A stretch of 64,000 nt of DNA from an uncultured Geobacteraceae bacterium (GTDB taxonomy: Bacteria; Desulfobacterota; Desulfuromonadia; Geobacterales; Pseudopelobacteraceae): the NCBI GenBank assembly GCA_903875605.1, contig CAIQWT010000053.1, positions 1 to 64,000 on the forward strand, in the 5' to 3' direction. The notes below the pieces were generated by a model. That model did not search any database. It was not told the DNA's origin and saw nothing but the letters and a program-made list of their open reading frames with translations. Below, in pieces: positions 1 to 64,000 of the stretch. Positions within the stretch are counted from its first letter, which is position 1, and each line of letters starts with the position of its first letter. Made by a program: the position numbers and the translations under genes.

Positions 1-196
1 AAAAGATTACGTTACTCAGCCTGCTGGAGTTGCCGAAGCGGGTGAGGAATACATAGCACCGAAAGATATTCCGAAACTGGTAAAAAAACTGAGGAAAGAG
101 ATGTTGGCAGCGGCCAAAGAGTTGAACTTTGAAAAAGCTGCCGGGTTGCGTGACCGGGTCAAAAAATTGGAGGTAATGGAGTTGGCACTGAGGTAA
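1..196 (+). CDS. uvrB: UvrABC system protein B, C-terminal end (partial)
   Basis: Only the last 64 complete codons are present; the reading frame begins at base 2 and ends with TAA at 194-196. The tail contains a UVR motif ([18 protein letters not shown], then [16 protein letters not shown]), the helical hairpin with which UvrB contacts UvrC in nucleotide excision repair. UVR motifs also occur in UvrC and in the McsA/ClpC families, but here the motif ends the protein, preceded by a short acidic linker, as in UvrB. The body of the gene lies outside the window, so the helicase motifs cannot be checked. It is convergent with the cytochrome gene downstream. UvrB is the best call; the motif itself is certain. 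Confidence 0.85.
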
Positions 197-275
197 TGGT
201 GATGAGTGGGATGCAAAAAAAGAGGGCAACGCTGTTGCGTCACCCCCATTTCCGTATCGTCTATAGTATCACTTC

Positions 276-554
276 TTATTTTTTGTGACAATCCTTGCAG
301 CCAACTGGTCCTTTTTTCATTTCAGTGTGGCAACCTTTACAGGTTTTGTGAGCCCAGTCTTTGCCGAGCTCAGCAATTTTACCAGGACCTTTTTCGTGGC
401 ATTTTTTGCAATCTTTCAACATTTCCTGATGCTTCTTATGCGGGAAAGATATTTTACCCATGGAAGCAGGCAATTCAATTACGTCTGCTGCGAAGGCTAC
501 TCCAGCAAAAGCTGTTACGGCAAGCATAGCTACTACGGCACTGATTTTTTTCAT
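276..554 (-). CDS. ppcA: Periplasmic triheme cytochrome c7, PpcA family
   Basis: A 92-residue precursor with a Sec signal peptide (MKK, hydrophobic stretch, cleavage after AFA) and a mature domain of about 70 residues. Three CXXCH heme sites are visible (CKKCH, CKGCH, CKDCH) together with extra histidines that would be the distal axial ligands, as in the cytochrome c7 fold. The segment CKKCHEKGPGKI is very close to Geobacter PpcA. PpcA-family proteins carry electrons across the periplasm from the inner-membrane quinone-oxidising cytochromes to outer-membrane conduits during metal and electrode respiration. The start has a good AGGGAG site eight bases upstream. It stands alone, divergent from gspG. 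Which PpcA-E paralogue it corresponds to cannot be decided from one window. Confidence 0.95.
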   Translation of the reverse strand: MKKISAVVAMLAVTAFAGVAFAADVIELPASMGKISFPHKKHQEMLKDCKKCHEKGPGKIAELGKDWAHKTCKGCHTEMKKGPVGCKDCHKK

Positions 555-582
555 CTGATTTTCTCCCTGTTTGTTTTTTTTA

Positions 583-598
583 CTGCGTTATGACGCAG
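583..598. promoter_or_regulatory. Perfect inverted repeat at the predicted ppcA transcription start
   Basis: CTGCGT-TATG-ACGCAG is a perfect 6-bp inverted repeat with a 4-base centre. It lies about 30 bases ahead of the ppcA start codon and just downstream of the predicted -10. It could be a repressor operator overlapping +1 or an mRNA 5' hairpin. On the minus strand it is not followed by a T-run, so it is not an intrinsic terminator for that direction. Confidence 0.4.
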
Positions 599-602
599 AT
601 GT

Positions 603-631
603 AATTTACAATGATGTTCTACTTATATCAA
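603..631 (-). promoter_or_regulatory. Candidate sigma70 promoter of ppcA
   Basis: Reading the minus strand, TTGATA (626-631) and TAAATT (603-608) are separated by 17 bases, with the ppcA start about 50 bases further on. The -35 matches consensus at 5/6 and the -10 at 4/6. The predicted start of transcription falls at or next to the inverted repeat at 583-598. Assigned by eye only. Confidence 0.4.
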
Positions 632-919
632 AATCTAATGGTTGATTTAGCATATTGGGTGCCAATCTGCAAGTACAAATGTAACTACCTGAAAAAATTG
701 AGTTTGTTTTTTGCGTAAATGAAAGTGTCCGTATGCAATGCCGCAATTGAGGCATTTGTGACGCCTTTTGAAGTAACAATTGGCTTGAAAGAGCTTGCCA
801 TACAGCTCATCTCTTAGTAAGTTGGACTTACTCGGTTGTTAAGGGTTTTTACCAAGAATTAATTGTTTTCCTACTCATAGTCAAATCGCAGGCATTCCAC
901 ACAGGAGGGGTACACCCAC

Positions 920-1360
920 ATGCAGCTTGTAAACAACAAAAAAGGTTTTACGTTAATCGAGATCATGGTTGTAATCGTTATACTGGCTCTGTTGGCAGCG
1001 CTTGTCGGACCGAAACTGATGGGGCGTACTGATGACGCCAAAATTACCGACGCCAAAGTACAGATAAAAAATATCGAAACTGCCCTCAAACTTTACAAAC
1101 TTGATAACGGCAACTACCCGGCTACGGAACAGGGGTTAAGTGCGCTGATTACAAAACCTACAGTAGGGATTATGCCAAAGGGCTACAAGGATGGCGGTTA
1201 TCTGGAAAGCAAAAAAGTTCCAAAAGACCCGTGGGGGAACGACTATCTGTACGTATCACCTGGTGAGCATGGTGACTACGACTTGTTTTCTTATGGTTTT
1301 GATGGTGTAAAGGGTGGCGAAGGTAAGAACACTGATATAACCAGCTGGGATACCAAATAA
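920..1360 (+). CDS. gspG: Type II secretion major pseudopilin GspG
   Basis: 146 residues. The N-terminus has a short basic leader ending in KKG followed by FTLIEIMVV, the prepilin peptidase cleavage and N-methylation site, then a single hydrophobic assembly helix. After it come the GspG signatures [20 protein letters not shown] and DPWGNDYLY, and a C-terminal loop rich in Gly and Asp that in GspG binds calcium. GspG polymerises into the periplasmic pseudopilus that drives folded proteins through the outer-membrane secretin. In Geobacter a GspG homologue (OxpG) is needed for growth on insoluble Fe(III) oxide. No other gsp genes are adjacent, so it is either an orphan pseudopilin or part of a dispersed system. 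The Shine-Dalgarno site CAGGAGGGG supports the start. Confidence 0.93.
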
Positions 1361-1380
1361 GAAGTTTTTTTACAAAATGG

Positions 1381-1408
1381 TTGATATTTTTTAGATCTGC
1401 GCTATAGT
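1381..1408 (+). promoter_or_regulatory. Candidate sigma70 promoter of ppdK
   Basis: TTGATA (1381-1386), a 16-base spacer and TATAGT (1403-1408) lie between the gspG stop and ppdK, about 95 bases before its start codon. Both hexamers match consensus at 5/6. This suggests ppdK is transcribed independently of gspG. Confidence 0.5.
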
Positions 1409-1501
1409 CTGATCCTCTAAACTATTATTTTTATTATGAATAAAGGTTTTTAGTGCCTGTAAAGAGCACGTTGTTATTCTATTTAAAGAGGAGGCAGTAC
1501 T

Positions 1502-4153
1502 ATGTCGCAAAAGTTTGTGTATTTCTATGGGAACGGTCAGGCAGAAGGCCGGGCTGACATGAAAAACTTATTGGGGGGTAAAGGTGCTAACCTGGCTGAA
1601 ATGACCAGCATTGGCCTTCCGGTGCCACCCGGCTTCACCTTGACTACTGAAGTGTGTACAGAATTTTACAAAAACGATAGAAATTATCCCTCCACGCTGG
1701 CCTCTGAAGTTGCCACACACCTTTCACAAGTAGAAGCTCTAATGGAGCGAACATTCGGTGACCCTGCCAATCCGCTTCTGGTTTCAGTCCGTTCCGGTGC
1801 CCGAGCCTCAATGCCGGGCATGATGGATACTGTTCTCAATCTTGGTCTCAACGATATTACTGTACAGGGAATCATTACCCAGAGTGGTGACGAACGATTC
1901 GCCTATGATGCGTATCGTCGCTTTGTCCAGATGTATTCTGACGTTGTTATGGGGATGGATAAACACTTGCTTGAGCACCTGCTGGAGCAGAAAAAGGAAG
2001 AGCGTGGAGTTCACCTTGACACAGATCTTAGTGCAGGCGACTGGAAGGATCTGGTTAGTGCCTTTAAAGCGAAGATCAAGGAAGAGTTGGGGGTCGAATT
2101 TCCTGAAGATCCTATGGATCAGCTCTGGGGAGCTATCGGTGCCGTATTTGGTTCTTGGATGAACCAACGTGCCGTTACATACCGTCGCTTAAACAACATC
2201 CCTGCAGAGTGGGGGACCGCTGTTAACGTACAGTCTATGGTCTACGGGAATATGGGTGATGACTGTGCCACCGGGGTGGCCTTTACCCGCGACCCCTCCA
2301 CCGGGGAAAATTATTTTTACGGAGAATATCTGATTAACGCCCAGGGTGAGGATGTTGTGGCCGGTATCCGCACCCCTCAGCCGATCAATCGCGCTAAAGC
2401 TACTACTCTTCCGCCAATGGAAGAGGTGCTTCCGGAGTGTTACCAGCAACTCGATTCCATCCGTTCGATTCTTGAGAAACACTACAAAGATATGCAGGAC
2501 ATCGAGTTTACTATCGAAAAAGGTAAGCTCTTCATGCTGCAGACCCGTAATGGGAAGCGAACCGCACCAGCCGCCATCAAGATCGCGGTTGATATGGTTG
2601 CCGAAGGTCTGATCGACGAAAGGACTGCGGTAAAACGTGTGGCACCGGAGCAGCTTGATCAGTTGCTGCACCCGTCGCTTGACCCGAAAGCGGTCAAGAA
2701 CATAATAGCCAAAGGCTTGCCGGCTTCTCCGGGAGCCGTGTCCGGTACGGTTGTCTTCACTGCCAACGAAGCAGAATCGGAAGCTAAAACCGGTCGTAAA
2801 GTGATTCTGGTCCGCGTCGAAACCTCGCCGGAAGATATTCACGGCATGCATGCTGCTCAGGGAATCCTTACAGCGCGAGGTGGTATGACGTCTCATGCGG
2901 CAGTTGTTGCACGCGGAATGGGCAAGTGTTGTGTCGCCGGATGTGGTGATATCAAAGTGGACTATGCCAACCAATGCTTTACCGCCAAAAACGGTGTAGT
3001 GGTAAAAAAAGGTGATGTGATTACTCTGGATGGTTCGCAGGGCGAGGTCATGCTGGGCGCTGTGCCGACGGTGACGGCACAGTTAACCGGCGATTTTAAC
3101 ACCTTGATGGGATGGGTTGACGGAATTCGCCGCTTGAAGGTGCGGGCAAATGCCGATACGCCGCATGACGCCAAGGTCGCTCGCCAGTTCGGTGCTGAGG
3201 GGATTGGTCTCTGTCGTACAGAGCATATGTTTTTTGATGCTGAGCGAATTGCCGCTGTGCGTGAGATGATTCTGTCCGATGATGTTGAAGGGCGTGAGCA
3301 TGCTCTGGCTAAAATTCTTCCGATGCAAAAAAGTGATTTCATCGGGTTGTTCCGCGAAATGAAGGGACTTCCCGTGACCATCCGCCTGCTTGATCCGCCG
3401 CTGCACGAGTTTCTTCCGCAGGAAGAGAAAGACATTGTGGAACTGTGCAAAACAATGAAGGTTCCGGTAAATGCTCTCAAACATAAGATTGAGTCATTAC
3501 ACGAATTCAATCCGATGTTGGGTCATCGTGGTTGTCGCTTGGGCATAACGTATCCGGAAATCTACAACATGCAGGTTACAGCTATAATGGAAGCAGCTTG
3601 TGAACTGGTCAAAAACGAGGGGTTCAGTATTGTGCCGGAAATTATGATCCCGTTGATCGCTACGGTAAAAGAGCTGGCGGTTCTCAAACAGAATGCAGTA
3701 GCTATCTGTGACGCTACGATCGCCAGTTACGGTGTCAAGGTCGAATACTTGATCGGTACGATGATTGAGCTGCCGCGTGCCGCTCTGACAGCCGATGAAA
3801 TTGCGGTCGAGGCTGAATTTTTCTCATTCGGTACCAACGATCTGACTCAGACAACTTTTGGCCTGTCGCGTGACGATGCCGGTAAGTTCCTCCCATTTTA
3901 TGTAGATAACGGCATATTGCCGGAAGACCCGTTTGTGTCGCTTGATCAGAAGGGTGTTGGCAAGCTGGTCAGTATGGCTTGTGAACTGGGACGAAGCACC
4001 CGACCGAATATTAAGCTAGGCATCTGCGGTGAACATGGCGGTGATCCGTCCTCGGTTATCTTCTGCCACAACGCCGGCCTGGATTATGTCTCCTGTTCAC
4101 CATTCCGGGTGCCGATTGCCCGATTGGCTGCGGCCCACGCGGTATTGGGGTAG
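1502..4153 (+). CDS. ppdK: Pyruvate, phosphate dikinase
   Basis: 883 residues, the normal bacterial length. The enzyme interconverts pyruvate, ATP and phosphate with phosphoenolpyruvate, AMP and pyrophosphate, linking the TCA/acetate side of metabolism to gluconeogenesis. The N-terminal ATP-grasp-like nucleotide domain opens with FYGNGQAEGRADMKNLLGGKGANLAEM. The swivelling phosphohistidine domain has GGMTSHAAVVARGMGKCCVAG, with the phosphorylated His near residue 464. The C-terminal PEP-binding barrel shows GTNDLTQTTFG and LGICGEHGG with the catalytic Cys near residue 842. The start is supported by AGAGGAGG. It is monocistronic, with its own promoter candidate and a strong terminator downstream. 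The call is secure. Confidence 0.97.
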   Translation: MSQKFVYFYGNGQAEGRADMKNLLGGKGANLAEMTSIGLPVPPGFTLTTEVCTEFYKNDRNYPSTLASEVATHLSQVEALMERTFGDPANPLLVSVRSGARASMPGMMDTVLNLGLNDITVQGIITQSGDERFAYDAYRRFVQMYSDVVMGMDKHLLEHLLEQKKEERGVHLDTDLSAGDWKDLVSAFKAKIKEELGVEFPEDPMDQLWGAIGAVFGSWMNQRAVTYRRLNNIPAEWGTAVNVQSMVYGNMGDDCATGVAFTRDPSTGENYFYGEYLINAQGEDVVAGIRTPQPINRAKATTLPPMEEVLPECYQQLDSIRSILEKHYKDMQDIEFTIEKGKLFMLQTRNGKRTAPAAIKIAVDMVAEGLIDERTAVKRVAPEQLDQLLHPSLDPKAVKNIIAKGLPASPGAVSGTVVFTANEAESEAKTGRKVILVRVETSPEDIHGMHAAQGILTARGGMTSHAAVVARGMGKCCVAGCGDIKVDYANQCFTAKNGVVVKKGDVITLDGSQGEVMLGAVPTVTAQLTGDFNTLMGWVDGIRRLKVRANADTPHDAKVARQFGAEGIGLCRTEHMFFDAERIAAVREMILSDDVEGREHALAKILPMQKSDFIGLFREMKGLPVTIRLLDPPLHEFLPQEEKDIVELCKTMKVPVNALKHKIESLHEFNPMLGHRGCRLGITYPEIYNMQVTAIMEAACELVKNEGFSIVPEIMIPLIATVKELAVLKQNAVAICDATIASYGVKVEYLIGTMIELPRAALTADEIAVEAEFFSFGTNDLTQTTFGLSRDDAGKFLPFYVDNGILPEDPFVSLDQKGVGKLVSMACELGRSTRPNIKLGICGEHGGDPSSVIFCHNAGLDYVSCSPFRVPIARLAAAHAVLG

Positions 4154-4231
4154 TATCCGGTCATTATCTTGTGAAAGTGTTTCCAAAGCGCAATCAGCTC
4201 TGAAACAGATAATTCAATTGTAGATATATTT

Positions 4232-4281
4232 AAAAAGTCCGTTTATCGACTGCTTCGCAGGGATAAACGGACTTTTTTATT
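4232..4281 (+). terminator. Rho-independent terminator after ppdK
   Basis: AAAAAGTCCGTTTATC pairs with GATAAACGGACTTTTT across a loop that itself contains a CTGC-TTC-GCAG mini-hairpin, followed by a T-run. The near-perfect symmetry means it could also work for transcripts from the convergent cbiL side, whose gene ends at 4355. Confidence 0.88.
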
Positions 4282-4354
4282 TACGGCGAATTACATGCGC
4301 CGATATGGCAGCGCATTATAGGTTGTTAAAAGAATGGCGAAAGCATTTTTGCCC

Positions 4355-5053
4355 TCACTTAATAATCATCAGCGAGAGATAATCCGGAGAATGTGCTGCA
4401 ATTTCCTCAAAATCAGTTAGAAGTTTCTGCCGGGGAGAGCCGACCCGCTCAACAAAGACAGTGCGCTGTTCTCGTCCCTGTGCTCGTAGAAGCTCCACAA
4501 TGGCAGAAAAAAGCGGCTTTACCTTCAAAAGAACAACAGTTTCACATGTCTCCAAAGCATCCTTGATAACCTCTATCCCGGCAGTTGCCGGTATCACAAT
4601 CATCCGTTCGTCGCCCTCCACTAAAGGCAGGCTCGCCTCAGAAGCGGCGGCGTTAATACTCGATATGCCGGGGATAATTTCAATCGGCAGCTGCGGCCAC
4701 TGTTCGCGCAGAATGCGTAGCAGGTAGATAAAGGTTGAATAGAAAAGCGGGTCTCCGATAGTGATAAAAGCAACCGAACGTCCCGCCTCCGCGTGGGCCG
4801 CGATCAATGCTGCGGCTTCCTGCCAGGCGGGAAGCAGGCGTGACCGATCGGCGGTCATCGGGAATTGATGTACAATTACTTCCTGACGGATTTCGTCAAT
4901 AAATTCCCGGATCGTGCTCAGTGCAACACTGGCCTCGGAAGGATTCGAAACCGGGGCTAAAATTACATCGGCATTTCGCAGAATCCGTTCGGCCTTACGG
5001 GTCAAAAGCTCTGGATCACCAGGGCCGACTCCAACAGCATAAACAGTAGCCAC
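4355..5053 (-). CDS. cbiL: Precorrin-2/cobalt-factor II C20-methyltransferase
   Basis: 232 residues of the tetrapyrrole methylase fold. The N-terminal signature VYAVGVGPGDPELLTRKA is the CobI/CbiL form of the SAM-binding GVGPGDP loop; FITIGDPLFYSTFIYLL and IPGISSINAAAS are the next family motifs. CobI/CbiL adds the C20 methyl group that is later lost when the corrin ring contracts during vitamin B12 biosynthesis. It starts with GTG and overlaps the cbiET stop by one base (TAGTG), so the two are translationally coupled. I chose the name cbiL (anaerobic, cobalt-early route) over cobI from the organism type; sequence alone does not distinguish them firmly. The rest of the cobalamin cluster is not in this window. 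Confidence 0.9.
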   Translation of the reverse strand: MATVYAVGVGPGDPELLTRKAERILRNADVILAPVSNPSEASVALSTIREFIDEIRQEVIVHQFPMTADRSRLLPAWQEAAALIAAHAEAGRSVAFITIGDPLFYSTFIYLLRILREQWPQLPIEIIPGISSINAAASEASLPLVEGDERMIVIPATAGIEVIKDALETCETVVLLKVKPLFSAIVELLRAQGREQRTVFVERVGSPRQKLLTDFEEIAAHSPDYLSLMIIK

Positions 5054-6270
5054 TATTCCCCACCCTTCCGGGCAGAAATCACGTACACCGGGTTCTGCGC
5101 TTCAAACATTTTATACTCGGTCAGATTCCTGGTTTTGGCTACGTTAATACAGCTTGCTTCTACGGTAAATCCATGATATTCGAGGAATTCTACTGCACGG
5201 GTAAGGGTATCAAGGGTCACCGCATTTATAACTACAACTCCGTCAGGCCTGAGGCGCTGCGAAATAATATCGATTATCTCATCCAGCTTGCCACCGGCTC
5301 CGCCGATGAAAACACGGTCCGGATCCGGTAAATCATCTAGGCCGTCAGGCGCAACAGCTTCTATCAATTTTACGTTACGAGTGCAGAATTTTTTCAAATT
5401 TTCGTTGATGAATCCGATACACTGTTGGTTCTTTTCAACAGCAAAAATCCGTCCACCCGGCATCAGGTTCGATGCCTCAATAGAAACAGAACAGCTACCG
5501 GCGCCAATGTCCCAGAGAACCAGGTCGTCCTGTAGTTGAAGCTTTGCAAGAGTAACCGCACGCACTTCAAGTTTAGTAATCAGCTTCTTGGATGTGTGAA
5601 ACTCGTCGTCATCGATACCGATCAGTGGGTAGTGGACGAGGTTCGGTTCGTAAGTGCGTATGAGAATGAGAATATTCAGCTCAGATGCGTTGATTCCCAG
5701 CAGTCCGCGTACGGAAGTTTTAGTAAACTTTTCAGTCGGCATCCCCAGGTCTTCACAGAGCCATGCTTCATACCCTTCTGCACCTCGCTCAATTAGTTCT
5801 GCAGCAATCGCGGCCGGAGTGTTTATCTTGTCGGTCAATACGCAGGCTTTTTCAGCAGCGATTATCTTGTCTACAGCTTGATGCATGCCTCGCCCGTGTA
5901 CCGAAACAAAGATGCCGTCATCCCATGGTTCCTTGATTCTGGCAAATGCATACTGCATGCTGGTCACATTAGGGAAAATTTCAAGGCGCTCTTTGGGTAA
6001 ATTGCGCAGCAGAAAACGAGAGATACCAAAAAAAGTCGGATCTCCTGAAGCAAGCAGGACTACACGCTGATTGGTCTTTTTTAGAAAATCAATCAGTTCC
6101 GGAAGACTGCCCAGTTCCATTTTATCACCGGCGAAATCTGGAAAAATATCCAGGTGACGCTGATGGCCGACCATAATGTCGGCAGTGGCAATAATATCCA
6201 GTGCCTTGGCCGGAAAACCATCCCAGCCGGTAAAGCCGGCACCTATCAGATAGATTGTTTGTTGTTCCAT
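5053..6270 (-). CDS. cbiET: Bifunctional cobalt-precorrin-7 C5-/C15-methyltransferase (decarboxylating), CbiET/CobL
   Basis: A two-domain protein of about 405 residues. The first half (about 1-200) is a CbiE tetrapyrrole methylase (TIYLIGAGFTGWDGF, LLASGDPTFFGISRFLL). The second half (about 210-400) is a CbiT class I methyltransferase with the SAM loop LWDIGAGSCSVSIEAS near residue 253 and DRVFIGGAGGKLDEI. Together they methylate C5 and C15 and remove the C12 acetate carboxyl during corrin synthesis. The track start at 6282 would place its Shine-Dalgarno site almost on the start codon; the second in-frame ATG at 6270 has GGGATGGGG at proper spacing and leads straight into the fold, so I use it. 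It forms a coupled pair with cbiL. Confidence 0.92.
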   Translation of the reverse strand: MEQQTIYLIGAGFTGWDGFPAKALDIIATADIMVGHQRHLDIFPDFAGDKMELGSLPELIDFLKKTNQRVVLLASGDPTFFGISRFLLRNLPKERLEIFPNVTSMQYAFARIKEPWDDGIFVSVHGRGMHQAVDKIIAAEKACVLTDKINTPAAIAAELIERGAEGYEAWLCEDLGMPTEKFTKTSVRGLLGINASELNILILIRTYEPNLVHYPLIGIDDDEFHTSKKLITKLEVRAVTLAKLQLQDDLVLWDIGAGSCSVSIEASNLMPGGRIFAVEKNQQCIGFINENLKKFCTRNVKLIEAVAPDGLDDLPDPDRVFIGGAGGKLDEIIDIISQRLRPDGVVVINAVTLDTLTRAVEFLEYHGFTVEASCINVAKTRNLTEYKMFEAQNPVYVISARKGGE

Positions 6271-6351
6271 GGTGTGCCCCATCCCTAAGACTAAATATTT
6301 TTGCGGACTATATCACCCGTCTGTCCAAAAATCACCTAGTTATTCAAATGC

Positions 6352-6384
6352 AAAAAAAAACGGGCCGGAAAAAATCCCGGCCCG
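6352..6384 (-). terminator. Rho-independent terminator after typA
   Basis: On the minus strand CGGGCCGG pairs with CCGGCCCG and is followed by nine T residues, just past the typA stop. It separates typA from the cbiET-cbiL pair further along the same strand, so the latter must have its own promoter in the roughly 70 bases that remain. Confidence 0.88.
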
Positions 6385-6406
6385 CATATAGTACATTTAC
6401 AAGATA

Positions 6407-8212
6407 TTACGACTTGTTAGAGCGCTTGCGACGTGTCGGATCAAGCTCTTTCTTGCGCAGTCGAATCGAGAGCGGAGTAACTTCAACCAGCTCGTCGTCC
6501 TCGATGAACTCCAGCGCCTGCTCAAGCGTCATTATTCGCGGAGGAGTTAGTTTGATGGCGTCATCGGTGCCTGAGGCACGCACGTTGGTCAATTTTTTGC
6601 CCTTGCAAGGGTTGATGTCAAGATCGTTATCCTTGTTGTTCTGGCCGATGATCATGCCGCCGTAGACTTCAACTCCAGCGCCAATAAACAGTGTGCCACG
6701 CGGCTGCAATGCGTCCAGTGAGTAAGCGGTGGTTTCGCCGTGATCCATGGCCATCAGTGCGCCGTTTTTGCGTCCCGGGATGTCACCCTTGTAGGGAGCA
6801 TATTCGTGAAAGGTGTGGGTCATAACAGCAGTACCGCGAGTATCTGTAAGCACCTCGCCGCGCAGACCAATCAGGCCGCGGGCAGGAATTATGAATTCGA
6901 GGCGTACCATCTCGCCCATCGGTGCCATTGCGACCATCTCGCCCTTACGTGGCCCCATTTTTTCGATAATTGCACCCTGGAACTCCGAAGCAACATCGAC
7001 CACAAGGTATTCCATCGGCTCCATTTTGACTCCGTCCTTCAAGCGGACGATTACTTCCGGCTTGGATACTGCAAGCTCAAAGCCCTCGCGGCGCATGGTC
7101 TCAATCAGAATCGAGAGGTGCAGTTCACCGCGACCGGAAACCATGAAGGTGTCAGCGCTATCGGTGTCGTCTACACGCAGAGAAACATTTGTGCGAAGCT
7201 CTTTGGTAAGGCGTTCGCGAATATTACGTGAGGTAACCCATTTGCCTTCGCGACCGGCAAAAGGTGATGTGTTAACAATAAAGTTCATCGAGAGGGTCGG
7301 TTCGTCTATCGAAACGTAAGGAACTGCTATCGGATTCTCGGCGGAAGCAAGGGTTTCGCCGATACTGACTTCCTCAAAACCGGCAACGGTGACAATATCA
7401 CCTGTTCCGGCCTCTTCGATATCGACCTGTTTCAGGCCTTCATAGCCGAGCAGCTTGGTGATGCGCCCCTTCGTAATGGAGCCATCCTGCTTGATCATTG
7501 CAACAGTTTCACCTGCTCTTACTTTACCGTTAAAAATACGGCCGGTGGCCATACGGCCGATGTAGTCATTGTAATCGATGTTGGCAATCAACATCTGAAA
7601 CGGAGCATTGACATCACCTTTTGGCGGACGAACGTTGGACTCTACCACTGCGAAAAGCGGCTCCATGCTGTTTGATTCAATGTTAATATCCAGTTTGGCG
7701 TATCCCAGCTTTGCGCTGGTATAAACAACCGGAAAATCAAGCTGATCGTCGGATGCGTTCAGTTCGCAGAATAGATCGAATACCATGTTGAGCACTTCGT
7801 CAGGGCGACTGCCGGGACGATCGATCTTGTTGATGACAACGATCGGCTTTAGGTTCAGGTCGAGAGACTTTTTTAGTACGAAGCGAGTCTGCGGCATTGG
7901 GCCGTCAAGTGCGTCTACTAGCAAAAGTACGGAGTCAACCATCTTAAGTACGCGCTCTACCTCACCGCCAAAGTCGGCATGGCCGGGGGTGTCAACGATA
8001 TTAATTTTGTAGGGGCCGTGGTGGATTGAGAGGCTTTTGGCCAGAATGGTAATGCCGCGTTCTTTTTCAAGGTCGTTTGAATCCATAACGCGTTCAGTGA
8101 TGGCTTCATTGGCGCGGTAAACACCGGCATGTTTCAGCATGGCATCAACCAGTGTGGTTTTACCGTGGTCAACGTGGGCAATAATGGCAATATTTCTGAT
8201 TCGTTCCTGCAT
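6407..8212 (-). CDS. typA: Ribosome-associated translational GTPase TypA/BipA
   Basis: 601 residues. The N-terminal GTPase domain has G1 AHVDHGKTT (about 12-20), G3 [12 protein letters not shown] and G4 [12 protein letters not shown]-Tu-like domain II, EF-G-like domains ([22 protein letters not shown]) and the TypA-specific C-terminal segment ([23 protein letters not shown]) follow. TypA binds the ribosome at the EF-G site and assists 50S assembly, especially at low temperature and under stress. A basic tail ([18 protein letters not shown]) ends the protein. It is flanked by its own terminator and by a promoter candidate with an inverted repeat at +1. The family call is certain. Confidence 0.97.
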
Positions 8213-8234
8213 GGGTAAAACTCCTCAATGCTGC

Positions 8235-8265
8235 AAAATAAAACGACGGGCATTACTGCCCGTCG
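8235..8265 (-). terminator. Rho-independent terminator of the CoA-binding protein gene
   Basis: On the minus strand CGACGGGCA-GTAA-TGCCCGTCG is followed by TTTTATTTT. It lies between the CoA-binding gene and typA, 81 bases past the former's stop codon, and inside the predicted 5' leader of typA. If typA is transcribed from the candidate promoter at 8308-8337, its transcript would have to read through this hairpin, which could make it an attenuator. Confidence 0.8.
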
Positions 8266-8279
8266 AAGACTGTGTACTA

Positions 8280-8303
8280 TGTCAGATATATGTTGATCTG
8301 ACA
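8280..8303. promoter_or_regulatory. Perfect 8-bp inverted repeat at the predicted typA transcription start
   Basis: TGTCAGAT-N8-ATCTGACA is a perfect inverted repeat located directly downstream of the candidate typA -10 hexamer. Position and symmetry fit a dimeric repressor operator; a leader hairpin is the alternative. No regulator is identified. Confidence 0.4.
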
Positions 8304-8307
8304 AGCA

Positions 8308-8337
8308 TTTATACGATAGTCAAGAAAAAATTATCAA
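8308..8337 (-). promoter_or_regulatory. Candidate sigma70 promoter of typA
   Basis: Minus-strand TTGATA (8332-8337), an 18-base spacer and TATAAA (8308-8313), about 95 bases before the typA start codon. It lies just past the stop of the upstream gene on the same strand. Assigned by eye. Confidence 0.4.
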
Positions 8338-8346
8338 TCTAGCGAT

Positions 8347-8751
8347 TTAATGCTCGTGATATCCCATTACAACCAGAAGACAACTGCCATCGGCGATGAC
8401 GTTTATTCCCTTTTCGCGGCAGAGTGCCACCGCATCCGGATGCTCGGCTCCCGGCTGCATCCAGATATTCTTTATCCCCTTTTGGATTGCCTGTGGAACT
8501 AGCTTTGCGGTGACAGTTGGCGGAGTTATCATTGATATGCTTAAGGCTCCAGGTGGCAGGTCACCGATTGAGGCCGCGCAGAGTATCCCTTCTATTTCTG
8601 ATTCATTGGGATTAACAGGAATGGCAATTTTTTCGTGCTGCAGGTAGCAGCGCAGTACTTTATTGCCATATTTTTGGCGATTGATGGATGCACCGACCAC
8701 GCCGTATGCGGGTGAAGCGAGGAACTGCAGGATCTGCTCTTGAATGGTCAT
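8347..8751 (-). CDS. CoA-binding domain protein, YccU-like
   Basis: 134 residues from the chosen start. A single Rossmann-like CoA-binding domain: YGVVGASINRQKYGNKVLRCYLQ, IPVNPNESEIEGI, SISMITPPTVTAKLVPQAIQKGIKNIWMQPGAEHPDAV. This is the family of E. coli YccU and of the N-terminal domain of acyl-CoA synthetases; the precise role is unknown. The track ORF begins at 8835, but its first 28 residues do not resemble the family, while the ATG at 8751 has AAGGAG at ideal distance and opens with MTIQEQILQFL, so I use that start. Monocistronic with a terminator. Confidence 0.88.
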   Translation of the reverse strand: MTIQEQILQFLASPAYGVVGASINRQKYGNKVLRCYLQHEKIAIPVNPNESEIEGILCAASIGDLPPGALSISMITPPTVTAKLVPQAIQKGIKNIWMQPGAEHPDAVALCREKGINVIADGSCLLVVMGYHEH

Positions 8752-9118
8752 ACGAGGCTCCTTTTCTAAGTTAAGGTTATAAAGTGTAAAGATTAAGTAA
8801 TGGAGACAGTTGTCGCCAAGAGATGCCGCTTCCATGGTAGCTGGTACTCATCAAAAAACCGGTTAGAGGACTTTCTTCCGCTCCAGTATATGCACTCCTG
8901 TTGTTAATGCAATCGGATTTAAAGCGGTACATTAGCGGGAGAATGTCGAGAAGCTTGCCCTCTTCTTGGATTCAACTACCAATTTAACTAATGGATTGCA
9001 TACTGAAAGCAGATTTGGAAGTAGAAGTTTGAACTCTCTGCTTTAGAACAGCATTAGATATTCACTAATTCATATGGCATAAACGGCGATGATGTCATTT
9101 AGGCAACCAGACAATATT

Positions 9119-9130
9119 CCGATTTATCGG
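9119..9130. promoter_or_regulatory. Small palindrome upstream of the cluster promoter
   Basis: CCGAT-TT-ATCGG is a perfect 5-bp inverted repeat about 45 bases ahead of the -35 hexamer, where an activator could sit. Short palindromes occur by chance, so this is only a candidate. Confidence 0.25.
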
Positions 9131-9174
9131 CATGTTGATTTGTCTATTATATTTTATATATTTTATAAAACCAA

Positions 9175-9204
9175 TTGACATCCGCTCAATATTTCGATTA
9201 TATA
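9175..9204 (+). promoter_or_regulatory. Sigma70-like promoter of the MORN/propeller cluster
   Basis: A consensus TTGACA (9175-9180) is followed after 17-18 bases by TTATAT/TATATA (9198-9204). An uninterrupted AT tract (TATTATATTTTATATATTTT) precedes it and could act as an UP element. It is the only strong promoter seen ahead of the six co-directional genes ending at 22420. Confidence 0.6.
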
Positions 9205-9340
9205 AACGCCATTTCATAAATATAAATTGAATAAAATCATAGAATATACATAGAATCTAATTCTTGTTGCAGCGATTTATAAAAACATTGATTAAATGAA
9301 AACACCCATTTAGATCTAGCTTGCCTTGGGAGACTCATTA

Positions 9341-11182
9341 GTGAATATCGCGATTAATTATACTCATAGTTGTGTTCTCTGCTTGGCGTGTCTTGCAATT
9401 TTCAGCTCTTCTGTAATGGCTCAGTGCGAAGGCGATTGTAAGGATGGTAAAGGTGTTTTACGCTCTTCCGAAGGTCAAATATTATATGAAGGTCAATTTA
9501 AATATGAGAAGTTTGAAGGCCAGGGAGTCCAGTACAGGCTAGACGGTAAAACAGCCTATGAGGGTACATGGAAGAAAGATAAAAAAGAAGGTCAAGGCAC
9601 TTTATATGCGCCTGACGGGAGTAAATACAAGGGTCAGTTCGTGGCTGATATGAAAAACGGACAAGGCCATTTTTACGGGCAGGATGGTGTAGAGCAATAT
9701 GAGGGTTTGTGGAAAGACGATACATGCGTTTACAGAGGCCAGATCAAAGACGGTAAAAAAAATGGGAACGGGGTACTCTTCGGGGCAAATGATGCAATAG
9801 AATATGAAGGTGTGTGGAAAAATGACCGGAAAGAGGGTAAAGGCACTTCATACGAACCGGATGGAAATAGATATGAGGGACAATTCGAAAATGACAAAAA
9901 AAACGGCCAGGGGATTTTATACGTTCCTTTTGAGGGAGCACAAAGTATTTGGTCAGTTATGTTTAAGCCAGGCGACGATAAAAACAAAAATGCCATAAAG
10001 CAATACGTCAAACTATACGAAGGACAATGGAAAGAGGGCAGACTTGATGGCGCGGTAATCGAGTATTATCCCGACGGGAAAAAGAGTTATGAAGGATATA
10101 TGATAAATGGCATTCGCGACGGCCAGGGGATCGGTTACAGGAAGGACGGCATCAAGACGTATCAGGGTATGTGGAAGAGTAATAACTATAACGGAAGGGG
10201 AACTTCCTTTAGCCAGGACGGAAGGAAGATCTACGATGGATTTTGGAAAGATGGGAAATATGAAGGCCAAGGGATTTCATTCTACCCGGATGGCAACAAG
10301 CTTTATGAAGGTGCATGGAAAGACAGTAAGCTAAACGGCAAGAGTGTTTCTTATGCACCGGATGGTGGCATGCTTTACGATGGTGAATGGAAGAACGACA
10401 AAAAAGACGGCATGGGAGCGTTTACGTGGTCGGATGGCAGTAAGTATGAGGGGCAATTCAAGGATGATATGATACATGGCCAGGGCAGCTTTTATGTGAC
10501 TCTTGGAAAAGAAGGAAGCAGCTCTCTTTCCCAATTATTCGATTTTCTTATTAAGCTTGATGAAAGGGAAGAGATCAATATTCCATCGGACATAAAAGTT
10601 GTAAAAGAGAAAAAAAATACAAAGAGTTCCAAAGGAGCAAAAGCCTCCAAGGGAATAAAAAACATAGAGAGCAGTGAAGCCATAAAAGAAGCAGTAACCC
10701 TGATTAAACTTTTTACCGGCGAGTGGAAGGATGGAGAAATACATGGTCATGGCACCTATTATTATCCGGATGGTAATAAACGCTATGACGGTGAGTGGAA
10801 GGATGGGGAAATTAGTGGCAAAGGGATTTATTTTTATCCTAAGGGTACAAAACTTTATGAGGGTGAATTAAAAAACGGTAAGCCCGACGGGAATGGTATT
10901 AAATATCGCAGGGATGGCAGCAAAATTTTTGATAGTACATGGAAAAACGGCAAAATAGAGGGCAAAGGTGTGGAGTTCCGGAAGGATGGTACCAAGCTCT
11001 ACGAAGGACAGTGGAAAAATAGTGAGTACAACGGAAAAGGGATCTCCTTCGGAGCCGGTGGAGTCAAGCGTTACGAGGGGCAGTGGAAAGACCGCAAGTT
11101 TGAGGGCAAGGGAACGTACTTCTCCCCGGACGGGAAAGTTAACTATGAAGGTCAATGGCATGACGGCAACTTATCCAAGTAA
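9341..11182 (+). CDS. Exported protein made of about 21 MORN repeats
   Basis: 613 residues from the chosen GTG. The track start is a TTG at 9326, but GGGAG sits about eight bases ahead of the GTG at 9341 and overlaps the TTG-start region, so the GTG is preferred. A Sec signal peptide ends SSVMA, leaving a mature N-terminus QCEGDC. The rest is a solenoid of MORN units of the type YEGxWKxGKxxGxGxxxxxDG. I count 21, with two interruptions: a short hydrophobic insert after repeat 7 and a roughly 70-residue lysine-rich insert between repeats 14 and 15 (KEKKNTKSSKGAKASKG). MORN repeats mediate protein or membrane contacts; in bacteria they also appear in toxin-antitoxin-like MORN proteins, but those are usually far shorter. 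First gene of the propeller cluster. Function unknown. Confidence 0.85.
   Translation: MNIAINYTHSCVLCLACLAIFSSSVMAQCEGDCKDGKGVLRSSEGQILYEGQFKYEKFEGQGVQYRLDGKTAYEGTWKKDKKEGQGTLYAPDGSKYKGQFVADMKNGQGHFYGQDGVEQYEGLWKDDTCVYRGQIKDGKKNGNGVLFGANDAIEYEGVWKNDRKEGKGTSYEPDGNRYEGQFENDKKNGQGILYVPFEGAQSIWSVMFKPGDDKNKNAIKQYVKLYEGQWKEGRLDGAVIEYYPDGKKSYEGYMINGIRDGQGIGYRKDGIKTYQGMWKSNNYNGRGTSFSQDGRKIYDGFWKDGKYEGQGISFYPDGNKLYEGAWKDSKLNGKSVSYAPDGGMLYDGEWKNDKKDGMGAFTWSDGSKYEGQFKDDMIHGQGSFYVTLGKEGSSSLSQLFDFLIKLDEREEINIPSDIKVVKEKKNTKSSKGAKASKGIKNIESSEAIKEAVTLIKLFTGEWKDGEIHGHGTYYYPDGNKRYDGEWKDGEISGKGIYFYPKGTKLYEGELKNGKPDGNGIKYRRDGSKIFDSTWKNGKIEGKGVEFRKDGTKLYEGQWKNSEYNGKGISFGAGGVKRYEGQWKDRKFEGKGTYFSPDGKVNYEGQWHDGNLSK
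9485..11176 (+). repeat. Array of MORN repeats (coding)
   Basis: About 21 degenerate units of 23-24 codons, each starting at a Tyr/Phe-x-Gly triplet (YEG, YDG, YKG, YQG, FTG). The repeats are well diverged at DNA level, so the array is old rather than a recent slippage expansion. Confidence 0.85.
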
Positions 11183-11218
11183 AGCCGCCCGAATCACACT
11201 TTGTGCAGGGAGTTTTTC

Positions 11219-13102
11219 ATGAGTTCTCAACCCAACCTGAAAAAGAATAGCACGCCCGCACGTATCTTGCGTGAATACTTTCATTTCAGTTTTTCACTGT
11301 ATTACGTGAGAGTTTTCTGCCTTTTACTGCTTTCACAGTTGTTTTATGGATGCGACGGCAGTTACAGCTCAAATCCCACAACAAATGCGTCAATACCGGG
11401 AGTGTCCGGGGCAGTCGTGAGCGATCTGTCAACACCGACAACATCGACAGATGCCAGGCTTGCCTATGCATTTACCGATGATATCGTTATGTATAGTCCA
11501 TCCTGTCCTGGACAGAGTTGTACTGAGTATATACCAGTAGGTAACCCCGTAAACTCCTATGCGATCGATCCGGTTACCGGTGGTTTTACCCTGATCGGAG
11601 AGGTTGGCGATCTTTCCCCTCCGAATACGTTATCAATAGCTTTGGCTCCGTCAAGCAATTTCCTCTACCTGCTTTCCGGCGAGAATCTTGTGCACACGTT
11701 TTCAATCGGCTATTTGAACGTTACCGGCACCGAATTTGCCAACCAGAAACTCGACCCGCTGAAACTCTACTATAAACTGGTAAAGGGTGGGTATATTTCG
11801 GAAGCCGTCTTATCACCAGGACAGGCAACCGATAATTTGATTACCCTGCTTGAAGAAACAACCCTCTTTGACCAAATAGCTGCAAAAAACCCAAACATAA
11901 CGCTGACGAATGATTTAGCAGCTCTGAAAACTAAAACTGTTGCAATCAGGGGAAAGAGCTTCAGTATACTTTCCTTCAGCGACAGAAAGGCGATCGTAAA
12001 CCTGAACCGGCTAATGCTTGAACTGGTCTATCCGGATGATATTCCTAAAAACAAAGGCTTCTCCTCACTTCATGCCGTTGGCTCACCGGTATCGACACCA
12101 ACTGTACCCTGGGGTGCTTCAATTGTGATTGATCCACTTGGTAAATTCGCCTATGTCCTTGGTTCCAGCAGTGTGTGGGTGTATTCCATAAATCAGGCCA
12201 CCGGTGCGCTAACCTCCAGAGCTGTTCAGTCGGTTGGATTAAGTCAACTTATAATCACCCCATCCGGTTCTTTTGCCTATGGTTCAAATAATGGCACAAT
12301 GCACACCTACAAAGTTGAGCGCAGCACCGGAGTGCTTAATGAAATCGGAAGTTCCTATTCATTTAAAAGTTGGGTAGGAGGCGTTCAATTCCATAATATG
12401 GCTTTGGACCCAACAGGTAAATTTCTTTATTACATCGGAAGCTCCGGTTTCCATACCAATTTAGCTGAATTTGGTCAGTGCGGATCCACCAGATATCAGC
12501 TCGGCAGCTTGATCTACACCTTCATAATAGATGCAAACACTGGCCTGCTGACTCAAAGCGGGGCCGTAGTCGATACTACACCCAATATTATGGTGTGGGG
12601 TGCGGTGGATCCAAATGGCCGTTTTGTACAATTGCTAAACACTCAACGGTATTCCGGAAACCCCATCCCGCCATATACGGATGGCATTTGTCCTGGTCCT
12701 ACAACAAACGATCTTAAGCCGGGGCACATAAATTCGTATCTAGTTGATCCGTCATCAGGACAATTGTTTTCCACCGGAAATATTGCGGCAGGCGGAAGGG
12801 AGTATCAGCCTGGGTATGTCAACGCAGCTTTAGATTCAGTAATGTTACTAGGTAATATAACAGGCAGTTACCTCTATCTTCTTAATGCCGGTGATATGTA
12901 CATGTACAACATTGATCAGGCTGATGGTTCTCTCACTGTTACCGGATCTCCTTTGACCGGAGCAACTATAACGGCAATGCCAGTAAAGAAAGATCCTCCT
13001 AATACCTGGCCATCAAAGTGCTATTCAAATTCACAATTTAATTCGGCTCTATGTAGAGTCACTGATTCTCGTTTTAACTCAATAATCTGGGCGGGGCATT
13101 AA
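11219..13102 (+). CDS. Lipoprotein with lactonase-type (YncE-like) beta-propeller
   Basis: 627 residues. The ATG at 11219 has AGGGAG in front and replaces the TTG of the track. The N-terminal signal region LLLLSQLFYGC is a lipoprotein signal with Cys as the mature first residue; Asp is at +2. At least six units of the lactonase-propeller type follow: YAIDPVTGGFTLIG, YSINQATGALTSRA, YKVERSTGVLNEIG, FIIDANTGLLTQSG, YLVDPSSGQLFSTG, YNIDQADGSLTVTG, each preceded by a PxGKFxYV-type strand. A predicted helical insert of about 100 residues (KLYYKLVKGGYISEAV onward) splits blades 1 and 2. Enzymes of this fold include 6-phosphogluconolactonase, but as a lipoprotein a binding role is more likely. Its propeller resembles the C-terminal half of the next gene product. 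Confidence 0.8.
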   Translation: MSSQPNLKKNSTPARILREYFHFSFSLYYVRVFCLLLLSQLFYGCDGSYSSNPTTNASIPGVSGAVVSDLSTPTTSTDARLAYAFTDDIVMYSPSCPGQSCTEYIPVGNPVNSYAIDPVTGGFTLIGEVGDLSPPNTLSIALAPSSNFLYLLSGENLVHTFSIGYLNVTGTEFANQKLDPLKLYYKLVKGGYISEAVLSPGQATDNLITLLEETTLFDQIAAKNPNITLTNDLAALKTKTVAIRGKSFSILSFSDRKAIVNLNRLMLELVYPDDIPKNKGFSSLHAVGSPVSTPTVPWGASIVIDPLGKFAYVLGSSSVWVYSINQATGALTSRAVQSVGLSQLIITPSGSFAYGSNNGTMHTYKVERSTGVLNEIGSSYSFKSWVGGVQFHNMALDPTGKFLYYIGSSGFHTNLAEFGQCGSTRYQLGSLIYTFIIDANTGLLTQSGAVVDTTPNIMVWGAVDPNGRFVQLLNTQRYSGNPIPPYTDGICPGPTTNDLKPGHINSYLVDPSSGQLFSTGNIAAGGREYQPGYVNAALDSVMLLGNITGSYLYLLNAGDMYMYNIDQADGSLTVTGSPLTGATITAMPVKKDPPNTWPSKCYSNSQFNSALCRVTDSRFNSIIWAGH

Positions 13103-13104
13103 AT

Positions 13105-15888
13105 ATGAAAAAATTATTTTCATCCCATTTTCATCCTCGTATTCCGTCGTTTTATAGCTTCTCAATTAAAATATCGGCGCTCGCAGTTCTGCTGCTTTCG
13201 CTAGTAGCCTGTAACAACTCGCAGTCGGGCAAGATTAATCCCATCGATACCAATGGAAAGGAACTTGGCGTGCTTGCCAGTGTCGCAATTGGCCCTACAA
13301 CCACATCTTCTGCCACTGACGGCTTGTACAGTCCGATGGCGGTGTCGCTCTCCTGTGATGGAGGTGCTGATGGCTACTGCCTGGCAACATATTACACAAT
13401 AGATGGTACAACCCCAAACAGGGCTTCTACAGTTTACTCCGGGCCAATTTCTATCTGGTCCAAAACAACTTTGAAATATTTTTCAATTGACAAAGCCGGT
13501 AATGCCGAACCGGTTAAAACTCAAAACTTCCTGGTTGGGTCTATCGCTATTCGCGATATTAAAACGTTTGCAGCCGGCTGGAACCACACGCTAGGGATTA
13601 AAAAGGACGGCACACTGTGGGCGTGGGGGGGAGGAGACTCCGGACAGCTCGGTAATGGGACTCTTGTCGACCAAAAAATACCCGTTCTAATCGATAGCGG
13701 CAGCCCGCCATGGTCAGCCGTTTCTGCAGGCAAATCTTTTTCGCTGGGGCTCAGAAGTGACGGAACTCTATGGGCTTGGGGTTTAAACACCAATGGTCAG
13801 CTTGGAGACGGATCCACGATTGACAAAAAAACTCCGGTTCAAATAGGTACTGATACTTTATGGCAGGCAATAACAGCAGGGTCGTCATTTTCTTTGGGAC
13901 TCAAAAAGGATGGTTCACTCTGGGCATGGGGTTCTAATTCATTTGGCCAGCTTGGTGACGGGTCGCAAAACGACAAAAACATTCCAATCCGGATTGGCTC
14001 CAAGGATACCTGGACCTCTATTTCTGCCGGATATTCTCATTCAGTAGCTCTTATGAACAATGGCACCCTCTGGGCGTGGGGCGGCAACAGCTCAGGACAG
14101 CTTGGTGATGGCACGAAGGCTGACAGTAATATTCCGGTTTCGGTTCCAGGAACAAACTGGTCTGCAATTGCCGCAGGCGGCAGTGGCGTACCGTATGCTG
14201 TCACCGGTGGATATATCGTAGGAGGACACACGCTTGCACTGAAAAGTGATGGGACCTTGTGGGCGTGGGGACAGGACACCTTTGGTCAGCTTGGTGACGC
14301 CGCTTCGCAATTAAATTATTACATGGGATGGGCGGAAGCCGGAACCTCGCCACTCTCTGAATATGGCGGCAGTAGAGATGGATCACTTCCATTCCAAATA
14401 GGTTCAGATAGTGACTGGTCAAATATCTCCGCCGGAGGGGGGCATAGCGTAGCATTGAAAAACGATGGCACTCTCTGGGCGTGGGGTTTAAACGTTAATG
14501 GCCAACTGGCCAACGGTAATGCCGGGATGAACAATCTGCTTCCCCTCCCTGTTGGCGACGACATCCGGTTGCCATTGATTCTACCGAAACGGCCCTGGGC
14601 AACCATCTCTGCCGGGGGATACCATACGACAGCTTTGCGGAGTGATGGCACCCTGTGGGCATGGGGTTGGAATAGCTCCAGTCAATTGGGTGATAATACA
14701 ACCATGTCAACCGGCGGAGGGTCAGGTTCGGCTACTGTTTCTAAAGGGGGATTCACGGCAATATCTCCAACATGGAAGCTGCCTAGGTTCGCCTATGTTG
14801 TGTCTGACAAGGTGTACCCCTACTCGATAGATTATAATCCCGGCTCTGGTTCTGGACCTAACACCGGATCAGGTAAATTAACCAGCACAGCTGCACCTGT
14901 CAATGCAGGTGAATTACCTACATCTGCTGCGATCCATCCCACCGGAAAGTTCCTTTATGTGACGGACAGTAAAACAGCTGCGGTGAACGGTGATAAAGTC
15001 AGTTACATCCATCAATTTTCTGTTGACCCAATATCCGGCGCCTTAACCGAAATCGGCAGCGATTCCAACGGAGTAAAAACACTTTACGATCCTGTCTCGA
15101 TAACGGTTGATCCTTTGGGCAGGTTTGTATATGTCGTTGGCTCTCATTCCAAAGGGTGGAAGACGATAGCGGTCTATACGGTTAATCCTGCATCAGGTGA
15201 GCTAACCTGCACTGGAACTGTGGCCCAAGGGGCTTATGCCCTCGCGGTTGAGCCACTTGGAAGATACGCCTATGTATTGAAAAATTCCGGGATACCATCA
15301 TCAACCGGAGTTATCAGCTACAGTATCGACCAAACCACCGGTATGTTGAATAGCGCTATTCGTGGGCGAGATGAGTTGTTTTCCAAAGTGGACAACGAGA
15401 TTGTATCAGCCAAGTATCTCACGGTTGATCTCTCCGGGCAGTTTCTGTATGTAGCCAAAGAGGGAGGAGCCTCAAGCAGTGCTGAAATACAGATTTATCG
15501 AATTATTCAGGCATCTGGGGAAGTAGTTGTTTCCGGGAGTCCCTATCCGACAACTTCAATTTCGGCGATGGCAATTAGTCCGCGCAGTGAAGGTGAGCCT
15601 TTTGCTTATCAGTATTTATCCATGATCAACTACTCAAAGCCAAACATAATAAGGATCGACCAGGCTGTCGGAAGTTTAACGGACATGAACATTGATCTGT
15701 CTGCTGCATCCGGTTCGGTAGGAGTTGCTGCTGAAGCAACCGGCAAACTGTTTTACTACCTGACTTCCAGTTCGATTTATGGATATGCATTGGACCGATC
15801 CGGTAAAATGCAGCCACTCGGTTCTATGGCCGGCAATGCTGGAACCGGGGGTAGACCCCTGAAAACGATGGTGTTTGCTTCGTATTAG
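13105..15888 (+). CDS. Lipoprotein: chitobiase-like module, seven RCC1 repeats, lactonase-type propeller
   Basis: 927 residues; starts two bases after the previous stop. The signal ends LLLSLVAC, a canonical lipobox with Asn at +2, predicting outer-membrane sorting. Residues about 70-145 form a chitobiase/beta-hexosaminidase C-terminal-like module (YYTIDGTTPNRASTVYSGP, FSIDKAGNAEP). Residues about 153-535 hold seven RCC1 repeats with the core DGTLWAWGxNxxGQLGDG, one complete seven-bladed propeller. Residues about 555-927 form a second, lactonase-type propeller (VDPLGRFVYVVGSHSKGW, YTVNPASGELTCTG, YSIDQTTGMLNSA). RCC1 domains in bacteria are secreted adhesion or recognition modules in some effectors. 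I do not recognise a characterised relative with this exact order. The RCC1 half is shared with the next gene, the lactonase half with the previous one. Confidence 0.82.
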   Translation: MKKLFSSHFHPRIPSFYSFSIKISALAVLLLSLVACNNSQSGKINPIDTNGKELGVLASVAIGPTTTSSATDGLYSPMAVSLSCDGGADGYCLATYYTIDGTTPNRASTVYSGPISIWSKTTLKYFSIDKAGNAEPVKTQNFLVGSIAIRDIKTFAAGWNHTLGIKKDGTLWAWGGGDSGQLGNGTLVDQKIPVLIDSGSPPWSAVSAGKSFSLGLRSDGTLWAWGLNTNGQLGDGSTIDKKTPVQIGTDTLWQAITAGSSFSLGLKKDGSLWAWGSNSFGQLGDGSQNDKNIPIRIGSKDTWTSISAGYSHSVALMNNGTLWAWGGNSSGQLGDGTKADSNIPVSVPGTNWSAIAAGGSGVPYAVTGGYIVGGHTLALKSDGTLWAWGQDTFGQLGDAASQLNYYMGWAEAGTSPLSEYGGSRDGSLPFQIGSDSDWSNISAGGGHSVALKNDGTLWAWGLNVNGQLANGNAGMNNLLPLPVGDDIRLPLILPKRPWATISAGGYHTTALRSDGTLWAWGWNSSSQLGDNTTMSTGGGSGSATVSKGGFTAISPTWKLPRFAYVVSDKVYPYSIDYNPGSGSGPNTGSGKLTSTAAPVNAGELPTSAAIHPTGKFLYVTDSKTAAVNGDKVSYIHQFSVDPISGALTEIGSDSNGVKTLYDPVSITVDPLGRFVYVVGSHSKGWKTIAVYTVNPASGELTCTGTVAQGAYALAVEPLGRYAYVLKNSGIPSSTGVISYSIDQTTGMLNSAIRGRDELFSKVDNEIVSAKYLTVDLSGQFLYVAKEGGASSSAEIQIYRIIQASGEVVVSGSPYPTTSISAMAISPRSEGEPFAYQYLSMINYSKPNIIRIDQAVGSLTDMNIDLSAASGSVGVAAEATGKLFYYLTSSSIYGYALDRSGKMQPLGSMAGNAGTGGRPLKTMVFASY
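13567..14705 (+). repeat. RCC1 repeat array A (coding, seven units)
   Basis: Seven units with the core LxLKSDGTLWAWGxNxxGQLGDGT. The DNA is also repetitive around the ctgtgggcgtgggg core, so recombination with array B in the neighbouring gene is conceivable. Confidence 0.85.
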
Positions 15889-15940
15889 ATTCTAGCGCGT
15901 ATTATGATCAATGACGGCAGATAAGACGTGGAGGCAGACA

Positions 15941-17959
15941 ATGCTTAAGGGTGATTATTTTCAGATAGATAAAGGGTGGCGGTTGATCGTACTGATCCTT
16001 ATTTCGGTATTCCTCATATCGTGCGGAGGTCCTAAAGAGCCGGGTACATCTTTGTCGTCAAGTCGTGGTAATCAGTTGGTATCCCCACCCACGGCCCCTC
16101 CGTCAATTCCTACAGGAGTGAGGGCGACCGCCGGTAACGGGGAGGCAACGATCAACTGGATTGCAGTCGATGGTGCAACCTCATATAACATTTATTATTT
16201 GATGTTCCCCGGGAAAACGTCTGCTGACTCACACCCGGCGCTGACAATTAAAAACTCAAAACAGATGACAGCGGCTGTTTCCGGTGTGCCCATAACCGGA
16301 CTTGCCAATGGTGAAACCTATTACTTTATCGTGACCGCAGTTAACGAAATCGGCGAAAGTGGTATCTCCAGCGAGATGTCGGCAAAGCCGATGCCAAATC
16401 TGCCAGGAATTCCGACTTCTTTTCAAGTCACCGCCGGAGCAGCAAGCGTTAATCTCTCGTGGCAAAAGGTAGTCAACGCAATCTCTTATAATGTCTATTA
16501 CGGCACTTCGCCGGGTCTATCTACCTCTAGCCTGAAGTATGCGAATACCCAACTCACCTCGCAGTTAGTGGGGGGGTTGTCTATTGCTCCGGGACATTAT
16601 TACTTTATGGTAACGGCTGTGAACGATTCAGGCGAAAGTGGCTCATCCGTTGAGTTGGTTACTACCGCTAAATCTGCTTATAAGACCGTTGCTGCAGGTG
16701 CCAACCACTCCGTAGCACTCAGAATCAGGGAAAGCGTCCTGGCTTCAATTGACAATGGCGGCGTTTATTCATGGGGACAGAACATCAATGGTCAGCTTGG
16801 TACAAATGGCAGTCCATCACAATCAGCAAAACCTCTGGAATCCGCTCTTTCCCAGGTTACTGCAGTTGCCGCCGGTGCAAACCACACAGTGGCTCTTACA
16901 ACCGATAAATCCGTATATGACTGGGGACTTAATGATGTTGGTCAGCTTGGCCAGAAAGGTAAAATAAACACTCTGACCGGCTCTTCAAAGTACCTGATCA
17001 CGAATACAACTGATATGAAAGCCGTAGCCGCCGGATTTGCCCACACCGTTGCGCTCAGAAACGATGGCACAGTATGGGCGTGGGGTGATAATGAGTTCGG
17101 GCAGCTTGCGCGCAAATCTGTAACCTGTAAAGATCCTGATAACCCTAAATTGGGCGAAGATTACAAATGCGATTCTACACCAAGCCAGGTATATGGAGTC
17201 ACCAGGCCGGTTGTCGGAATCGCTGCCGGCGACATGCATACCCTGGCATTAGACGATAACGGCACTGTCTGGGCCTGGGGAAGAAATGATACCGGCCAAC
17301 TTGGGGGAACTTCGTTTTGCGATCCCCTTGTCACGCTTAACCCGCAGGACATTGGCTTTTCCAGCTCAACCGCAACATCCTGCGGTGTTTATCCGGTACA
17401 GGTGACATCAATCAGTGATGCTGTTATTGCCGTTTCGGCAGGAGTCCGGCATTCCGTAGCATTGACCTCCAAAGGAGAAATCTGGACATGGGGTGGCGAT
17501 TTCTATGGCCAGCTTGGCTCAACGTCATCGTCGACCAATACCTGCTATATTAATAGTGCTTTTTCTATGAATTGCACGCCTGACCCGGGAAAAGTGATTG
17601 ATGGAAATCTAAATCACATAGTCGCAATTTCTGCAGGTGCATACCACACGCTTGCACTTAGGAGCGATGGTACAGTGTGGACGTGGGGCTATAATCTTTC
17701 TTACAACGGAGAATTAAAAGATACTGATACAAGGAGTGTGGTTTACAACAGAAATGCTGTACAAATCACCCAGTTGAGCGGGATTGTTGCAATTGCAGCT
17801 GGTGCATATCACTCATTGGCTCTCAAAAATGATGGTTCTGTATGGGCGTGGGGCTATAACGGACACGGACAGCTAGGCGATAATAGCGTTGATATCAGAG
17901 TCATACCGGTTAAAGTTCAAGGCCTTCCAGACCCGGTGGTGGTTTTGCCTGGGTTGTAG
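15941..17959 (+). CDS. Lipoprotein: two fibronectin type III domains and seven RCC1 repeats
   Basis: 672 residues from the ATG at 15941, which has GGAGG six bases upstream; the track ATG at 15911 lacks a site. The signal ILISVFLISC followed by GG predicts an outer-membrane lipoprotein. Two fibronectin type III domains follow (PTGVRATAGNGEATINW to VNEIGESG; PTSFQVTAGAASVNLSW to VNDSGESG), at about residues 45-240. Seven RCC1 units then run to the C-terminus (VALRNDGTVWAWGDNEFGQL, LALKNDGSVWAWGYNGHGQLGDN). Two inserted Cys-containing loops in the propeller (CKDPDNPKLGEDYKC; CYINSAFSMNC) could form disulfides outside the cytoplasm. Third lipoprotein of the cluster, with a 52-base gap from the previous gene. 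Binding role inferred; ligand unknown. Confidence 0.83.
   Translation: MLKGDYFQIDKGWRLIVLILISVFLISCGGPKEPGTSLSSSRGNQLVSPPTAPPSIPTGVRATAGNGEATINWIAVDGATSYNIYYLMFPGKTSADSHPALTIKNSKQMTAAVSGVPITGLANGETYYFIVTAVNEIGESGISSEMSAKPMPNLPGIPTSFQVTAGAASVNLSWQKVVNAISYNVYYGTSPGLSTSSLKYANTQLTSQLVGGLSIAPGHYYFMVTAVNDSGESGSSVELVTTAKSAYKTVAAGANHSVALRIRESVLASIDNGGVYSWGQNINGQLGTNGSPSQSAKPLESALSQVTAVAAGANHTVALTTDKSVYDWGLNDVGQLGQKGKINTLTGSSKYLITNTTDMKAVAAGFAHTVALRNDGTVWAWGDNEFGQLARKSVTCKDPDNPKLGEDYKCDSTPSQVYGVTRPVVGIAAGDMHTLALDDNGTVWAWGRNDTGQLGGTSFCDPLVTLNPQDIGFSSSTATSCGVYPVQVTSISDAVIAVSAGVRHSVALTSKGEIWTWGGDFYGQLGSTSSSTNTCYINSAFSMNCTPDPGKVIDGNLNHIVAISAGAYHTLALRSDGTVWTWGYNLSYNGELKDTDTRSVVYNRNAVQITQLSGIVAIAAGAYHSLALKNDGSVWAWGYNGHGQLGDNSVDIRVIPVKVQGLPDPVVVLPGL
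16690..17900 (+). repeat. RCC1 repeat array B (coding, seven units)
   Basis: Seven units with the core VALRNDGTVWAWGxNxxGQLG, forming one full propeller. They are less uniform than array A and carry longer inter-unit loops with paired cysteines. Confidence 0.83.
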
Positions 17960-18031
17960 GCCCTTAGTGTGGTGGGTTTATTGTTTATTTTATAAAGCGA
18001 GTCAGCTTTTAGTGAATTGGGGGGTAATTAC

Positions 18032-19309
18032 ATGAGAAAAGTGCATAACGCCAGACTGGTAGTAATAGCCATAATTGCAGTAGTCTCTTTTTCGTCATTG
18101 AGTGTTAGGAAAGCTTCAGCCCTTGAACTCTATAATAATGACGCATTGTTGACCCGGCTAAAGAAAAACCAGGTTGTTTCTGAAAAAGATATTGTTGAAG
18201 TAAAAAACAGTTATCCAAAAGTGGAATTAATGGGAAGTCTCCAGCTTCGTTATGTCAATGGCCTGGATACCGCCAGTCCTGATAGTGTCAGTGATTTGTA
18301 TATAAATCGACTGAATTTGAGGGTTGTTGCACATCTGACGGAAAAAACCAGTTTTGTCATTCAGCCCGAATATGGCCGTGGAGAATCACTCATTAAAGAT
18401 GCATACCTCCGCTATAGCCAGTCAGGACTGGATATATTTGCCGGAAATCATAGAGTGCCATTCGGCGCCGATGCTCTAAAAAATGACATTAATCTCACCT
18501 TTGTTGACCGCAATCTTGCGTCTCGAATATCGCCGGATTACTTGCCTGGAGCCTCAGTAGGCACAACACTGCTTGGCTCAAAGCTGATGGCTCAGGTCGG
18601 GATGTGGAACGGTAATATAAACAGTAAAGCGGAAGCCAAATTGATCAATAACTCTTTGGCAGACGCGCAGATATTCTCGTCAACTGCCGGCGCATCAGGC
18701 AGTAATATTATAATTGAAGCATTAAGGTTAGCGTACTCTTCTAAAGGGCACAGCACTTTTTATCCCGGTGGACGCAGTTTTGATGACGACGAAAATTTTA
18801 GTAAATCAATGAGCTATGGAGGCGGATTCAGTTATTACAATTCGGCAGCCATTCATGATAAGGCGTCGACAGTTTCTTTAGTCGGCCTGAATGGGGCCAG
18901 TGCCTATGAAATCGACCTTTTTTTCAAGATGTGGCGATTGTCCACTGAATTTGAATATGCAAAAAGAACCCTTGACTGGTGGCAATACAGTGCTGCAACG
19001 ACTAGCAACTCGTTGGTCTCCAGTACTCAGACTTCTGTAGCCATTCAGGCAAGCGCAATTGTTATTGATAATCTGTCTTTAAGTACTCGCTACGAGACTT
19101 TTACGTATGATGGTAAAGGGTCAGTTCTGAAGGGTATGTACGGTCAGGATAAGGATAACTGGTTTACTCTGGGGATAAATTATTATTTCAAAGAGCAACA
19201 CACTAAAGTACAGGCGAACTACATCAATAAGGCGGAAGTTATGCCCGATGGAGTTACTGCACCGTCAACCAGTAACGCATTGTATCTTCAAGCCACAATG
19301 TACTTCTAA
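18032..19309 (+). CDS. Outer-membrane porin, phosphate-selective porin O/P type
   Basis: 425 residues from the ATG at 18032, with a GGGGGG site upstream; the track TTG at 18017 lies within that site. A signal peptide ends KASA before LELYNND. The mature protein has alternating beta strands typical of a 16-stranded barrel and the OprO/P-like segments VELMGSLQLRYVNG, YINRLNLRVVAHLTEKTSFVIQPEYG, LKDAYLRYS-like (SLIKDAYLRYSQSG) and FAGNHRVPFGAD, ending in aromatic MYF, the C-terminal signature for outer-membrane insertion. It sits inside the propeller-lipoprotein cluster and is its only integral outer-membrane component, so it may be the anchor or conduit of the system. Phosphate specificity should not be assumed; this family also contains general and pyrophosphate porins. 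Confidence 0.85.
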   Translation: MRKVHNARLVVIAIIAVVSFSSLSVRKASALELYNNDALLTRLKKNQVVSEKDIVEVKNSYPKVELMGSLQLRYVNGLDTASPDSVSDLYINRLNLRVVAHLTEKTSFVIQPEYGRGESLIKDAYLRYSQSGLDIFAGNHRVPFGADALKNDINLTFVDRNLASRISPDYLPGASVGTTLLGSKLMAQVGMWNGNINSKAEAKLINNSLADAQIFSSTAGASGSNIIIEALRLAYSSKGHSTFYPGGRSFDDDENFSKSMSYGGGFSYYNSAAIHDKASTVSLVGLNGASAYEIDLFFKMWRLSTEFEYAKRTLDWWQYSAATTSNSLVSSTQTSVAIQASAIVIDNLSLSTRYETFTYDGKGSVLKGMYGQDKDNWFTLGINYYFKEQHTKVQANYINKAEVMPDGVTAPSTSNALYLQATMYF

Positions 19310-19396
19310 AAGGCACAATCCCGGAATGTTGCAGGTAAGCAAGTGGTGTAACCGAACTCTTAAACTGTTTGAATCGATTTGAGTAAGAGGTATGCA

Positions 19397-22300
19397 ATGA
19401 AAAAATACTCAGCTCTCTCCCTTGTGTTGGTAACCGTGCTTTTGCTGCTGACAACCGCATGCAGCAGTTCAAATCCAACTGAGTTAGGGTCTAATAAAAC
19501 TTCTGCAGCAGTAACTACCGGGCGAACCCCGGTTATCGCCAGTTTTGCCCCTTCCTGGCAATTAGTTGGCTACCCTATAACCATTTATGGATTAAACTTT
19601 GATGCCATAGCTGCAAATAATACGGTTATGTTCACTGGCGCCAGCACGCCGGCTATTGTTGCTTCCGCTACTGCTACATCGCTTATGGTTATTGTGCCGC
19701 AAGGTGCAACAGTCGGCCCTGTTTCGGTTTCCTCTACGACAGCAGAAGGGACAGCGGTCACTACGACGAGTTTTGTAGTGAGGAGTTTTACGGACGCTTC
19801 TGCGCCCAAAATTTCCAGTTTTTCACCAAACTTCGGAATAGTCGGCACATCAGTAATCATTGCCGGCACAAATTTTTATACATCACCAGAACATAATATA
19901 GTTACCTTTAATGGCACTCAGGCCGTGGTAACAGATGCGAATGCCACGTCACTCACGGTTAAGGTTCCTGACGGCGCAAATGGTAATGTTACTGTTACAA
20001 CACCTGGAGGGAAGACGGCGATCTCTCCAAATAGTTTCACTATAACTTCACCGGAGGGGGTAAATCCGGTAATAAAAAGTTTTACTCCACTTCGTGGTGC
20101 CGCAGGAGTTACTCAGGTAGTTATAAGAGGTAAAAATTTTGATACTACGGCAGCAAACAACATCGTAAAGTTCAATGGCACAGAAGCCCCTGCTGAAGTC
20201 GTTGCGGATGCAGTATCTGCAACTTCACTTATGGTGACAGTCCCGTTTGGAGCCACTTCCGGGCCGATTACTGTCACAAGCGCAACCGGAGTTGTAGCGA
20301 AATCATCGTCTGTATTTACTATACCGGTTAGGCGGGTAATTTCGAACCTGATGGGCGGCGCAATTCAGCGGACTATGAGTCTGTCCGGCACTTCTCTTAC
20401 TTTTGCAGGAGGTGGCGAGGTGAAAACACTAGTAGACGGAACCGGTGCCGAGGCCAGCTTCACAACTCCTAGAAGCATGATATCTTATGGTAACAGCATT
20501 TTTGTCGCAGATTCCGGAAATAAAGTCATAAGAAAAATTGAAATATCCGGGACAGACGCGGGAAAGGTTACTACCTTGGCTGGATCAAATGTCGCTGGTT
20601 CGTCAGACGGGACTGGATTAGCGGCAAGCTTCTCTTCTCTGGGGGGTATTACTACAGACGGAATCAATCTGTATGTTTCTGACAGTGGCAATAATAAAAT
20701 ACGGATGATATCGCCTCGAGCCGGTTTTTTACTCGATACAATGACTGCAAACGATGCAGTTGTTTCGACTTTTGCCGGTTCCGGTTCTATGGGGTCAAAG
20801 GATGGGACAGGTCCGGTCGCCACGTTTAACAGTCCGAACGGAATAACCACAGATGGCACTTCCCTATTTGTTGCAGATGGCTCCAACAAAATTCGAAGGA
20901 TCGATATTACTTCGCGCGCAGTGAGCCTACTTGCAGGGTCTGGTGCATACAGTTCCAAGGATGGCATCGGAAATGCGGCAAGTTTCTTTCGACCACAAGG
21001 CATCTCTTTTGTTAAGAATGATTCGGGCTCCTTCCTTTTTGTTTCTGATATCGGTTCCCATGTTGTCCGGAAAATTGATGTCAAGACGGGCTCTGTGACG
21101 ACTTTTGCTGGTACAGGCACGGCAGGTGCCGCAAATGGAACCGGGGCAAACGCCAGTTTTAGAGTTCCTATGGATATTGCTCTAAGCTCAGATGGCTCAT
21201 TTCTTATTGTGGCAGACGCCGGCAATAATACTATTCGCCAGATTGAACTCTTAAGCGCAAACGTCACGACTCTTGCGGGTTCAGGAACTGTTGGGTTTGC
21301 TAATAATGCTGATGCGCTACTGGCAACATTTAGCCAACCCAACGGAATTACCACTGTAGGAGCAGATGTTTTTGTGTCAGATACCGGTAATGGACTTATA
21401 AGAAAAATATCAGGAGGAGTTGTTTCCTTATTTGCAGGTAATGTTTCATCCACTGGTACAGTCAAAAACATAGGTACTAGCGCTACTTTTAACTTCCCGT
21501 ATGGAATCACTTCTGATGGGGTCAACCTGTATATCACCGAATCAGGGGCAAACATGATCCGCAAAATTGAAATCTTGACAGGAAAAGTTACCGTGCTTGC
21601 AGGGAGCAGCTATGCCGGTTCAGGTGACGCTACTGGTATTTCAGCAAGTTTCAATCATCCAATGGGAATAACTACTGATGGCAGTTATCTCTATGTTGCT
21701 GATGCCGCAAGCAATAAAATTCGGCAGATTGAGTTGTCCAGCGGAATTGTTACAACAATTGCCGGTTCCGGCGCTTACGGATCAAATGACGCTTCTTCTA
21801 ATGGTACGGCTGCTTCATTTAGCCAGCCACTCGGTATAACTACTGATGGCACTTACCTCTATGTGGCAGATACAGGTTGTAATAAGATCAGAAGGATTGT
21901 AATCGCCACTGGATCTGTAAGTACTATTGCCGGTTCAGGAGCTGTTGGTGCAACTGACAATATTGGTGTTTTGGCAAGTTTTAAAAATCCAGCCGGCATT
22001 ACAACCGATGGAACTTATTTGTATGTTGCAGACACCGGAAACAACAAAATCAGAAAGATTGATATTCTGACAAGAGAAGTCACCCAGTTTGCCGGTGCAG
22101 GTGGTGACTACTGGTATAATGATCTTTACGACAATGTAGCCAACGGCACGTGGATTGGTGGCGCTGCAAACTTTCACAATCCTACAGGAATCACCACGGA
22201 CGGTACAAATCTTTATGTTGCGGATGCTGACAATAACGTGATTGTTAAGATTGAAATTTCTACTAAAGCAGTTTCGGTACTCGCTGGTTCTAATGCTTTT

Positions 22301-22420
22301 GGCTCCTCTGACGGGACTGGAACTCGTGCCAGTTTTAGTCAGCCGGTTGGGATTACGACGGACGGAACAAATTTGTTTACTACGGAATACTTAAATAGTT
22401 TGATAAGAAGAGTACAATAA
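19397..22420 (+). CDS. Lipoprotein: three IPT/TIG domains and about twelve NHL repeats
   Basis: 1007 residues from the ATG at 19397, which follows AAGAGG; the track start is a TTG without support. Lipobox LLTTAC, Ser at +2. Three immunoglobulin-like TIG domains (about residues 40-320) open with PVIASFAPSWQLVGYPITIYG, PKISSFSPNFGIVGTSVIIAG and PVIKSFTPLRGAAGVTQVVIRG. Residues about 350-1007 contain twelve NHL units with the core GITTDGTYLYVADTGNNKIRKI, enough for two six-bladed propellers. The spacer GTGxxASF between units is very regular. Last gene of the cluster, followed by a terminator. NHL propellers bind proteins, glycans or nucleic acids; as a surface lipoprotein a ligand-binding or matrix role is likely, but the ligand is unknown. 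No CXXCH heme motif occurs. Confidence 0.85.
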   Translation: MKKYSALSLVLVTVLLLLTTACSSSNPTELGSNKTSAAVTTGRTPVIASFAPSWQLVGYPITIYGLNFDAIAANNTVMFTGASTPAIVASATATSLMVIVPQGATVGPVSVSSTTAEGTAVTTTSFVVRSFTDASAPKISSFSPNFGIVGTSVIIAGTNFYTSPEHNIVTFNGTQAVVTDANATSLTVKVPDGANGNVTVTTPGGKTAISPNSFTITSPEGVNPVIKSFTPLRGAAGVTQVVIRGKNFDTTAANNIVKFNGTEAPAEVVADAVSATSLMVTVPFGATSGPITVTSATGVVAKSSSVFTIPVRRVISNLMGGAIQRTMSLSGTSLTFAGGGEVKTLVDGTGAEASFTTPRSMISYGNSIFVADSGNKVIRKIEISGTDAGKVTTLAGSNVAGSSDGTGLAASFSSLGGITTDGINLYVSDSGNNKIRMISPRAGFLLDTMTANDAVVSTFAGSGSMGSKDGTGPVATFNSPNGITTDGTSLFVADGSNKIRRIDITSRAVSLLAGSGAYSSKDGIGNAASFFRPQGISFVKNDSGSFLFVSDIGSHVVRKIDVKTGSVTTFAGTGTAGAANGTGANASFRVPMDIALSSDGSFLIVADAGNNTIRQIELLSANVTTLAGSGTVGFANNADALLATFSQPNGITTVGADVFVSDTGNGLIRKISGGVVSLFAGNVSSTGTVKNIGTSATFNFPYGITSDGVNLYITESGANMIRKIEILTGKVTVLAGSSYAGSGDATGISASFNHPMGITTDGSYLYVADAASNKIRQIELSSGIVTTIAGSGAYGSNDASSNGTAASFSQPLGITTDGTYLYVADTGCNKIRRIVIATGSVSTIAGSGAVGATDNIGVLASFKNPAGITTDGTYLYVADTGNNKIRKIDILTREVTQFAGAGGDYWYNDLYDNVANGTWIGGAANFHNPTGITTDGTNLYVADADNNVIVKIEISTKAVSVLAGSNAFGSSDGTGTRASFSQPVGITTDGTNLFTTEYLNSLIRRVQ
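20459..22417 (+). repeat. NHL repeat array (coding, about twelve units)
   Basis: Twelve units of roughly 50-60 codons with the core FxxPxGITTDGTxLYVADxGNNxIRKIE. The later units (21640-22070) are the most alike, suggesting recent internal duplication. The repeated codons also create long antisense ORFs that are not genes. Confidence 0.82.
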
Positions 22421-22478
22421 AAAAACTTGATCAACAATACCTACTAATCTCAATACAATTAAATCAGAATTTTTACTC

Positions 22479-22508
22479 GGGGTAGACAGTTGATGTCTGC
22501 CCCTTTTT
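22479..22508 (+). terminator. Rho-independent terminator closing the propeller cluster
   Basis: GGGGTAGACA-GTTGA-TGTCTGCCCC (one T-G pair) followed by TTTTT, 58 bases past the last stop codon. It is the first convincing intrinsic terminator after the promoter at 9175. Confidence 0.82.
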
Positions 22509-22554
22509 AGGACCAGTAACTTATATCCGAGGGCGGATCACGTGAAATAATATT

Positions 22555-22564
22555 GTGACGTCAC
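22555..22564. promoter_or_regulatory. 10-bp palindrome upstream of the slipin gene
   Basis: GTGACGTCAC is a perfect 10-bp palindrome about 90 bases before the slipin start. It resembles CRP/ATF-type half-site symmetry but no regulator can be named; chance occurrence is possible. Confidence 0.2.
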
Positions 22565-22653
22565 CGGTAATTCTGATAAGGTTAGATCTACCGTAAACAG
22601 GGCGCACACAGATTTTAACGTAACAAAATTTAGCAATATCGCCGGAGGGCAGC

Positions 22654-23427
22654 ATGCATGCACTGTACAATATGATATTCGGCTTTGCTCCATTTCTGAT
22701 TATAGTATTCGGCTGGCTTGTTAGCTGCCTCAAGGTAGTTAACGAGTACGAACGGCTTGTGGTATTCACGCTGGGTAAGGTGAACAAAGATCCGAAGGGA
22801 CCAGGCCTGGTTTTCGTTTTTCGGCCATTCCAGACTGCCGTTCGCATTAGCCTGCGTACCGTAGTGCTTGATGTGCCGAGCCAGGACATCATTACTCGCG
22901 ATAACGTAAGCCTGAAGGTCAGTGCTGTCGTCTATTTTAAGGTGCTGGATGCCAAACAGGCCATTCTCGGCGTGGAAAACTATAACTATGCAACCAGTCA
23001 GATAGCACAAACCACTTTACGATCCATTCTTGGGGAGGTCACACTGGATGAGTTGCTTGCGGATCGCGAAAAACTGAGTCTGAGACTGCGGGAGATCATC
23101 GATTCCTCCACAGAGCCGTGGGGCATCCAGGTTTCCGCAGTTGAGCTCAAGAGCGTGGATCTTCCCGAGCAAATCCAGCGTGCCATGGGCAAACAGGCCG
23201 AAGCTGAACGAGAAAAACGCGCTAAGGTTATTGCTGCAGAAGGTGAGCTTCTAGCTAGTAGACAATTACTGGAAGCAGCCAATACGCTAAGCCAGAACCC
23301 TGCCGCAATGCAGATGCGTTATCTTCAGACCCTTACAGAAATAGCAGTGGAGAAGAATAGTACCATAGTGTTTCCACTGCCCATCGAACTGATGAAGGTT
23401 TTTGAAAAGCTCGGTGAAAAGCCTTAA
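22654..23427 (+). CDS. Slipin: SPFH/band 7 membrane scaffold protein
   Basis: 257 residues: a short N-terminal hydrophobic hairpin (FGFAPFLIIVFGWLVSC) followed by the SPFH domain (VNEYERLVVFTLGKV, GPGLVFVFRPF, VVLDVPSQDIITRDNVSLKVSAVVYFKV, YNYATSQIAQTTLRSILGEVTLDELLADRE, VELKSVDLPEQIQRAM) and a short coiled coil (KQAEAEREKRAKVIAAEGELLASRQL). This order defines prokaryotic slipins/stomatins, which oligomerise into membrane microdomains and usually pair with an NfeD protease-like partner. No NfeD gene is adjacent. The start is supported by GGAGGG four bases upstream. Convergent with the CDF transporter, with only eight bases between the stops. Confidence 0.92.
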   Translation: MHALYNMIFGFAPFLIIVFGWLVSCLKVVNEYERLVVFTLGKVNKDPKGPGLVFVFRPFQTAVRISLRTVVLDVPSQDIITRDNVSLKVSAVVYFKVLDAKQAILGVENYNYATSQIAQTTLRSILGEVTLDELLADREKLSLRLREIIDSSTEPWGIQVSAVELKSVDLPEQIQRAMGKQAEAEREKRAKVIAAEGELLASRQLLEAANTLSQNPAAMQMRYLQTLTEIAVEKNSTIVFPLPIELMKVFEKLGEKP

Positions 23428-23435
23428 ATTACCGA

Positions 23436-24353
23436 CTAAATATCATAACTTTTTGAAGGACATGCGACGATACAGGAATCACAAAGCCCAATGCATGGCT
23501 CGATATGGACAAGGATGTGGCTGTGCGCGAGCCGTTTTTCGATGTCAGCAGAGATTTGATGACTGAGTTTATGACCGATCTCAACTGTCATTAGCTTTGG
23601 AACGACCAGGTGCATATCAATATGCCTTATGTGACCTGACTTACGGGTACGGAGTTTATGGTATTCCAGAAAATGACGGGAATGTTCCTGCATTACGGCA
23701 TGGATGACCGCTTCTTCATCATCGGGAAGTTTGATGTCAAGAATGTGAAAAAAAGCATTCCTAGTCAGGTCATAGGCGGCCTTTAGAATCAGGCAGGCCA
23801 CTGCAATAGCAACAATAGGGTCCAGAATGGCTATGCCGGTCAGCTTAATAGCTGCTAGGCCTGCCAGCACTCCGACGGAGGTATAGACGTCCGTACGCAG
23901 GTGCATGGCATCCGCCTCAAGAGCCACAGAATCGGTTTTTATGGCGACATTCAGCAGGTGTCTGGATACAAGATAGTTGGCAAGCGCCGAAATACACATG
24001 ACCACGGCACCCACCCCGAGGTTTTCTAGCTCTACGCCACCTTTAATGAGTTTTTGAACCGCATCCCAGATGATGTAGAGTGCCGCACCAAAAATAAGTA
24101 CAGCCTCAATTGTTCCGGCAACATTTTCTATTTTGCCATGCCCGAAATGGTGTTCATCGTCAGCTGGTTTGCCCGATTCCCTTACTGCAAACCACGCTAT
24201 AATTGCTGCAATCAGGTCAATGCCAGAGTGGACAGCTTCTGAAATAACACTCACTGACTGCATCATGATTCCAGCAGTCAACTTGATTATTATCAGGACG
24301 CAATTTGAAAAAATGGACAATTGAGCTGCCCGGGTTTTTTCTCGGTTTACCAT
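23436..24353 (-). CDS. Cation diffusion facilitator family metal transporter with C-terminal tetracysteine
   Basis: 305 residues. Six predicted membrane helices and a C-terminal cytoplasmic domain. Metal-site motifs of the CDF family are present: HSGID in helix 2, the DDEHHFGHGKIEN loop and ADAMHLRTDVYTS in helix 5. The family exports divalent metals (Zn, Fe, Co, Mn, Cd) by proton antiport as dimers. The C-terminal domain has IDMHLVVPKLMTVEIGH, the usual ferredoxin-like fold. Unusually it ends in a cysteine cluster at residues 287, 291, 294 and 298 (EPCIGLCDSCIVACPSK), which could bind a metal ion or an Fe-S cluster. The substrate cannot be read reliably from the helix 2 and 5 residues. The ATG has AAGG upstream. 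Confidence 0.9.
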   Translation of the reverse strand: MVNREKTRAAQLSIFSNCVLIIIKLTAGIMMQSVSVISEAVHSGIDLIAAIIAWFAVRESGKPADDEHHFGHGKIENVAGTIEAVLIFGAALYIIWDAVQKLIKGGVELENLGVGAVVMCISALANYLVSRHLLNVAIKTDSVALEADAMHLRTDVYTSVGVLAGLAAIKLTGIAILDPIVAIAVACLILKAAYDLTRNAFFHILDIKLPDDEEAVIHAVMQEHSRHFLEYHKLRTRKSGHIRHIDMHLVVPKLMTVEIGHKLSHQISADIEKRLAHSHILVHIEPCIGLCDSCIVACPSKSYDI

Positions 24354-24569
24354 GTTCTCGCCTTCATTTCAGGATGCATAAGATTCGCTTAACCCACAGA
24401 TATAAGGTTGCGGATAACTGTAGGAACGATACCAGCTGTTAAAAACTTTCGCTTATATATATGACGTTTGCTGTATTAGCACAAATAAGGCATAGTTTCG
24501 AAACTTATTTATAGTAAAAAAACATGACAAACGAAAATTCCACAACGCCTTGTCCTCAGGAATATATCT

Positions 24570-25085
24570 GTGAGTGTCAGTAAATCGGCTGTGCCTTTGG
24601 TGCTAAAAAAGTTAGGTAAAGGTTCTCGTGGAGAGTGGTATCTTGCCGTTCAGGCGGTGTTGTTTTTGTTACTGGTTGCCGGGCCGTTTATATTCCGGTG
24701 GATATCCGCCTGGGAGTTTAAGGGCTCATGGTTTACTTCTCTTAGCGGTTCTGCTCTATTCTTTGCGGGTATTATTATTGCCGCGACCGGTGTGATCAGC
24801 CTTGGGAAAAATCTCACTCCGCTACCGCTGCCCAGAGAAAATTCGGCTTTAATAGTAACAGGTGCTTACCGATACGTGAGGCATCCTATTTATAGCGGTA
24901 TAATCTTTATGGCTTTTGGCTGGGCATTATGGCGACATAACTGGATTACGGTAGGTCTCGCCTTGCTGCTGTCAGCATTTTTCGATATTAAGTCACGTTT
25001 TGAAGAACGTTTACTGCAGGCTAAATTTCCCGCATATATGGAATACCGGAAGCGGGTGCGGAAACTGCTGCCATTTATATACTAA
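24570..25085 (+). CDS. Isoprenylcysteine carboxyl methyltransferase (ICMT) family membrane protein
   Basis: 171 residues with three to four membrane helices and the C-terminal SAM-binding signature of the ICMT/PEMT-like family: GAYRYVRHPIYSGIIFMAFGWAL, then FEERLLQAKFPAYMEYRKRV. Family members methylate carboxyl groups or lipids at the membrane; bacterial representatives are mostly uncharacterised. It starts with GTG behind CTCAGGA. It lies divergent from the CDF transporter, with a 216-base gap that must contain both promoters. No obvious partner gene. Confidence 0.85.
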   Translation: MSVSKSAVPLVLKKLGKGSRGEWYLAVQAVLFLLLVAGPFIFRWISAWEFKGSWFTSLSGSALFFAGIIIAATGVISLGKNLTPLPLPRENSALIVTGAYRYVRHPIYSGIIFMAFGWALWRHNWITVGLALLLSAFFDIKSRFEERLLQAKFPAYMEYRKRVRKLLPFIY

Positions 25086-25451
25086 GGACGCATTCCCGAT
25101 AAAACAAAAAACCAGATACCGATTGTTGACTTATTATGTTTATTTTTCGGGACTCTCCCGGATTGGAGCTGATGACGGTTAGAGGCTAAAAACCGCTTGT
25201 AGTCCGTACTGAAGACCTCCGCACTGAATGTGCGCATAGAGTGCCTTTTAGCAGGCAGAATATAATCAGAACTTTCGGGTTGCTTTATTTATTTTGCCTG
25301 CGTAACATTACGCGGTTTAAAGTGTCAAAGTTCCGGTCGTATCGCCAGTTAAACAGTGATATAACTACGCAGTCTAGGGATATCGGCGCAAAACAGTCTG
25401 GCGGTATTTAGTTACGAATGCACTACAATAGCGGTACGAGGAGAATATAAA
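25086..25451 (+). other. Structured leader-like region upstream of gcvT
   Basis: 366 bases without a gene. It contains several inverted repeats: GCAC-TGAAT-GTGC (about 25220-25232), GCAGGCA (25251-25257) pairing with TGCCTGC (25295-25301), and GCGTA-ACAT-TACGC (25300-25313). This is compatible with a structured untranslated leader of the gcv operon. I looked for a glycine riboswitch because of the gene downstream and did not find its conserved cores. No other riboswitch class is recognised. Confidence 0.4.
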
Positions 25452-26543
25452 ATGGATGAGCAACTTCAAGCAACGCCAATCTGTGGTCGGCATCGTGCCT
25501 TACAGGCACTGATGGCACCTTTTGGTGGTTGGGATATGCCGATTCAGTATGAGGGGATTATTGCAGAGCACAATTGGTGCCGCACCCAGGCTTCGCTCTT
25601 CGACATCTGCCATATGGGAGAATTCATTTTCCAAGGTGATTTCGAAGCCGACGGTCTGGAGGATGTTTTTACCTTTTCGGTGAATACGATCCCTGTCGGA
25701 CGCTCTCGCTACGGCTTTCTGCTCAACGAGCAGGGTGGCATCATTGATGATCTGATCGTCTTTCGTCTGGCCGCAGACAAGGTGATGATCGTGGTTAACG
25801 CCGCCACTGCTCCCAAGGACTTTGCCGCTATTCAGGGGCGTCTGCAGGGTGGTGAGTTTACGGATATTACTGCTGCTACCGGCAAGCTGGATCTACAGGG
25901 GCCGCTTTCCCGTTACGTTATGGTTGAAGTGTTTGGGGAAGAGGTTGCCACAATTCCCTACTTCAAGTTCATTACTATAAATATTCTCGGAGTTGAAGCG
26001 ATTGTCAGTCGCACCGGTTATACCGGCGAGTTGGGCTATGAAATTTTCATTCCGTCTGAAAAAGTTTGTGAACTCTGGGATCTGCTGCTACAGGATGAAC
26101 GTGTCAAGCCGGCCGGACTGGGAGCGCGCGATGTGCTGCGGCTTGAGGTCGGCTATTCTCTTTACGGCAGTGATATTGACGAAGAGACTACGCCTCTTGA
26201 GGCAGGGTTGGAGGGTTTCATCAACTTTGACAAGTCCTTTATTGGTAAGGATGCGCTGCTGCGCCTGAAAGAAAAGGGCGTTTCCCGGAAAAAAGTGGCT
26301 TTTGAAGTCACCGGTAGACGTTCGCCGCGTCATCATTATGATATTTGCTCCGGTGGAAAGATCATCGGCAACGTGACCAGCGGCGTGTTCTCGCCTATAC
26401 TTGGCAGAGGCATCGGCATCGGCTTTATCAATCCTGAATTGACCGCGACAGGAACGCCACTGACCATTAATCATGAGCGGGTAACTATGGAAGCAACCGT
26501 CTGCGAACTGCCGTTTTTCAAAGGCGGTTCGGTTCGGGCGTAG
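25452..26543 (+). CDS. gcvT: Glycine cleavage system T protein (aminomethyltransferase)
   Basis: 363 residues, standard length. T protein transfers the methylene carbon from the aminomethyl-lipoyl H protein to tetrahydrofolate, releasing ammonia. Motifs: APFGGWDMPIQYEGIIAEH at the N-terminus, CHMGEF, GIIDDLIVFRL, DLQGPLSRYVM, ISRTGYTGELGYEIF-like (VSRTGYTGELGYEIFIP), GLGARDVLRLEVGYSLYG and VTSGVFSPILGRGIGIGFI. The ATG follows CGAGGAGAATATAAA. First gene of a six-gene operon that goes on to encode H, both P subunits and two lipoate enzymes. Confidence 0.96.
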   Translation: MDEQLQATPICGRHRALQALMAPFGGWDMPIQYEGIIAEHNWCRTQASLFDICHMGEFIFQGDFEADGLEDVFTFSVNTIPVGRSRYGFLLNEQGGIIDDLIVFRLAADKVMIVVNAATAPKDFAAIQGRLQGGEFTDITAATGKLDLQGPLSRYVMVEVFGEEVATIPYFKFITINILGVEAIVSRTGYTGELGYEIFIPSEKVCELWDLLLQDERVKPAGLGARDVLRLEVGYSLYGSDIDEETTPLEAGLEGFINFDKSFIGKDALLRLKEKGVSRKKVAFEVTGRRSPRHHYDICSGGKIIGNVTSGVFSPILGRGIGIGFINPELTATGTPLTINHERVTMEATVCELPFFKGGSVRA

Positions 26544-26597
26544 CAACAAAAACAACTTATAAGTAATTTAAAATCACATAACAGGGAGGAAGAAACT

Positions 26598-26969
26598 ATG
26601 AGCATGTATTTTACCAAGGAACACGAGTGGGTTAAAGTTGAAGGTAATGTTGGTACGATGGGTATCAGTGATCATGCCGCGCATGAACTGGGTGACATTA
26701 CTTTCGTGGAATTGCCGAAAATCGGCGCCACTGTAAAGCAGTTCGGTGTACTGGGAAGTATCGAGTCGGTTAAGGCCGCCAGCGATATTTTTGCACCGGT
26801 CTCTGGCAAAGTGACAAAGATCAATGACGCGTTGGACCTGGCTCCAGAAGCTGTTAATGAGGGCGCTGAAGATGCCGGCTGGATGGCTCAAGTTGAAATA
26901 GCCGACGAGTCAGAGCTGAAGAACCTGATGACACAGGCGCAGTACGACGACTACCTAAAAACATTGTAG
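26598..26969 (+). CDS. gcvH: Glycine cleavage system H protein
   Basis: 123 residues. The lipoyl-domain motif LGSIESVKAASDIFAPVSG contains the lipoyl-accepting Lys59, and the N-terminal FTKEHEWVKVEGN is typical. H protein shuttles the methylamine intermediate on its lipoyl arm between the P, T and L proteins. AGGGAGGAAGAAACT in front of the ATG is a strong ribosome site. The presence of lipoate genes in the same operon provides its cofactor. Confidence 0.97.
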   Translation: MSMYFTKEHEWVKVEGNVGTMGISDHAAHELGDITFVELPKIGATVKQFGVLGSIESVKAASDIFAPVSGKVTKINDALDLAPEAVNEGAEDAGWMAQVEIADESELKNLMTQAQYDDYLKTL

Positions 26970-26983
26970 GGAGATAATTTTAT

Positions 26984-28330
26984 ATGAATGACAGCCATTA
27001 CTGTCCCCACACACCGGAAGAGATTGCAGAGATGCTCTCTGACATTGGAGTCGCCAGTGTTGAAGATCTTTTCTCTCCGATCCCTTCTGAATTGCGGGCT
27101 ACAACCTTTAATATTCCTCCCGGCATGTCCGAGTTCGAGACGTTTAGCAGGATGCAGGCAATTGCAGGGGAAAATAGACAAGGAATGATCAATTTTATCG
27201 GTGGTGGTTTTTATGACCATATCATTCCGTCTGTGGTAGACCACCTGTCCGGTCGTTCCGAATTTTACACTGCTTATACCCCGTATCAGCCGGAATGTTC
27301 TCAAGGTACCTTGCAGGCGCTGTTCGAATACCAGACAGCCATCTGCCGCCTTACCGGACTGGATGTTTCCAACGCCTCGCTCTACGATGGTGGCACAGCA
27401 TGTGCTGAGGCAGCCATGATGGCGCTGCGTGTGACGGGTCGCAACAAAATAGTTATAGATGGCTGCGTAAGCCCCTTTTCACGGCAGGTACTAAAAACCT
27501 ACCTCTTCAACCTGGATGTTGAAGTTGTTGAAATTACGCCTCTCGACGGATTGCTTAACCGTGCTGAACTGAATAGCGTACTGGATGACAGTGTTGCTGC
27601 TGTACTGGTACAGAATCCAAATTTCTTTGGTGGTATTGAAGACTTCACGCCTCTGGCGGATCAGGTTCATAGCGCCGGGGCTCTTATAATTGCCTCAGTG
27701 TATCCGATCTCACTCGGCATACTGAAATCTCCCGGCGAAATCGGGATTGATATTGCCGTAGGTGATGGCCAGAGCCTGGGAAACCCTCTATCTTTCGGAG
27801 GGCCCTCATTCGGCTTTATTGCAGCAAAAAAAGCTTTTATCCGTAACATGCCTGGGCGAATTGTCGGCGAGACTGTCGACCGGAACGGCAAGCGCGGCTA
27901 CGTATTGACGTTGCAGGCTCGCGAACAGCATATCAAACGCCACAAAGCAACTTCAAATATCTGTAGCAACCAGGGACTTTGCGCCCTGCGCGGATTAATC
28001 TTTCTTTCCTCGGTCGGTAAAGAAGGGCTTGCCGATCTGGCTGTCTTGAACCGTGATAAGGCCGAGTACGCCAAGGAACAGTTGTCAAGTCTTCCTGGGG
28101 TGTCGGTGTTGCAATCTACAGTCACCTTTAACGAGTTTACACTTTTCCTGCCGAAAAACGCTGATGGTGTGGTTGCCTCTCTACTAGAACATGGGATTGC
28201 CGCCGGAGTGCCGCTGGGACAGTATTACGAAGGATCGGAGAACTGCCTGGTGGTAACTGTAACCGAAAAAAGGACAAAAAAGGAAATTGACATATTTGTC
28301 AAGGAACTGGAGGTGGCGCTATGCAACTGA
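26984..28330 (+). CDS. gcvPA: Glycine dehydrogenase (decarboxylating) subunit 1
   Basis: 448 residues, the N-terminal half of P protein in the two-subunit form. Motifs: [67 protein letters not shown] and [14 protein letters not shown]. With GcvPB it forms the PLP enzyme that decarboxylates glycine and passes the aminomethyl group to lipoyl-H. It starts 14 bases after gcvH and its last ten bases overlap the start of gcvPB, indicating translational coupling and equal subunit supply. Confidence 0.96.
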
Positions 28331-29769
28331 TCTACGAACAATCCACCCCTGGTCGTCGCGGCGTCAAGCTGCCGGCATCCGATGTTCCTGCCGCCCCCGC
28401 CCTGCCGGCGTTTCTGCTCCGCACAGAAAAAGCCGGTCTGGCTGAAGTCTCTGAACTCGATCTGGTAAGGCATTTTACCAACCTTTCGCGACGCAATTTT
28501 TCAGTGGATACCAACTTCTATCCGCTCGGTTCCTGTACCATGAAATACAACGCCAAGGTGCTGGAAAACGCTGCTGCCCTGTTTGCGCCCTTCCATCCGA
28601 TGACAGCGCTGCTGCCTGGTGGCGAGGATTTCTGCCAGGGAACGCTGGGCATGCTGTACGATATGGGGCAGATGCTGGCTGATATCACTGGTATGGATGA
28701 AGTCACCACCCAGCCGCTGGCCGGAGCCCATGGCGAGATGACCGGTATAATGCTGATTGCTGCTTATCACGCTGCCAAAGGGAACAAAGCAAAAAAGAAA
28801 TATGTGGTTGTACCTGATTCATCACATGGTACCAATCCCGCCTCGGCTGCAATAGCCGGATATGAAATTATTACCGTACCGACCGCTCCCTACGGTGACA
28901 TGGATCTGGAACTGTTTAAGAAGGCAATGACTGACGAAGTGGCAGCGGTCATGATGACCTGCCCCAACACACTTGGCCTGTTTAACCCTCACATCAAGGA
29001 GATCAGCGACATTGCCCATTCTCATGATGCTCTGATGTACTACGACGGCGCCAACCTGAACGCTATTATGGGCAAGGTCAAGCCGGGAGACGTCGGTTTC
29101 GACGTCATTCACGTCAATCTGCACAAAACCTTCGGTACTCCACACGGCGGCGGCGGTCCAGGTTCCGGTCCGGTAGGGGTTAAGAACGCTCTTATTCCGT
29201 TTCTGCCACAACCACGTATTATCATGGACGAAGATGGCAAACTGCTGCTGGAAACTACCAATCCCGGGACTATCGGGCGTACGGCAAACTTCTTCGGTAA
29301 CTTCGGGGTGATGGTAAAGGCATATGCCTACATTATTATGCTCGGCCGCGAAGGATTGATTCAGGTTTCTGAGCAGGCGGTGCTGAATGCCAATTACATC
29401 AAGGAAAAGTTGAAACCTTACTACAATCTTCCATACGACATGATCTGTATGCATGAGTGTGTTTTTTCCGCATCAAAGCAATTGGAGCATGGTGTTCACG
29501 CCATAGACATCGCCAAATTTTTAATTGATAAAGGATATCACCCTCCTACTGTATATTTTCCGATGATAGTCAAGGAGGCAATCATGATCGAGCCGACCGA
29601 GACCGAGAGCAAAGCCACTATGGATGCTTTTATCGAGGTGATGATAGAAGCGGCACAAACAGCCGAAAATAACCCGCAGGCACTGCTTGACGCACCTTTA
29701 ACTATGCCGATATCGCGGCTGGACGAAACCAAGGCTGCCCGTGAGCAGAAGGTCTGCTGTATTGGTTGA
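28321..29769 (+). CDS. gcvPB: Glycine dehydrogenase (decarboxylating) subunit 2
   Basis: 482 residues, the PLP-carrying half of P protein. The Schiff-base Lys near residue 269 lies in [20 protein letters not shown]. Other signatures: [69 protein letters not shown], and [15 protein letters not shown] near the end. The start overlaps gcvPA by ten bases, and GGAGGTGG just upstream within gcvPA is a strong ribosome site. Function as for gcvPA. Confidence 0.97.
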
Positions 29770-29803
29770 GATGCGTTTTACTCACTGAAACAAAGATGCC
29801 ACC

Positions 29804-30622
29804 ATGAATTGTAAGTCACCAAACTGGCGCCTCATCGTGACCCCCCCGCTTTCCGGAGCGGAGAACATGGCTATTGATGAGGCGCTGCTGCGTTCATTTG
29901 ATCCGGCTATTTCACAGCCGGTTTTGCGACTGTATGGCTGGTCGCCACCGGCGTTGTCGCTAGGTCGCTTTCAGAAGGCAGATGAAGTACTCGATCTGGA
30001 ACGCTGCCATGCCGAGAGCGTTGCGGTCGTGCGCCGGGTTACCGGCGGCGGCGTGATTTATCATGCTGATGAACTGACCTATTCTCTGGTCTGCTCACCG
30101 GGTCAGATACCTTCTGCTGTCTCCATTAAAGACTCCTTTCGCGTGCTAACAGGTTTTCTGCTCTCCTTCTACCGGACGTTGGGGATTGATGCCGCCTATG
30201 CTGTTGATGCCGTGCCTGAAGGAGCCCGCCTGGGTGAACGCACCGCCTTCTGTTTCGCCGGTAAAGAAAGTTTCGATATTATCTCGGGTGGTCGCAAGAT
30301 TGGTGGTAACGCTCAGCGGAGACTTAAAGGCGTCATTTTTCAGCATGGCTCTATTCCACTACAGAACCGTGCCATAACGGGATTGACGTATATGCGGGAT
30401 CAGTCTCCCGAACATGCCGTGTGGGCAGCAAGTATGGCTGAATATGGCGTTACTGCTGACAGAATCAGCCTGGAAAGTTGCATAGTGTCTGCGTTCCGTG
30501 GATATTTTGCAGTGGCGTTGAATAATGATTCACTGTCTAAATCGGAATTGGCGGATAGAGATAAACTGCTGTTCAGCAAGTATTCCGGGGATCTTTGGAA
30601 TCTGGAAGGGGTAGATGGATGA
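29804..30622 (+). CDS. lipM: Octanoyltransferase LipM-like / lipoate-protein ligase family
   Basis: 272 residues of the biotin/lipoate ligase fold. Motifs: NMAIDEALLRSF, LSLGRFQKADEV, VVRRVTGGGVIYHADELTYSLV and GGRKIGGNAQRRLKGVIFQHGSIPL. Two readings are possible: LplA, which salvages lipoate using ATP, or LipM, which moves octanoyl from acyl carrier protein. I favour LipM because a cysteine stands at residue 150 in TAFCF just before the GRK-GG-AQ-QHGS block, where LipM has its acyl-thioester cysteine, and because the next gene is lipoyl synthase, which needs octanoylated substrate. It overlaps lipA by four bases (ATGA). Function inferred, family certain. Confidence 0.82.
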   Translation: MNCKSPNWRLIVTPPLSGAENMAIDEALLRSFDPAISQPVLRLYGWSPPALSLGRFQKADEVLDLERCHAESVAVVRRVTGGGVIYHADELTYSLVCSPGQIPSAVSIKDSFRVLTGFLLSFYRTLGIDAAYAVDAVPEGARLGERTAFCFAGKESFDIISGGRKIGGNAQRRLKGVIFQHGSIPLQNRAITGLTYMRDQSPEHAVWAASMAEYGVTADRISLESCIVSAFRGYFAVALNNDSLSKSELADRDKLLFSKYSGDLWNLEGVDG

Positions 30623-31461
30623 AAATAGTGCGTAAGCCGGAATGGCTGAGAAAAAAAGTCAATCCGGGTGACCAGAATGAGATGCGTCAGTTACTGGGAG
30701 AGCTGCGGTTGAATACGGTCTGCCAGCAGGCACTTTGCCCAAACATCTCGGAATGCTTTGCCTGTGGACAGGCCACGTTTCTCATTCTGGGGAAAAATTG
30801 CACTCGTTTGTGCAGTTTCTGCAACGTGGAGAAAACTTTGCCACTGCCGGTAGATAATGATGAGCCGGGAAGGATTGCCGAAGCGATTGCCCGCCTGAAA
30901 CTGTCCCACGTGGTCATTACCAGTCCGACCCGTGATGATCTTCCTGATGGCGGTGCGAAGATCTATGCGGCGACGGTCGCTGCTATCCGGTACATGTCTT
31001 CAACAACCCGGATCGAGTTGCTCATCCCTGATTTTCGGGGGGACGCGGCAAGTCTTGAGGCAGTTACGGCCTCACGCCCTGATATCATTGCTCACAACGT
31101 CGAAACTGTACCTCGCCTTTATCAGATTCGCAGTGGCGCCGATTATGAACGCTCGTTACAGGTGCTGAGGGCTTGTGCCATGTTTGCGCCTGATATTCGC
31201 ACTAAGTCAGGCATCATGTTGGGAATGGGTGAAGATAAAGCAGAAGTGCTACAGGTGCTGCGCGAACTTCGTGGTGCGGAATGCGACTATCTAAGTATTG
31301 GCCAGTATCTGGCCCCCAGCCGCCAACATTATCCGGTTCAGGAGTACGTTGCACCGGAACGGTTCGAATCGCTCCGGATACAGGCACTGGAGATGGGGTT
31401 CAGTCACGTGGAAAGTGGTCCCTATGTACGAAGTTCATATCACGCGGGAAAATATGTATGA
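30619..31461 (+). CDS. lipA: Lipoyl synthase
   Basis: 280 residues from the ATG at 30619, which overlaps the lipM-like stop as ATGA and has GAAGGGG upstream; the track start at 30595 is eight codons too long. Radical-SAM enzyme that inserts two sulfurs into protein-bound octanoyl. The auxiliary cluster motif C-x4-C-x5-C is CQQALCPNISEC, the radical SAM motif CxxxCxxC is CTRLCSFC, and the C-terminal RSSY that ligates the auxiliary cluster is present. The sequence HNVETVPRLYQIRSGADYERSL is typical. Its place in the gcv operon fits lipoylation of GcvH. Last gene of the operon; it converges on the next gene with six bases between the stops. Confidence 0.96.
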   Translation: MKIVRKPEWLRKKVNPGDQNEMRQLLGELRLNTVCQQALCPNISECFACGQATFLILGKNCTRLCSFCNVEKTLPLPVDNDEPGRIAEAIARLKLSHVVITSPTRDDLPDGGAKIYAATVAAIRYMSSTTRIELLIPDFRGDAASLEAVTASRPDIIAHNVETVPRLYQIRSGADYERSLQVLRACAMFAPDIRTKSGIMLGMGEDKAEVLQVLRELRGAECDYLSIGQYLAPSRQHYPVQEYVAPERFESLRIQALEMGFSHVESGPYVRSSYHAGKYV

Positions 31462-31467
31462 AGCCGT

Positions 31468-32889
31468 TTATCGCCACGTCAGTACAAAGGCCCGAAGTTT
31501 GCCGCCTTTATCTTCGCGGTAATACACCACATTGATGTTTTCTGCTATTTTTCCCCGCTGAATTTGGTACCCCTCTTTTTTTTCCGTGGTATAGCTGCTG
31601 AAAACGGGGTTTTGGGTTGCCTGATGAAGAGCTCGATTCAAAAACGGCTCTGATAGACCTCGCCAACCTCTGTCAATTACCTGGATGGCCTTTATTCCCT
31701 GCCCCTCCCTCAGTACTTTGAACTCTGTCACTTGTCCCCTATAGAGTTCCCAGCCGGGATTGGCCACTCCGAACTTTTTGTCGACACCATTAACAGGTAT
31801 AAAGCGAGGAAGGGACATCAATCTTGTGCTTGCCGGAGCGGTCACAGGAGCGGGTTTCTGCTCACGATTTTCAGAAATTGCTGATAGCACCGATCTGTCA
31901 CTTATGGGTTCCTGGGGCCTGGATACCGGGGGAGGAACGACAACTGCAGCAGGAGCGATTTGTGCTGGTCCAGGTGCGGGTGCTACTGGAGCAGGTGTCT
32001 GGGCGGCAGGTTTATGAACTGCAGCTGGAGCGGGTATAGTCGCCGCAATGTTCTGCTTGGGCGGTGCTTTTTGCTGCTGCAAGTATGTTACGCCGACGAC
32101 TGCTATGATAACCGGCGCCAACCATAATAGAAACATCCCTTTTTTTGATCTGGGTTTTCCTGTTTCCACCGTCTCGATCTCTTCGGCATTTCTGGCAGGT
32201 ATGACAGCAGGAGTATCCTGTTCGAGTGTTATAGGCTCAGGTGTGGTGCTGACAGCACTGTCGAAGGAGATATTGAAATCTGAGTAAACCGATAGGCGCT
32301 GCGACGGAGCGTACGTAATTCCCAGCTCCTCCAAAGATGGTTCGGTGATAGCCGGAGTGGCAACAGGAAAATTTAATCTGGTATCATTCTGTTGCGGTAT
32401 AACGGCCCCGGAAATCGGTACGGAATCGAGCAGGGCGGATGATTCAGCGCCACTCACCGGTTGAGGTGCCCCGTCGACTGCAGCGAGGGATTTTGCTGGG
32501 TCAGGTAACCCGCTTTTTTTATGTTTGCCCGGAAGTTCGGCAATCAGACTCCGTATATCAGATAATAGCTGATTATCATCTGCTGAAGTATTCAGCCACC
32601 CCTGATACGGCTTCAGCGCAGCATCGTTTATTTCTGCTGGCGAAGCCATTAGCACAAAACGCGATCTCTTGCGGCCGAGCTGTTTTTTAAGGTGCATAAG
32701 CAGAATCTCAGCCGAGAGGCCGGATAAGTGTGTCTGAACAAAGACAATATCAGGCTTCTCAATGGTGATCTCTTCACCACCCTTTTCCAGGTTATTCACG
32801 ATGCGGAGGCGAACGTTTTTGTCATCAGCCAATCGACCGAAAATTTTGCGCAGACGTGCAACATCAGTGATTAACAGCAGATTATTCAC
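31468..32889 (-). CDS. Membrane protein with N-terminal pseudo-receiver domain and proline/alanine-rich periplasmic linker
   Basis: 473 residues from a GTG with an outstanding GGGGGAGG site five bases ahead; the track start (TTG at 32946) is rejected. Residues about 1-115 follow the pattern of a response-regulator receiver domain (LLLITD; PDIVFVQTHLSGLSAEILLMHLKK; RFVLMASP) but the phospho-acceptor Asp position reads Gln (FVQTHLSG), and the conserved Lys of strand 5 is not evident. A single membrane helix (MFLLWLAPVIIAVVGVTYL) lies near residue 265, then a Pro/Ala-rich spacer (APAAVHKPAAQTPAPVAPAPGP) and a C-terminal domain of about 110 residues that I do not recognise (GVANPGWELYRGQVTEFKVLREGQGI). 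Topology suggests a cytoplasmic sensor linked to a periplasmic domain. Function unknown. Confidence 0.75.
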   Translation of the reverse strand: MNNLLLITDVARLRKIFGRLADDKNVRLRIVNNLEKGGEEITIEKPDIVFVQTHLSGLSAEILLMHLKKQLGRKRSRFVLMASPAEINDAALKPYQGWLNTSADDNQLLSDIRSLIAELPGKHKKSGLPDPAKSLAAVDGAPQPVSGAESSALLDSVPISGAVIPQQNDTRLNFPVATPAITEPSLEELGITYAPSQRLSVYSDFNISFDSAVSTTPEPITLEQDTPAVIPARNAEEIETVETGKPRSKKGMFLLWLAPVIIAVVGVTYLQQQKAPPKQNIAATIPAPAAVHKPAAQTPAPVAPAPGPAQIAPAAVVVPPPVSRPQEPISDRSVLSAISENREQKPAPVTAPASTRLMSLPRFIPVNGVDKKFGVANPGWELYRGQVTEFKVLREGQGIKAIQVIDRGWRGLSEPFLNRALHQATQNPVFSSYTTEKKEGYQIQRGKIAENINVVYYREDKGGKLRAFVLTWR

Positions 32890-32995
32890 AGGAACCTCCC
32901 CCATCGGAAAATGACACATTGTACGGGATTGAAGTGCGTTAATCAACAGTTATGCTTACCAATTTAGGCCAAGAGATGTGAATGATGCTTTTAGT

Positions 32996-33025
32996 TTGAC
33001 AAAACAGTGCTGTGAAAATTATTAT
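32996..33025 (+). promoter_or_regulatory. Sigma70-like promoter of leuB
   Basis: Consensus TTGACA (32996-33001), an 18-base spacer and TATTAT (33020-33025, 5/6), ending 35 bases before the leuB start. It supports the ATG at 33061 as start because the alternative ATG at 33043 would leave almost no leader. Confidence 0.6.
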
Positions 33026-33060
33026 CAGAAGATTCGGATTCGATGTCAACTGGGGGAATA

Positions 33061-34149
33061 ATGAGCAAAACGTTCAAATTAGCGGTTCTGGCTGGCGATG
33101 GCATAGGCCCTGAAGTTATGGCCGAAGCACTTAATGTTCTTGATGCGGTAGAGAAAAAATTTGATGTAACCTTTACACGCACTCCTGCCAATGTTGGTGG
33201 AGCGGGCATTGACAATGAAGGTAAGGCGCTTCCGCAGAGTACTATTGATATCTGTAAAGCTTCAGATGCCATACTGTTTGGCTCGGTCGGCGGCCCAAAA
33301 TGGGAAACTCTGCCACCCGATGAACAGCCGGAACGTGGTGCCCTGCTGCCGCTCCGGAAGATATTCGGCTTGTATGCAAACCTGCGCCCGGCCATCATTT
33401 TTCCCTCACTGACTGGAGCATCGTCGCTTAAAGAAGAGGTGATCGGCGGTGGATTCAATATACTTGTTATTCGTGAGCTGACCGGGGGCATCTATTTTTC
33501 CCAGCCAAAAGGTATTGAAGGGGTCGGTCGCGAACGGATCGGAGTAGATACCATGCGCTATAGCGTTCCGGAGATAGAGCGAATTACCCATGTTGCTTTT
33601 CAGGCAGCCAGAAAACGTGACAAAAAAGTATGCTCGATTGATAAGGCCAATGTACTATCAACTTCGGTACTTTGGCGTGAAATTGTCATCGGTATTGCCA
33701 AAGAATATCCGGATGTTGAATTGACCCATATGTATGTAGACAATGCTGCCATGCAGCTAGTCAAGTGGCCGAAGCAGTTCGATGTAATTCTGTGCGAAAA
33801 TATGTTTGGTGACATTCTTTCCGATGAAGCAGCCATGCTGACCGGTTCGCTCGGAATGCTTCCTTCGGCATCTTTGGCAGAGGGTTCCTTTGGCATGTAC
33901 GAGCCATCCGGTGGCTCTGCGCCGGACATTGCTGGCCAGGGTATTGCCAACCCCATTGCCCAGATCCTTTCGGCCGCGATGATGCTGAAATTTTCCTGCG
34001 GCATGCTGGAGGCTGCTGATGCCATTGACAATGCTGTAGCAAAGGTACTTGATCAGGGCTATCGTACAGCAGACATCTACCAGAAGTCGGTTGGCGAAAA
34101 GCTGGTGAACACGAAAGAAATGGGCGCTGCCATAATCGCGGCATTATAG
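33061..34149 (+). CDS. leuB: 3-isopropylmalate dehydrogenase
   Basis: 362 residues from the ATG at 33061, preceded by TGGGGGAATA; the track ATG at 33043 lies in the leader. The enzyme oxidises and decarboxylates 3-isopropylmalate with NAD in leucine biosynthesis. Motifs: [49 protein letters not shown]-like ([17 protein letters not shown]), [45 protein letters not shown] and [29 protein letters not shown]. It is followed after 43 bases by asd on the same strand, an amino-acid biosynthesis pair. Confidence 0.97.
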
Positions 34150-34192
34150 AAATCTGCAAATTAACGAAAACAATTAGAAAAGGAATTATATT

Positions 34193-35293
34193 ATGAAAGT
34201 TGGAATCGTCGGATGGCGCGGTATGGTTGGTTCGGTTCTTATACAGCGGATGCAGGAAGAAAACGATTTTGCCCTTGATTTTGAACAGGTGTTTTTTACG
34301 ACGTCCCAGGTTGGACAGCCGGCGCCTATGAATGCCGGTACCTTGAAGGATGCCTCGGATATCGCCGAGCTCAAAAAACTTGACGTGATTCTCACCTGCC
34401 AAGGTGGCGACTACACTAAGGCTGTTCATCCAGAGCTGCGCAAGCAGGGATGGAATGGCTACTGGATTGATGCCGCCAGCACTCTGCGCATGGAGGACAA
34501 CGCTGTCATCATCCTTGATCCGGTTAACCGGGATGTTATTGATACAGCACTGGCAAAAGGGGGAAAAGATTTCATAGGTGGCAATTGTACGGTCAGCCTT
34601 ATGTTAATGGCTTTGGGCGGATTGTTCCGTGCCGGAGTTGTTGAATGGATAAGCTCCATGACTTATCAGGCAGCAAGCGGCGCCGGTGCTCCAAATATGC
34701 GTGAACTGCTATCACAGATGGGAGTCTTAAATAGCGTTGTAGCAGAGGAGTTGAAAAATCCGGGATCTGCAATTCTTGAAATTGACAAGAAGGTCACTGC
34801 CACCCTCCGTGATGGTTCTCTGCCGACCAAAGAGTTTGGTTTCCCACTGGCAGGAAATGTACTTCCCTGGATTGACCGCGAGGTCGAGGATGGCCAAAGC
34901 CGTGAAGAGTTGAAAGGTTTTCAGGAAACTAACAAAATCCTGGGCACGTTGATTCCGATTCCGGTAGATGGTCTTTGTGTCCGTGTTGGCGCCATGCGCT
35001 GCCACAGTCAGGCTTTGACAATCAAGCTGAACAAAGACCTGCCGATTGCCGAAATCGAAAACCTGATCAAAAGTGATAATCAGTGGGTCAAGCTGATCCC
35101 CAACACCAAGGCGGAGTCTCTTAACGGGCTAACCCCGGCGGCTGTTTCAGGGACTCTGACCGTTCCAATCGGCCGAGTACGTAAGATGAAAATGGGGCCA
35201 CAGTATCTATCCGCGTTTACCTGTGGCGATCAGCTCCTGTGGGGTGCTGCAGAACCACTCCGCAGGATGCTGCGTATTTTGTTGGAGAAATAA
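34193..35293 (+). CDS. asd: Aspartate-semialdehyde dehydrogenase
   Basis: 366 residues. Reduces aspartyl phosphate to the semialdehyde, the branch point to lysine/diaminopimelate, threonine and methionine. It belongs to the enterobacterial-type subfamily, judged by [38 protein letters not shown] and [17 protein letters not shown] with the active-site Cys near residue 132, [15 protein letters not shown], and [17 protein letters not shown] good AAAGGAAT site precedes the ATG. Probably co-transcribed with leuB and closed by the terminator at 35326. Confidence 0.96.
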
Positions 35294-35325
35294 ACGATCA
35301 CCTCTGAATTATTTTGTATTGAGTT

Positions 35326-35348
35326 AGCGCCCCGAATGGGGCGCTTTC
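35326..35348 (+). terminator. Rho-independent terminator after asd
   Basis: AGCGCCCC-GAAT-GGGGCGCT followed by TTCAGTTTG. A very stable GC stem with a tetraloop but a weak T-run. It separates leuB-asd from the U32 gene. Confidence 0.75.
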
Positions 35349-35387
35349 AGTTTGTATTTATTTTCTCTCTGAGCCAGGTTAAATCAT

Positions 35388-37790
35388 ATGAAATTACAAG
35401 CAAAACCAGAACTACTCGCCCCGGCCGGATCACTGGAATCCTTTTTTGCCGCTATTGAAAAAGGCGCTGATGCCGTATATGCCGGCCTTCAGGACTTTTC
35501 CGCCCGTGCCCGTGCCAAAAACTTTTCGCTGGCACAAATGGAGCGGATGCTAGCCTACGCCCACGGGCAAAACCGGAAGATTTACATCACTCTAAACACT
35601 TTAGTGAAGGAAAAGGAACTGCCACAACTGGTTGACACGCTGGCGGCTCTTGCTGGAATGAGGGTAGATGGCGTGATTCTACAGGATCTGGCCGTTGCCA
35701 GACTGATTCGCAATCACTTCCCAACCATACCGCTCCATGCATCAACCCAGATGACGATCCACAACACTCCAGGTGTCAAAATGCTGGAGGAGCTTGGCTT
35801 TCAGCGAGCCGTGCTTGCGCGTGAACTGGCGGTTGATGAAGTTGCTGCTATTGTCGCTGCCACACCCGTTGAAATTGAATGTTTCGTTCATGGAGCGCTC
35901 TGCTTCTCAATATCGGGGCAATGTTTTTTCTCCTCGCTGCTTGGTGGTCACAGTGGTAATAGAGGGCGCTGCGCCCAGCCATGCCGACGTCTTTATAACC
36001 ATCGTGGTAAAGAGGGGCACTACTTTTCTACAAGTGACCTGTCGGCAATTGACCTTATCCCTGATATGGTCAAAGCGGGAGTGAAATCGCTGAAAATTGA
36101 AGGTCGCATGAAATCCGCCGAGTATGTTGCCTCTGTTGTTGAAGCCTACCGTACCGTGCTTGATGCACCGGAAAAAACGCACAAAGAGGCATTGACTGTT
36201 GCCAAGGGGATTTTGAAATATTCCTTTGGCCGTACTCCGACCAAGGGCTTTCTGGCATCACAGCAGCCGGATGACATCGCAAACCCCTGGCAGAAGGGTG
36301 GTACCGGTCGTTTTATCGGCCAAATAAAAAGTATCAAGGGCAAAAATCTGGTTTTTGAAACCAGAGACAGTCTTCATGTGGGAGATCGGCTTCGGGCACA
36401 GCCCAAAAGCGACATGGCCGGCCAGGCCTGGACCGTAAGGGAGCTGCTTTTCAATCGCAAGAAGAGCATGGAGGCGCCCGCTGGAAGTTTGGTAGAGGTT
36501 GAGACTCCCTTCAGCTTTTCAGTAGGTGATTCGATCTACAAGGTTTCTTCTAAAGAGGCATATAATCTGAGTGATAATGCATGCCAGCGCAGACTTGAAG
36601 GGAAACACGGGGACAAGCTCCCATGCCGGCTGAGGCTGAAACTCGTTCCCCCCCCCGCTACGGATGAAGAGCAGAAAAGTGGCTATCTACTCAAGGTCTC
36701 CGCAGAAGTTAACGGCTTGTTCCATGACTTTAGTTTCCCGCTTGGCCAGCTAGAACCGGCCCGCAGTGGTGACATGCAAGCCGTTTTGTTCGGCCAGTTT
36801 TCAAAATGCGGAGAAACACCATTTCAGCTAGAGTCACTTGAAGCCCCCGATTTTCCGGCTATGTTGATTCCATCGGCGCTGTTTAAGGATCTTCGCCGTC
36901 GGTTTTACCAACAGTTATTTGAAGTCTCTTCGGCGGTTTTCCGGGAAGAGCTTGCAGCTGCTCGCAAGGGAGCACTTCATGAGCTGAAAAAAGTACAGGT
37001 AGGTAAGCCACGGTCGGCAGCACGCGAGTCATTGGCCGTAGTAATGGCCGAAGCAAAAGAGTGGCGATTTCCACTCCAAAATGGCGCTGACGCAACACTA
37101 TTGCCACTCTCAAAAGCGGTAATTCATCAGATAGCATCAACAGTTCCACGTATGATTGGTTCGCAAGAGCGCATTATCTGGCAGCTCCCGTTTATCATTT
37201 TTGATCGTGATATGCCTCTGTATCGCGACGCGCTCCGCACCTTATACAACGCGGGCTTTCGCCGTTTCGAGGCTGCTAATCTATCACATTTTGAACTGTT
37301 ACGCTGTTTTCAGGATATACGTATTTCAGCCTGGCATCGTTGCTTTTCACTCAACAGTCAGGCGCTGGCTGCCTGGCGAGAGCTTGGCGCTGAAGCCGCA
37401 ACTCTCTATCTGGAAGACGATAGCAGTAACATTACGGAGCTGCTCTCAGCAGGCATTGATATCGAACAGCGGATGCTGGCGTATTCTCCATTACCTGTTA
37501 TGACCACAAAAATCCGCATCAAAGATGTACATGCCAATGCCCCGCTTCGTTCCGATAGAGGTGAAACATATCGAGTCACAAGCCATGACGGCTTACAAAC
37601 AATCACCTCCTCACTGCCATTTTCTCTTACCGCACGGCATAGTGAATTGCTGCAGAAGGGGTGCGCTTCGTTTGTAGTAGATCTTAGCGAAGAACCACGC
37701 GAAAGATGGAGTGAAATTATTGCTGCATTCAAATCCGGCAGGGCGCTTTCCGGTACTACCGAATTCAATTATACTGCGGAGCTGGTCTGA
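35388..37790 (+). CDS. U32 family protein (peptidase U32/RlhA-like RNA hydroxylation factor)
   Basis: 800 residues. The N-terminal TIM-barrel-like domain has PELLAPAGSLESFFAAIEKGADAVYAGL, and the U32 signature is clear: IECFVHGALCFSISGQCFFSSLLGGHSGNRG, followed by RCAQPCRR, whose cysteines can bind an Fe-S cluster. SLKIEGRMKSAEYVASVVEAYR follows. A central DUF3656-like segment and a C-terminal second barrel (HASTQM-like, SLNSQALAAW) make up the length, which matches E. coli RlhA more than the shorter TrhP. Those enzymes hydroxylate 23S rRNA or tRNA wobble uridine with prephenate as oxygen source. The old peptidase label is probably wrong for this subfamily. Specific RNA target uncertain. The next gene starts directly after its stop. 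Confidence 0.88.
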   Translation: MKLQAKPELLAPAGSLESFFAAIEKGADAVYAGLQDFSARARAKNFSLAQMERMLAYAHGQNRKIYITLNTLVKEKELPQLVDTLAALAGMRVDGVILQDLAVARLIRNHFPTIPLHASTQMTIHNTPGVKMLEELGFQRAVLARELAVDEVAAIVAATPVEIECFVHGALCFSISGQCFFSSLLGGHSGNRGRCAQPCRRLYNHRGKEGHYFSTSDLSAIDLIPDMVKAGVKSLKIEGRMKSAEYVASVVEAYRTVLDAPEKTHKEALTVAKGILKYSFGRTPTKGFLASQQPDDIANPWQKGGTGRFIGQIKSIKGKNLVFETRDSLHVGDRLRAQPKSDMAGQAWTVRELLFNRKKSMEAPAGSLVEVETPFSFSVGDSIYKVSSKEAYNLSDNACQRRLEGKHGDKLPCRLRLKLVPPPATDEEQKSGYLLKVSAEVNGLFHDFSFPLGQLEPARSGDMQAVLFGQFSKCGETPFQLESLEAPDFPAMLIPSALFKDLRRRFYQQLFEVSSAVFREELAAARKGALHELKKVQVGKPRSAARESLAVVMAEAKEWRFPLQNGADATLLPLSKAVIHQIASTVPRMIGSQERIIWQLPFIIFDRDMPLYRDALRTLYNAGFRRFEAANLSHFELLRCFQDIRISAWHRCFSLNSQALAAWRELGAEAATLYLEDDSSNITELLSAGIDIEQRMLAYSPLPVMTTKIRIKDVHANAPLRSDRGETYRVTSHDGLQTITSSLPFSLTARHSELLQKGCASFVVDLSEEPRERWSEIIAAFKSGRALSGTTEFNYTAELV

Positions 37791-38324
37791 ATGAATATCA
37801 TACTTGCTATCTTTCTGCAGGGGCTGTTACTGACGAATATTGCCTGCGCCGGTAGGACGGTGGAGGGCATGGTGAAGGCGGTTTATGATGGTGATACTGT
37901 TGTATTGCTAACCCGTGAAGACAGTAAACTCAAGGTGAGGTTATACGGGATTGATGCCCCCGAAACAAAGAAACCCAACAAACAGGGACAGCCATACGGT
38001 GATATTGCGAAGCGCACGCTGATGTATAAAATAATGGGTCGCCGCGTGACTGCAGAAATTATGGACATCGACCAATACAAGCGGGCTGTCGCGGTTATCC
38101 GTTATGAGGGGAAAGACATCAATCGCGAAATGGTGTCGGAGGGTATGGCGTGGGCTTACCGCCAGTATCTGCACGGGGCTTATGCATCGGAGTATATCGG
38201 AGCGGAAAGTCTGGCTTGTTCACGTCGCGCCGGGCTATGGCAAGAGTCTAACCCGAAACCACCATGGGAGTTCAGGAATGGGCCTAAGGGGATGAAAAAA
38301 CATTCAAAACACTGGTGGTGGTGA
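37791..38324 (+). CDS. Secreted thermonuclease (SNase) family protein
   Basis: 177 residues with an N-terminal signal peptide (NIILAIFLQGLLLTNIACA) and one staphylococcal-nuclease-like OB fold: VYDGDTVVLL, KVRLYGIDAPETKKP, DQYKRAVAVIRYEGKDINREMVSEGMAWAYRQY. The catalytic residues Arg (VRLYG), Glu (DAPET) and Arg (YKRAV) are all visible, so it should be an active calcium-dependent nuclease in the periplasm or outside. Its ATG begins at the base right after the U32 stop codon (TGAATG), indicating coupled translation, an unexpected pairing of RNA modification and secreted nuclease. It ends in a basic, tryptophan-rich tail. An alternative reading of the Cys near the signal end as a lipobox (NIAC) is possible. 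Confidence 0.9.
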   Translation: MNIILAIFLQGLLLTNIACAGRTVEGMVKAVYDGDTVVLLTREDSKLKVRLYGIDAPETKKPNKQGQPYGDIAKRTLMYKIMGRRVTAEIMDIDQYKRAVAVIRYEGKDINREMVSEGMAWAYRQYLHGAYASEYIGAESLACSRRAGLWQESNPKPPWEFRNGPKGMKKHSKHWWW

Positions 38325-38349
38325 TTTTATTGAAATCCGATTGGCAGAG

Positions 38350-39171
38350 TTAGCGTCGGTATTTTTTTATCATGTCAAGGATGTGTTTAACCCTGGAAAC
38401 AACCCGCACAGGTTGAACCGGTTTGGGAATAAAATCACTGAATCCGAACTCAAAAGCTTTCTGCTCATCCTCGGTCGACGCTTTGGACGTCAGCATAATA
38501 ACGGGAATATCGGATGTCATAGGGTTGGCTTTGATGGCTCTCAGTAAGCCATACCCATCCATGCGTGGCATTACTGAATCAGTTATAATGAGCTTGGGGC
38601 GCTCTGATATGGCGATCTTTAACCCATCCAGTCCATCACTGGCAAGCAGCACCTTATAACCTTCCTTCACAAGTGCCATCTGGATGATCGTGGCAACCGG
38701 CGTGGAGTCTTCTACCACCAGGATAGCTTCTCCGCACTCTGAACTGCTTTTTAGGTAATGAACCGAGATGGCATCTAATATTTCTCTGCGAGTGGCAAGA
38801 ACAGGAACCACCTGAAGCCCGGTAATGCGACTCAGCGTTTCCATTGTTTCCAGATCAAAGGGGTCAGTGATTGCAACCGCAAGCATGGAGTCTTTTTGTT
38901 TCAGGGGAAAAACCAGCTTCTTCATGGCAAAGTCGGATGGCAGCATATCGAGCAGTTCTTTAGAGTACGAGTGCCCGACAAAATTTTTGATCGTCTTGAA
39001 GTTGAACTGTTTTGAAAGGGCGTCTACAAGCTCTCCTTCGGTAATAACCCCCATCTCTTCGAGCACGATACCCAGGCGTTTTTTGTCGAGTTTCTGGCGT
39101 TCCAAAGCCCGTTCGAGCGTTTTATAGCTGATAATCTCAGCTTCTACCAGAATATCGCCCAAATGCTTCAT
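38350..39171 (-). CDS. MshEN (GspE N-terminal) domain fused to response-regulator receiver
   Basis: 274 residues from the ATG at 39171, with AAAGGTGGG upstream; the track start adds ten spurious residues. Residues 1-150 are an MshEN domain with two tandem motifs of the c-di-GMP-binding type: HLGDILVEAEIISYKTLERALERQ and RLGIVLEEMGVITEGELVDALSKQ, then the alpha-beta second half (MKKLVFPLKQKDSMLAVAITDPFDLETMETL). Residues about 155-274 are a receiver with an intact acidic pocket (VVEDS), phospho-acceptor Asp in ITDSVMPRMDG, and Lys in DFIPKPV. MshEN normally sits on type II secretion or pilus ATPases; here no ATPase follows. The architecture suggests integration of c-di-GMP and phosphorelay signals. 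Partner unknown. Confidence 0.87.
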   Translation of the reverse strand: MKHLGDILVEAEIISYKTLERALERQKLDKKRLGIVLEEMGVITEGELVDALSKQFNFKTIKNFVGHSYSKELLDMLPSDFAMKKLVFPLKQKDSMLAVAITDPFDLETMETLSRITGLQVVPVLATRREILDAISVHYLKSSSECGEAILVVEDSTPVATIIQMALVKEGYKVLLASDGLDGLKIAISERPKLIITDSVMPRMDGYGLLRAIKANPMTSDIPVIMLTSKASTEDEQKAFEFGFSDFIPKPVQPVRVVSRVKHILDMIKKYRR

Positions 39172-39277
39172 ACAGCCCACCTTTAAAGTCCGACTCGACA
39201 CAACTCTTTTATATCATACAACAGATAGGTTCACACAGCATTTTCAGAAACCAATAGTCTGCGTCAGTCGTAAGAAA

Positions 39278-41362
39278 CTATTTCGGCGCCAGATAACCGA
39301 TACGGATCCCGCCCCAGTGTTTGTTATTTATTACAAGAGGTTTTGACATATCATTTAAAATTTCACCGGTGTCACGTCGATAGGTCTGCAGGAGGTAACC
39401 ACTAGTATTTCTGGCACAGCGGATACCGGTCTTGTCATCAAAGATGCGTTTGGTGCGGTTATGGTTTTTGTCTGTTTCAGGATTGCCGGTCAGAGGCTTG
39501 GAAAATCGTAGATTGTGACACGGGACATACCCATTGTTGTCAACGCAAATAGCGTAGAATATTTTGCTGTCTCGATTAACAATCAATTCCTGAAGGGGAG
39601 AAATAATCCTGTCAAAGAACACATCAAAGCGGGTTGTATACTTTTGCGGAGTGGTATTAGGAACCGGTACATAGCTCCTGTCAAACAGGTTTTCAATCGT
39701 AATAGTCCGGTCTTTGAGGGCCTTTTCAATCGCATCGAGGACAAGAGATTCTACCTCGCGGATGTAAGACTTTACCGTGTCATGGTAATTACCAACTGAA
39801 AATTTCCCGACGGAGCTGTAAATCTGTTCAACTACGTCTGCGAAAGTCGCAAATCCTTCGCTGGTTCTCTGCATCATTGTATTTGTTTCTTCAGCGCTAT
39901 GGGAAACAAGGCGGATCATCTCTGAAATATGATTTGTCGTTGCATTTTGTTCTTCTGAAGCGGTAGCGATCTGCTCGATCATAATGCGAGATTCGTTCGC
40001 ATGCATTTTGATGTTTTCCAGACTTCCTCGAGCCTCAGCAGCCTTGGCAAGGCCGGTCTGCACAAGAACACTTTCGGTCCCGATCATATCAGCGGCGCTG
40101 CGGCTGGTTTTCTGTATGTTTGCTACAACCCGTTTGATCTCGCGGGTTGAAGCGGTTGTTTTCTCGGCCAATCCCTTAACCTCGCTGGCTACTACAGCGA
40201 AGCCTTTGCCAGCGTCACCCGCACGCGCCGCTTCAATTGAAGCGTTAAGAGCCAATAAGTTGGTCTGGTCAGCAATATCTTCAATTAATACAACCATTTC
40301 ACCAATGTGAGCAGAAGAAGCCTCAAGTTCTCTGATAATCACCAGGGTGCTGTTCACGCTTGCACTGATTTGCTGCATACAGTTCCAGGTTTCTTCCACA
40401 ACTTCCATACCGCTGCTGGCGGCGCTGTCTACTGCACTTGAGAGAGCCGCCGCGCGGTGGGTGTTCTCGGTAACCTCATGAATAGTCTGTGCCATCTCCT
40501 CGGAAGATGCAGCAACAGTAAACGCCTGATCCTTCTGATCCTGAGTCATTTTTTGTGTCCGCTCAGTGCCGGCTGCTAACTCGCAGACATTAGTTCCAAT
40601 AAGGCAGGTTTGTGTGTATAGATCTGAAAAAGTGCTGCGGATCTTTTCCGTGAGGTTATTAACTTCATCACCCAGTCTGCCAATTTCACAGGTTGTTCGA
40701 ATTTGAAGAATTTTGGTCAGATCACCTTCACTTCCGGCCAGATCGCCGAGCTGCCTGTAAAGTTCAGTGATCTGCTGTACTACGGTACGGTTGAAAAAAA
40801 CATAGAGTGTTCCCAGCATTGCAAAAAAGAAAAAAGCTCCGACAACTGACATGATAAGCGTCAGATGCAAGGCGGAAGTGAATCCGGCCTCCAGGGAGGT
40901 AGTCATGATAACACCACCCAGATATTTTGCACTGCTTTTGTGGCAGCCACGGCAGCGCTCCTCATTTGCCAACGGGATAGCAAGATCAAGGAAACGCTTT
41001 CCACCTTTACTGGCGGACAATTCCGTCGGTACGCCGGAGGCGATTGCTGAACGCATTTCCTCACTTACCGAAACACTTCCCCACTCTTTCCCATCGCTGT
41101 TATACAGCTGTATTCCTGTGACTCCATCCGCCGTTTTAATCCCGGCAACGTACCCCCCGAAATCCTTCATATCACCCTTGGTCATCTGGTTAAGAATGTC
41201 ATGGGTCACAGTAGAAGCCAGTAGCCTGGCATTTTTTCTCTGCAGATCAATGGTGGCGGTATATTCAAGATATATTGAGAGTATTCCAAGGCCTGAGAAG
41301 CCAATGAAAAGTGTTGCAGCAATAATCAGGATAATCTTGCGTGTTAGGCTTGATTTGAACAT
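39278..41362 (-). CDS. Methyl-accepting chemotaxis protein with periplasmic c-type heme motif and C-terminal sensor domain
   Basis: 694 residues from the ATG at 41362 (AGAAGGTG seven bases upstream); the track GTG at 41371 lies inside that site. Membrane helix 1 ([19 protein letters not shown]), a periplasmic domain of about 130 residues with one CXXCH motif (CRGCH near residue 137), membrane helix 2 ([24 protein letters not shown]), and a HAMP-like linker. The signalling domain has the canonical hairpin [33 protein letters not shown]. The last 150 residues are an additional cytoplasmic sensor-like domain ([40 protein letters not shown]). Heme-PAS MCPs are known from Geobacter, where the heme senses redox or ligands. 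No che genes are adjacent. Confidence 0.92.
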
Positions 41363-41602
41363 GACGGACACCTTCTGATGGAGTATTTACGGATTTGAGA
41401 TTTTTTATTCTATATCATGAAAGACGATTATACAAACAGTTTGTCTGTATATAAAACCGTGTTAGTTGCTAACCCACTGCTATAAATAGAAAAAATATTA
41501 TCGATAAAACGGGGATTTAATGCGGTGTACGAGAAGTTATTCCGCAGTTCTTTATTTTAGATGACACTGCAGAGCGTGGGGAATCAGCTGTCGTTTGATA
41601 AA

Positions 41603-41639
41603 CAAAAGCCCGGAAGATTGACTTCCGGGCTTTTGTAGC
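41603..41639 (-). terminator. Rho-independent terminator after rpmA
   Basis: CAAAAGCCCGGAAG-TCAAT-CTTCCGGGCTTTTG, a perfect 14-bp stem with 5-base loop, 23 bases past the rpmA stop on the minus strand, followed by TTTATC. It ends the rplU-rpmA transcript; obgE, the frequent third gene of this operon, is not present. Confidence 0.9.
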
Positions 41640-41658
41640 TGTTATAAAGAGGTATTAG

Positions 41659-41913
41659 TTAGTTGGGATATACTGAAACCTTTTTGCGGTCTTTACCGAG
41701 ACGTTCGAAAGCAACTACGCCTTCTATCAGAGCGAAGAGTGTATAGTCCTTACCGCAGCCGACGTTGTTTCCCGGGTGGATCTGGGTGCCGCGCTGGCGA
41801 TAAATAATGTTCCCGGCCTTGACTGTTTCTCCGCCGAATTTTTTGCATCCCAGGCGCTGTCCGCCCGAATCTCTGCCGTTCCTTGAACTACCACCAGCTT
41901 TCTTATGTGCCAT
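41659..41913 (-). CDS. rpmA: 50S ribosomal protein L27
   Basis: 84 residues: [63 protein letters not shown]27 sits at the peptidyl transferase centre with its basic N-terminus. There is no Firmicutes-type N-terminal extension to be cleaved. CCAGGAGAT precedes the start. Second gene of the rplU-rpmA operon, 38 bases after L21. Confidence 0.98.
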
Positions 41914-41951
41914 TTCCGTATCTCCTGGGAAAAATATTTATGCGGTTTTTT

Positions 41952-42260
41952 TTAAGCGGTAATCTTTTCAATCTTGAGGACGGTCAGGTGCTGACGATGC
42001 CCGCGCAATTTACGTGAATCTTTACGGCGTTTTGATTTGAATACAAGGACTTTTTTGCCTTTGCCCTGTACTGCAATTTTAGCTGTTACGGAAGCCCCTG
42101 CAACGAGAGGTGCACCCACGACTGTCTTTTCTCCGCCTACCATAAGGATTTCAGCGAATTCTATGCTGTCGCCGATCTCGCCCTCAAGTTTTTCAACTTT
42201 AAGAAATTCGCCTTCGGTAACTTTGTATTGCTTCCCACCTGTTTTGATTACTGCGTACAT
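41952..42260 (-). CDS. rplU: 50S ribosomal protein L21
   Basis: 102 residues: [25 protein letters not shown], then [44 protein letters not shown]21 is a 23S rRNA-binding protein of the large subunit. The length and C-terminal KRRKxxRKxxGHRQ signature are standard. A GATGGAGATGG site lies ahead of the ATG, and a near-consensus promoter lies about 40 bases upstream. Confidence 0.98.
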
Positions 42261-42300
42261 ATGCCATCTCCATCCGCTTCTGATTTTTAAAGAGTTTTGG

Positions 42301-42329
42301 AATATAGATACATGGGTTCAACATGTCAA
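42301..42329 (-). promoter_or_regulatory. Sigma70 promoter of rplU-rpmA
   Basis: Minus-strand TTGACA (42324-42329, 6/6), 17-base spacer, TATATT (42301-42306, 5/6), about 40 bases before the rplU start. The best promoter match in the window, as expected for ribosomal protein genes. Confidence 0.75.
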
Positions 42330-42407
42330 GCAGAAAATGACATCAAATAATGAGTGGCCGGATCTGATAGCATCTGTTCTGCAGAACCAGGCGTCACAGT
42401 AGCTGGT

Positions 42408-43481
42408 TTATGCTCCTGGTGCGTCTTCAAACAATTCGTCAAAGATTGCCTGTACGGTGCTGATTCGATCTGCCTTCCAGGCATTAGTGCCGCAGAAAAC
42501 CAGTCCGGTTTCAACATCACCGCGCTGGGCACGGTCAAGCGCGGTGACAATGCAGAAACGCTCTCCAGATTCCTTATAGGAACATTTTTTCAGGCAGCCC
42601 ATTCGGCAGGGAGTGTGGTTGTCAAGGTCATACTGACGAATATTGTCTTTGTTAGTCAGTATGGCCCGCCCCGGAAGCCCGGCCGGACTCATTATTAAGC
42701 CTATATCCTCTTTCGAGCAATCAAGATAGTGTTGTTTAAACTCGTCACTGGCGTCACACTCTTCGGTACAGACAAAACGGCTTGCCATCTGAACACCATC
42801 AGCTCCCTGAGCAAGGGCGTACTCCAGGTCAGCTCTATCCCAAACGCCTCCGGCGGCAATAACCGGGATATCAGCTCCGCATTCATCGCGGAAAAAAGTT
42901 TTGATTTCGCGTACAGTCGCGTACTGGTCGTATTCACCGGTACCGATGTTCTCCATTTTTTCACCAAGATGGCCTCCGGCTGTATCCGGATCCTCTACGA
43001 CCACAGCATCCGGCAGACGGTTGTAGGTTTTACGCCACTTGCGCACGATAAGCTGGGCTGCCCGCAGTGATGACACAATCGGTACCAGGGCTACATCAGG
43101 ATAACCGGCCGTAAGTTCCGGCAGCCCCATCGGCAGTCCGGCGCCACAGACTATGACCTTGGCACCCCCCTCTATAGCAGCTTTGACGAGCGGTTCGAAA
43201 TCGGAAAGCGCGACCATGACATTGACGCCGATAATGCCATCAGGTGCGATCTCGTAAGCTTTACGCAATTCTGCCTTAAAAGCCTCTGTCTCGGCCTGGA
43301 AAAAATTCCTGCCGTCATAAAGACCGCTGTTAAGTGCTATGCCGGCAGCCGCAACCAGGCCCACTCCGCCGCTTTTTGCAATATGACCGGCCAGTCTGCC
43401 GGCAGATATGCGTACGCCCATTCCGCCCTGGATAAGCGGATAGCGTACAGTATGTTTCCCAATTGTCAGTGGCTGTGCCAT
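42408..43481 (-). CDS. Nitronate monooxygenase/FabK-like FMN enzyme with C-terminal cysteine cluster
   Basis: 357 residues from the ATG at 43481, preceded by GGGGGG at five bases; the track ATG at 43511 adds ten residues outside the fold. TIM barrel of the NMO/2-nitropropane dioxygenase/FabK group: YPLIQGGMGVRISAGRLAGHIAKSGGVGLV, VNVMVAL, KVIVCGAGLP, DAVVVEDPDTAGGHLG (the FMN/catalytic AGGH segment) and PVIAAGGVWDRADLEYALAQGADGVQMASRFV. A 50-residue C-terminal extension has C-x3-C-x3-C-x9-C (CRMGCLKKCSYKESGERFC), which suggests an Fe-S cluster or zinc. Candidate activities are nitronate oxidation, enoyl-ACP reduction or another flavin reaction; substrate unknown. Divergent from dksA. Confidence 0.88.
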   Translation of the reverse strand: MAQPLTIGKHTVRYPLIQGGMGVRISAGRLAGHIAKSGGVGLVAAAGIALNSGLYDGRNFFQAETEAFKAELRKAYEIAPDGIIGVNVMVALSDFEPLVKAAIEGGAKVIVCGAGLPMGLPELTAGYPDVALVPIVSSLRAAQLIVRKWRKTYNRLPDAVVVEDPDTAGGHLGEKMENIGTGEYDQYATVREIKTFFRDECGADIPVIAAGGVWDRADLEYALAQGADGVQMASRFVCTEECDASDEFKQHYLDCSKEDIGLIMSPAGLPGRAILTNKDNIRQYDLDNHTPCRMGCLKKCSYKESGERFCIVTALDRAQRGDVETGLVFCGTNAWKADRISTVQAIFDELFEDAPGA

Positions 43482-43653
43482 AGTACCCCCCGTAGTTTCA
43501 TGCCGGGACATAATAGCAAAGCATTAGTCAGAGCGAATGTAATAGTTTTGTAAAAGTAGTTGGTCGGCTGCGGATTTAACCTCTGGATTTATTTTGTGGA
43601 CTTGTTGCAGTATTCTCACTAATATCACGTTTTATTTAACTAGGGAGCCGGCT

Positions 43654-44010
43654 ATGGATAAGGAAAAACTGGAGTATTTTAAAGGCATACTGAATGACGA
43701 AATGAAAGCGCTTCAAGGTGAGGCCGGCAAGACAGTAACGGAGATGACGACGGATGCCCTGAGTTTTCCTGACCCTACTGATCGTGCTACTCAGGAATCA
43801 GATCGCAATTTTGAGTTGCGTATCAGAGACCGTGAGAGAAAGCTTATCAACAAAATAAAAGATGCACTCGACCGTATAGATTCAAAAGAGTTCGGTATTT
43901 GTGACGATTGCGGAGAAGAAATCGGCGAGGCTCGCCTTAAGGCCAGACCTGTAACCACACAGTGTATCGACTGCAAAATGGCTGCTGAAGAAAAGGAACG
44001 CCGAATTTAA
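43654..44010 (+). CDS. dksA: DksA-type RNA polymerase-binding transcription factor
   Basis: 118 residues from the ATG at 43654 (TAGGGAGCCGGCT upstream); the track start at 43594 precedes this site. A coiled coil carries the functional tip motif DxxDxA as DPTDRATQES near residues 39-48, and a C-terminal zinc ribbon has C-x2-C and C-x2-C (CDDCGEEIGEARLKARPVTTQCIDC). The acidic tip reaches the polymerase secondary channel and, with ppGpp, reprogrammes rRNA and amino-acid promoters. All four zinc cysteines are present. It is upstream of and co-directional with the histidine kinase gene; the gap is 40 bases. Confidence 0.94.
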   Translation: MDKEKLEYFKGILNDEMKALQGEAGKTVTEMTTDALSFPDPTDRATQESDRNFELRIRDRERKLINKIKDALDRIDSKEFGICDDCGEEIGEARLKARPVTTQCIDCKMAAEEKERRI

Positions 44011-44050
44011 ATTTACTTATTATATGGGTACAGCGGTTCCAGGATTACTC

Positions 44051-45418
44051 ATGGATATTGACAAATCTCCACATTCCATCGAAACCGACAATCGTCTGGC
44101 TGAATTGACGCTTCTATATCAGTTCAGTAATACGATGCTTTCTACTATACGCCTCAATAAATTAACGCATCTTATCCTTACGGCAATTACCATGCCGTCA
44201 TCCAACCTATTTGAACGTGCCGTTCTATTTCTACGTAACGAAAAAACAAACGTCCTGCAGGGAATGCTGTCAGTAACCCGACTTAAGTCTGATGATTTGC
44301 AGATAGTCGGTGGCCAGGATGTTCTCGGAAGCCGCTGGGATATAAGTGATGAGACAATATCACGGCAGCGGTCTGAAGAGTTCTGTATGCTTGTACGTCT
44401 GACACGTATAGAAATTGATAAAGGCTGCCCGCTAATAAACAAAATTGTATACGGTCGCAGTCCAGGGCGCTCCGATGATACCGAATGTCATCAGTGCACA
44501 TCCTGTCATTTTATCAGGCCACTCTGTAACGGGATCTTTGCTGCTGTGCCACTGGTTGCCCGCGAAACAACAATTGGTATGATTGTTGTCGATAACCCCG
44601 ATTCTGCCTGCGAAATATCCGGCAGTGCCCTGCATTTTCTCCAGCTTTTCGGCAACCAGGCGGGTATGGCTATAGAAAATTCCATGTTGTATAATCGTAT
44701 CGAAGATGCTCATCTGAATCTTAAGGATGCCCAGGAACGCCTGTTGCACGGAGAGCGCCTGGCGGCAATCGGCGAGATGGTCGCAAGCCTGGCTCACGAG
44801 CTGAAAAACCCGCTTATCGTCATTGGAGGTTTTGCCGGACGACTTATCAAATCACTATCATCTTCGACGCGTGAATATAACTATGCCGAAACCATTTTTT
44901 CTGAAGTCAGCAGGCTTGAAAAAATGCTGGCTGAAATTTTGGCATTTTCGCGTAAGCCGACCATCTGCTTCACTGCCTGCGATCTGGAGGATATCGTCCA
45001 GGATTGCCTTTCATGCTGTACTACCACTTTTGAAGACCACAATATCAAGGTGTTATTGAGCGCTGATGATCGCCCTTGGGTAGTTATGGGTGACTCTCAC
45101 CAGCTGAAGCAGGTGTTTCTCAATCTGATATTGAACGCCTGTGACGTCATGCCGGAAGGTGGGCGGTTGACTCTGACGCTCAAAAAAGTTCTTAAGGATA
45201 AAAAAACAGTAACCGTAACATGTGTGGATACTGGAGGGGGTATCGCGAAAGAAATACTTCCCAAAATATTCAATCCTTTTTTTACTACGAAACATCATGG
45301 AACCGGCCTTGGACTTGCTATTGTGAATCGGATCATTCTTAATCACTTAGGATCTATAGAAGTCTGTAATACCGGCAGTGGCGCTGCTTTCACACTGACA
45401 ATGCCGCTGGCAGAATGA
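44051..45418 (+). CDS. Cytoplasmic GAF-domain sensor histidine kinase with cysteine cluster
   Basis: 455 residues from the ATG at 44051 (CAGGA seven bases upstream); the track ATG at 44024 lacks a site. No signal peptide or membrane helix. A GAF domain (about 15-215) contains an inserted cysteine-rich loop with C-x2-C-x2-C (ECHQCTSCHF, Cys 146, 149, 152) plus flanking Cys, likely a metal or Fe-S site. The HisKA H-box VASLAHELKNPLIVIGGFA has the phospho-His near 249. The HATPase has LNLILNACDVMPEGG (N), VDTGGGIAKEI (G1), FNPFFTTKHHGTGLGLAIVNRI (F/G2). All catalytic boxes are intact. No response regulator is adjacent, so the partner lies elsewhere. Redox or oxygen sensing is a reasonable inference. 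Confidence 0.9.
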   Translation: MDIDKSPHSIETDNRLAELTLLYQFSNTMLSTIRLNKLTHLILTAITMPSSNLFERAVLFLRNEKTNVLQGMLSVTRLKSDDLQIVGGQDVLGSRWDISDETISRQRSEEFCMLVRLTRIEIDKGCPLINKIVYGRSPGRSDDTECHQCTSCHFIRPLCNGIFAAVPLVARETTIGMIVVDNPDSACEISGSALHFLQLFGNQAGMAIENSMLYNRIEDAHLNLKDAQERLLHGERLAAIGEMVASLAHELKNPLIVIGGFAGRLIKSLSSSTREYNYAETIFSEVSRLEKMLAEILAFSRKPTICFTACDLEDIVQDCLSCCTTTFEDHNIKVLLSADDRPWVVMGDSHQLKQVFLNLILNACDVMPEGGRLTLTLKKVLKDKKTVTVTCVDTGGGIAKEILPKIFNPFFTTKHHGTGLGLAIVNRIILNHLGSIEVCNTGSGAAFTLTMPLAE

Positions 45419-45578
45419 AGAATTGCTTTCGAACGGACAGTCTCCGATTTAATATACAATTACAGCATAACCTACTTGTATGACTGTGGTTTTTGCTTGC
45501 ATTAAAAGCAGTACACATGTACTCTCCGCCGCATATGAAATATAAATTACTGAAAAACAGCTGGCAGAGGACTTTATT

Positions 45579-47507
45579 ATGCTGAGTAAACGGCGTTTTA
45601 TAATTTTTGTCTCCGATACTGTGCTAATAGGAGTTGCGCTACTCCTGGCATTTCTGCTGCGGTATGATTTTTCTATTCCGCAGGATCAGCGGGCGCTTTT
45701 TTGGGAATGCCTGCTGGTAGTCTTGATCTTTAAGCCGATGGTTTTTGCGATGACCGGTTTTTACAACAGCCTTTGGCGCTATGCTTCGGTTCAGGATGCG
45801 CTGCAAATAGTTAAAGGCGTATTCCTGTCTTCATTTGTGGTTATAGCCGCGGTATTTTTTCTACAACAATTTACTCCGCTCCCCCGATCCATATTTGCCC
45901 TCGACTCGATACTGCTCTTTATTATGTTGGCGTCCAGCCGTCTTGTGTGGCGCGTCTGCCGGGAAACTTACATTGTCAGCAAGAACGTTTCAGGGCCTCT
46001 TACGCTGATTGTTGGTGCCGGAGAAGCGGGAAGTCTGCTGCTAAAAGAAATACGACGTCAGTCCGGGGCATCTTACCGGGTGATTGGTTATGTTGATGAT
46101 GACCCTGAAAAAAAGGGGATGAAGCTGCACGGCATTCCGGTGCTGGGTGGGGTAAAGCAGCTTAATAAACTGATCCTCACCAATGAAGTTGAAGAGGTTA
46201 TCATCGCCATGCCTTCGGCTGACGGGAAAACTATCAAGGACATCATAAATTCCTGCAAAAACGCCGACGTGATTTTTAAAACGCTTCCCGGCATCAGTGA
46301 TTTGATAGACGGAACTCTGACTATATCCCAAATCAAGAAAGTTCAGATTGAAGATCTTCTGGGGCGTGAGCCGGTAGATTTGGATCGTGACTTGATCGGT
46401 GCCTTTCTGACAGGTAAGCGCGTGCTAGTCAGTGGCGCTGCAGGCAGCATCGGCAGTGAAATCTGCCGTCAGGTCGCCCTGTTTAAACCGGCGAAGCTGA
46501 TCTTGCTGGATCAGGCCGAAACGCCCCTTTACGAGATAGAAAAGGAGCTTGTAAACCGCTTCCCAGAAATACGCATGCTGGCATTAATGGCTGATGTCCG
46601 CGACCGTGAAAACATACTGCAGCTCTTTGATGAATTTACTCCCGAGGTCGTTTTTCATGCTGCCGCTTACAAGCATGTGCCGATGATGGAATATAACCCG
46701 ACTCAGGCGGTGCTTAACAATGTCTTCGGTTCGCGTAATATCGCCGATGCAGCCCACCAGTCCAAGGTGAGCAATATGGTTATGATCTCGACTGACAAAG
46801 CGGTTAACCCGACAAATGTTATGGGGGCTACCAAGAGATCAGCCGAAATTTATATCCAGGCGCTTTCACGAAATAGCAGTACCAGATTCACTACTGTCCG
46901 CTTTGGTAATGTGTTGGGGAGTAACGGCAGTGTCATCCCGTTGTTCAAACAACAGATAGCCGCCGGTGGACCGGTTACTGTGACCGACAAACGGGTCATC
47001 CGCTATTTTATGACTATCCCCGAGGCTACGCAGCTTGTGCTGGAGGCCGGTTGTCTTGGCAAAGGCTGTGAAATAATGGTGCTGGATATGGGTGAGCCTG
47101 TGCGGATTATTGATCTGGCTGAGGAATTAATCAGGCTGTCAGGCTTTACGCCATACGAAGACATAGATATTGTTATAACCGGTCTTCGCCCCGGTGAAAA
47201 GCTGTACGAAGAACTGCTGATAGAAGGTGAAGGCGTTATGCCGACTAGTCACGACAAGATCAAGGTGATGGCACCGGTTCATACCGATCTTACGTGTGTC
47301 TGCGATGAGTTTGAGCGGCTGTATGAGGCTGCCCGATCTAATAAAGTTCATGAGCTGATGGAATCCCTGAAACGACTGGTTCCCGAATTCAATCCTACTT
47401 ATAGTTTTAATGGTTCAGCTCCGTTAACATTTCAGCGCGTGCGGCCTGACCTGTTCCCTGCTCCGGCATATGGTTCAGCAAAGGTGGTTTTGCTGCGGAA
47501 GAGCTGA
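45579..47507 (+). CDS. Membrane nucleoside-diphosphate-sugar 4,6-dehydratase/epimerase, CapD/WbpM family
   Basis: 642 residues. Four N-terminal membrane helices (FVSDTVLIGVALLLAFLL onward), a first Rossmann-like domain (LTLIVGAGEAGSLLLKEI), and a C-terminal SDR domain with VLVSGAAGSIGSEICRQVA (NAD loop near 282), HAAAYKHVPMMEYNP and ISTDKAVNPTNVMGATKRSAE. The catalytic triad is Ser-Met-Lys: Met replaces the usual Tyr, as in WbpM-type UDP-GlcNAc C6 dehydratases that start synthesis of QuiNAc/FucNAc sugars. The length fits these membrane forms. It begins a group of surface-polysaccharide genes (Wzi, SLBB export, Wzz). A 160-base gap precedes it. Confidence 0.93.
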   Translation: MLSKRRFIIFVSDTVLIGVALLLAFLLRYDFSIPQDQRALFWECLLVVLIFKPMVFAMTGFYNSLWRYASVQDALQIVKGVFLSSFVVIAAVFFLQQFTPLPRSIFALDSILLFIMLASSRLVWRVCRETYIVSKNVSGPLTLIVGAGEAGSLLLKEIRRQSGASYRVIGYVDDDPEKKGMKLHGIPVLGGVKQLNKLILTNEVEEVIIAMPSADGKTIKDIINSCKNADVIFKTLPGISDLIDGTLTISQIKKVQIEDLLGREPVDLDRDLIGAFLTGKRVLVSGAAGSIGSEICRQVALFKPAKLILLDQAETPLYEIEKELVNRFPEIRMLALMADVRDRENILQLFDEFTPEVVFHAAAYKHVPMMEYNPTQAVLNNVFGSRNIADAAHQSKVSNMVMISTDKAVNPTNVMGATKRSAEIYIQALSRNSSTRFTTVRFGNVLGSNGSVIPLFKQQIAAGGPVTVTDKRVIRYFMTIPEATQLVLEAGCLGKGCEIMVLDMGEPVRIIDLAEELIRLSGFTPYEDIDIVITGLRPGEKLYEELLIEGEGVMPTSHDKIKVMAPVHTDLTCVCDEFERLYEAARSNKVHELMESLKRLVPEFNPTYSFNGSAPLTFQRVRPDLFPAPAYGSAKVVLLRKS

Positions 47508-47601
47508 AAGCAATGACCCGAAACGCGGGATTTTAATTGGATGATGCATGTAAAGATATAAATAGTTACTCACCATCCAAAATATCGTCAACTGGTGAGG
47601 C

Positions 47602-49251
47602 ATGAAACAAAATAATTCAAAATTCAAAATTCAAAGATCAGTATATGTCTTATCTGTCTCCGCCTTGATTATTCTGCTGTTTGCCGCCGCACCGCTGCAT
47701 GCCCTTTCTTCAGCGAACATTCCGCTTGACAGCCCGTTGTACTCTTACCTTGAAAAGCTCGCCGGTTTCGGCCTGATAACCAGCGACATGAGCGGAATAA
47801 AGCCGTTCAATAAGGCCGAGGTTGCCCGCCTGCTGCTGGAGGCAGAGCAGAATCTTGTCGCAGGAAAGGTTACTAACACCGTTTTTGCCGCTGAACTGAT
47901 CAGGCAGGTTCGTTCTATGATTCCCCGCGAAGTTACATTACGGGAGAATCCTGAAAGAAAAGGGCCTCATCTTGACTATGATCCGCTGGCATCCTTGCGG
48001 CTACGTTCCCTTTGGTTAGATGGAGTACCGCGTAATTATCGGCGCGATGTTTACGATCCGGGTAACGACGGTGTTTTCGGTATCGGGTCTGGTCTTAGGC
48101 CGAAAAACCCGTATCCATCCGCAGCACACCAGCGAGGAACTGAAGGGACACCACTGCTTGAAAACAACAATGGTGTTATTCATGAAGCCGGTTTTAGCAG
48201 TGAACTCCGCTGGGGTTCAGAATGGTATCTGGGTGACCAGGTCGCCGGTCTGCTTGAACCTTCTGTTCTGGCCAGCGGGGACGACACCAGTGTTCGTCTC
48301 AACAGGGGTTATGTGAAGTGGGGGGGCGGAAGCGTAGAGCTCGAAGCCGGTAAGGATGAAAACTGGTTGGGGCAGGGTTACCGCGGTAATATCACTTTGA
48401 CGAACAATGCTGATAACTTTACCCAGGTCAAAATATCCAGCCCCGAACCGTTTGACGTGAAGTACCTCGGAACCATGAAATATGCGCTCATTATGTCCCG
48501 TTTCGAGACTACAACTATCGATGGATCATTACGTCAGCCATGGTTCTATGCTGTTAAGCTATCAATTAAACCTCTTGAAAATCTGGAGGTCGGTTTTAAT
48601 CTGGGGCGACAGGTTGGCGGGCCGGGGGTTAACAACAGTTTCGGTGATACTCTTCGCGGATTAATCGGCGGAACCAGTGCTGATAATTCCAACGGTCTTG
48701 CTGGGTTCGAAGCCCGCTATCGCCTGCCGTGGCTGCGCAATTCTGAAATATACGGTGAACTATCAGGAGAGGATACCGCGCTGTTCTGGCCGATTGTTGA
48801 GAGTTATGTTGCCGGTCTGTATCTGCCTCGCCTGACGGATGATGGCAGGAACGATCTCCGCTTTGAATTTTTTCAGGGGAATCAAATTCTTTACACCCAC
48901 GGCACCTTTCCGGGTGGGTATCTGTACAAAAATATGCCGATTGGTCATTCGCAAGGCGGAGCAACACAGGACTTTTTCTTCCGCGGCAGCCACTGGTTCA
49001 ATGTGCGTAATAATGTTGCTTTGGAATATATCTATACCAACCGTGGGATGGTCGGACGGATTCCGGTAGATGGGGTACCGCAGGCGATCGAGAGAAAACA
49101 CGCCGGACGGATATTCTGGAGTTTGCCGCTTTATGCTGATCTGGACGGCCAGTTGGGTTACGGGGTTGAGAAGATTACCAACCTGGACCTTAAAGATGGT
49201 CAGGATCGAACCAACCAGCTGCTGAAATTTGAGCTCCGGTACAAATATTGA
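47602..49251 (+). CDS. Capsule assembly Wzi family outer-membrane protein
   Basis: 549 residues with a signal peptide (ALIILLFAAAPLHALS). An N-terminal helical bundle (PLDSPLYSYLEKLAGFGLI) is followed by a large beta barrel with the Wzi-family segments GYVKWGGGSVELEAGKDENWLGQGYRGN and YGELSGEDT, ending FELRYKY with a terminal aromatic. Wzi is an outer-membrane lectin that attaches group 1 capsule to the cell surface; in related organisms this family occurs in exopolysaccharide loci generally. It sits between the dehydratase and the polysaccharide export protein. A GGTGAGG site lies close to the ATG. Confidence 0.88.
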   Translation: MKQNNSKFKIQRSVYVLSVSALIILLFAAAPLHALSSANIPLDSPLYSYLEKLAGFGLITSDMSGIKPFNKAEVARLLLEAEQNLVAGKVTNTVFAAELIRQVRSMIPREVTLRENPERKGPHLDYDPLASLRLRSLWLDGVPRNYRRDVYDPGNDGVFGIGSGLRPKNPYPSAAHQRGTEGTPLLENNNGVIHEAGFSSELRWGSEWYLGDQVAGLLEPSVLASGDDTSVRLNRGYVKWGGGSVELEAGKDENWLGQGYRGNITLTNNADNFTQVKISSPEPFDVKYLGTMKYALIMSRFETTTIDGSLRQPWFYAVKLSIKPLENLEVGFNLGRQVGGPGVNNSFGDTLRGLIGGTSADNSNGLAGFEARYRLPWLRNSEIYGELSGEDTALFWPIVESYVAGLYLPRLTDDGRNDLRFEFFQGNQILYTHGTFPGGYLYKNMPIGHSQGGATQDFFFRGSHWFNVRNNVALEYIYTNRGMVGRIPVDGVPQAIERKHAGRIFWSLPLYADLDGQLGYGVEKITNLDLKDGQDRTNQLLKFELRYKY

Positions 49252-49359
49252 GGGTTATCTTGTGGATGGCCGGAAATAAACACACAAAATGAGTTGGCTT
49301 TACATAATGCTTAAATTTGCTTACTATGCTCGGCTATTGAATTCGAGGGGGAAATAAAA

Positions 49360-51966
49360 TTGAATAATCGTATTTCGCTAAAACATCTGACAGCACATAT
49401 TCTTGTGCAGACAATGATTTTCTTTGTGATGCTTACTTCTGTTAGTGCAGCACAATTGGAAGAACCTTTTGCTGCTCCTGCCGATGCCCCTTCTGGGGTG
49501 GGGATACCAAAGGGTACGGCCGCTTCTGCCATCGGTGCAACTTTAACCCCGATTGGAGCGCCAGCAATTAATTCAGGTATATTTTCTGCCAATAAGCCAA
49601 GTGAAATACAAGCACCTGACGCCTCTCCGCTCTCACCTCTTTCCACAAAGTTGCTGTCTAATAAGGCGGGCACTCCAAAAAATAAGCCTACGCTTCAGGA
49701 GCCAGTGACTGATAAAAGTACACTTGACCCCTCTGTCATTGAGGCTGCCATGATGGCCTCTGGTAAAGATGCGGAAAAGACGCTCCCACAAAAGTTTCAA
49801 TATGGAAAGCTACTGCAGTTCGGCTACAGTTTCTTTCGCGCTGAAGTTGATCCTTTTGCAGCAATGAATGATATCCCGGTAGGGCCTGACTATCTGCTCG
49901 GCACAGGTGACCGGATAAACCTGACGGTATGGGGTAGTATAGACGGCTCTTATCAGCTGGAGGTAAACCGGAACGGCGAACTGGTTATACCCAAAGTTGG
50001 ACCGATCAAGGTTGCAGGTGTAAGCTTTGGCCAGCTTCCTCAGCTACTTACAGGTCAACTCTCTCGTATATTCCGCAATTATCAACTGAGTGTAACCATG
50101 GGCAAGTTGCGCATGATCAAGGTTTACGTTGTCGGAGATGTCAATTCGCCTGGTGATTACAATATCTCTTCCATGTCAACACTGCTGAATGCCCTTTCAG
50201 CTGCCGGTGGGCCGACTCGCAACGGCACACTCCGTTCTATTGCTATCAAGCGTGATGGTAAGCTTGTCGATACGGTCGATCTATATGAATTCTTTCTAAA
50301 AGGGGATAAAAGTCGGGACATCAGGCTGCAGCCTGGCGATACGGTTTTTGTTCCCACTATCGGCCCGGTGGCCGGGATTACCGGGAATGTTCGGCGTCCC
50401 GCCATTTTCGAGCTGAAAAACGAAAAAACACTCAAGGATCTCCTTGCGCTTGCTGATGGTATAGTGCCAACCGGCTATCTGCAGCGCCTGCAGATATCGC
50501 GGGTTGATGCCTACGAGAAAAAGAGCGTCACGGATGTAAATCTCGACCCCAAAACTGCCGGTAAAGATTTGGACACTCTTGCTACTGCTATCCCAATCAA
50601 AGATATGGATCTAGTAAAGATTTTCCCGATTGACAGCACTGTGCGCGGGTATGCCCGTTTATCCGGTTATGTCTTGCGGCCGGGAGATTACGCTGTAAAG
50701 CCGGGCATGACACTACGGGATCTGTTACCTCCAGACAATCTTCTGCCGGAATACCATCAGTCGGTCGGCAGCCTTATCCGGCTTGTCCCACCTGATCTTC
50801 ACCCCGAAGTTACCATGATTCACCCGGCCAATGCTGCCGCCGGTAAGCCGGGCTTCAACCTGGATGTTCAGGAATTTGACACCATCAGGATCTATTCCCG
50901 CTGGGAGATGGAAGAGATGCCGCGTGTGCGCATCAACGGCGATGTACAAAAGCCCGGTGAGTACAGATTGCTTGAGGGTATGACTGTGCGGGATCTGTTG
51001 TATACCGCCGGTAATGTCAAGATGACGGCTTTTCTGAAAAATGCCGAAATTGCCCGCATGAGACGCACCGGTGATAATGTTACCATGACGACAATGGTAA
51101 TAGATCTGGGACGCGCTCTTGACAAAGATCCAAAACATAACCTGCTGCTAGAGCCTTTTGATGAGCTTTCTGTTCGCCGGATCCCAAGCTGGGCAGAAGA
51201 AACCGAGCGTTATGTAACAATAAGTGGTGAGATTCTCTTTCCCGGCACCTATCCGATCATCAAAGGAGAACATCTTAGCGATATACTTCGTCGTGCCGGC
51301 GGCTTTACTGACAGATCCTACCTGCGCGGAGCAAAGCTGACCAGGCGTTCCGTAAGGGAGTTGCAGCAGAAACGGATGGATGAAGTTCTTGTAAGAGCTG
51401 AGCGTGATATTACACAAAAGCAGGCGACTGTAGCGGCGGCTGCTACGTCAAAAGAGGAGCTTGATGGAACAAAAGCTGCTCTGGATGCACTGCAGAAAAA
51501 TACGGAAAGGCTGAAAATTGCGAAGGCTGAAGGCCGCGTGGTTATACACCTCAATCAAGGGCAGGAATTAAAAGATAGCGAATATGATCTGCTGATGGAG
51601 GGGGGGGACACTTTTGATGTGCCGTCACGCCCCAGTGTCGTCAATATATTAGGTACGGTGTACAATCCGAGCTCCTTTGTGTATCTGCCTAACCGTTCGC
51701 TTTCAAGCTATCTGGATCTATCGGGGGGCACGACAATCGAAGCGGAAACGTCTGATATGTATGTTATTAGGGCCGATGGGTCGGTATTCAGTCGTCAGCA
51801 AACATTTTTTGGTGGATTCCTTTCGAGTCAGTTAGAGCCGGGTGATACACTGGTTGTGCCGCAAAAACTCGAGAAAACTGCCTGGATGAGGGAAATCAAG
51901 GATTGGACCCAGATTCTGGCTAATCTGGCAATTACGGCCGGCACCGTTATGCTCGGCTTGAGATAG
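49360..51966 (+). CDS. SLBB-domain polysaccharide export protein (Wza-like)
   Basis: 868 residues. The start is TTG behind GAGGGGG; it opens a signal peptide (ILVQTMIFFVMLTSVSAAQ), and no later start would keep it. Residues about 175-255 are the polysaccharide export domain (DYLLGTGDRINLTVWGSIDGSYQLEVNRNGEL). Several SLBB domains follow (VYVVGDVNSPGDYNISSMSTLLNALSAAGG, ARLSGYVLRPGDYAVKPGMTLRDLL, VRINGDVQKPGEYRLLEGMTVRDLL, VTISGEILFPGTYPIIKGEHLSDILRRAGG). A coiled coil lies near 680-725, and the C-terminus ends in a membrane-spanning helix (ILANLAITAGTVMLGLR) as in Wza-type translocons. It is twice the usual Wza length because of the extra SLBB units. No lipobox, unlike E. coli Wza. Confidence 0.92.
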   Translation: MNNRISLKHLTAHILVQTMIFFVMLTSVSAAQLEEPFAAPADAPSGVGIPKGTAASAIGATLTPIGAPAINSGIFSANKPSEIQAPDASPLSPLSTKLLSNKAGTPKNKPTLQEPVTDKSTLDPSVIEAAMMASGKDAEKTLPQKFQYGKLLQFGYSFFRAEVDPFAAMNDIPVGPDYLLGTGDRINLTVWGSIDGSYQLEVNRNGELVIPKVGPIKVAGVSFGQLPQLLTGQLSRIFRNYQLSVTMGKLRMIKVYVVGDVNSPGDYNISSMSTLLNALSAAGGPTRNGTLRSIAIKRDGKLVDTVDLYEFFLKGDKSRDIRLQPGDTVFVPTIGPVAGITGNVRRPAIFELKNEKTLKDLLALADGIVPTGYLQRLQISRVDAYEKKSVTDVNLDPKTAGKDLDTLATAIPIKDMDLVKIFPIDSTVRGYARLSGYVLRPGDYAVKPGMTLRDLLPPDNLLPEYHQSVGSLIRLVPPDLHPEVTMIHPANAAAGKPGFNLDVQEFDTIRIYSRWEMEEMPRVRINGDVQKPGEYRLLEGMTVRDLLYTAGNVKMTAFLKNAEIARMRRTGDNVTMTTMVIDLGRALDKDPKHNLLLEPFDELSVRRIPSWAEETERYVTISGEILFPGTYPIIKGEHLSDILRRAGGFTDRSYLRGAKLTRRSVRELQQKRMDEVLVRAERDITQKQATVAAAATSKEELDGTKAALDALQKNTERLKIAKAEGRVVIHLNQGQELKDSEYDLLMEGGDTFDVPSRPSVVNILGTVYNPSSFVYLPNRSLSSYLDLSGGTTIEAETSDMYVIRADGSVFSRQQTFFGGFLSSQLEPGDTLVVPQKLEKTAWMREIKDWTQILANLAITAGTVMLGLR

Positions 51967-51974
51967 GGGGGGAT

Positions 51975-53183
51975 ATGAACGAACAACAAACTATTCGCCC
52001 TGAGATTGAAGCTGAGGAAGAGATTAACCTGCTGGAGTTGTTACGGGTGGTCGTACGTAACCTGCCGTTGATCGTCAAGATCACTACCGCTGCAGTGGTC
52101 CTCTCTGTGCTGTATTCATTGACGCTGAAAAACGTCTACACAGCCAGGGCTACGCTGCTGCCGCCGCAAAAGGATTCCGGCGGCGGTGCATCGGCACTGC
52201 TTGCTTCTATGGGTGGCGGATTGGCCGGTCTGGCCGGAGGACTAGGCGGCTCAGCCGACCTGTATTTGGGACTCCTGAAAAGCCGCACGGTTACCGATGC
52301 CGTAATTAAACGGCTTGATCTGCACACGGAATTTAAATCAAAAAATGTCGATTCAACAAGAACAACAGTACAAAATCTGGTCAAGTTTCAGGCTGGTAAG
52401 GATGGTATTATCACTATCACCGCCGATTACAAGGATCCGGTTAAGGCGGCTCTTCTTGCCAATACTTTCATAGATGAACTGCAGAAAAAAAGCATGCAGC
52501 TTAATCTGACCAAAGCAAGCACGGAACGGAGTTTTCTTGAAAAGCGACTGGTAGTGGTAAAGCAGGATTTGAAGGTCGCCGAAGAGGATATGAAGAGCTT
52601 TCAGGAAAAAAACAAAACTATCAAGGCAGACAGTCAGGCCGCGGCAGCCATCGAAGGTATAGCCCGATTACGGGCGGAGGTTGTCACTAAAGAGGTCCAG
52701 TTGGCAGCACTGCGCAATTCCATGACGGATGAGAGCACTGAAGTAAGAACGCTGCTGGCGGGAATAACAAAACTTAAAAGCCAATTGCACTCCATGAGCG
52801 GTACCGGTGATGGTGGAGGAGTTATTCCATCCGTCGGTAATGCCCCTTCTATCGGCGTCGAGTATGTGCGTCGATTACGTGAATTAAAGACCCAGGAAGC
52901 GCTGTTTGAACAGCTTACCAAACAGTTTGAGATGGCAAAAATCAGTGAAGCCCGGGATTCATCCTCGCTGCAGGTACTCGATGAAGCGGTGCCGCCTCTC
53001 TACAAAAGCAAGCCAAAACGGTCGTTGGTCGTGATTCTTTCTGCAGTAACGGCTTTTTTCTGCTCTATTTTTCTGGTGTTCATCAAAGAGTATCTGGCCA
53101 AGCTGTCACCTGAAGACAGTGCCATCATGAACGAGATGAAGGGCACTTTAAAGGGAATGCTGCGACTGCGAAGATCGGCATAA
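51975..53183 (+). CDS. Polysaccharide chain-length determinant, Wzz/GNVR family
   Basis: 402 residues. Membrane helix 1 (LIVKITTAAVVLSVLYSLTL), a periplasmic domain with predicted coiled coils (LEKRLVVVKQDLKVAEEDMKSFQEKN) and the GNVR-type C-terminal motif with AVPPLYKSKPKRSLVVIL leading into membrane helix 2 (FFCSIFLVFIKEYL). A glycine-rich segment (MGGGLAGLAGGLGGSADLYLGLLKSRTV) is typical of O-antigen/EPS copolymerases. No cytoplasmic tyrosine kinase domain is attached. It begins eight bases after the export protein stop, so the two form one operon. Confidence 0.93.
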   Translation: MNEQQTIRPEIEAEEEINLLELLRVVVRNLPLIVKITTAAVVLSVLYSLTLKNVYTARATLLPPQKDSGGGASALLASMGGGLAGLAGGLGGSADLYLGLLKSRTVTDAVIKRLDLHTEFKSKNVDSTRTTVQNLVKFQAGKDGIITITADYKDPVKAALLANTFIDELQKKSMQLNLTKASTERSFLEKRLVVVKQDLKVAEEDMKSFQEKNKTIKADSQAAAAIEGIARLRAEVVTKEVQLAALRNSMTDESTEVRTLLAGITKLKSQLHSMSGTGDGGGVIPSVGNAPSIGVEYVRRLRELKTQEALFEQLTKQFEMAKISEARDSSSLQVLDEAVPPLYKSKPKRSLVVILSAVTAFFCSIFLVFIKEYLAKLSPEDSAIMNEMKGTLKGMLRLRRSA

Positions 53184-53187
53184 CAGT

Positions 53188-53565
53188 GTGACTGACCGAA
53201 AACCCTTCAATACACCGTTAATCTGGCTGTTTCTCTGTGCCGGCCTGACTATTTTTATCCTCTGGCTGGCGCTGATGCCTGCCACCTCGGCACCAACGGG
53301 TCTGGGATGGGATAAATTGAATCATGCCGGTGCAATGGCCGTTGTCACCGGTTTTGCGTATCTGGCCTTTCGACCGCGCGCGCAGGCTGCCACAGCTGCG
53401 TTTTGGTACGGATCGCTTCTCGGTATTCTGATCGAAATACTGCAGGGTACTCTAACGACCACCAGATTTGCAGAGTGGAGTGATGTTGTCGCCGACCTGA
53501 TCGGGGCCGGCTTTGCCCTGATTGTGATAAAAATATACCAACGCAGAACAGCACCAACACGGTGA
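53188..53565 (+). CDS. VanZ-like family membrane protein
   Basis: 125 residues with four hydrophobic segments: LIWLFLCAGLTIFILWLALMP, KLNHAGAMAVVTGFAYLAF, AAFWYGSLLGILIEILQGTL and VVADLIGAGFALIVIKIY. The DKxxHAxAF-like KLNHAGA and the E-x-x-Q-x-x-x-x-x-R pattern EILQGTLTTTRFAEWSDVVAD identify VanZ-like proteins. They are often found in exopolysaccharide and exosortase loci; function not established. GTG start four bases after the Wzz stop, so it belongs to that operon. Confidence 0.88.
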   Translation: MTDRKPFNTPLIWLFLCAGLTIFILWLALMPATSAPTGLGWDKLNHAGAMAVVTGFAYLAFRPRAQAATAAFWYGSLLGILIEILQGTLTTTRFAEWSDVVADLIGAGFALIVIKIYQRRTAPTR

Positions 53566-53643
53566 CGTTGCTCCATTTCCCTCCTTGCCATCCCCACTAC
53601 AAACAGGCATAATACCCACCATTTTACTAGCGGAGTTTATCGT

Positions 53644-55125
53644 ATGGCATTACGCGTCTACAACACCTTTACCGGTGAAAAAGAGCTCTTTGTTCCACTC
53701 ACCCCCGGCAGAGTCGGGATGTACGTCTGCGGTGTAACGGTCTATGATTACTGCCATATCGGACATGCCCGTGCCGGAGTGGTATTCGACATCATCTTCC
53801 GCTACCTGAAATACGCCGGTTTTGATGTCACCTATGTCCGCAATTACACAGATATCGATGACAAAATCATCAATCGCGCCAATCAGGAAGGCACTGATTA
53901 CCGCACAATAGCAGACCGCTATATTCAGGCTTTCGATGAGGATATGGCCAAGCTTGGACTGGCCAAGCCGACGGTAGAGCCGAAGGCTACCGATCATATC
54001 GGTGGAATCATCAGCATCATCGAAACGCTTATCGCCAAGGGACACGCTTATGCTTCTGATGGAGACGTGTATTACGCTGTGGAGACCTTTCCTGATTATC
54101 TCAAACTGTCCGGACGGAATCTGGAGGATATGCAGGCGGGCGCCAGGGTAGAGGTGGGTGATAAAAAACGCCATCCAATGGACTTTGCCCTCTGGAAGGG
54201 GTCAAAGCCCGGAGAACCATGGTGGCAATCCCCCTGGGGAGAAGGTCGCCCAGGATGGCATATCGAGTGTTCCGCAATGAGTATGGAATTTCTCGGTAAA
54301 ACATTTGACATCCATGGTGGCGGCAAAGATCTTGTGTTCCCCCACCATGAAAATGAAATTGCCCAGTCGGAAGGCGCGAACGGCTGCCAGTTTGTTCGTT
54401 ACTGGCTCCATAACGGATTCGTAAATATCAATGCCGAGAAAATGAGTAAGTCACTGGGGAACTTTTTTACCATCCGCGAGGTGCTGAAAAAGTATGATCC
54501 GGAAACACTCCGTTTTTTCATTCTTTCGGCTCACTACCGCTCACCTATAGATTTCTCGGATCAAAACCTTGATGAAGCCCAGTCAGGGTTGGAACGGATC
54601 TGTTCCTGCCTGGCCGCTCTCGATGAAATTCTGAATAGCCACCCACGGTCGTATGAAACTGCAGTTTCCGACAATCTGACACAGATAGGTCTGGAACTGC
54701 AGGAAAAGGTTAATCAGTTTTTGCCACGTTTTGCCGAAGCGATGGACGACGATTTTAACGCGGCACAAGCTCTGGGCATTCTATTTGAAACAGTACGGGC
54801 AGCCAACCGCTTTCTGGCGGAGACGAAGGCTATAACAGCGGCCCCTTTGATATTGATAGCGAATGTCCGGGATCTGTTTGTGGAGGCCGGAAGTGTCTTG
54901 GGGCTATTTACGACTCCTCCGGCACTATGGTTGGAGGGTGTCAAGGCTGCCAGAACCAGTCAGCTTGAATTGACGCCTGACGAAATAGAGCTGCTGATTT
55001 CTGAACGAGCTGCTGCCAGGATCGCAAAAAATTTCAAGCGCGGCGACGAGATCCGCGACCTGCTACTGGCAAAAGGGGTTCATTTGCTGGATTCAACGCA
55101 GGGAACGACGTGGGACGTAAAGTAG
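53644..55125 (+). CDS. cysS: Cysteinyl-tRNA synthetase
   Basis: 493 residues, class I synthetase. [28 protein letters not shown] contains the zinc-binding Cys and the HIGH motif, [57 protein letters not shown] with the other zinc ligands, and [17 protein letters not shown] as the KMSKS loop near residue 266. It charges tRNA-Cys. CGGAGTTTATCGT precedes the ATG. It is co-directional with the polysaccharide genes but functionally separate; no terminator was seen between them. Confidence 0.98.
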
Positions 55126-55219
55126 GGTTGCAAAGTCGTTTTTGGCTGATATAATCTGATACTGGCACTGATAGACGGGTAAATGCGTTAACGAAATCAT
55201 ACATCTGAAGGGGTTCTGT

Positions 55220-56845
55220 GTGGATCGGGAGTGTTGCTGGTACAGGGACGTTATTGAACAGGCCGATTGCCCGAATATCAGTGAGGGCGAAGAGGAACTG
55301 CTTATTTTAAAACATCAGCGCTTGACTGAAAAGTGCTGTGACTGCCCTGTCTTCATTGAGAGCCTGGCCCGGTTGCATGACTCCGCCAACCCATTGGCAA
55401 CAATTCTCTCCGAAGTATTGAGTGAAAACTGTCGGCAGAAAAACCAGATTCAGTCACTGGTTAGTTTTCTCGATAGCAAAACCCTTGAAATTCGTTTTTT
55501 ACACGAACTCGGCTCTATTCTGCAAAGTTCGGTCGATCTGGATGAAGTGCTTTCTGTGGCACTGACCGCCATTACTGCCGGTAAGGGCTTCGGCATGAAC
55601 CGTGCCTTCCTGCTTTTGTGTGATCGCGAGGAGGGTGTCCTTAAAGGCTATATAGGGATCGGTCCACGTAACATGGAGGAAGCCAGTCAGGTCTGGGATG
55701 AAATTATCCAGAACGATATGGATCTGCAGACTCTGGCTCAGAACTTCCGTCTGAACAAGCTCTCCTCAGAACGAGCAAAGTTTCAGGATGTACTGGAACA
55801 GTTAACAATTCCGCTTACCGATAAAAATCATATAGTCATCAAAGCGCTAGACGGGAAACGTCCGATAATGGTCGAGGGTGCTTACCAGCGAACGGATGTC
55901 CCATCTGAACTGTCTCGCCTACTGGGTGTTGAAACCTTTCTGCTGCTGCCGCTTGTTTCGCGCAATCGCTGTATCGGTATTATTATTGCCGATAACTGCA
56001 TCACTCACCGAAGCATAACTGAAGAGGATATGCGTTCGCTCGAAACATTCGGTTTTCCGGTTGCATTTGCAATTGAGCGCGCATCTCTCTACGACAAGCT
56101 GCATGTTGAACTTAATCGCGTTACCGAAGCGGGAAGAAAGCTGAAAGAGCAGCAGGAGTTAATAGTCCGGATGGAGAATATGGCTCTGGTCGGGCGCATT
56201 ACATCCAGTATCGCTCATTCAGTGCGCAACCCTTTGATGGTTATCGGAGGATTTGCCCGTTCGATGCTGAAAAACAGTCCCGTGTCCGATCCCAAGCGGA
56301 GTTTCATCGAGTCAATTGTTGCGGAAACTCGGCAGCTCGAAGGCGTGCTTGATGAAATTCTCAACTATTCCGATTCATTATATCCTACTCGCGATTTCTG
56401 GGATGTAAACCAGTTGATTGAAGGAGCTTTGCGCGATACTGCGGACATTATGAAATCACTAGGGTATGCCACCGGCTATACTCCCGGCCATGCCATGCTC
56501 CCGGTATATATAGACTTCAAACAGCTCTCTTACTGTCTTCGGACTGTGCTGCAAAACGATATCAATGGTACCGGCTCAGACCGATCAATTGCTATCAGTT
56601 CCCAGAGCGGTGAAAATTGTGTCATCCTCAGGATTGAGGATCACAGCCGTCACACATCACAGATTGAGCTTGACCACCTGCTGATACCCTTTTCTGAATC
56701 TCGAGACCTTGGAACCGGCCTCGGCCTCGCGCTATGTAAAACAATGCTTGAAAAGCAGGGGATTCCTTTTGTTGCTCAGGCCGGTCTCATTGAAGGAATC
56801 CTTTATACAATCACACTTCCCACCTGTAAGGAGGAACAGCCATGA
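55220..56845 (+). CDS. GAF-domain sensor histidine kinase with Cys-rich N-terminus and degenerate ATP lid
   Basis: 541 residues; GTG start behind GAAGGGG. The N-terminal 45 residues hold six cysteines (5, 6, 17, 39, 40, 42; ECCW, ADCPN, EKCCDCP), a possible metal or Fe-S site. A GAF domain follows (about 85-290; LHELGSILQSSVDLDEVLSVAL). The H-box ITSSIAHSVRNPLMVIGGFAR has the phospho-His near 333. The HATPase region keeps the F/G2 box (IPFSESRDLGTGLGLALCKTM) but the N-box reads LQNDINGT and the G1 box EDHSRHT, both far from consensus, so ATPase strength is doubtful. The response-regulator gene overlaps by four bases (ATGA), so this is a cognate pair. No membrane helix. Confidence 0.9.
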   Translation: MDRECCWYRDVIEQADCPNISEGEEELLILKHQRLTEKCCDCPVFIESLARLHDSANPLATILSEVLSENCRQKNQIQSLVSFLDSKTLEIRFLHELGSILQSSVDLDEVLSVALTAITAGKGFGMNRAFLLLCDREEGVLKGYIGIGPRNMEEASQVWDEIIQNDMDLQTLAQNFRLNKLSSERAKFQDVLEQLTIPLTDKNHIVIKALDGKRPIMVEGAYQRTDVPSELSRLLGVETFLLLPLVSRNRCIGIIIADNCITHRSITEEDMRSLETFGFPVAFAIERASLYDKLHVELNRVTEAGRKLKEQQELIVRMENMALVGRITSSIAHSVRNPLMVIGGFARSMLKNSPVSDPKRSFIESIVAETRQLEGVLDEILNYSDSLYPTRDFWDVNQLIEGALRDTADIMKSLGYATGYTPGHAMLPVYIDFKQLSYCLRTVLQNDINGTGSDRSIAISSQSGENCVILRIEDHSRHTSQIELDHLLIPFSESRDLGTGLGLALCKTMLEKQGIPFVAQAGLIEGILYTITLPTCKEEQP

Positions 56846-57216
56846 GTAGACTATTAGTCGTAGACGATGAAGCCAATATCCGGTTGCTTTACGCAGAAGA
56901 GTTGAAGGATGAAGGGTATGAGGTGGTGACGGCAGCCAGTAGCGCCGAGGCGTCTGAAAAACTGCAGGGTTGTACATTTGATCTGGCTATTCTGGATATC
57001 AAGCTGAAGAACGAAAGCGGCATTGAGCTGCTGCAGCGTCTGGTTAAGGAACGTCATGATATGCCTGTGATACTCTGCTCGGCATTTTCCTGTTACAAGG
57101 ACGATTTTTCAGCCTGGCTTGCAGATGGCTATGTGGTGAAGTCGGGTGATCTTACCGAGCTGAAACAGGAGATAGCCAGGGTGCTGGCCAAGAAGGCGCT
57201 TAAAGCCAGAGGATGA
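56842..57216 (+). CDS. Single-domain response regulator
   Basis: 124 residues, a receiver domain only: LLVVDDEANIRLL (acidic pocket), phospho-Asp52 in LAILDIKLKNESG, ILCSAFS (switch Ser) and YVVKSGDL (Lys). No output domain, so it acts as a phosphorelay intermediate or by binding a partner. AAGGAGGAACAGCC before the ATG is a strong site inside the kinase gene. Cognate to the kinase upstream; a bifunctional nucleotidyltransferase gene follows after 41 bases. Confidence 0.92.
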   Translation: MSRLLVVDDEANIRLLYAEELKDEGYEVVTAASSAEASEKLQGCTFDLAILDIKLKNESGIELLQRLVKERHDMPVILCSAFSCYKDDFSAWLADGYVVKSGDLTELKQEIARVLAKKALKARG

Positions 57217-57257
57217 TGGGTGAGGGCGCCATGTATCAATAATATGAAGGAGAAATT

Positions 57258-59762
57258 ATGAAAGCTGTCATTATGGCGGGGGGCTTCGGTACCCGCATTC
57301 AGCCGCTTACCGGCAGTATGCCAAAACCGATGATTCCGCTTTTTAATCGTCCGATCATGCTTCATATCGTCGAACTCTTAAAGAAGTACGATATCACCGA
57401 TATCGTCATGCTGCTCTATCATCAGCCTTTCTATATCAAAAACTTTTTCCGTGACGGTTCTGATTTCGGCGTCAAGATCACTTATGTGAACCCGATTGCC
57501 GATATGGGTACGGCGGGTGCGGTCAAGGCAGCCGAGAAGTATCTGGACGAGCGCTTTATGGTTATCAGCGGTGATCTCCTGACGGATTTCAACCTCCAAA
57601 AAATTCTTGATTTTCATTCAGACCATAAAGCCAAAGCCACGATTACTCTTACCTCTGTCAAAGATCCTCTCCAGTTCGGTGTTGTGATTACAGACAAGGA
57701 AAAACGTATTACCCAGTTTCTGGAAAAGCCGGGTTGGGGCGAGGTGATTTCCGATACAATCAACACAGGAATCTATGTGCTGGAGCCGGAGATTTTGAAA
57801 TACATTCCGGTGGGAGAAAATTTCGATTTTTCACAGGATCTTTTCCCGCTGATGTTGAAAAAGAAAGATGCCCTGTATGGTGTGACCGCCAAGGGCTACT
57901 GGCGGGATATCGGCAATACGGATTCCTACCGCGAAGCGTATCACGATATTTTTAAAGGCAGAGTCAACTTGAAGATCGATGAACCGCGACAGGATGCGGT
58001 TGGTAAGGATCTGCGAGTTGGTGCTGATGTGAAGTTGGAAAATGCCGCCGGGTTGGAGGGTATGGTCGTGATCGGCGACAACAGCCAGGTCCTTGGCGAC
58101 GTTCGCATAAAGGACTCCGTTATCGGCCGTAACTGTACAATCGAAGCTGGTGTCAGACTCAACCGATGCATTGTATGGGACAACTCGTATGTTAAAAAAG
58201 GAGCAAAGATAACGGATAGCGTCATCTGCTCCAATGTACGTATTGGTCAGGGTGCGATCCTTGAAGAGGGAACAATTGTTGCCGATGAAACATCGGTAGG
58301 AGACGAAGCCGTTATCAAGGCGGATGTTAAAATCTGGCCCAAGAAGACCATTGAGGCCGGTGCAACAGTTACCTCCAATATGATTTGGGGCGAAAAATGG
58401 AAAAAGGCGCTGTTTGAGGGAGCTATCATCAAAGGGCTCTCCAATGTGGAGTTAACCCCCGAATTCTGCGCCAAGCTAGGCTGCGCCTACGGCACCTCGC
58501 TTCCCAAAGGGAGTTTTGTTCTTGGTGGGCGCGATTCCAATCCCTCATCCCGCATGCTCAAGCGTTGTTTCATGGGTGGCCTGCTTTCGGCTGGCATCAA
58601 CGTGCGCGATATGAAGATGACTTCACTGCCGCTGGTCCGCTATAAATTGAAGACATTTGGCGAGGTTGGCGGTGTCCATTTTCGCCAGGCTCAGGATGAT
58701 CCTGCGGCGCTGGAGATCGTTTTTCTGGATGGCGACGGCCTTGACTTTTCCAGTAACATGGGGAAGAACGTAGAGCGTACTTTCTTCAAGGAAAATTTTC
58801 GCCGTGCCCACCATACTGAGCCTGGTGTCATCACTGATATCAATAATGTGGGTGATTTCTATCGGGAAGGGTTTTTGCGGGCGCTTGATCGTGAAATACT
58901 GAAAAAATCTGCTTTCACGGTTGTTGTGGACTTTAATTTCTCCCCTTCCAGTCAAGTGCTGCCGCAACTTTTAAATGAGCTTGGTTTCTCGGTTATCGCT
59001 TTAAATGCTTATGTTGATGAGGGCAGGGGAGTCCAGATTAAGGAAAAAGAGCTGGCCTTGAATCAGCTTTCTGCAATTGTGTCGTCACTGGGGGCTCAGG
59101 CCGGATTCTGGCTTGACACTTCTGCCGAAGCAATTACTCTGGTTGATGAAACAGGTCGCATTTGTACCGGTATAGAATTGCTTTCCCTGACGGTTGCGTT
59201 GCTCATGAAAGTCGGGCAGAAAGGGACAATTGCCGTGCCGGTGCAAGCGCCGTCGACAATCGAACAGATGGTTGTACAGAAAGGATGTCAGGTCGTCCGC
59301 ACCAAGAGTTCGGATCGGGCCATGCAGGAGATAGCCTCCTCTTCAGAAATCGTACTTACCGGCACAACCGATGGCCGCTTCGCCTTTCCCCGTTTCCAGT
59401 CTGCTTTTGACGGAATGTTTGCCATCGCAAGGTTGATGGAACTGAGCGCCGCTGGAGGAGTAACGTTGTCGCAGGCTCTCCAGGGTGTCCCCCGCAGCGC
59501 CTTCCTTCAGACCAGCCTCCCCTGCCCTTGGGAAATGAAGGGCGGAATTATGCGCAAGATGAGTGAGGACAGCCTGGAAAAGGAGGCTACATTCATAGAC
59601 GGTATTACAGTGCATTTTGGCACGGAGTGGGTTTTAGTTCTTCCTGATCAGTATCTGCCTGTGGTGCACATTGTGGCGGAGTCCAGAGATCATAAGTCTG
59701 CACAGAAGCTGCTCAGTGAGTACGAAAAGAAAATTATCGCATGGAAGAAGGAGATGGTGTAA
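57258..59762 (+). CDS. Mannose-1-phosphate guanylyltransferase-like protein fused to degenerate phosphomannomutase domain
   Basis: 834 residues. Residues 1-235 are a sugar nucleotidyltransferase with MAGGFGTRIQPLTGSMPKPMIPLFNRPIM, the GDLLTDFNL metal site, EKPGWGEVISDTINTGIYVLEP and GYWRDIGNTDSYREAY, all intact. Residues about 240-375 form a left-handed beta helix (VIGDNSQVLGDVRIKDSVIG). Residues about 385-834 are PMM/PGM-like, but the phosphoserine loop TASHNP is replaced by HFRQAQDDP near residue 475 and the metal loop DGDADR by LDTSAEA near 618, so mutase activity is improbable. The first domain probably makes a GDP- or other NDP-sugar; the second may be structural or regulatory. AAGGAG precedes the start. 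The next gene begins six bases after the stop. Confidence 0.88.
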   Translation: MKAVIMAGGFGTRIQPLTGSMPKPMIPLFNRPIMLHIVELLKKYDITDIVMLLYHQPFYIKNFFRDGSDFGVKITYVNPIADMGTAGAVKAAEKYLDERFMVISGDLLTDFNLQKILDFHSDHKAKATITLTSVKDPLQFGVVITDKEKRITQFLEKPGWGEVISDTINTGIYVLEPEILKYIPVGENFDFSQDLFPLMLKKKDALYGVTAKGYWRDIGNTDSYREAYHDIFKGRVNLKIDEPRQDAVGKDLRVGADVKLENAAGLEGMVVIGDNSQVLGDVRIKDSVIGRNCTIEAGVRLNRCIVWDNSYVKKGAKITDSVICSNVRIGQGAILEEGTIVADETSVGDEAVIKADVKIWPKKTIEAGATVTSNMIWGEKWKKALFEGAIIKGLSNVELTPEFCAKLGCAYGTSLPKGSFVLGGRDSNPSSRMLKRCFMGGLLSAGINVRDMKMTSLPLVRYKLKTFGEVGGVHFRQAQDDPAALEIVFLDGDGLDFSSNMGKNVERTFFKENFRRAHHTEPGVITDINNVGDFYREGFLRALDREILKKSAFTVVVDFNFSPSSQVLPQLLNELGFSVIALNAYVDEGRGVQIKEKELALNQLSAIVSSLGAQAGFWLDTSAEAITLVDETGRICTGIELLSLTVALLMKVGQKGTIAVPVQAPSTIEQMVVQKGCQVVRTKSSDRAMQEIASSSEIVLTGTTDGRFAFPRFQSAFDGMFAIARLMELSAAGGVTLSQALQGVPRSAFLQTSLPCPWEMKGGIMRKMSEDSLEKEATFIDGITVHFGTEWVLVLPDQYLPVVHIVAESRDHKSAQKLLSEYEKKIIAWKKEMV

Positions 59763-59768
59763 CCGCTT

Positions 59769-61958
59769 ATGCCCAAACCCCTGGACGTGGTCATCGTATG
59801 GCATATGCATCAGCCGTACTACAAAGACCCGCTGAAAAACGAGTACGCCCTCCCATGGACTTATCTCCACGGTATAAAGGATTATTTCGACATGCCGGCA
59901 ATCATCGACGACACACCAGGCGCCAAGGCTGTTTTCAACCTGGTGCCGTCGCTGATTGAGCAGCTACTGGAATACGCTTCCGGTAGTGCAGTGGACCCTT
60001 TTCTTCAAAAAGGGAAAGCGGCTCCATCCGAGTTGAGTCAGGAAGACCGCATTTTTTTGCTGGAAAACTTTTTTTCAGCCAATAGACAGCATATGATCGA
60101 GCCTTCACGGCGCTATCTGGAGCTGCTTTACATGGCCGGTGAAGGTAAGCCTGGGAGTGCCGCAGAACGGGTCAGGCATTTCAGTGAGCAGGATCTACTG
60201 GATTTACAGGTTCTGTTCTTTTTAGCATGGACCGGCGAAGCGGCCCGTCGCCGTTATCCTGTTTTTGCCGATCTGGTTGCCAAGGGTGAAGACTTTACCG
60301 CTGCAGACAAAGAGCTGCTTTTTGCCACACAGTTGGAAGTTTTACAGGCAATAATTCCTCTGTATCAGCGGCTTCATCTTGAGGGGAGAATAGAACTTTC
60401 AGTAACACCGTACTATCACCCGATTCTGCCATTACTCTGTGATATAAAAATTGCCCAGACCGCTATGCCCCGGGTCACTCTGCCGGCAGCAAATTTCCGT
60501 CACTCCGAGGACGCTCGCGCCCAGATCCGCCGCGGGATCAGCTATTTCCGCGAGATTTTTGGTTTCACACCGACCGGAATGTGGCCTTCAGAAGGTTCCG
60601 TCAGCAATGAGACTCTGACTATAATTGCCGAGAGCGGTATTCGCTGGATTGCAACCGATGAGGAGATACTGGAGAAAAGTCTTGACGGAGGTCTTGGTAG
60701 TGGCAAAGAAAGGCTCTATAGGCCCTGGCGCTACAGTAGCAGTCGGGGAGAAATAGGAGCGTTCTTCCGTGATCATCAACTTTCAGACCTGATCGGGTTT
60801 ACTTACTCGCAGTGGGAAGCAGGACGCGCAGTGGAAGATCTGTGCGGTCGTCTAAACGGAATAAAGTCGCGCCTTGGCGGGGAAGGCCGTGTAGTCCCGA
60901 TTATCCTCGATGGTGAAAATGCCTGGGAATACTACCCTAACAACGCTTATGATTTTCTGCAGGGCATGTACAAGGGAATTGCCGGCTCTCCGGCTCTTCG
61001 TCTGAGCACTTGTGACGAAGTATTGAATGAGACCCGTTTCGACGGACGTTTGCATACAATTTTTCCCGGATCCTGGATTAACGGCAACTACGGCATCTGG
61101 ATCGGTCATCCTGAAGAAAATCTGGCCTGGGATCTCATTGCCCATGCCCGTGAAGCTGCTGTTTCCGCTAATCCGCTCGTTGCCGCAGCTCTTGCGAATG
61201 GAGACCCCTCCACGGACGCCACCGCTGAGATGATCTGCCGCTCCCTGTATGCCGCTGAGGGGAGTGACTGGTTCTGGTGGTACGGAGATGACCACTTTTC
61301 ACCGCACAGCGATCGTTTTGACCGGCTTTTTCGTCAACACCTGATGAATGTCTACCGGCTTCTGGGGCAGGACCCCCCTCGTGAGTTGCTGGAGCCTATT
61401 AAGAAGAAAAATCCTGCCGGTTTAATAAGAGAGCCGGCCGCATTTATTGATCCCGAAATAAACGGCAGGATTAGTGACTATTTTGAATGGCTGGCCGCCG
61501 GGTTGTATGACCTGACCCGCCAGGGCTCGGCCATGCACTCGTCTGACAGAATGCTGCAAAGCTTCTTTTACGGCTACAACAGCCGTTCTTTCTTTATCAG
61601 AATAGATGGGGTTCAGGATATATCCCGCCTACTAAGGGAAGACGATGTCCTCAATATCCACCTGATCTATGATCATGATTACCGATTGTCGCTGCAGATG
61701 AAACATGATGAGGGACTGCTGCAAATCAAGGAAAACGGCGTATGGACACCGACCAGCAGCTGCTGTCACTGGAAGATCGCTAAAACGTGTGAGATAAGTA
61801 TCCCACTCAGCTGCCTCAAGTTAACGGGAGGAAGCAAATTATTCGTTTCGGTGACACTGGTGCGCGATAATGAAGAGCTTGGACGCTGGCCGAGCGATGC
61901 GCCGCTAATGCTATATTATGCAGGGATGGATCTGGAGCTTGATAATTGGTTGATATAA
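59769..61958 (+). CDS. Glycoside hydrolase family 57 protein
   Basis: 729 residues. GH57 motifs in order: DVVIVWHMHQPYYKDP (motif 1, HQP) near residue 10, YYHPILPLLCD near 217, FTPTGMWPSEGSVSNET with the expected nucleophile Glu near 275, FFRDHQLSDLIGFTYSQW with the likely acid/base Asp near 333, and ILDGENAWEYYPNNAYDFL near 380. The C-terminal third is a non-catalytic beta-rich region. GH57 members are alpha-amylases, amylopullulanases, 4-alpha-glucanotransferases and branching enzymes, so the target is probably an alpha-glucan such as glycogen; the exact activity cannot be fixed. No signal peptide: cytoplasmic. In operon with the nucleotidyltransferase upstream. Confidence 0.93.
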   Translation: MPKPLDVVIVWHMHQPYYKDPLKNEYALPWTYLHGIKDYFDMPAIIDDTPGAKAVFNLVPSLIEQLLEYASGSAVDPFLQKGKAAPSELSQEDRIFLLENFFSANRQHMIEPSRRYLELLYMAGEGKPGSAAERVRHFSEQDLLDLQVLFFLAWTGEAARRRYPVFADLVAKGEDFTAADKELLFATQLEVLQAIIPLYQRLHLEGRIELSVTPYYHPILPLLCDIKIAQTAMPRVTLPAANFRHSEDARAQIRRGISYFREIFGFTPTGMWPSEGSVSNETLTIIAESGIRWIATDEEILEKSLDGGLGSGKERLYRPWRYSSSRGEIGAFFRDHQLSDLIGFTYSQWEAGRAVEDLCGRLNGIKSRLGGEGRVVPIILDGENAWEYYPNNAYDFLQGMYKGIAGSPALRLSTCDEVLNETRFDGRLHTIFPGSWINGNYGIWIGHPEENLAWDLIAHAREAAVSANPLVAAALANGDPSTDATAEMICRSLYAAEGSDWFWWYGDDHFSPHSDRFDRLFRQHLMNVYRLLGQDPPRELLEPIKKKNPAGLIREPAAFIDPEINGRISDYFEWLAAGLYDLTRQGSAMHSSDRMLQSFFYGYNSRSFFIRIDGVQDISRLLREDDVLNIHLIYDHDYRLSLQMKHDEGLLQIKENGVWTPTSSCCHWKIAKTCEISIPLSCLKLTGGSKLFVSVTLVRDNEELGRWPSDAPLMLYYAGMDLELDNWLI

Positions 61959-62033
61959 AATCAGGGGTAATGCTCATGGGGCAGGGATAGTAAATGAATC
62001 CTGCTCTCACTAACTTGCCGCTATGGAGGATAT

Positions 62034-63059
62034 ATGTCTGAACTTCGCTGGGATCCTATAAAGATGTACTGGGTAATTATTGCCACTGAGCGTGGCCGCA
62101 GACCGCGTGACTTTCAAGTTGAGCCCGAGCGTAGCGGGATGGTTGCATGTCCGTTTTGTTATGGTAATGAGGATAAAACTCCGCCAGAGATTTTTGCAAT
62201 TCGCCCCGGTGGCGAAGCTAATGCCGCAAACTGGCGGGTGAGGGTAATTCCGAACAAATATCCTGCCCTGCGTGTAGAGGGAGATCTCAACAGTCAGGGT
62301 TACGGCATGTATGATGTGATGAACGGCATCGGTGCTCACGAAGTGATTATAGAAACACCTGACCATAACCGTACGCTGGCCGATCTGACGGTAAACGAAG
62401 TGAATGATGTTCTTATCGCTTATCGCCACCGTTACCTTGATTTACGCAAAGATTTTCGCTTTCGCTATATGGTTCTGTTTAAGAACCATGGCACCCGTGC
62501 CGGTGCGTCCCTACATCATTCCCACAGCCAGCTTATCGCAGTACCACTGTTGCCGCCGGTAGCAAGTACCCAGCTGAAAGTTGCTCGCAATTATTTCAAC
62601 GATAAGGAACGCTGTATCTTCTGTGATCTAATTGAGTTTGAGCTGCGGGAAGGGGTGCGCGTCGTAAAGGAATTTTCCAATTTTGTGACGTTGACTCCCT
62701 ACGCGTCAAGTTCTCCCTTTGAACTGCGCCTTTATCCCAAACGTCACAGTCATGACTTCGCATTAATGGACGATGCCCAATTGGCAGAGTTGGCTGTGGC
62801 GATGAAGGATATGCTTCTGCGCGTGAAAACGGTGCTGCGTGATGCTCCATATAATTTTATTCTCCACACCGCCCCGCCCATGCATCGCCGCCCCGGTAAG
62901 CCTGATCATTGGAACTCGTTGGAGTATGATTATCACTGGCATATAGAGCTAGTGCCGCGTTTGACGCAAGTGGCCGGTTTTGAGTGGGGTACCGGCTTTT
63001 ACATCAATCCGACTTCACCTGAAGATGCAGCACTGTTTCTGAGAGAGGCAGATGTCTGA
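62034..63059 (+). CDS. galT: Galactose-1-phosphate uridylyltransferase family
   Basis: 341 residues of the HIT superfamily. MSELRWDPIKMYWVIIATERGRRPRDF, VACPFCYGNEDKTPPEI (zinc-type CxxC), VRVIPNKYPAL, FKNHGTRAGASLHHSHSQLIAVP with the uridylylated His in HSHSQ near residue 162, CIFCDLI, and DYHWHIELVPRL. E. coli-type GalT has HPHGQ; the variant here also occurs in ADP-glucose phosphorylase-like members, so the natural sugar may be glucose-1-phosphate with ADP rather than galactose. It follows GH57, which suits an alpha-glucan context. ATGGAGGATAT precedes the start. Its last eight bases overlap the next gene. Confidence 0.88.
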   Translation: MSELRWDPIKMYWVIIATERGRRPRDFQVEPERSGMVACPFCYGNEDKTPPEIFAIRPGGEANAANWRVRVIPNKYPALRVEGDLNSQGYGMYDVMNGIGAHEVIIETPDHNRTLADLTVNEVNDVLIAYRHRYLDLRKDFRFRYMVLFKNHGTRAGASLHHSHSQLIAVPLLPPVASTQLKVARNYFNDKERCIFCDLIEFELREGVRVVKEFSNFVTLTPYASSSPFELRLYPKRHSHDFALMDDAQLAELAVAMKDMLLRVKTVLRDAPYNFILHTAPPMHRRPGKPDHWNSLEYDYHWHIELVPRLTQVAGFEWGTGFYINPTSPEDAALFLREADV

Positions 63060-63915
63060 TATACGCAAAGCACTCAACGATCTCCGTACCTCCGCATCAG
63101 AACAGCATCTGGAAAATGATCCACTTTCATTCTGTCATCGCTACACTGATCCGCTCGATCAGGAGATCGCAGCGGTTGTCGCTTCTTCATTTGCCTATGG
63201 TTCGGTAGTTATTATTCTGCGCACTCTGGAAGTAATCTTTTCCGAATTAGGCCCTTCGCCAAGAAGTTATGTAGAGAGATTTGATCCTGAGGCGGGTTTC
63301 AAGGCTTTTTCTGGCTTTAAACATCGCTTTAACGACGCCCGCGACCTTTGCGCGTTACTGTGGGGGATGCGGCAGATTATTGAGCAAACTGGTAGCATTC
63401 AGTCGTTTTTTCTGAGTGGGCATGGCGCCAGTGATCAGGATGTGAGCCGCTCCTTGAACCGCTATTCAGCGGCAGTACTGGCGCTGGACTATTCTGCCGT
63501 ATTCGGGAGTAACAGCATTCCTGACAGTTCTTATTTCCCGTTTCTATTCCCGGCACCCGCTTCCGGAAGTGCCTGTAAGCGTCTCTGCATGATGCTTCGC
63601 TGGTTGGCCCGCTCTGCAGACGGAGTTGATCTTGGTATCTGGAACGGAGTGTCCCCTGCACAGCTGATTATTCCAGTAGATACGCATATAAGTCGCATTA
63701 GTCGCTATCTCCGCTTTACCGCCAGAAAAACAGCAGATTGGCGCATGGCTCAGGAAATCACTGCTGCGCTGCGCGACTTTGACCCCGCTGATCCTGTAAA
63801 ATATGATTTTTCGCTGGCTCATCTCGGTATTAGCGATGGCTGTGATGGTAAAGATTTCCGTGCATGCGTGACGTGCCCGATTGTTGGAATATGTGCGCAA
63901 AACCTGACTAAATAG
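63052..63915 (+). CDS. TIGR02757/DUF2400 family protein with endonuclease III-like features
   Basis: 287 residues. The family signatures DPLDQEIAAVVASSFAYGSV and PVDTHISRISRYL are clear. The second resembles the VDTH-x-x-R segment of endonuclease III (HhH-GPD), where the Asp is catalytic. The C-terminus holds C-x7-C-x2-C-x5-C (Cys 264, 272, 275, 281), close to the C-x6-C-x2-C-x5-C [4Fe-4S] loop of endonuclease III. The catalytic Lys of the hairpin-helix-hairpin is not seen. The product is annotated as unknown in most genomes; a nucleic-acid or base-excision role is plausible. It overlaps galT by eight bases, so the two are co-transcribed although functionally unrelated on present knowledge. 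Confidence 0.88.
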   Translation: MSDIRKALNDLRTSASEQHLENDPLSFCHRYTDPLDQEIAAVVASSFAYGSVVIILRTLEVIFSELGPSPRSYVERFDPEAGFKAFSGFKHRFNDARDLCALLWGMRQIIEQTGSIQSFFLSGHGASDQDVSRSLNRYSAAVLALDYSAVFGSNSIPDSSYFPFLFPAPASGSACKRLCMMLRWLARSADGVDLGIWNGVSPAQLIIPVDTHISRISRYLRFTARKTADWRMAQEITAALRDFDPADPVKYDFSLAHLGISDGCDGKDFRACVTCPIVGICAQNLTK

Positions 63916-63938
63916 TCGAAATATCACGGAGTAATGAT

Positions 63939-64000
63939 TTGACACCCTTCACCCTTTCTGATATAGAACTAGCGTTCTTTCAGATAGTTCCGTCAATTTC
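63939..64000 (+). CDS. Possible 5' end of a further gene (partial)
   Basis: A TTG at 63939 with GGAG eight bases ahead opens a frame that stays open to the window end (MTPFTLSDIELAFFQIVPSI). The nearby ATG at 63934 hits a stop after one codon. Twenty residues are too few to identify a family, and the start is uncertain. Confidence 0.3.
   Translation, partial: MTPFTLSDIELAFFQIVPSI

Follow-up and report, generated by a model that had tools for sequence, protein, structure and literature searches.

A histidine kinase gene beside dksA encodes a CxxCxxC string within a GAF domain, and the question that this locus raises is whether these cysteines, together with others nearby, form a sensory metal site. 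The window (the whole stretch of DNA that was analyzed, 64,000 nucleotides) comes from an organism whose lineage is anaerobic and lies close to Trichlorobacter, Oryzomonas, and Pelotalea. We lean, though not strongly, toward a four-cysteine metal site in the GAF domain, probably [4Fe-4S], that would control an orphan kinase as a redox or gas sensor.

A soluble GAF kinase encoded beside dksA

43654 to 44010, plus strand: dksA, whose C4 zinc-finger motif is intact; in practically all orthologous loci, it is the gene immediately upstream of the kinase
44051 to 45418, plus strand: soluble sensor histidine kinase of 455 amino acids, with GAF (residues ~15 to 210), HisKA (241 to 302), and HATPase_c (347 to 454) domains

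We used the ATG at 44051, 40 bp beyond the dksA stop at 44010, as the kinase start; AGGA lies 5' of it at Shine-Dalgarno distance, whereas the in-frame ATG at 44024 has no AGGA so placed. Pfam matches to the 455-residue protein come in the order GAF, HisKA, HATPase_c. The GAF match is weak, as is typical for this domain (PF01590, 28.8 bits in the genome scan; PF13492 also matches), and the NCBIfam matches all fall below their curated cut-offs and hit the kinase core common to many kinases. The HisKA phospho-acceptor, His249, is invariant. Because no 19-residue window exceeds a hydropathy of 1.73, compared with 2.56 for the membrane methyl-accepting chemotaxis protein (MCP) encoded nearby, we take the kinase to be soluble. 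It therefore has the makeup of a soluble GAF sensor histidine kinase (GAF, HisKA histidine, HATPase_c, and no membrane segment), and the earlier note's description of a cytoplasmic kinase with Cys-x2-Cys-x2-Cys in its GAF domain is borne out by the open reading frame, the exact string, and the Pfam match.

The orthologous loci represent the family to which the window belongs as well as further families of its order and class. The dksA-kinase pair passed the distance test in 103 of 106 loci, the other three being stop-to-stop open reading frames that run back into dksA. Outside the window's own family, elsewhere in the order and class, the orthologous kinase adjoins dksA too, and the window kinase belongs to this dksA-linked GAF kinase orthologue group of the Desulfuromonadia. 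Cotranscription of the kinase with dksA is probable. Scans for promoters and terminators gave nothing better than shuffled sequences, and no RNA element was found in the dksA-kinase region. When a cognate regulator was sought up to 4 kb downstream in the orthologous loci, three receiver-like hits appeared in three loci, none of them consistent. Since no receiver-domain gene consistently adjoins the kinase, we regard it as an orphan, whose response regulator would therefore be encoded elsewhere in the genome.

In Salmonella, DksA is a thiol-based redox sensor (PMC4815678); a link between a thiol-sensing DksA and the kinase is suggestive and no more. That the kinase is linked to dksA suggests that, in these anaerobes, control by redox or gas is coupled to growth-rate control of transcription. 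Literature searches that combined Geobacter with DksA, GAF, and histidine kinase, or that used the locus tag GSU0094, returned no match. Directly downstream of the kinase, positions 45579 to 53565 hold capsule or exopolysaccharide genes (Polysacc_synt_2, Wzi, SLBB export, Wzz, VanZ-like).

Cysteines of the GAF loop and their putative cofactor

The GAF domain contains seven cysteines, at residues 112, 126, 146, 149, 152, 159, and 187. The string E145-C-H-Q-C-T-S-C-H153 is exact, with the codons of Cys146, Cys149, and Cys152 at 44486, 44495, and 44504, and the overall spacing is Cys126-x19-Cys146-x2-Cys149-x2-Cys152. An order-wide search found a kinase match in 139 of 141 genomes. The own-family alignment initially held 49 sequences, in which Cys126, Cys149, and Cys152 were present in all 49, Cys146 in 45, Cys112 in 41, and Cys159 in 31. 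Adding 79 named GTDB loci and removing duplicates gave 61 distinct own-family sequences (the cysteine clade), with the following counts:

44384 to 44386, plus strand: Cys112, a probable ligand; 52 of 61, otherwise Ser or Asn
44426 to 44428, plus strand: Cys126; 61 of 61
44486 to 44506, plus strand: CHQCTSC loop; Cys146 in 57 of 61, Cys149 and Cys152 each in 61 of 61
44525 to 44527, plus strand: Cys159, probably no essential ligand; 34 of 61

Two further sequences (L154 and L157) read C-x2-C-x3-C, the last cysteine having moved by one residue. With these included, all 63 sequences that have Cys126 and Cys149 retain four or more of cysteines 112, 126, 146, 149, and 152, while the noncysteine positions of the loop (residues 134 to 160) show a mean pairwise identity of 31%. 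Judged from this alignment, four near-invariant cysteines in so variable a loop exceed what chance would give. Conservation of all the cysteines, which the earlier note had set as a check, thus holds for these five and fails for the remaining two: Cys187 drifts, and Cys159 is kept in 36 of 63 (~57%). Cys112 and Cys146 were never lost together among the 61, but with ~0.6 joint losses expected this is not significant, and complementarity between them is suggestive.

The last part of the string, CTSCH, fits the CxxCH motif, and the fold matches described below include the heme GAF domain of DosS and the bilin GAF domains of phytochromes, so that covalent heme c, or the heme or bilin attachment of a GAF gas sensor or photoreceptor, deserves mention. 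We find this hardly credible. His153 is kept in only 15 of 61 sequences and is elsewhere Gly, Asp, Arg, Ser, Thr, or other residues; His147 drifts as well, and the own-family alignment has no conserved histidine in the GAF loop. Heme c is not matured in the cytoplasm, where this kinase resides, and attachment of heme or bilin would leave the spacing of four cysteines unexplained. The protein is soluble and without the conserved periplasmic CxxCH of a c-type cytochrome or heme c sensor, and the unconserved His153 rules out a heme c site at CTSCH, as the earlier note had anticipated in calling the string a look-alike. A bilin site of the CBCR type was ruled out as well, since Cys-His pairs are not conserved.

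In an anaerobe, the closest parallel to four near-invariant cysteines arranged as CxxCxxC plus a remote cysteine is a [4Fe-4S] site. This is a usual [4Fe-4S] spacing and not that of a zinc knuckle. The motif CX2CX2CX3CP is quoted for ferredoxins (PMC6949291). The points against a [4Fe-4S] reading are the replacement of Cys146 in 4 and of Cys112 in 9 of the 61 sequences, low model confidence across residues 141 to 160, and the kinases of L063 and the Geobacteraceae, which are without the triad.

We computed AlphaFold2 models of the GAF domain alone and of the full kinase. The GAF model has a pTM of 0.82 and a mean pLDDT of 84, dropping to 69 to 79 across residues 141 to 160. The triad falls within a predicted coil and the beginning of a helix (pLDDT ~71 to 79), immediately ahead of GAF beta strand 163-170, and a predicted long helix (191-268) connects GAF and HisKA. 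Foldseek with the GAF model returned only generic GAF folds (MCP GAF 3oov, cAMP-bound Lcd1 GAF, NifA GAF, DosS heme GAF), phytochrome GAF domains also being among the matches, and no solved-structure relative is described as an Fe-S GAF.

We propose that the GAF domain would bind a metal cofactor, most likely [4Fe-4S], through Cys126 and Cys146-x2-Cys149-x2-Cys152, while Cys112 would supply a fifth thiol that is in part interchangeable. Such a cluster would be stable in a reduced, anoxic cytoplasm; O2, NO, or a redox change would damage or reduce it, the altered cluster would move the loop adjoining the GAF beta-sheet, and this movement could alter His249 autophosphorylation through the long GAF-HisKA helix. 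Metal binding, the type of cluster, the signal (O2, NO, redox, or iron), and the direction of the response are what we infer here.

Two other uses of the same cysteines have to be weighed, and we consider each improbable. Structural zinc on the four cysteines might stiffen the GAF loop while the domain senses something else, for example, a nucleotide: four invariant cysteines satisfy a zinc site, and GAF domains often bind cyclic nucleotides, the cAMP-bound Lcd1 domain being among the fold matches, but CxxCxxC with a remote cysteine is unusual for a zinc knuckle. Equally doubtful is a metal-free thiol-disulfide switch, in which oxidation would join Cys126 to the triad and change kinase activity. 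Cysteine sets in sensor proteins can act so, five cysteines are present of which one is partly replaceable, and the neighboring gene encodes DksA, a thiol-based sensor in Salmonella; a two-cysteine switch would nonetheless leave four near-invariant, CxxCxxC-spaced cysteines unexplained.

With at least four conserved sensor-domain cysteines, the kinase resembles Fe-S GAF/PAS sensor kinases of the AirS and NreB type. AirS (YhcS) of Staphylococcus aureus uses four cysteines to bind an N-terminal [2Fe-2S] cluster and is reactive toward O2, H2O2, and a nitrosating agent (PMC4601167). Both are kinases with a four-cysteine sensor region, the metal being only predicted here, and we liken them by cysteine set and not by kinase family: the Cys-x7-Cys-x-Cys-x17-Cys spacing of AirS is not that of the window kinase, and its genetic neighborhood also differs from one with dksA. 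The soluble kinase NreB of staphylococci binds an O2-labile [4Fe-4S] cluster by four cysteines (PMC4601167), but in a PAS domain and with nreB beside its regulator, whereas the window kinase is an orphan with a GAF domain. In VnfA and AnfA of Azotobacter, activity depends on conserved cysteines of the GAF domain, for which a [3Fe-4S] cluster has been proposed (PMC9542535); these proteins are sigma-54 activators rather than kinases. The GAF kinases chloroplast sensor kinase (CSK) and Hik2 carry [3Fe-4S] in the GAF domain (PMC6949291), with one confirmed cysteine ligand (C19), a high potential, and a plastoquinone signal, in contrast to the four-cysteine set here. Because cysteine-ligated clusters are already known in GAF proteins and sensor kinases (AirS, VnfA, and CSK, and NreB in PAS), the window site would not be a new category. 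Few GAF domains are known with such clusters, and in cultured relatives (Trichlorobacter, Oryzomonas, Pelotalea) the conserved spacing could be probed directly by Fe/S analysis.

A second cluster in the kinase core (Cys306, Cys310, Cys319, Cys323, and Cys364) was considered and rejected. Cys306 and Cys310 occur without the GAF cysteines: orthologues from elsewhere in the order have them in 37 of 40 and 40 of 40 cases, respectively. The remaining core cysteines drift in one genus. The core set is therefore not tied to the GAF site.

44966 to 44980, plus strand: Cys306-x3-Cys310, where HisKA meets HATPase_c and the catalytic domain starts; class-wide, ancestral, and independent of the GAF cysteines

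Distribution of the site within and beyond the class

The triad is restricted to the window's own family: none of the 40 aligned orthologues from elsewhere in the order has it, nor does any of the 16 from elsewhere in the class, and it is missing from every Geobacteraceae orthologue. In the Geobacteraceae and other Desulfuromonadia, the dksA-linked kinase is usually a long form (GAF1-GAF2-kinase), orthologous by neighborhood and by GAF2-HisKA-HATPase_c alignment (~40 to 50% identity). It differs from the short, cysteine-bearing window kinase in having no loop cysteines and an extra N-terminal region (GAF where tested). Among four triad-less proteins scanned with Pfam, L072 and L084 have two GAF regions, L099 has an extended N terminus, and L110 is as short as the window protein, which we therefore equate with the C-terminal GAF and kinase of the long form.

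On a tree computed without the cysteine columns, the cysteine-bearing sequences and L063 form one group (SH-aLRT 99, two label changes). L063 (genome G140) represents one genus of the own family in which the triad was lost and the kinase gene retained. The simplest reading of these sequences is that the site is a lineage trait of one family, with one gain, roughly coincident with loss of the first GAF domain, and one loss. Orthologues with and without the site would make a natural control pair for a GAF domain gaining a redox cofactor. That the GAF domain persists where the site is missing speaks against structural zinc.

A profile search of 297 genomes of the phylum found kinase homologues outside the class, most without loop cysteines. 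In the equivalent GAF loop, one family of 17 genomes, f32, reads QCILSRTVLEGR...RCERGCHLGSEVGCY, a C...C-x3-C-x7-C set whose three loop cysteines are present in 17 of 17 and whose first cysteine is present in 16 of 16 where readable.

L236, L238, L245-L251, L265-L281: dksA-linked GAF kinases of f32 with C...C-x3-C-x7-C

The first f32 cysteine aligns at Cys126 or one residue off, depending on the alignment, and dksA lies ~1 kb upstream in 5 of 9 f32 loci with flank, the fetched flank of the other 4 being shorter or barely that long. Family f95 (L232) shows a pattern akin to that of f32, and L243, L244, and L262 have a third pattern that is less complete. Because the intervening families have no such cysteines and the spacing differs, independent recruitment of the two four-cysteine sets would be the simpler reading, the alternative being a shared ancestral site that later diverged. 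A different four-cysteine set in the equivalent loop favors a function for the GAF-loop site, and the thiol switch leaves it unexplained. More tentatively, the GAF loop of DksA-linked kinases may be a hotspot where four-cysteine metal sites of different spacing (C-x19-C-x2-C-x2-C and C...C-x3-C-x7-C) arose independently in separate lineages of anaerobes; if so, these kinases would constitute a hitherto unrecognized set of Fe-S GAF sensors with a tie to DksA, the stringent-response factor.

Other cysteine-bearing proteins of the genome

A paralogous GAF kinase with a cysteine-rich N terminus (ECC...ADC...KCCDC) is encoded at 55220 to 56845 (plus strand), overlapping a stand-alone receiver gene (56842 to 57216, plus strand), and in the majority of the order's genomes this paralogue is the second hit (~26% identity). 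Elsewhere in the same genome, a 724-residue PAS-GAF-kinase-receiver protein (L223, G000:C50:18678-19124) has CSCRVC in the equivalent GAF loop. Finally, the membrane chemotaxis receptor at 39278 to 41371 (minus strand) carries CRGCH (residue 140) within its sensor domain of the PF21563 class-40H type, likely a genuine periplasmic heme c site a few kilobases from the false one of the kinase.
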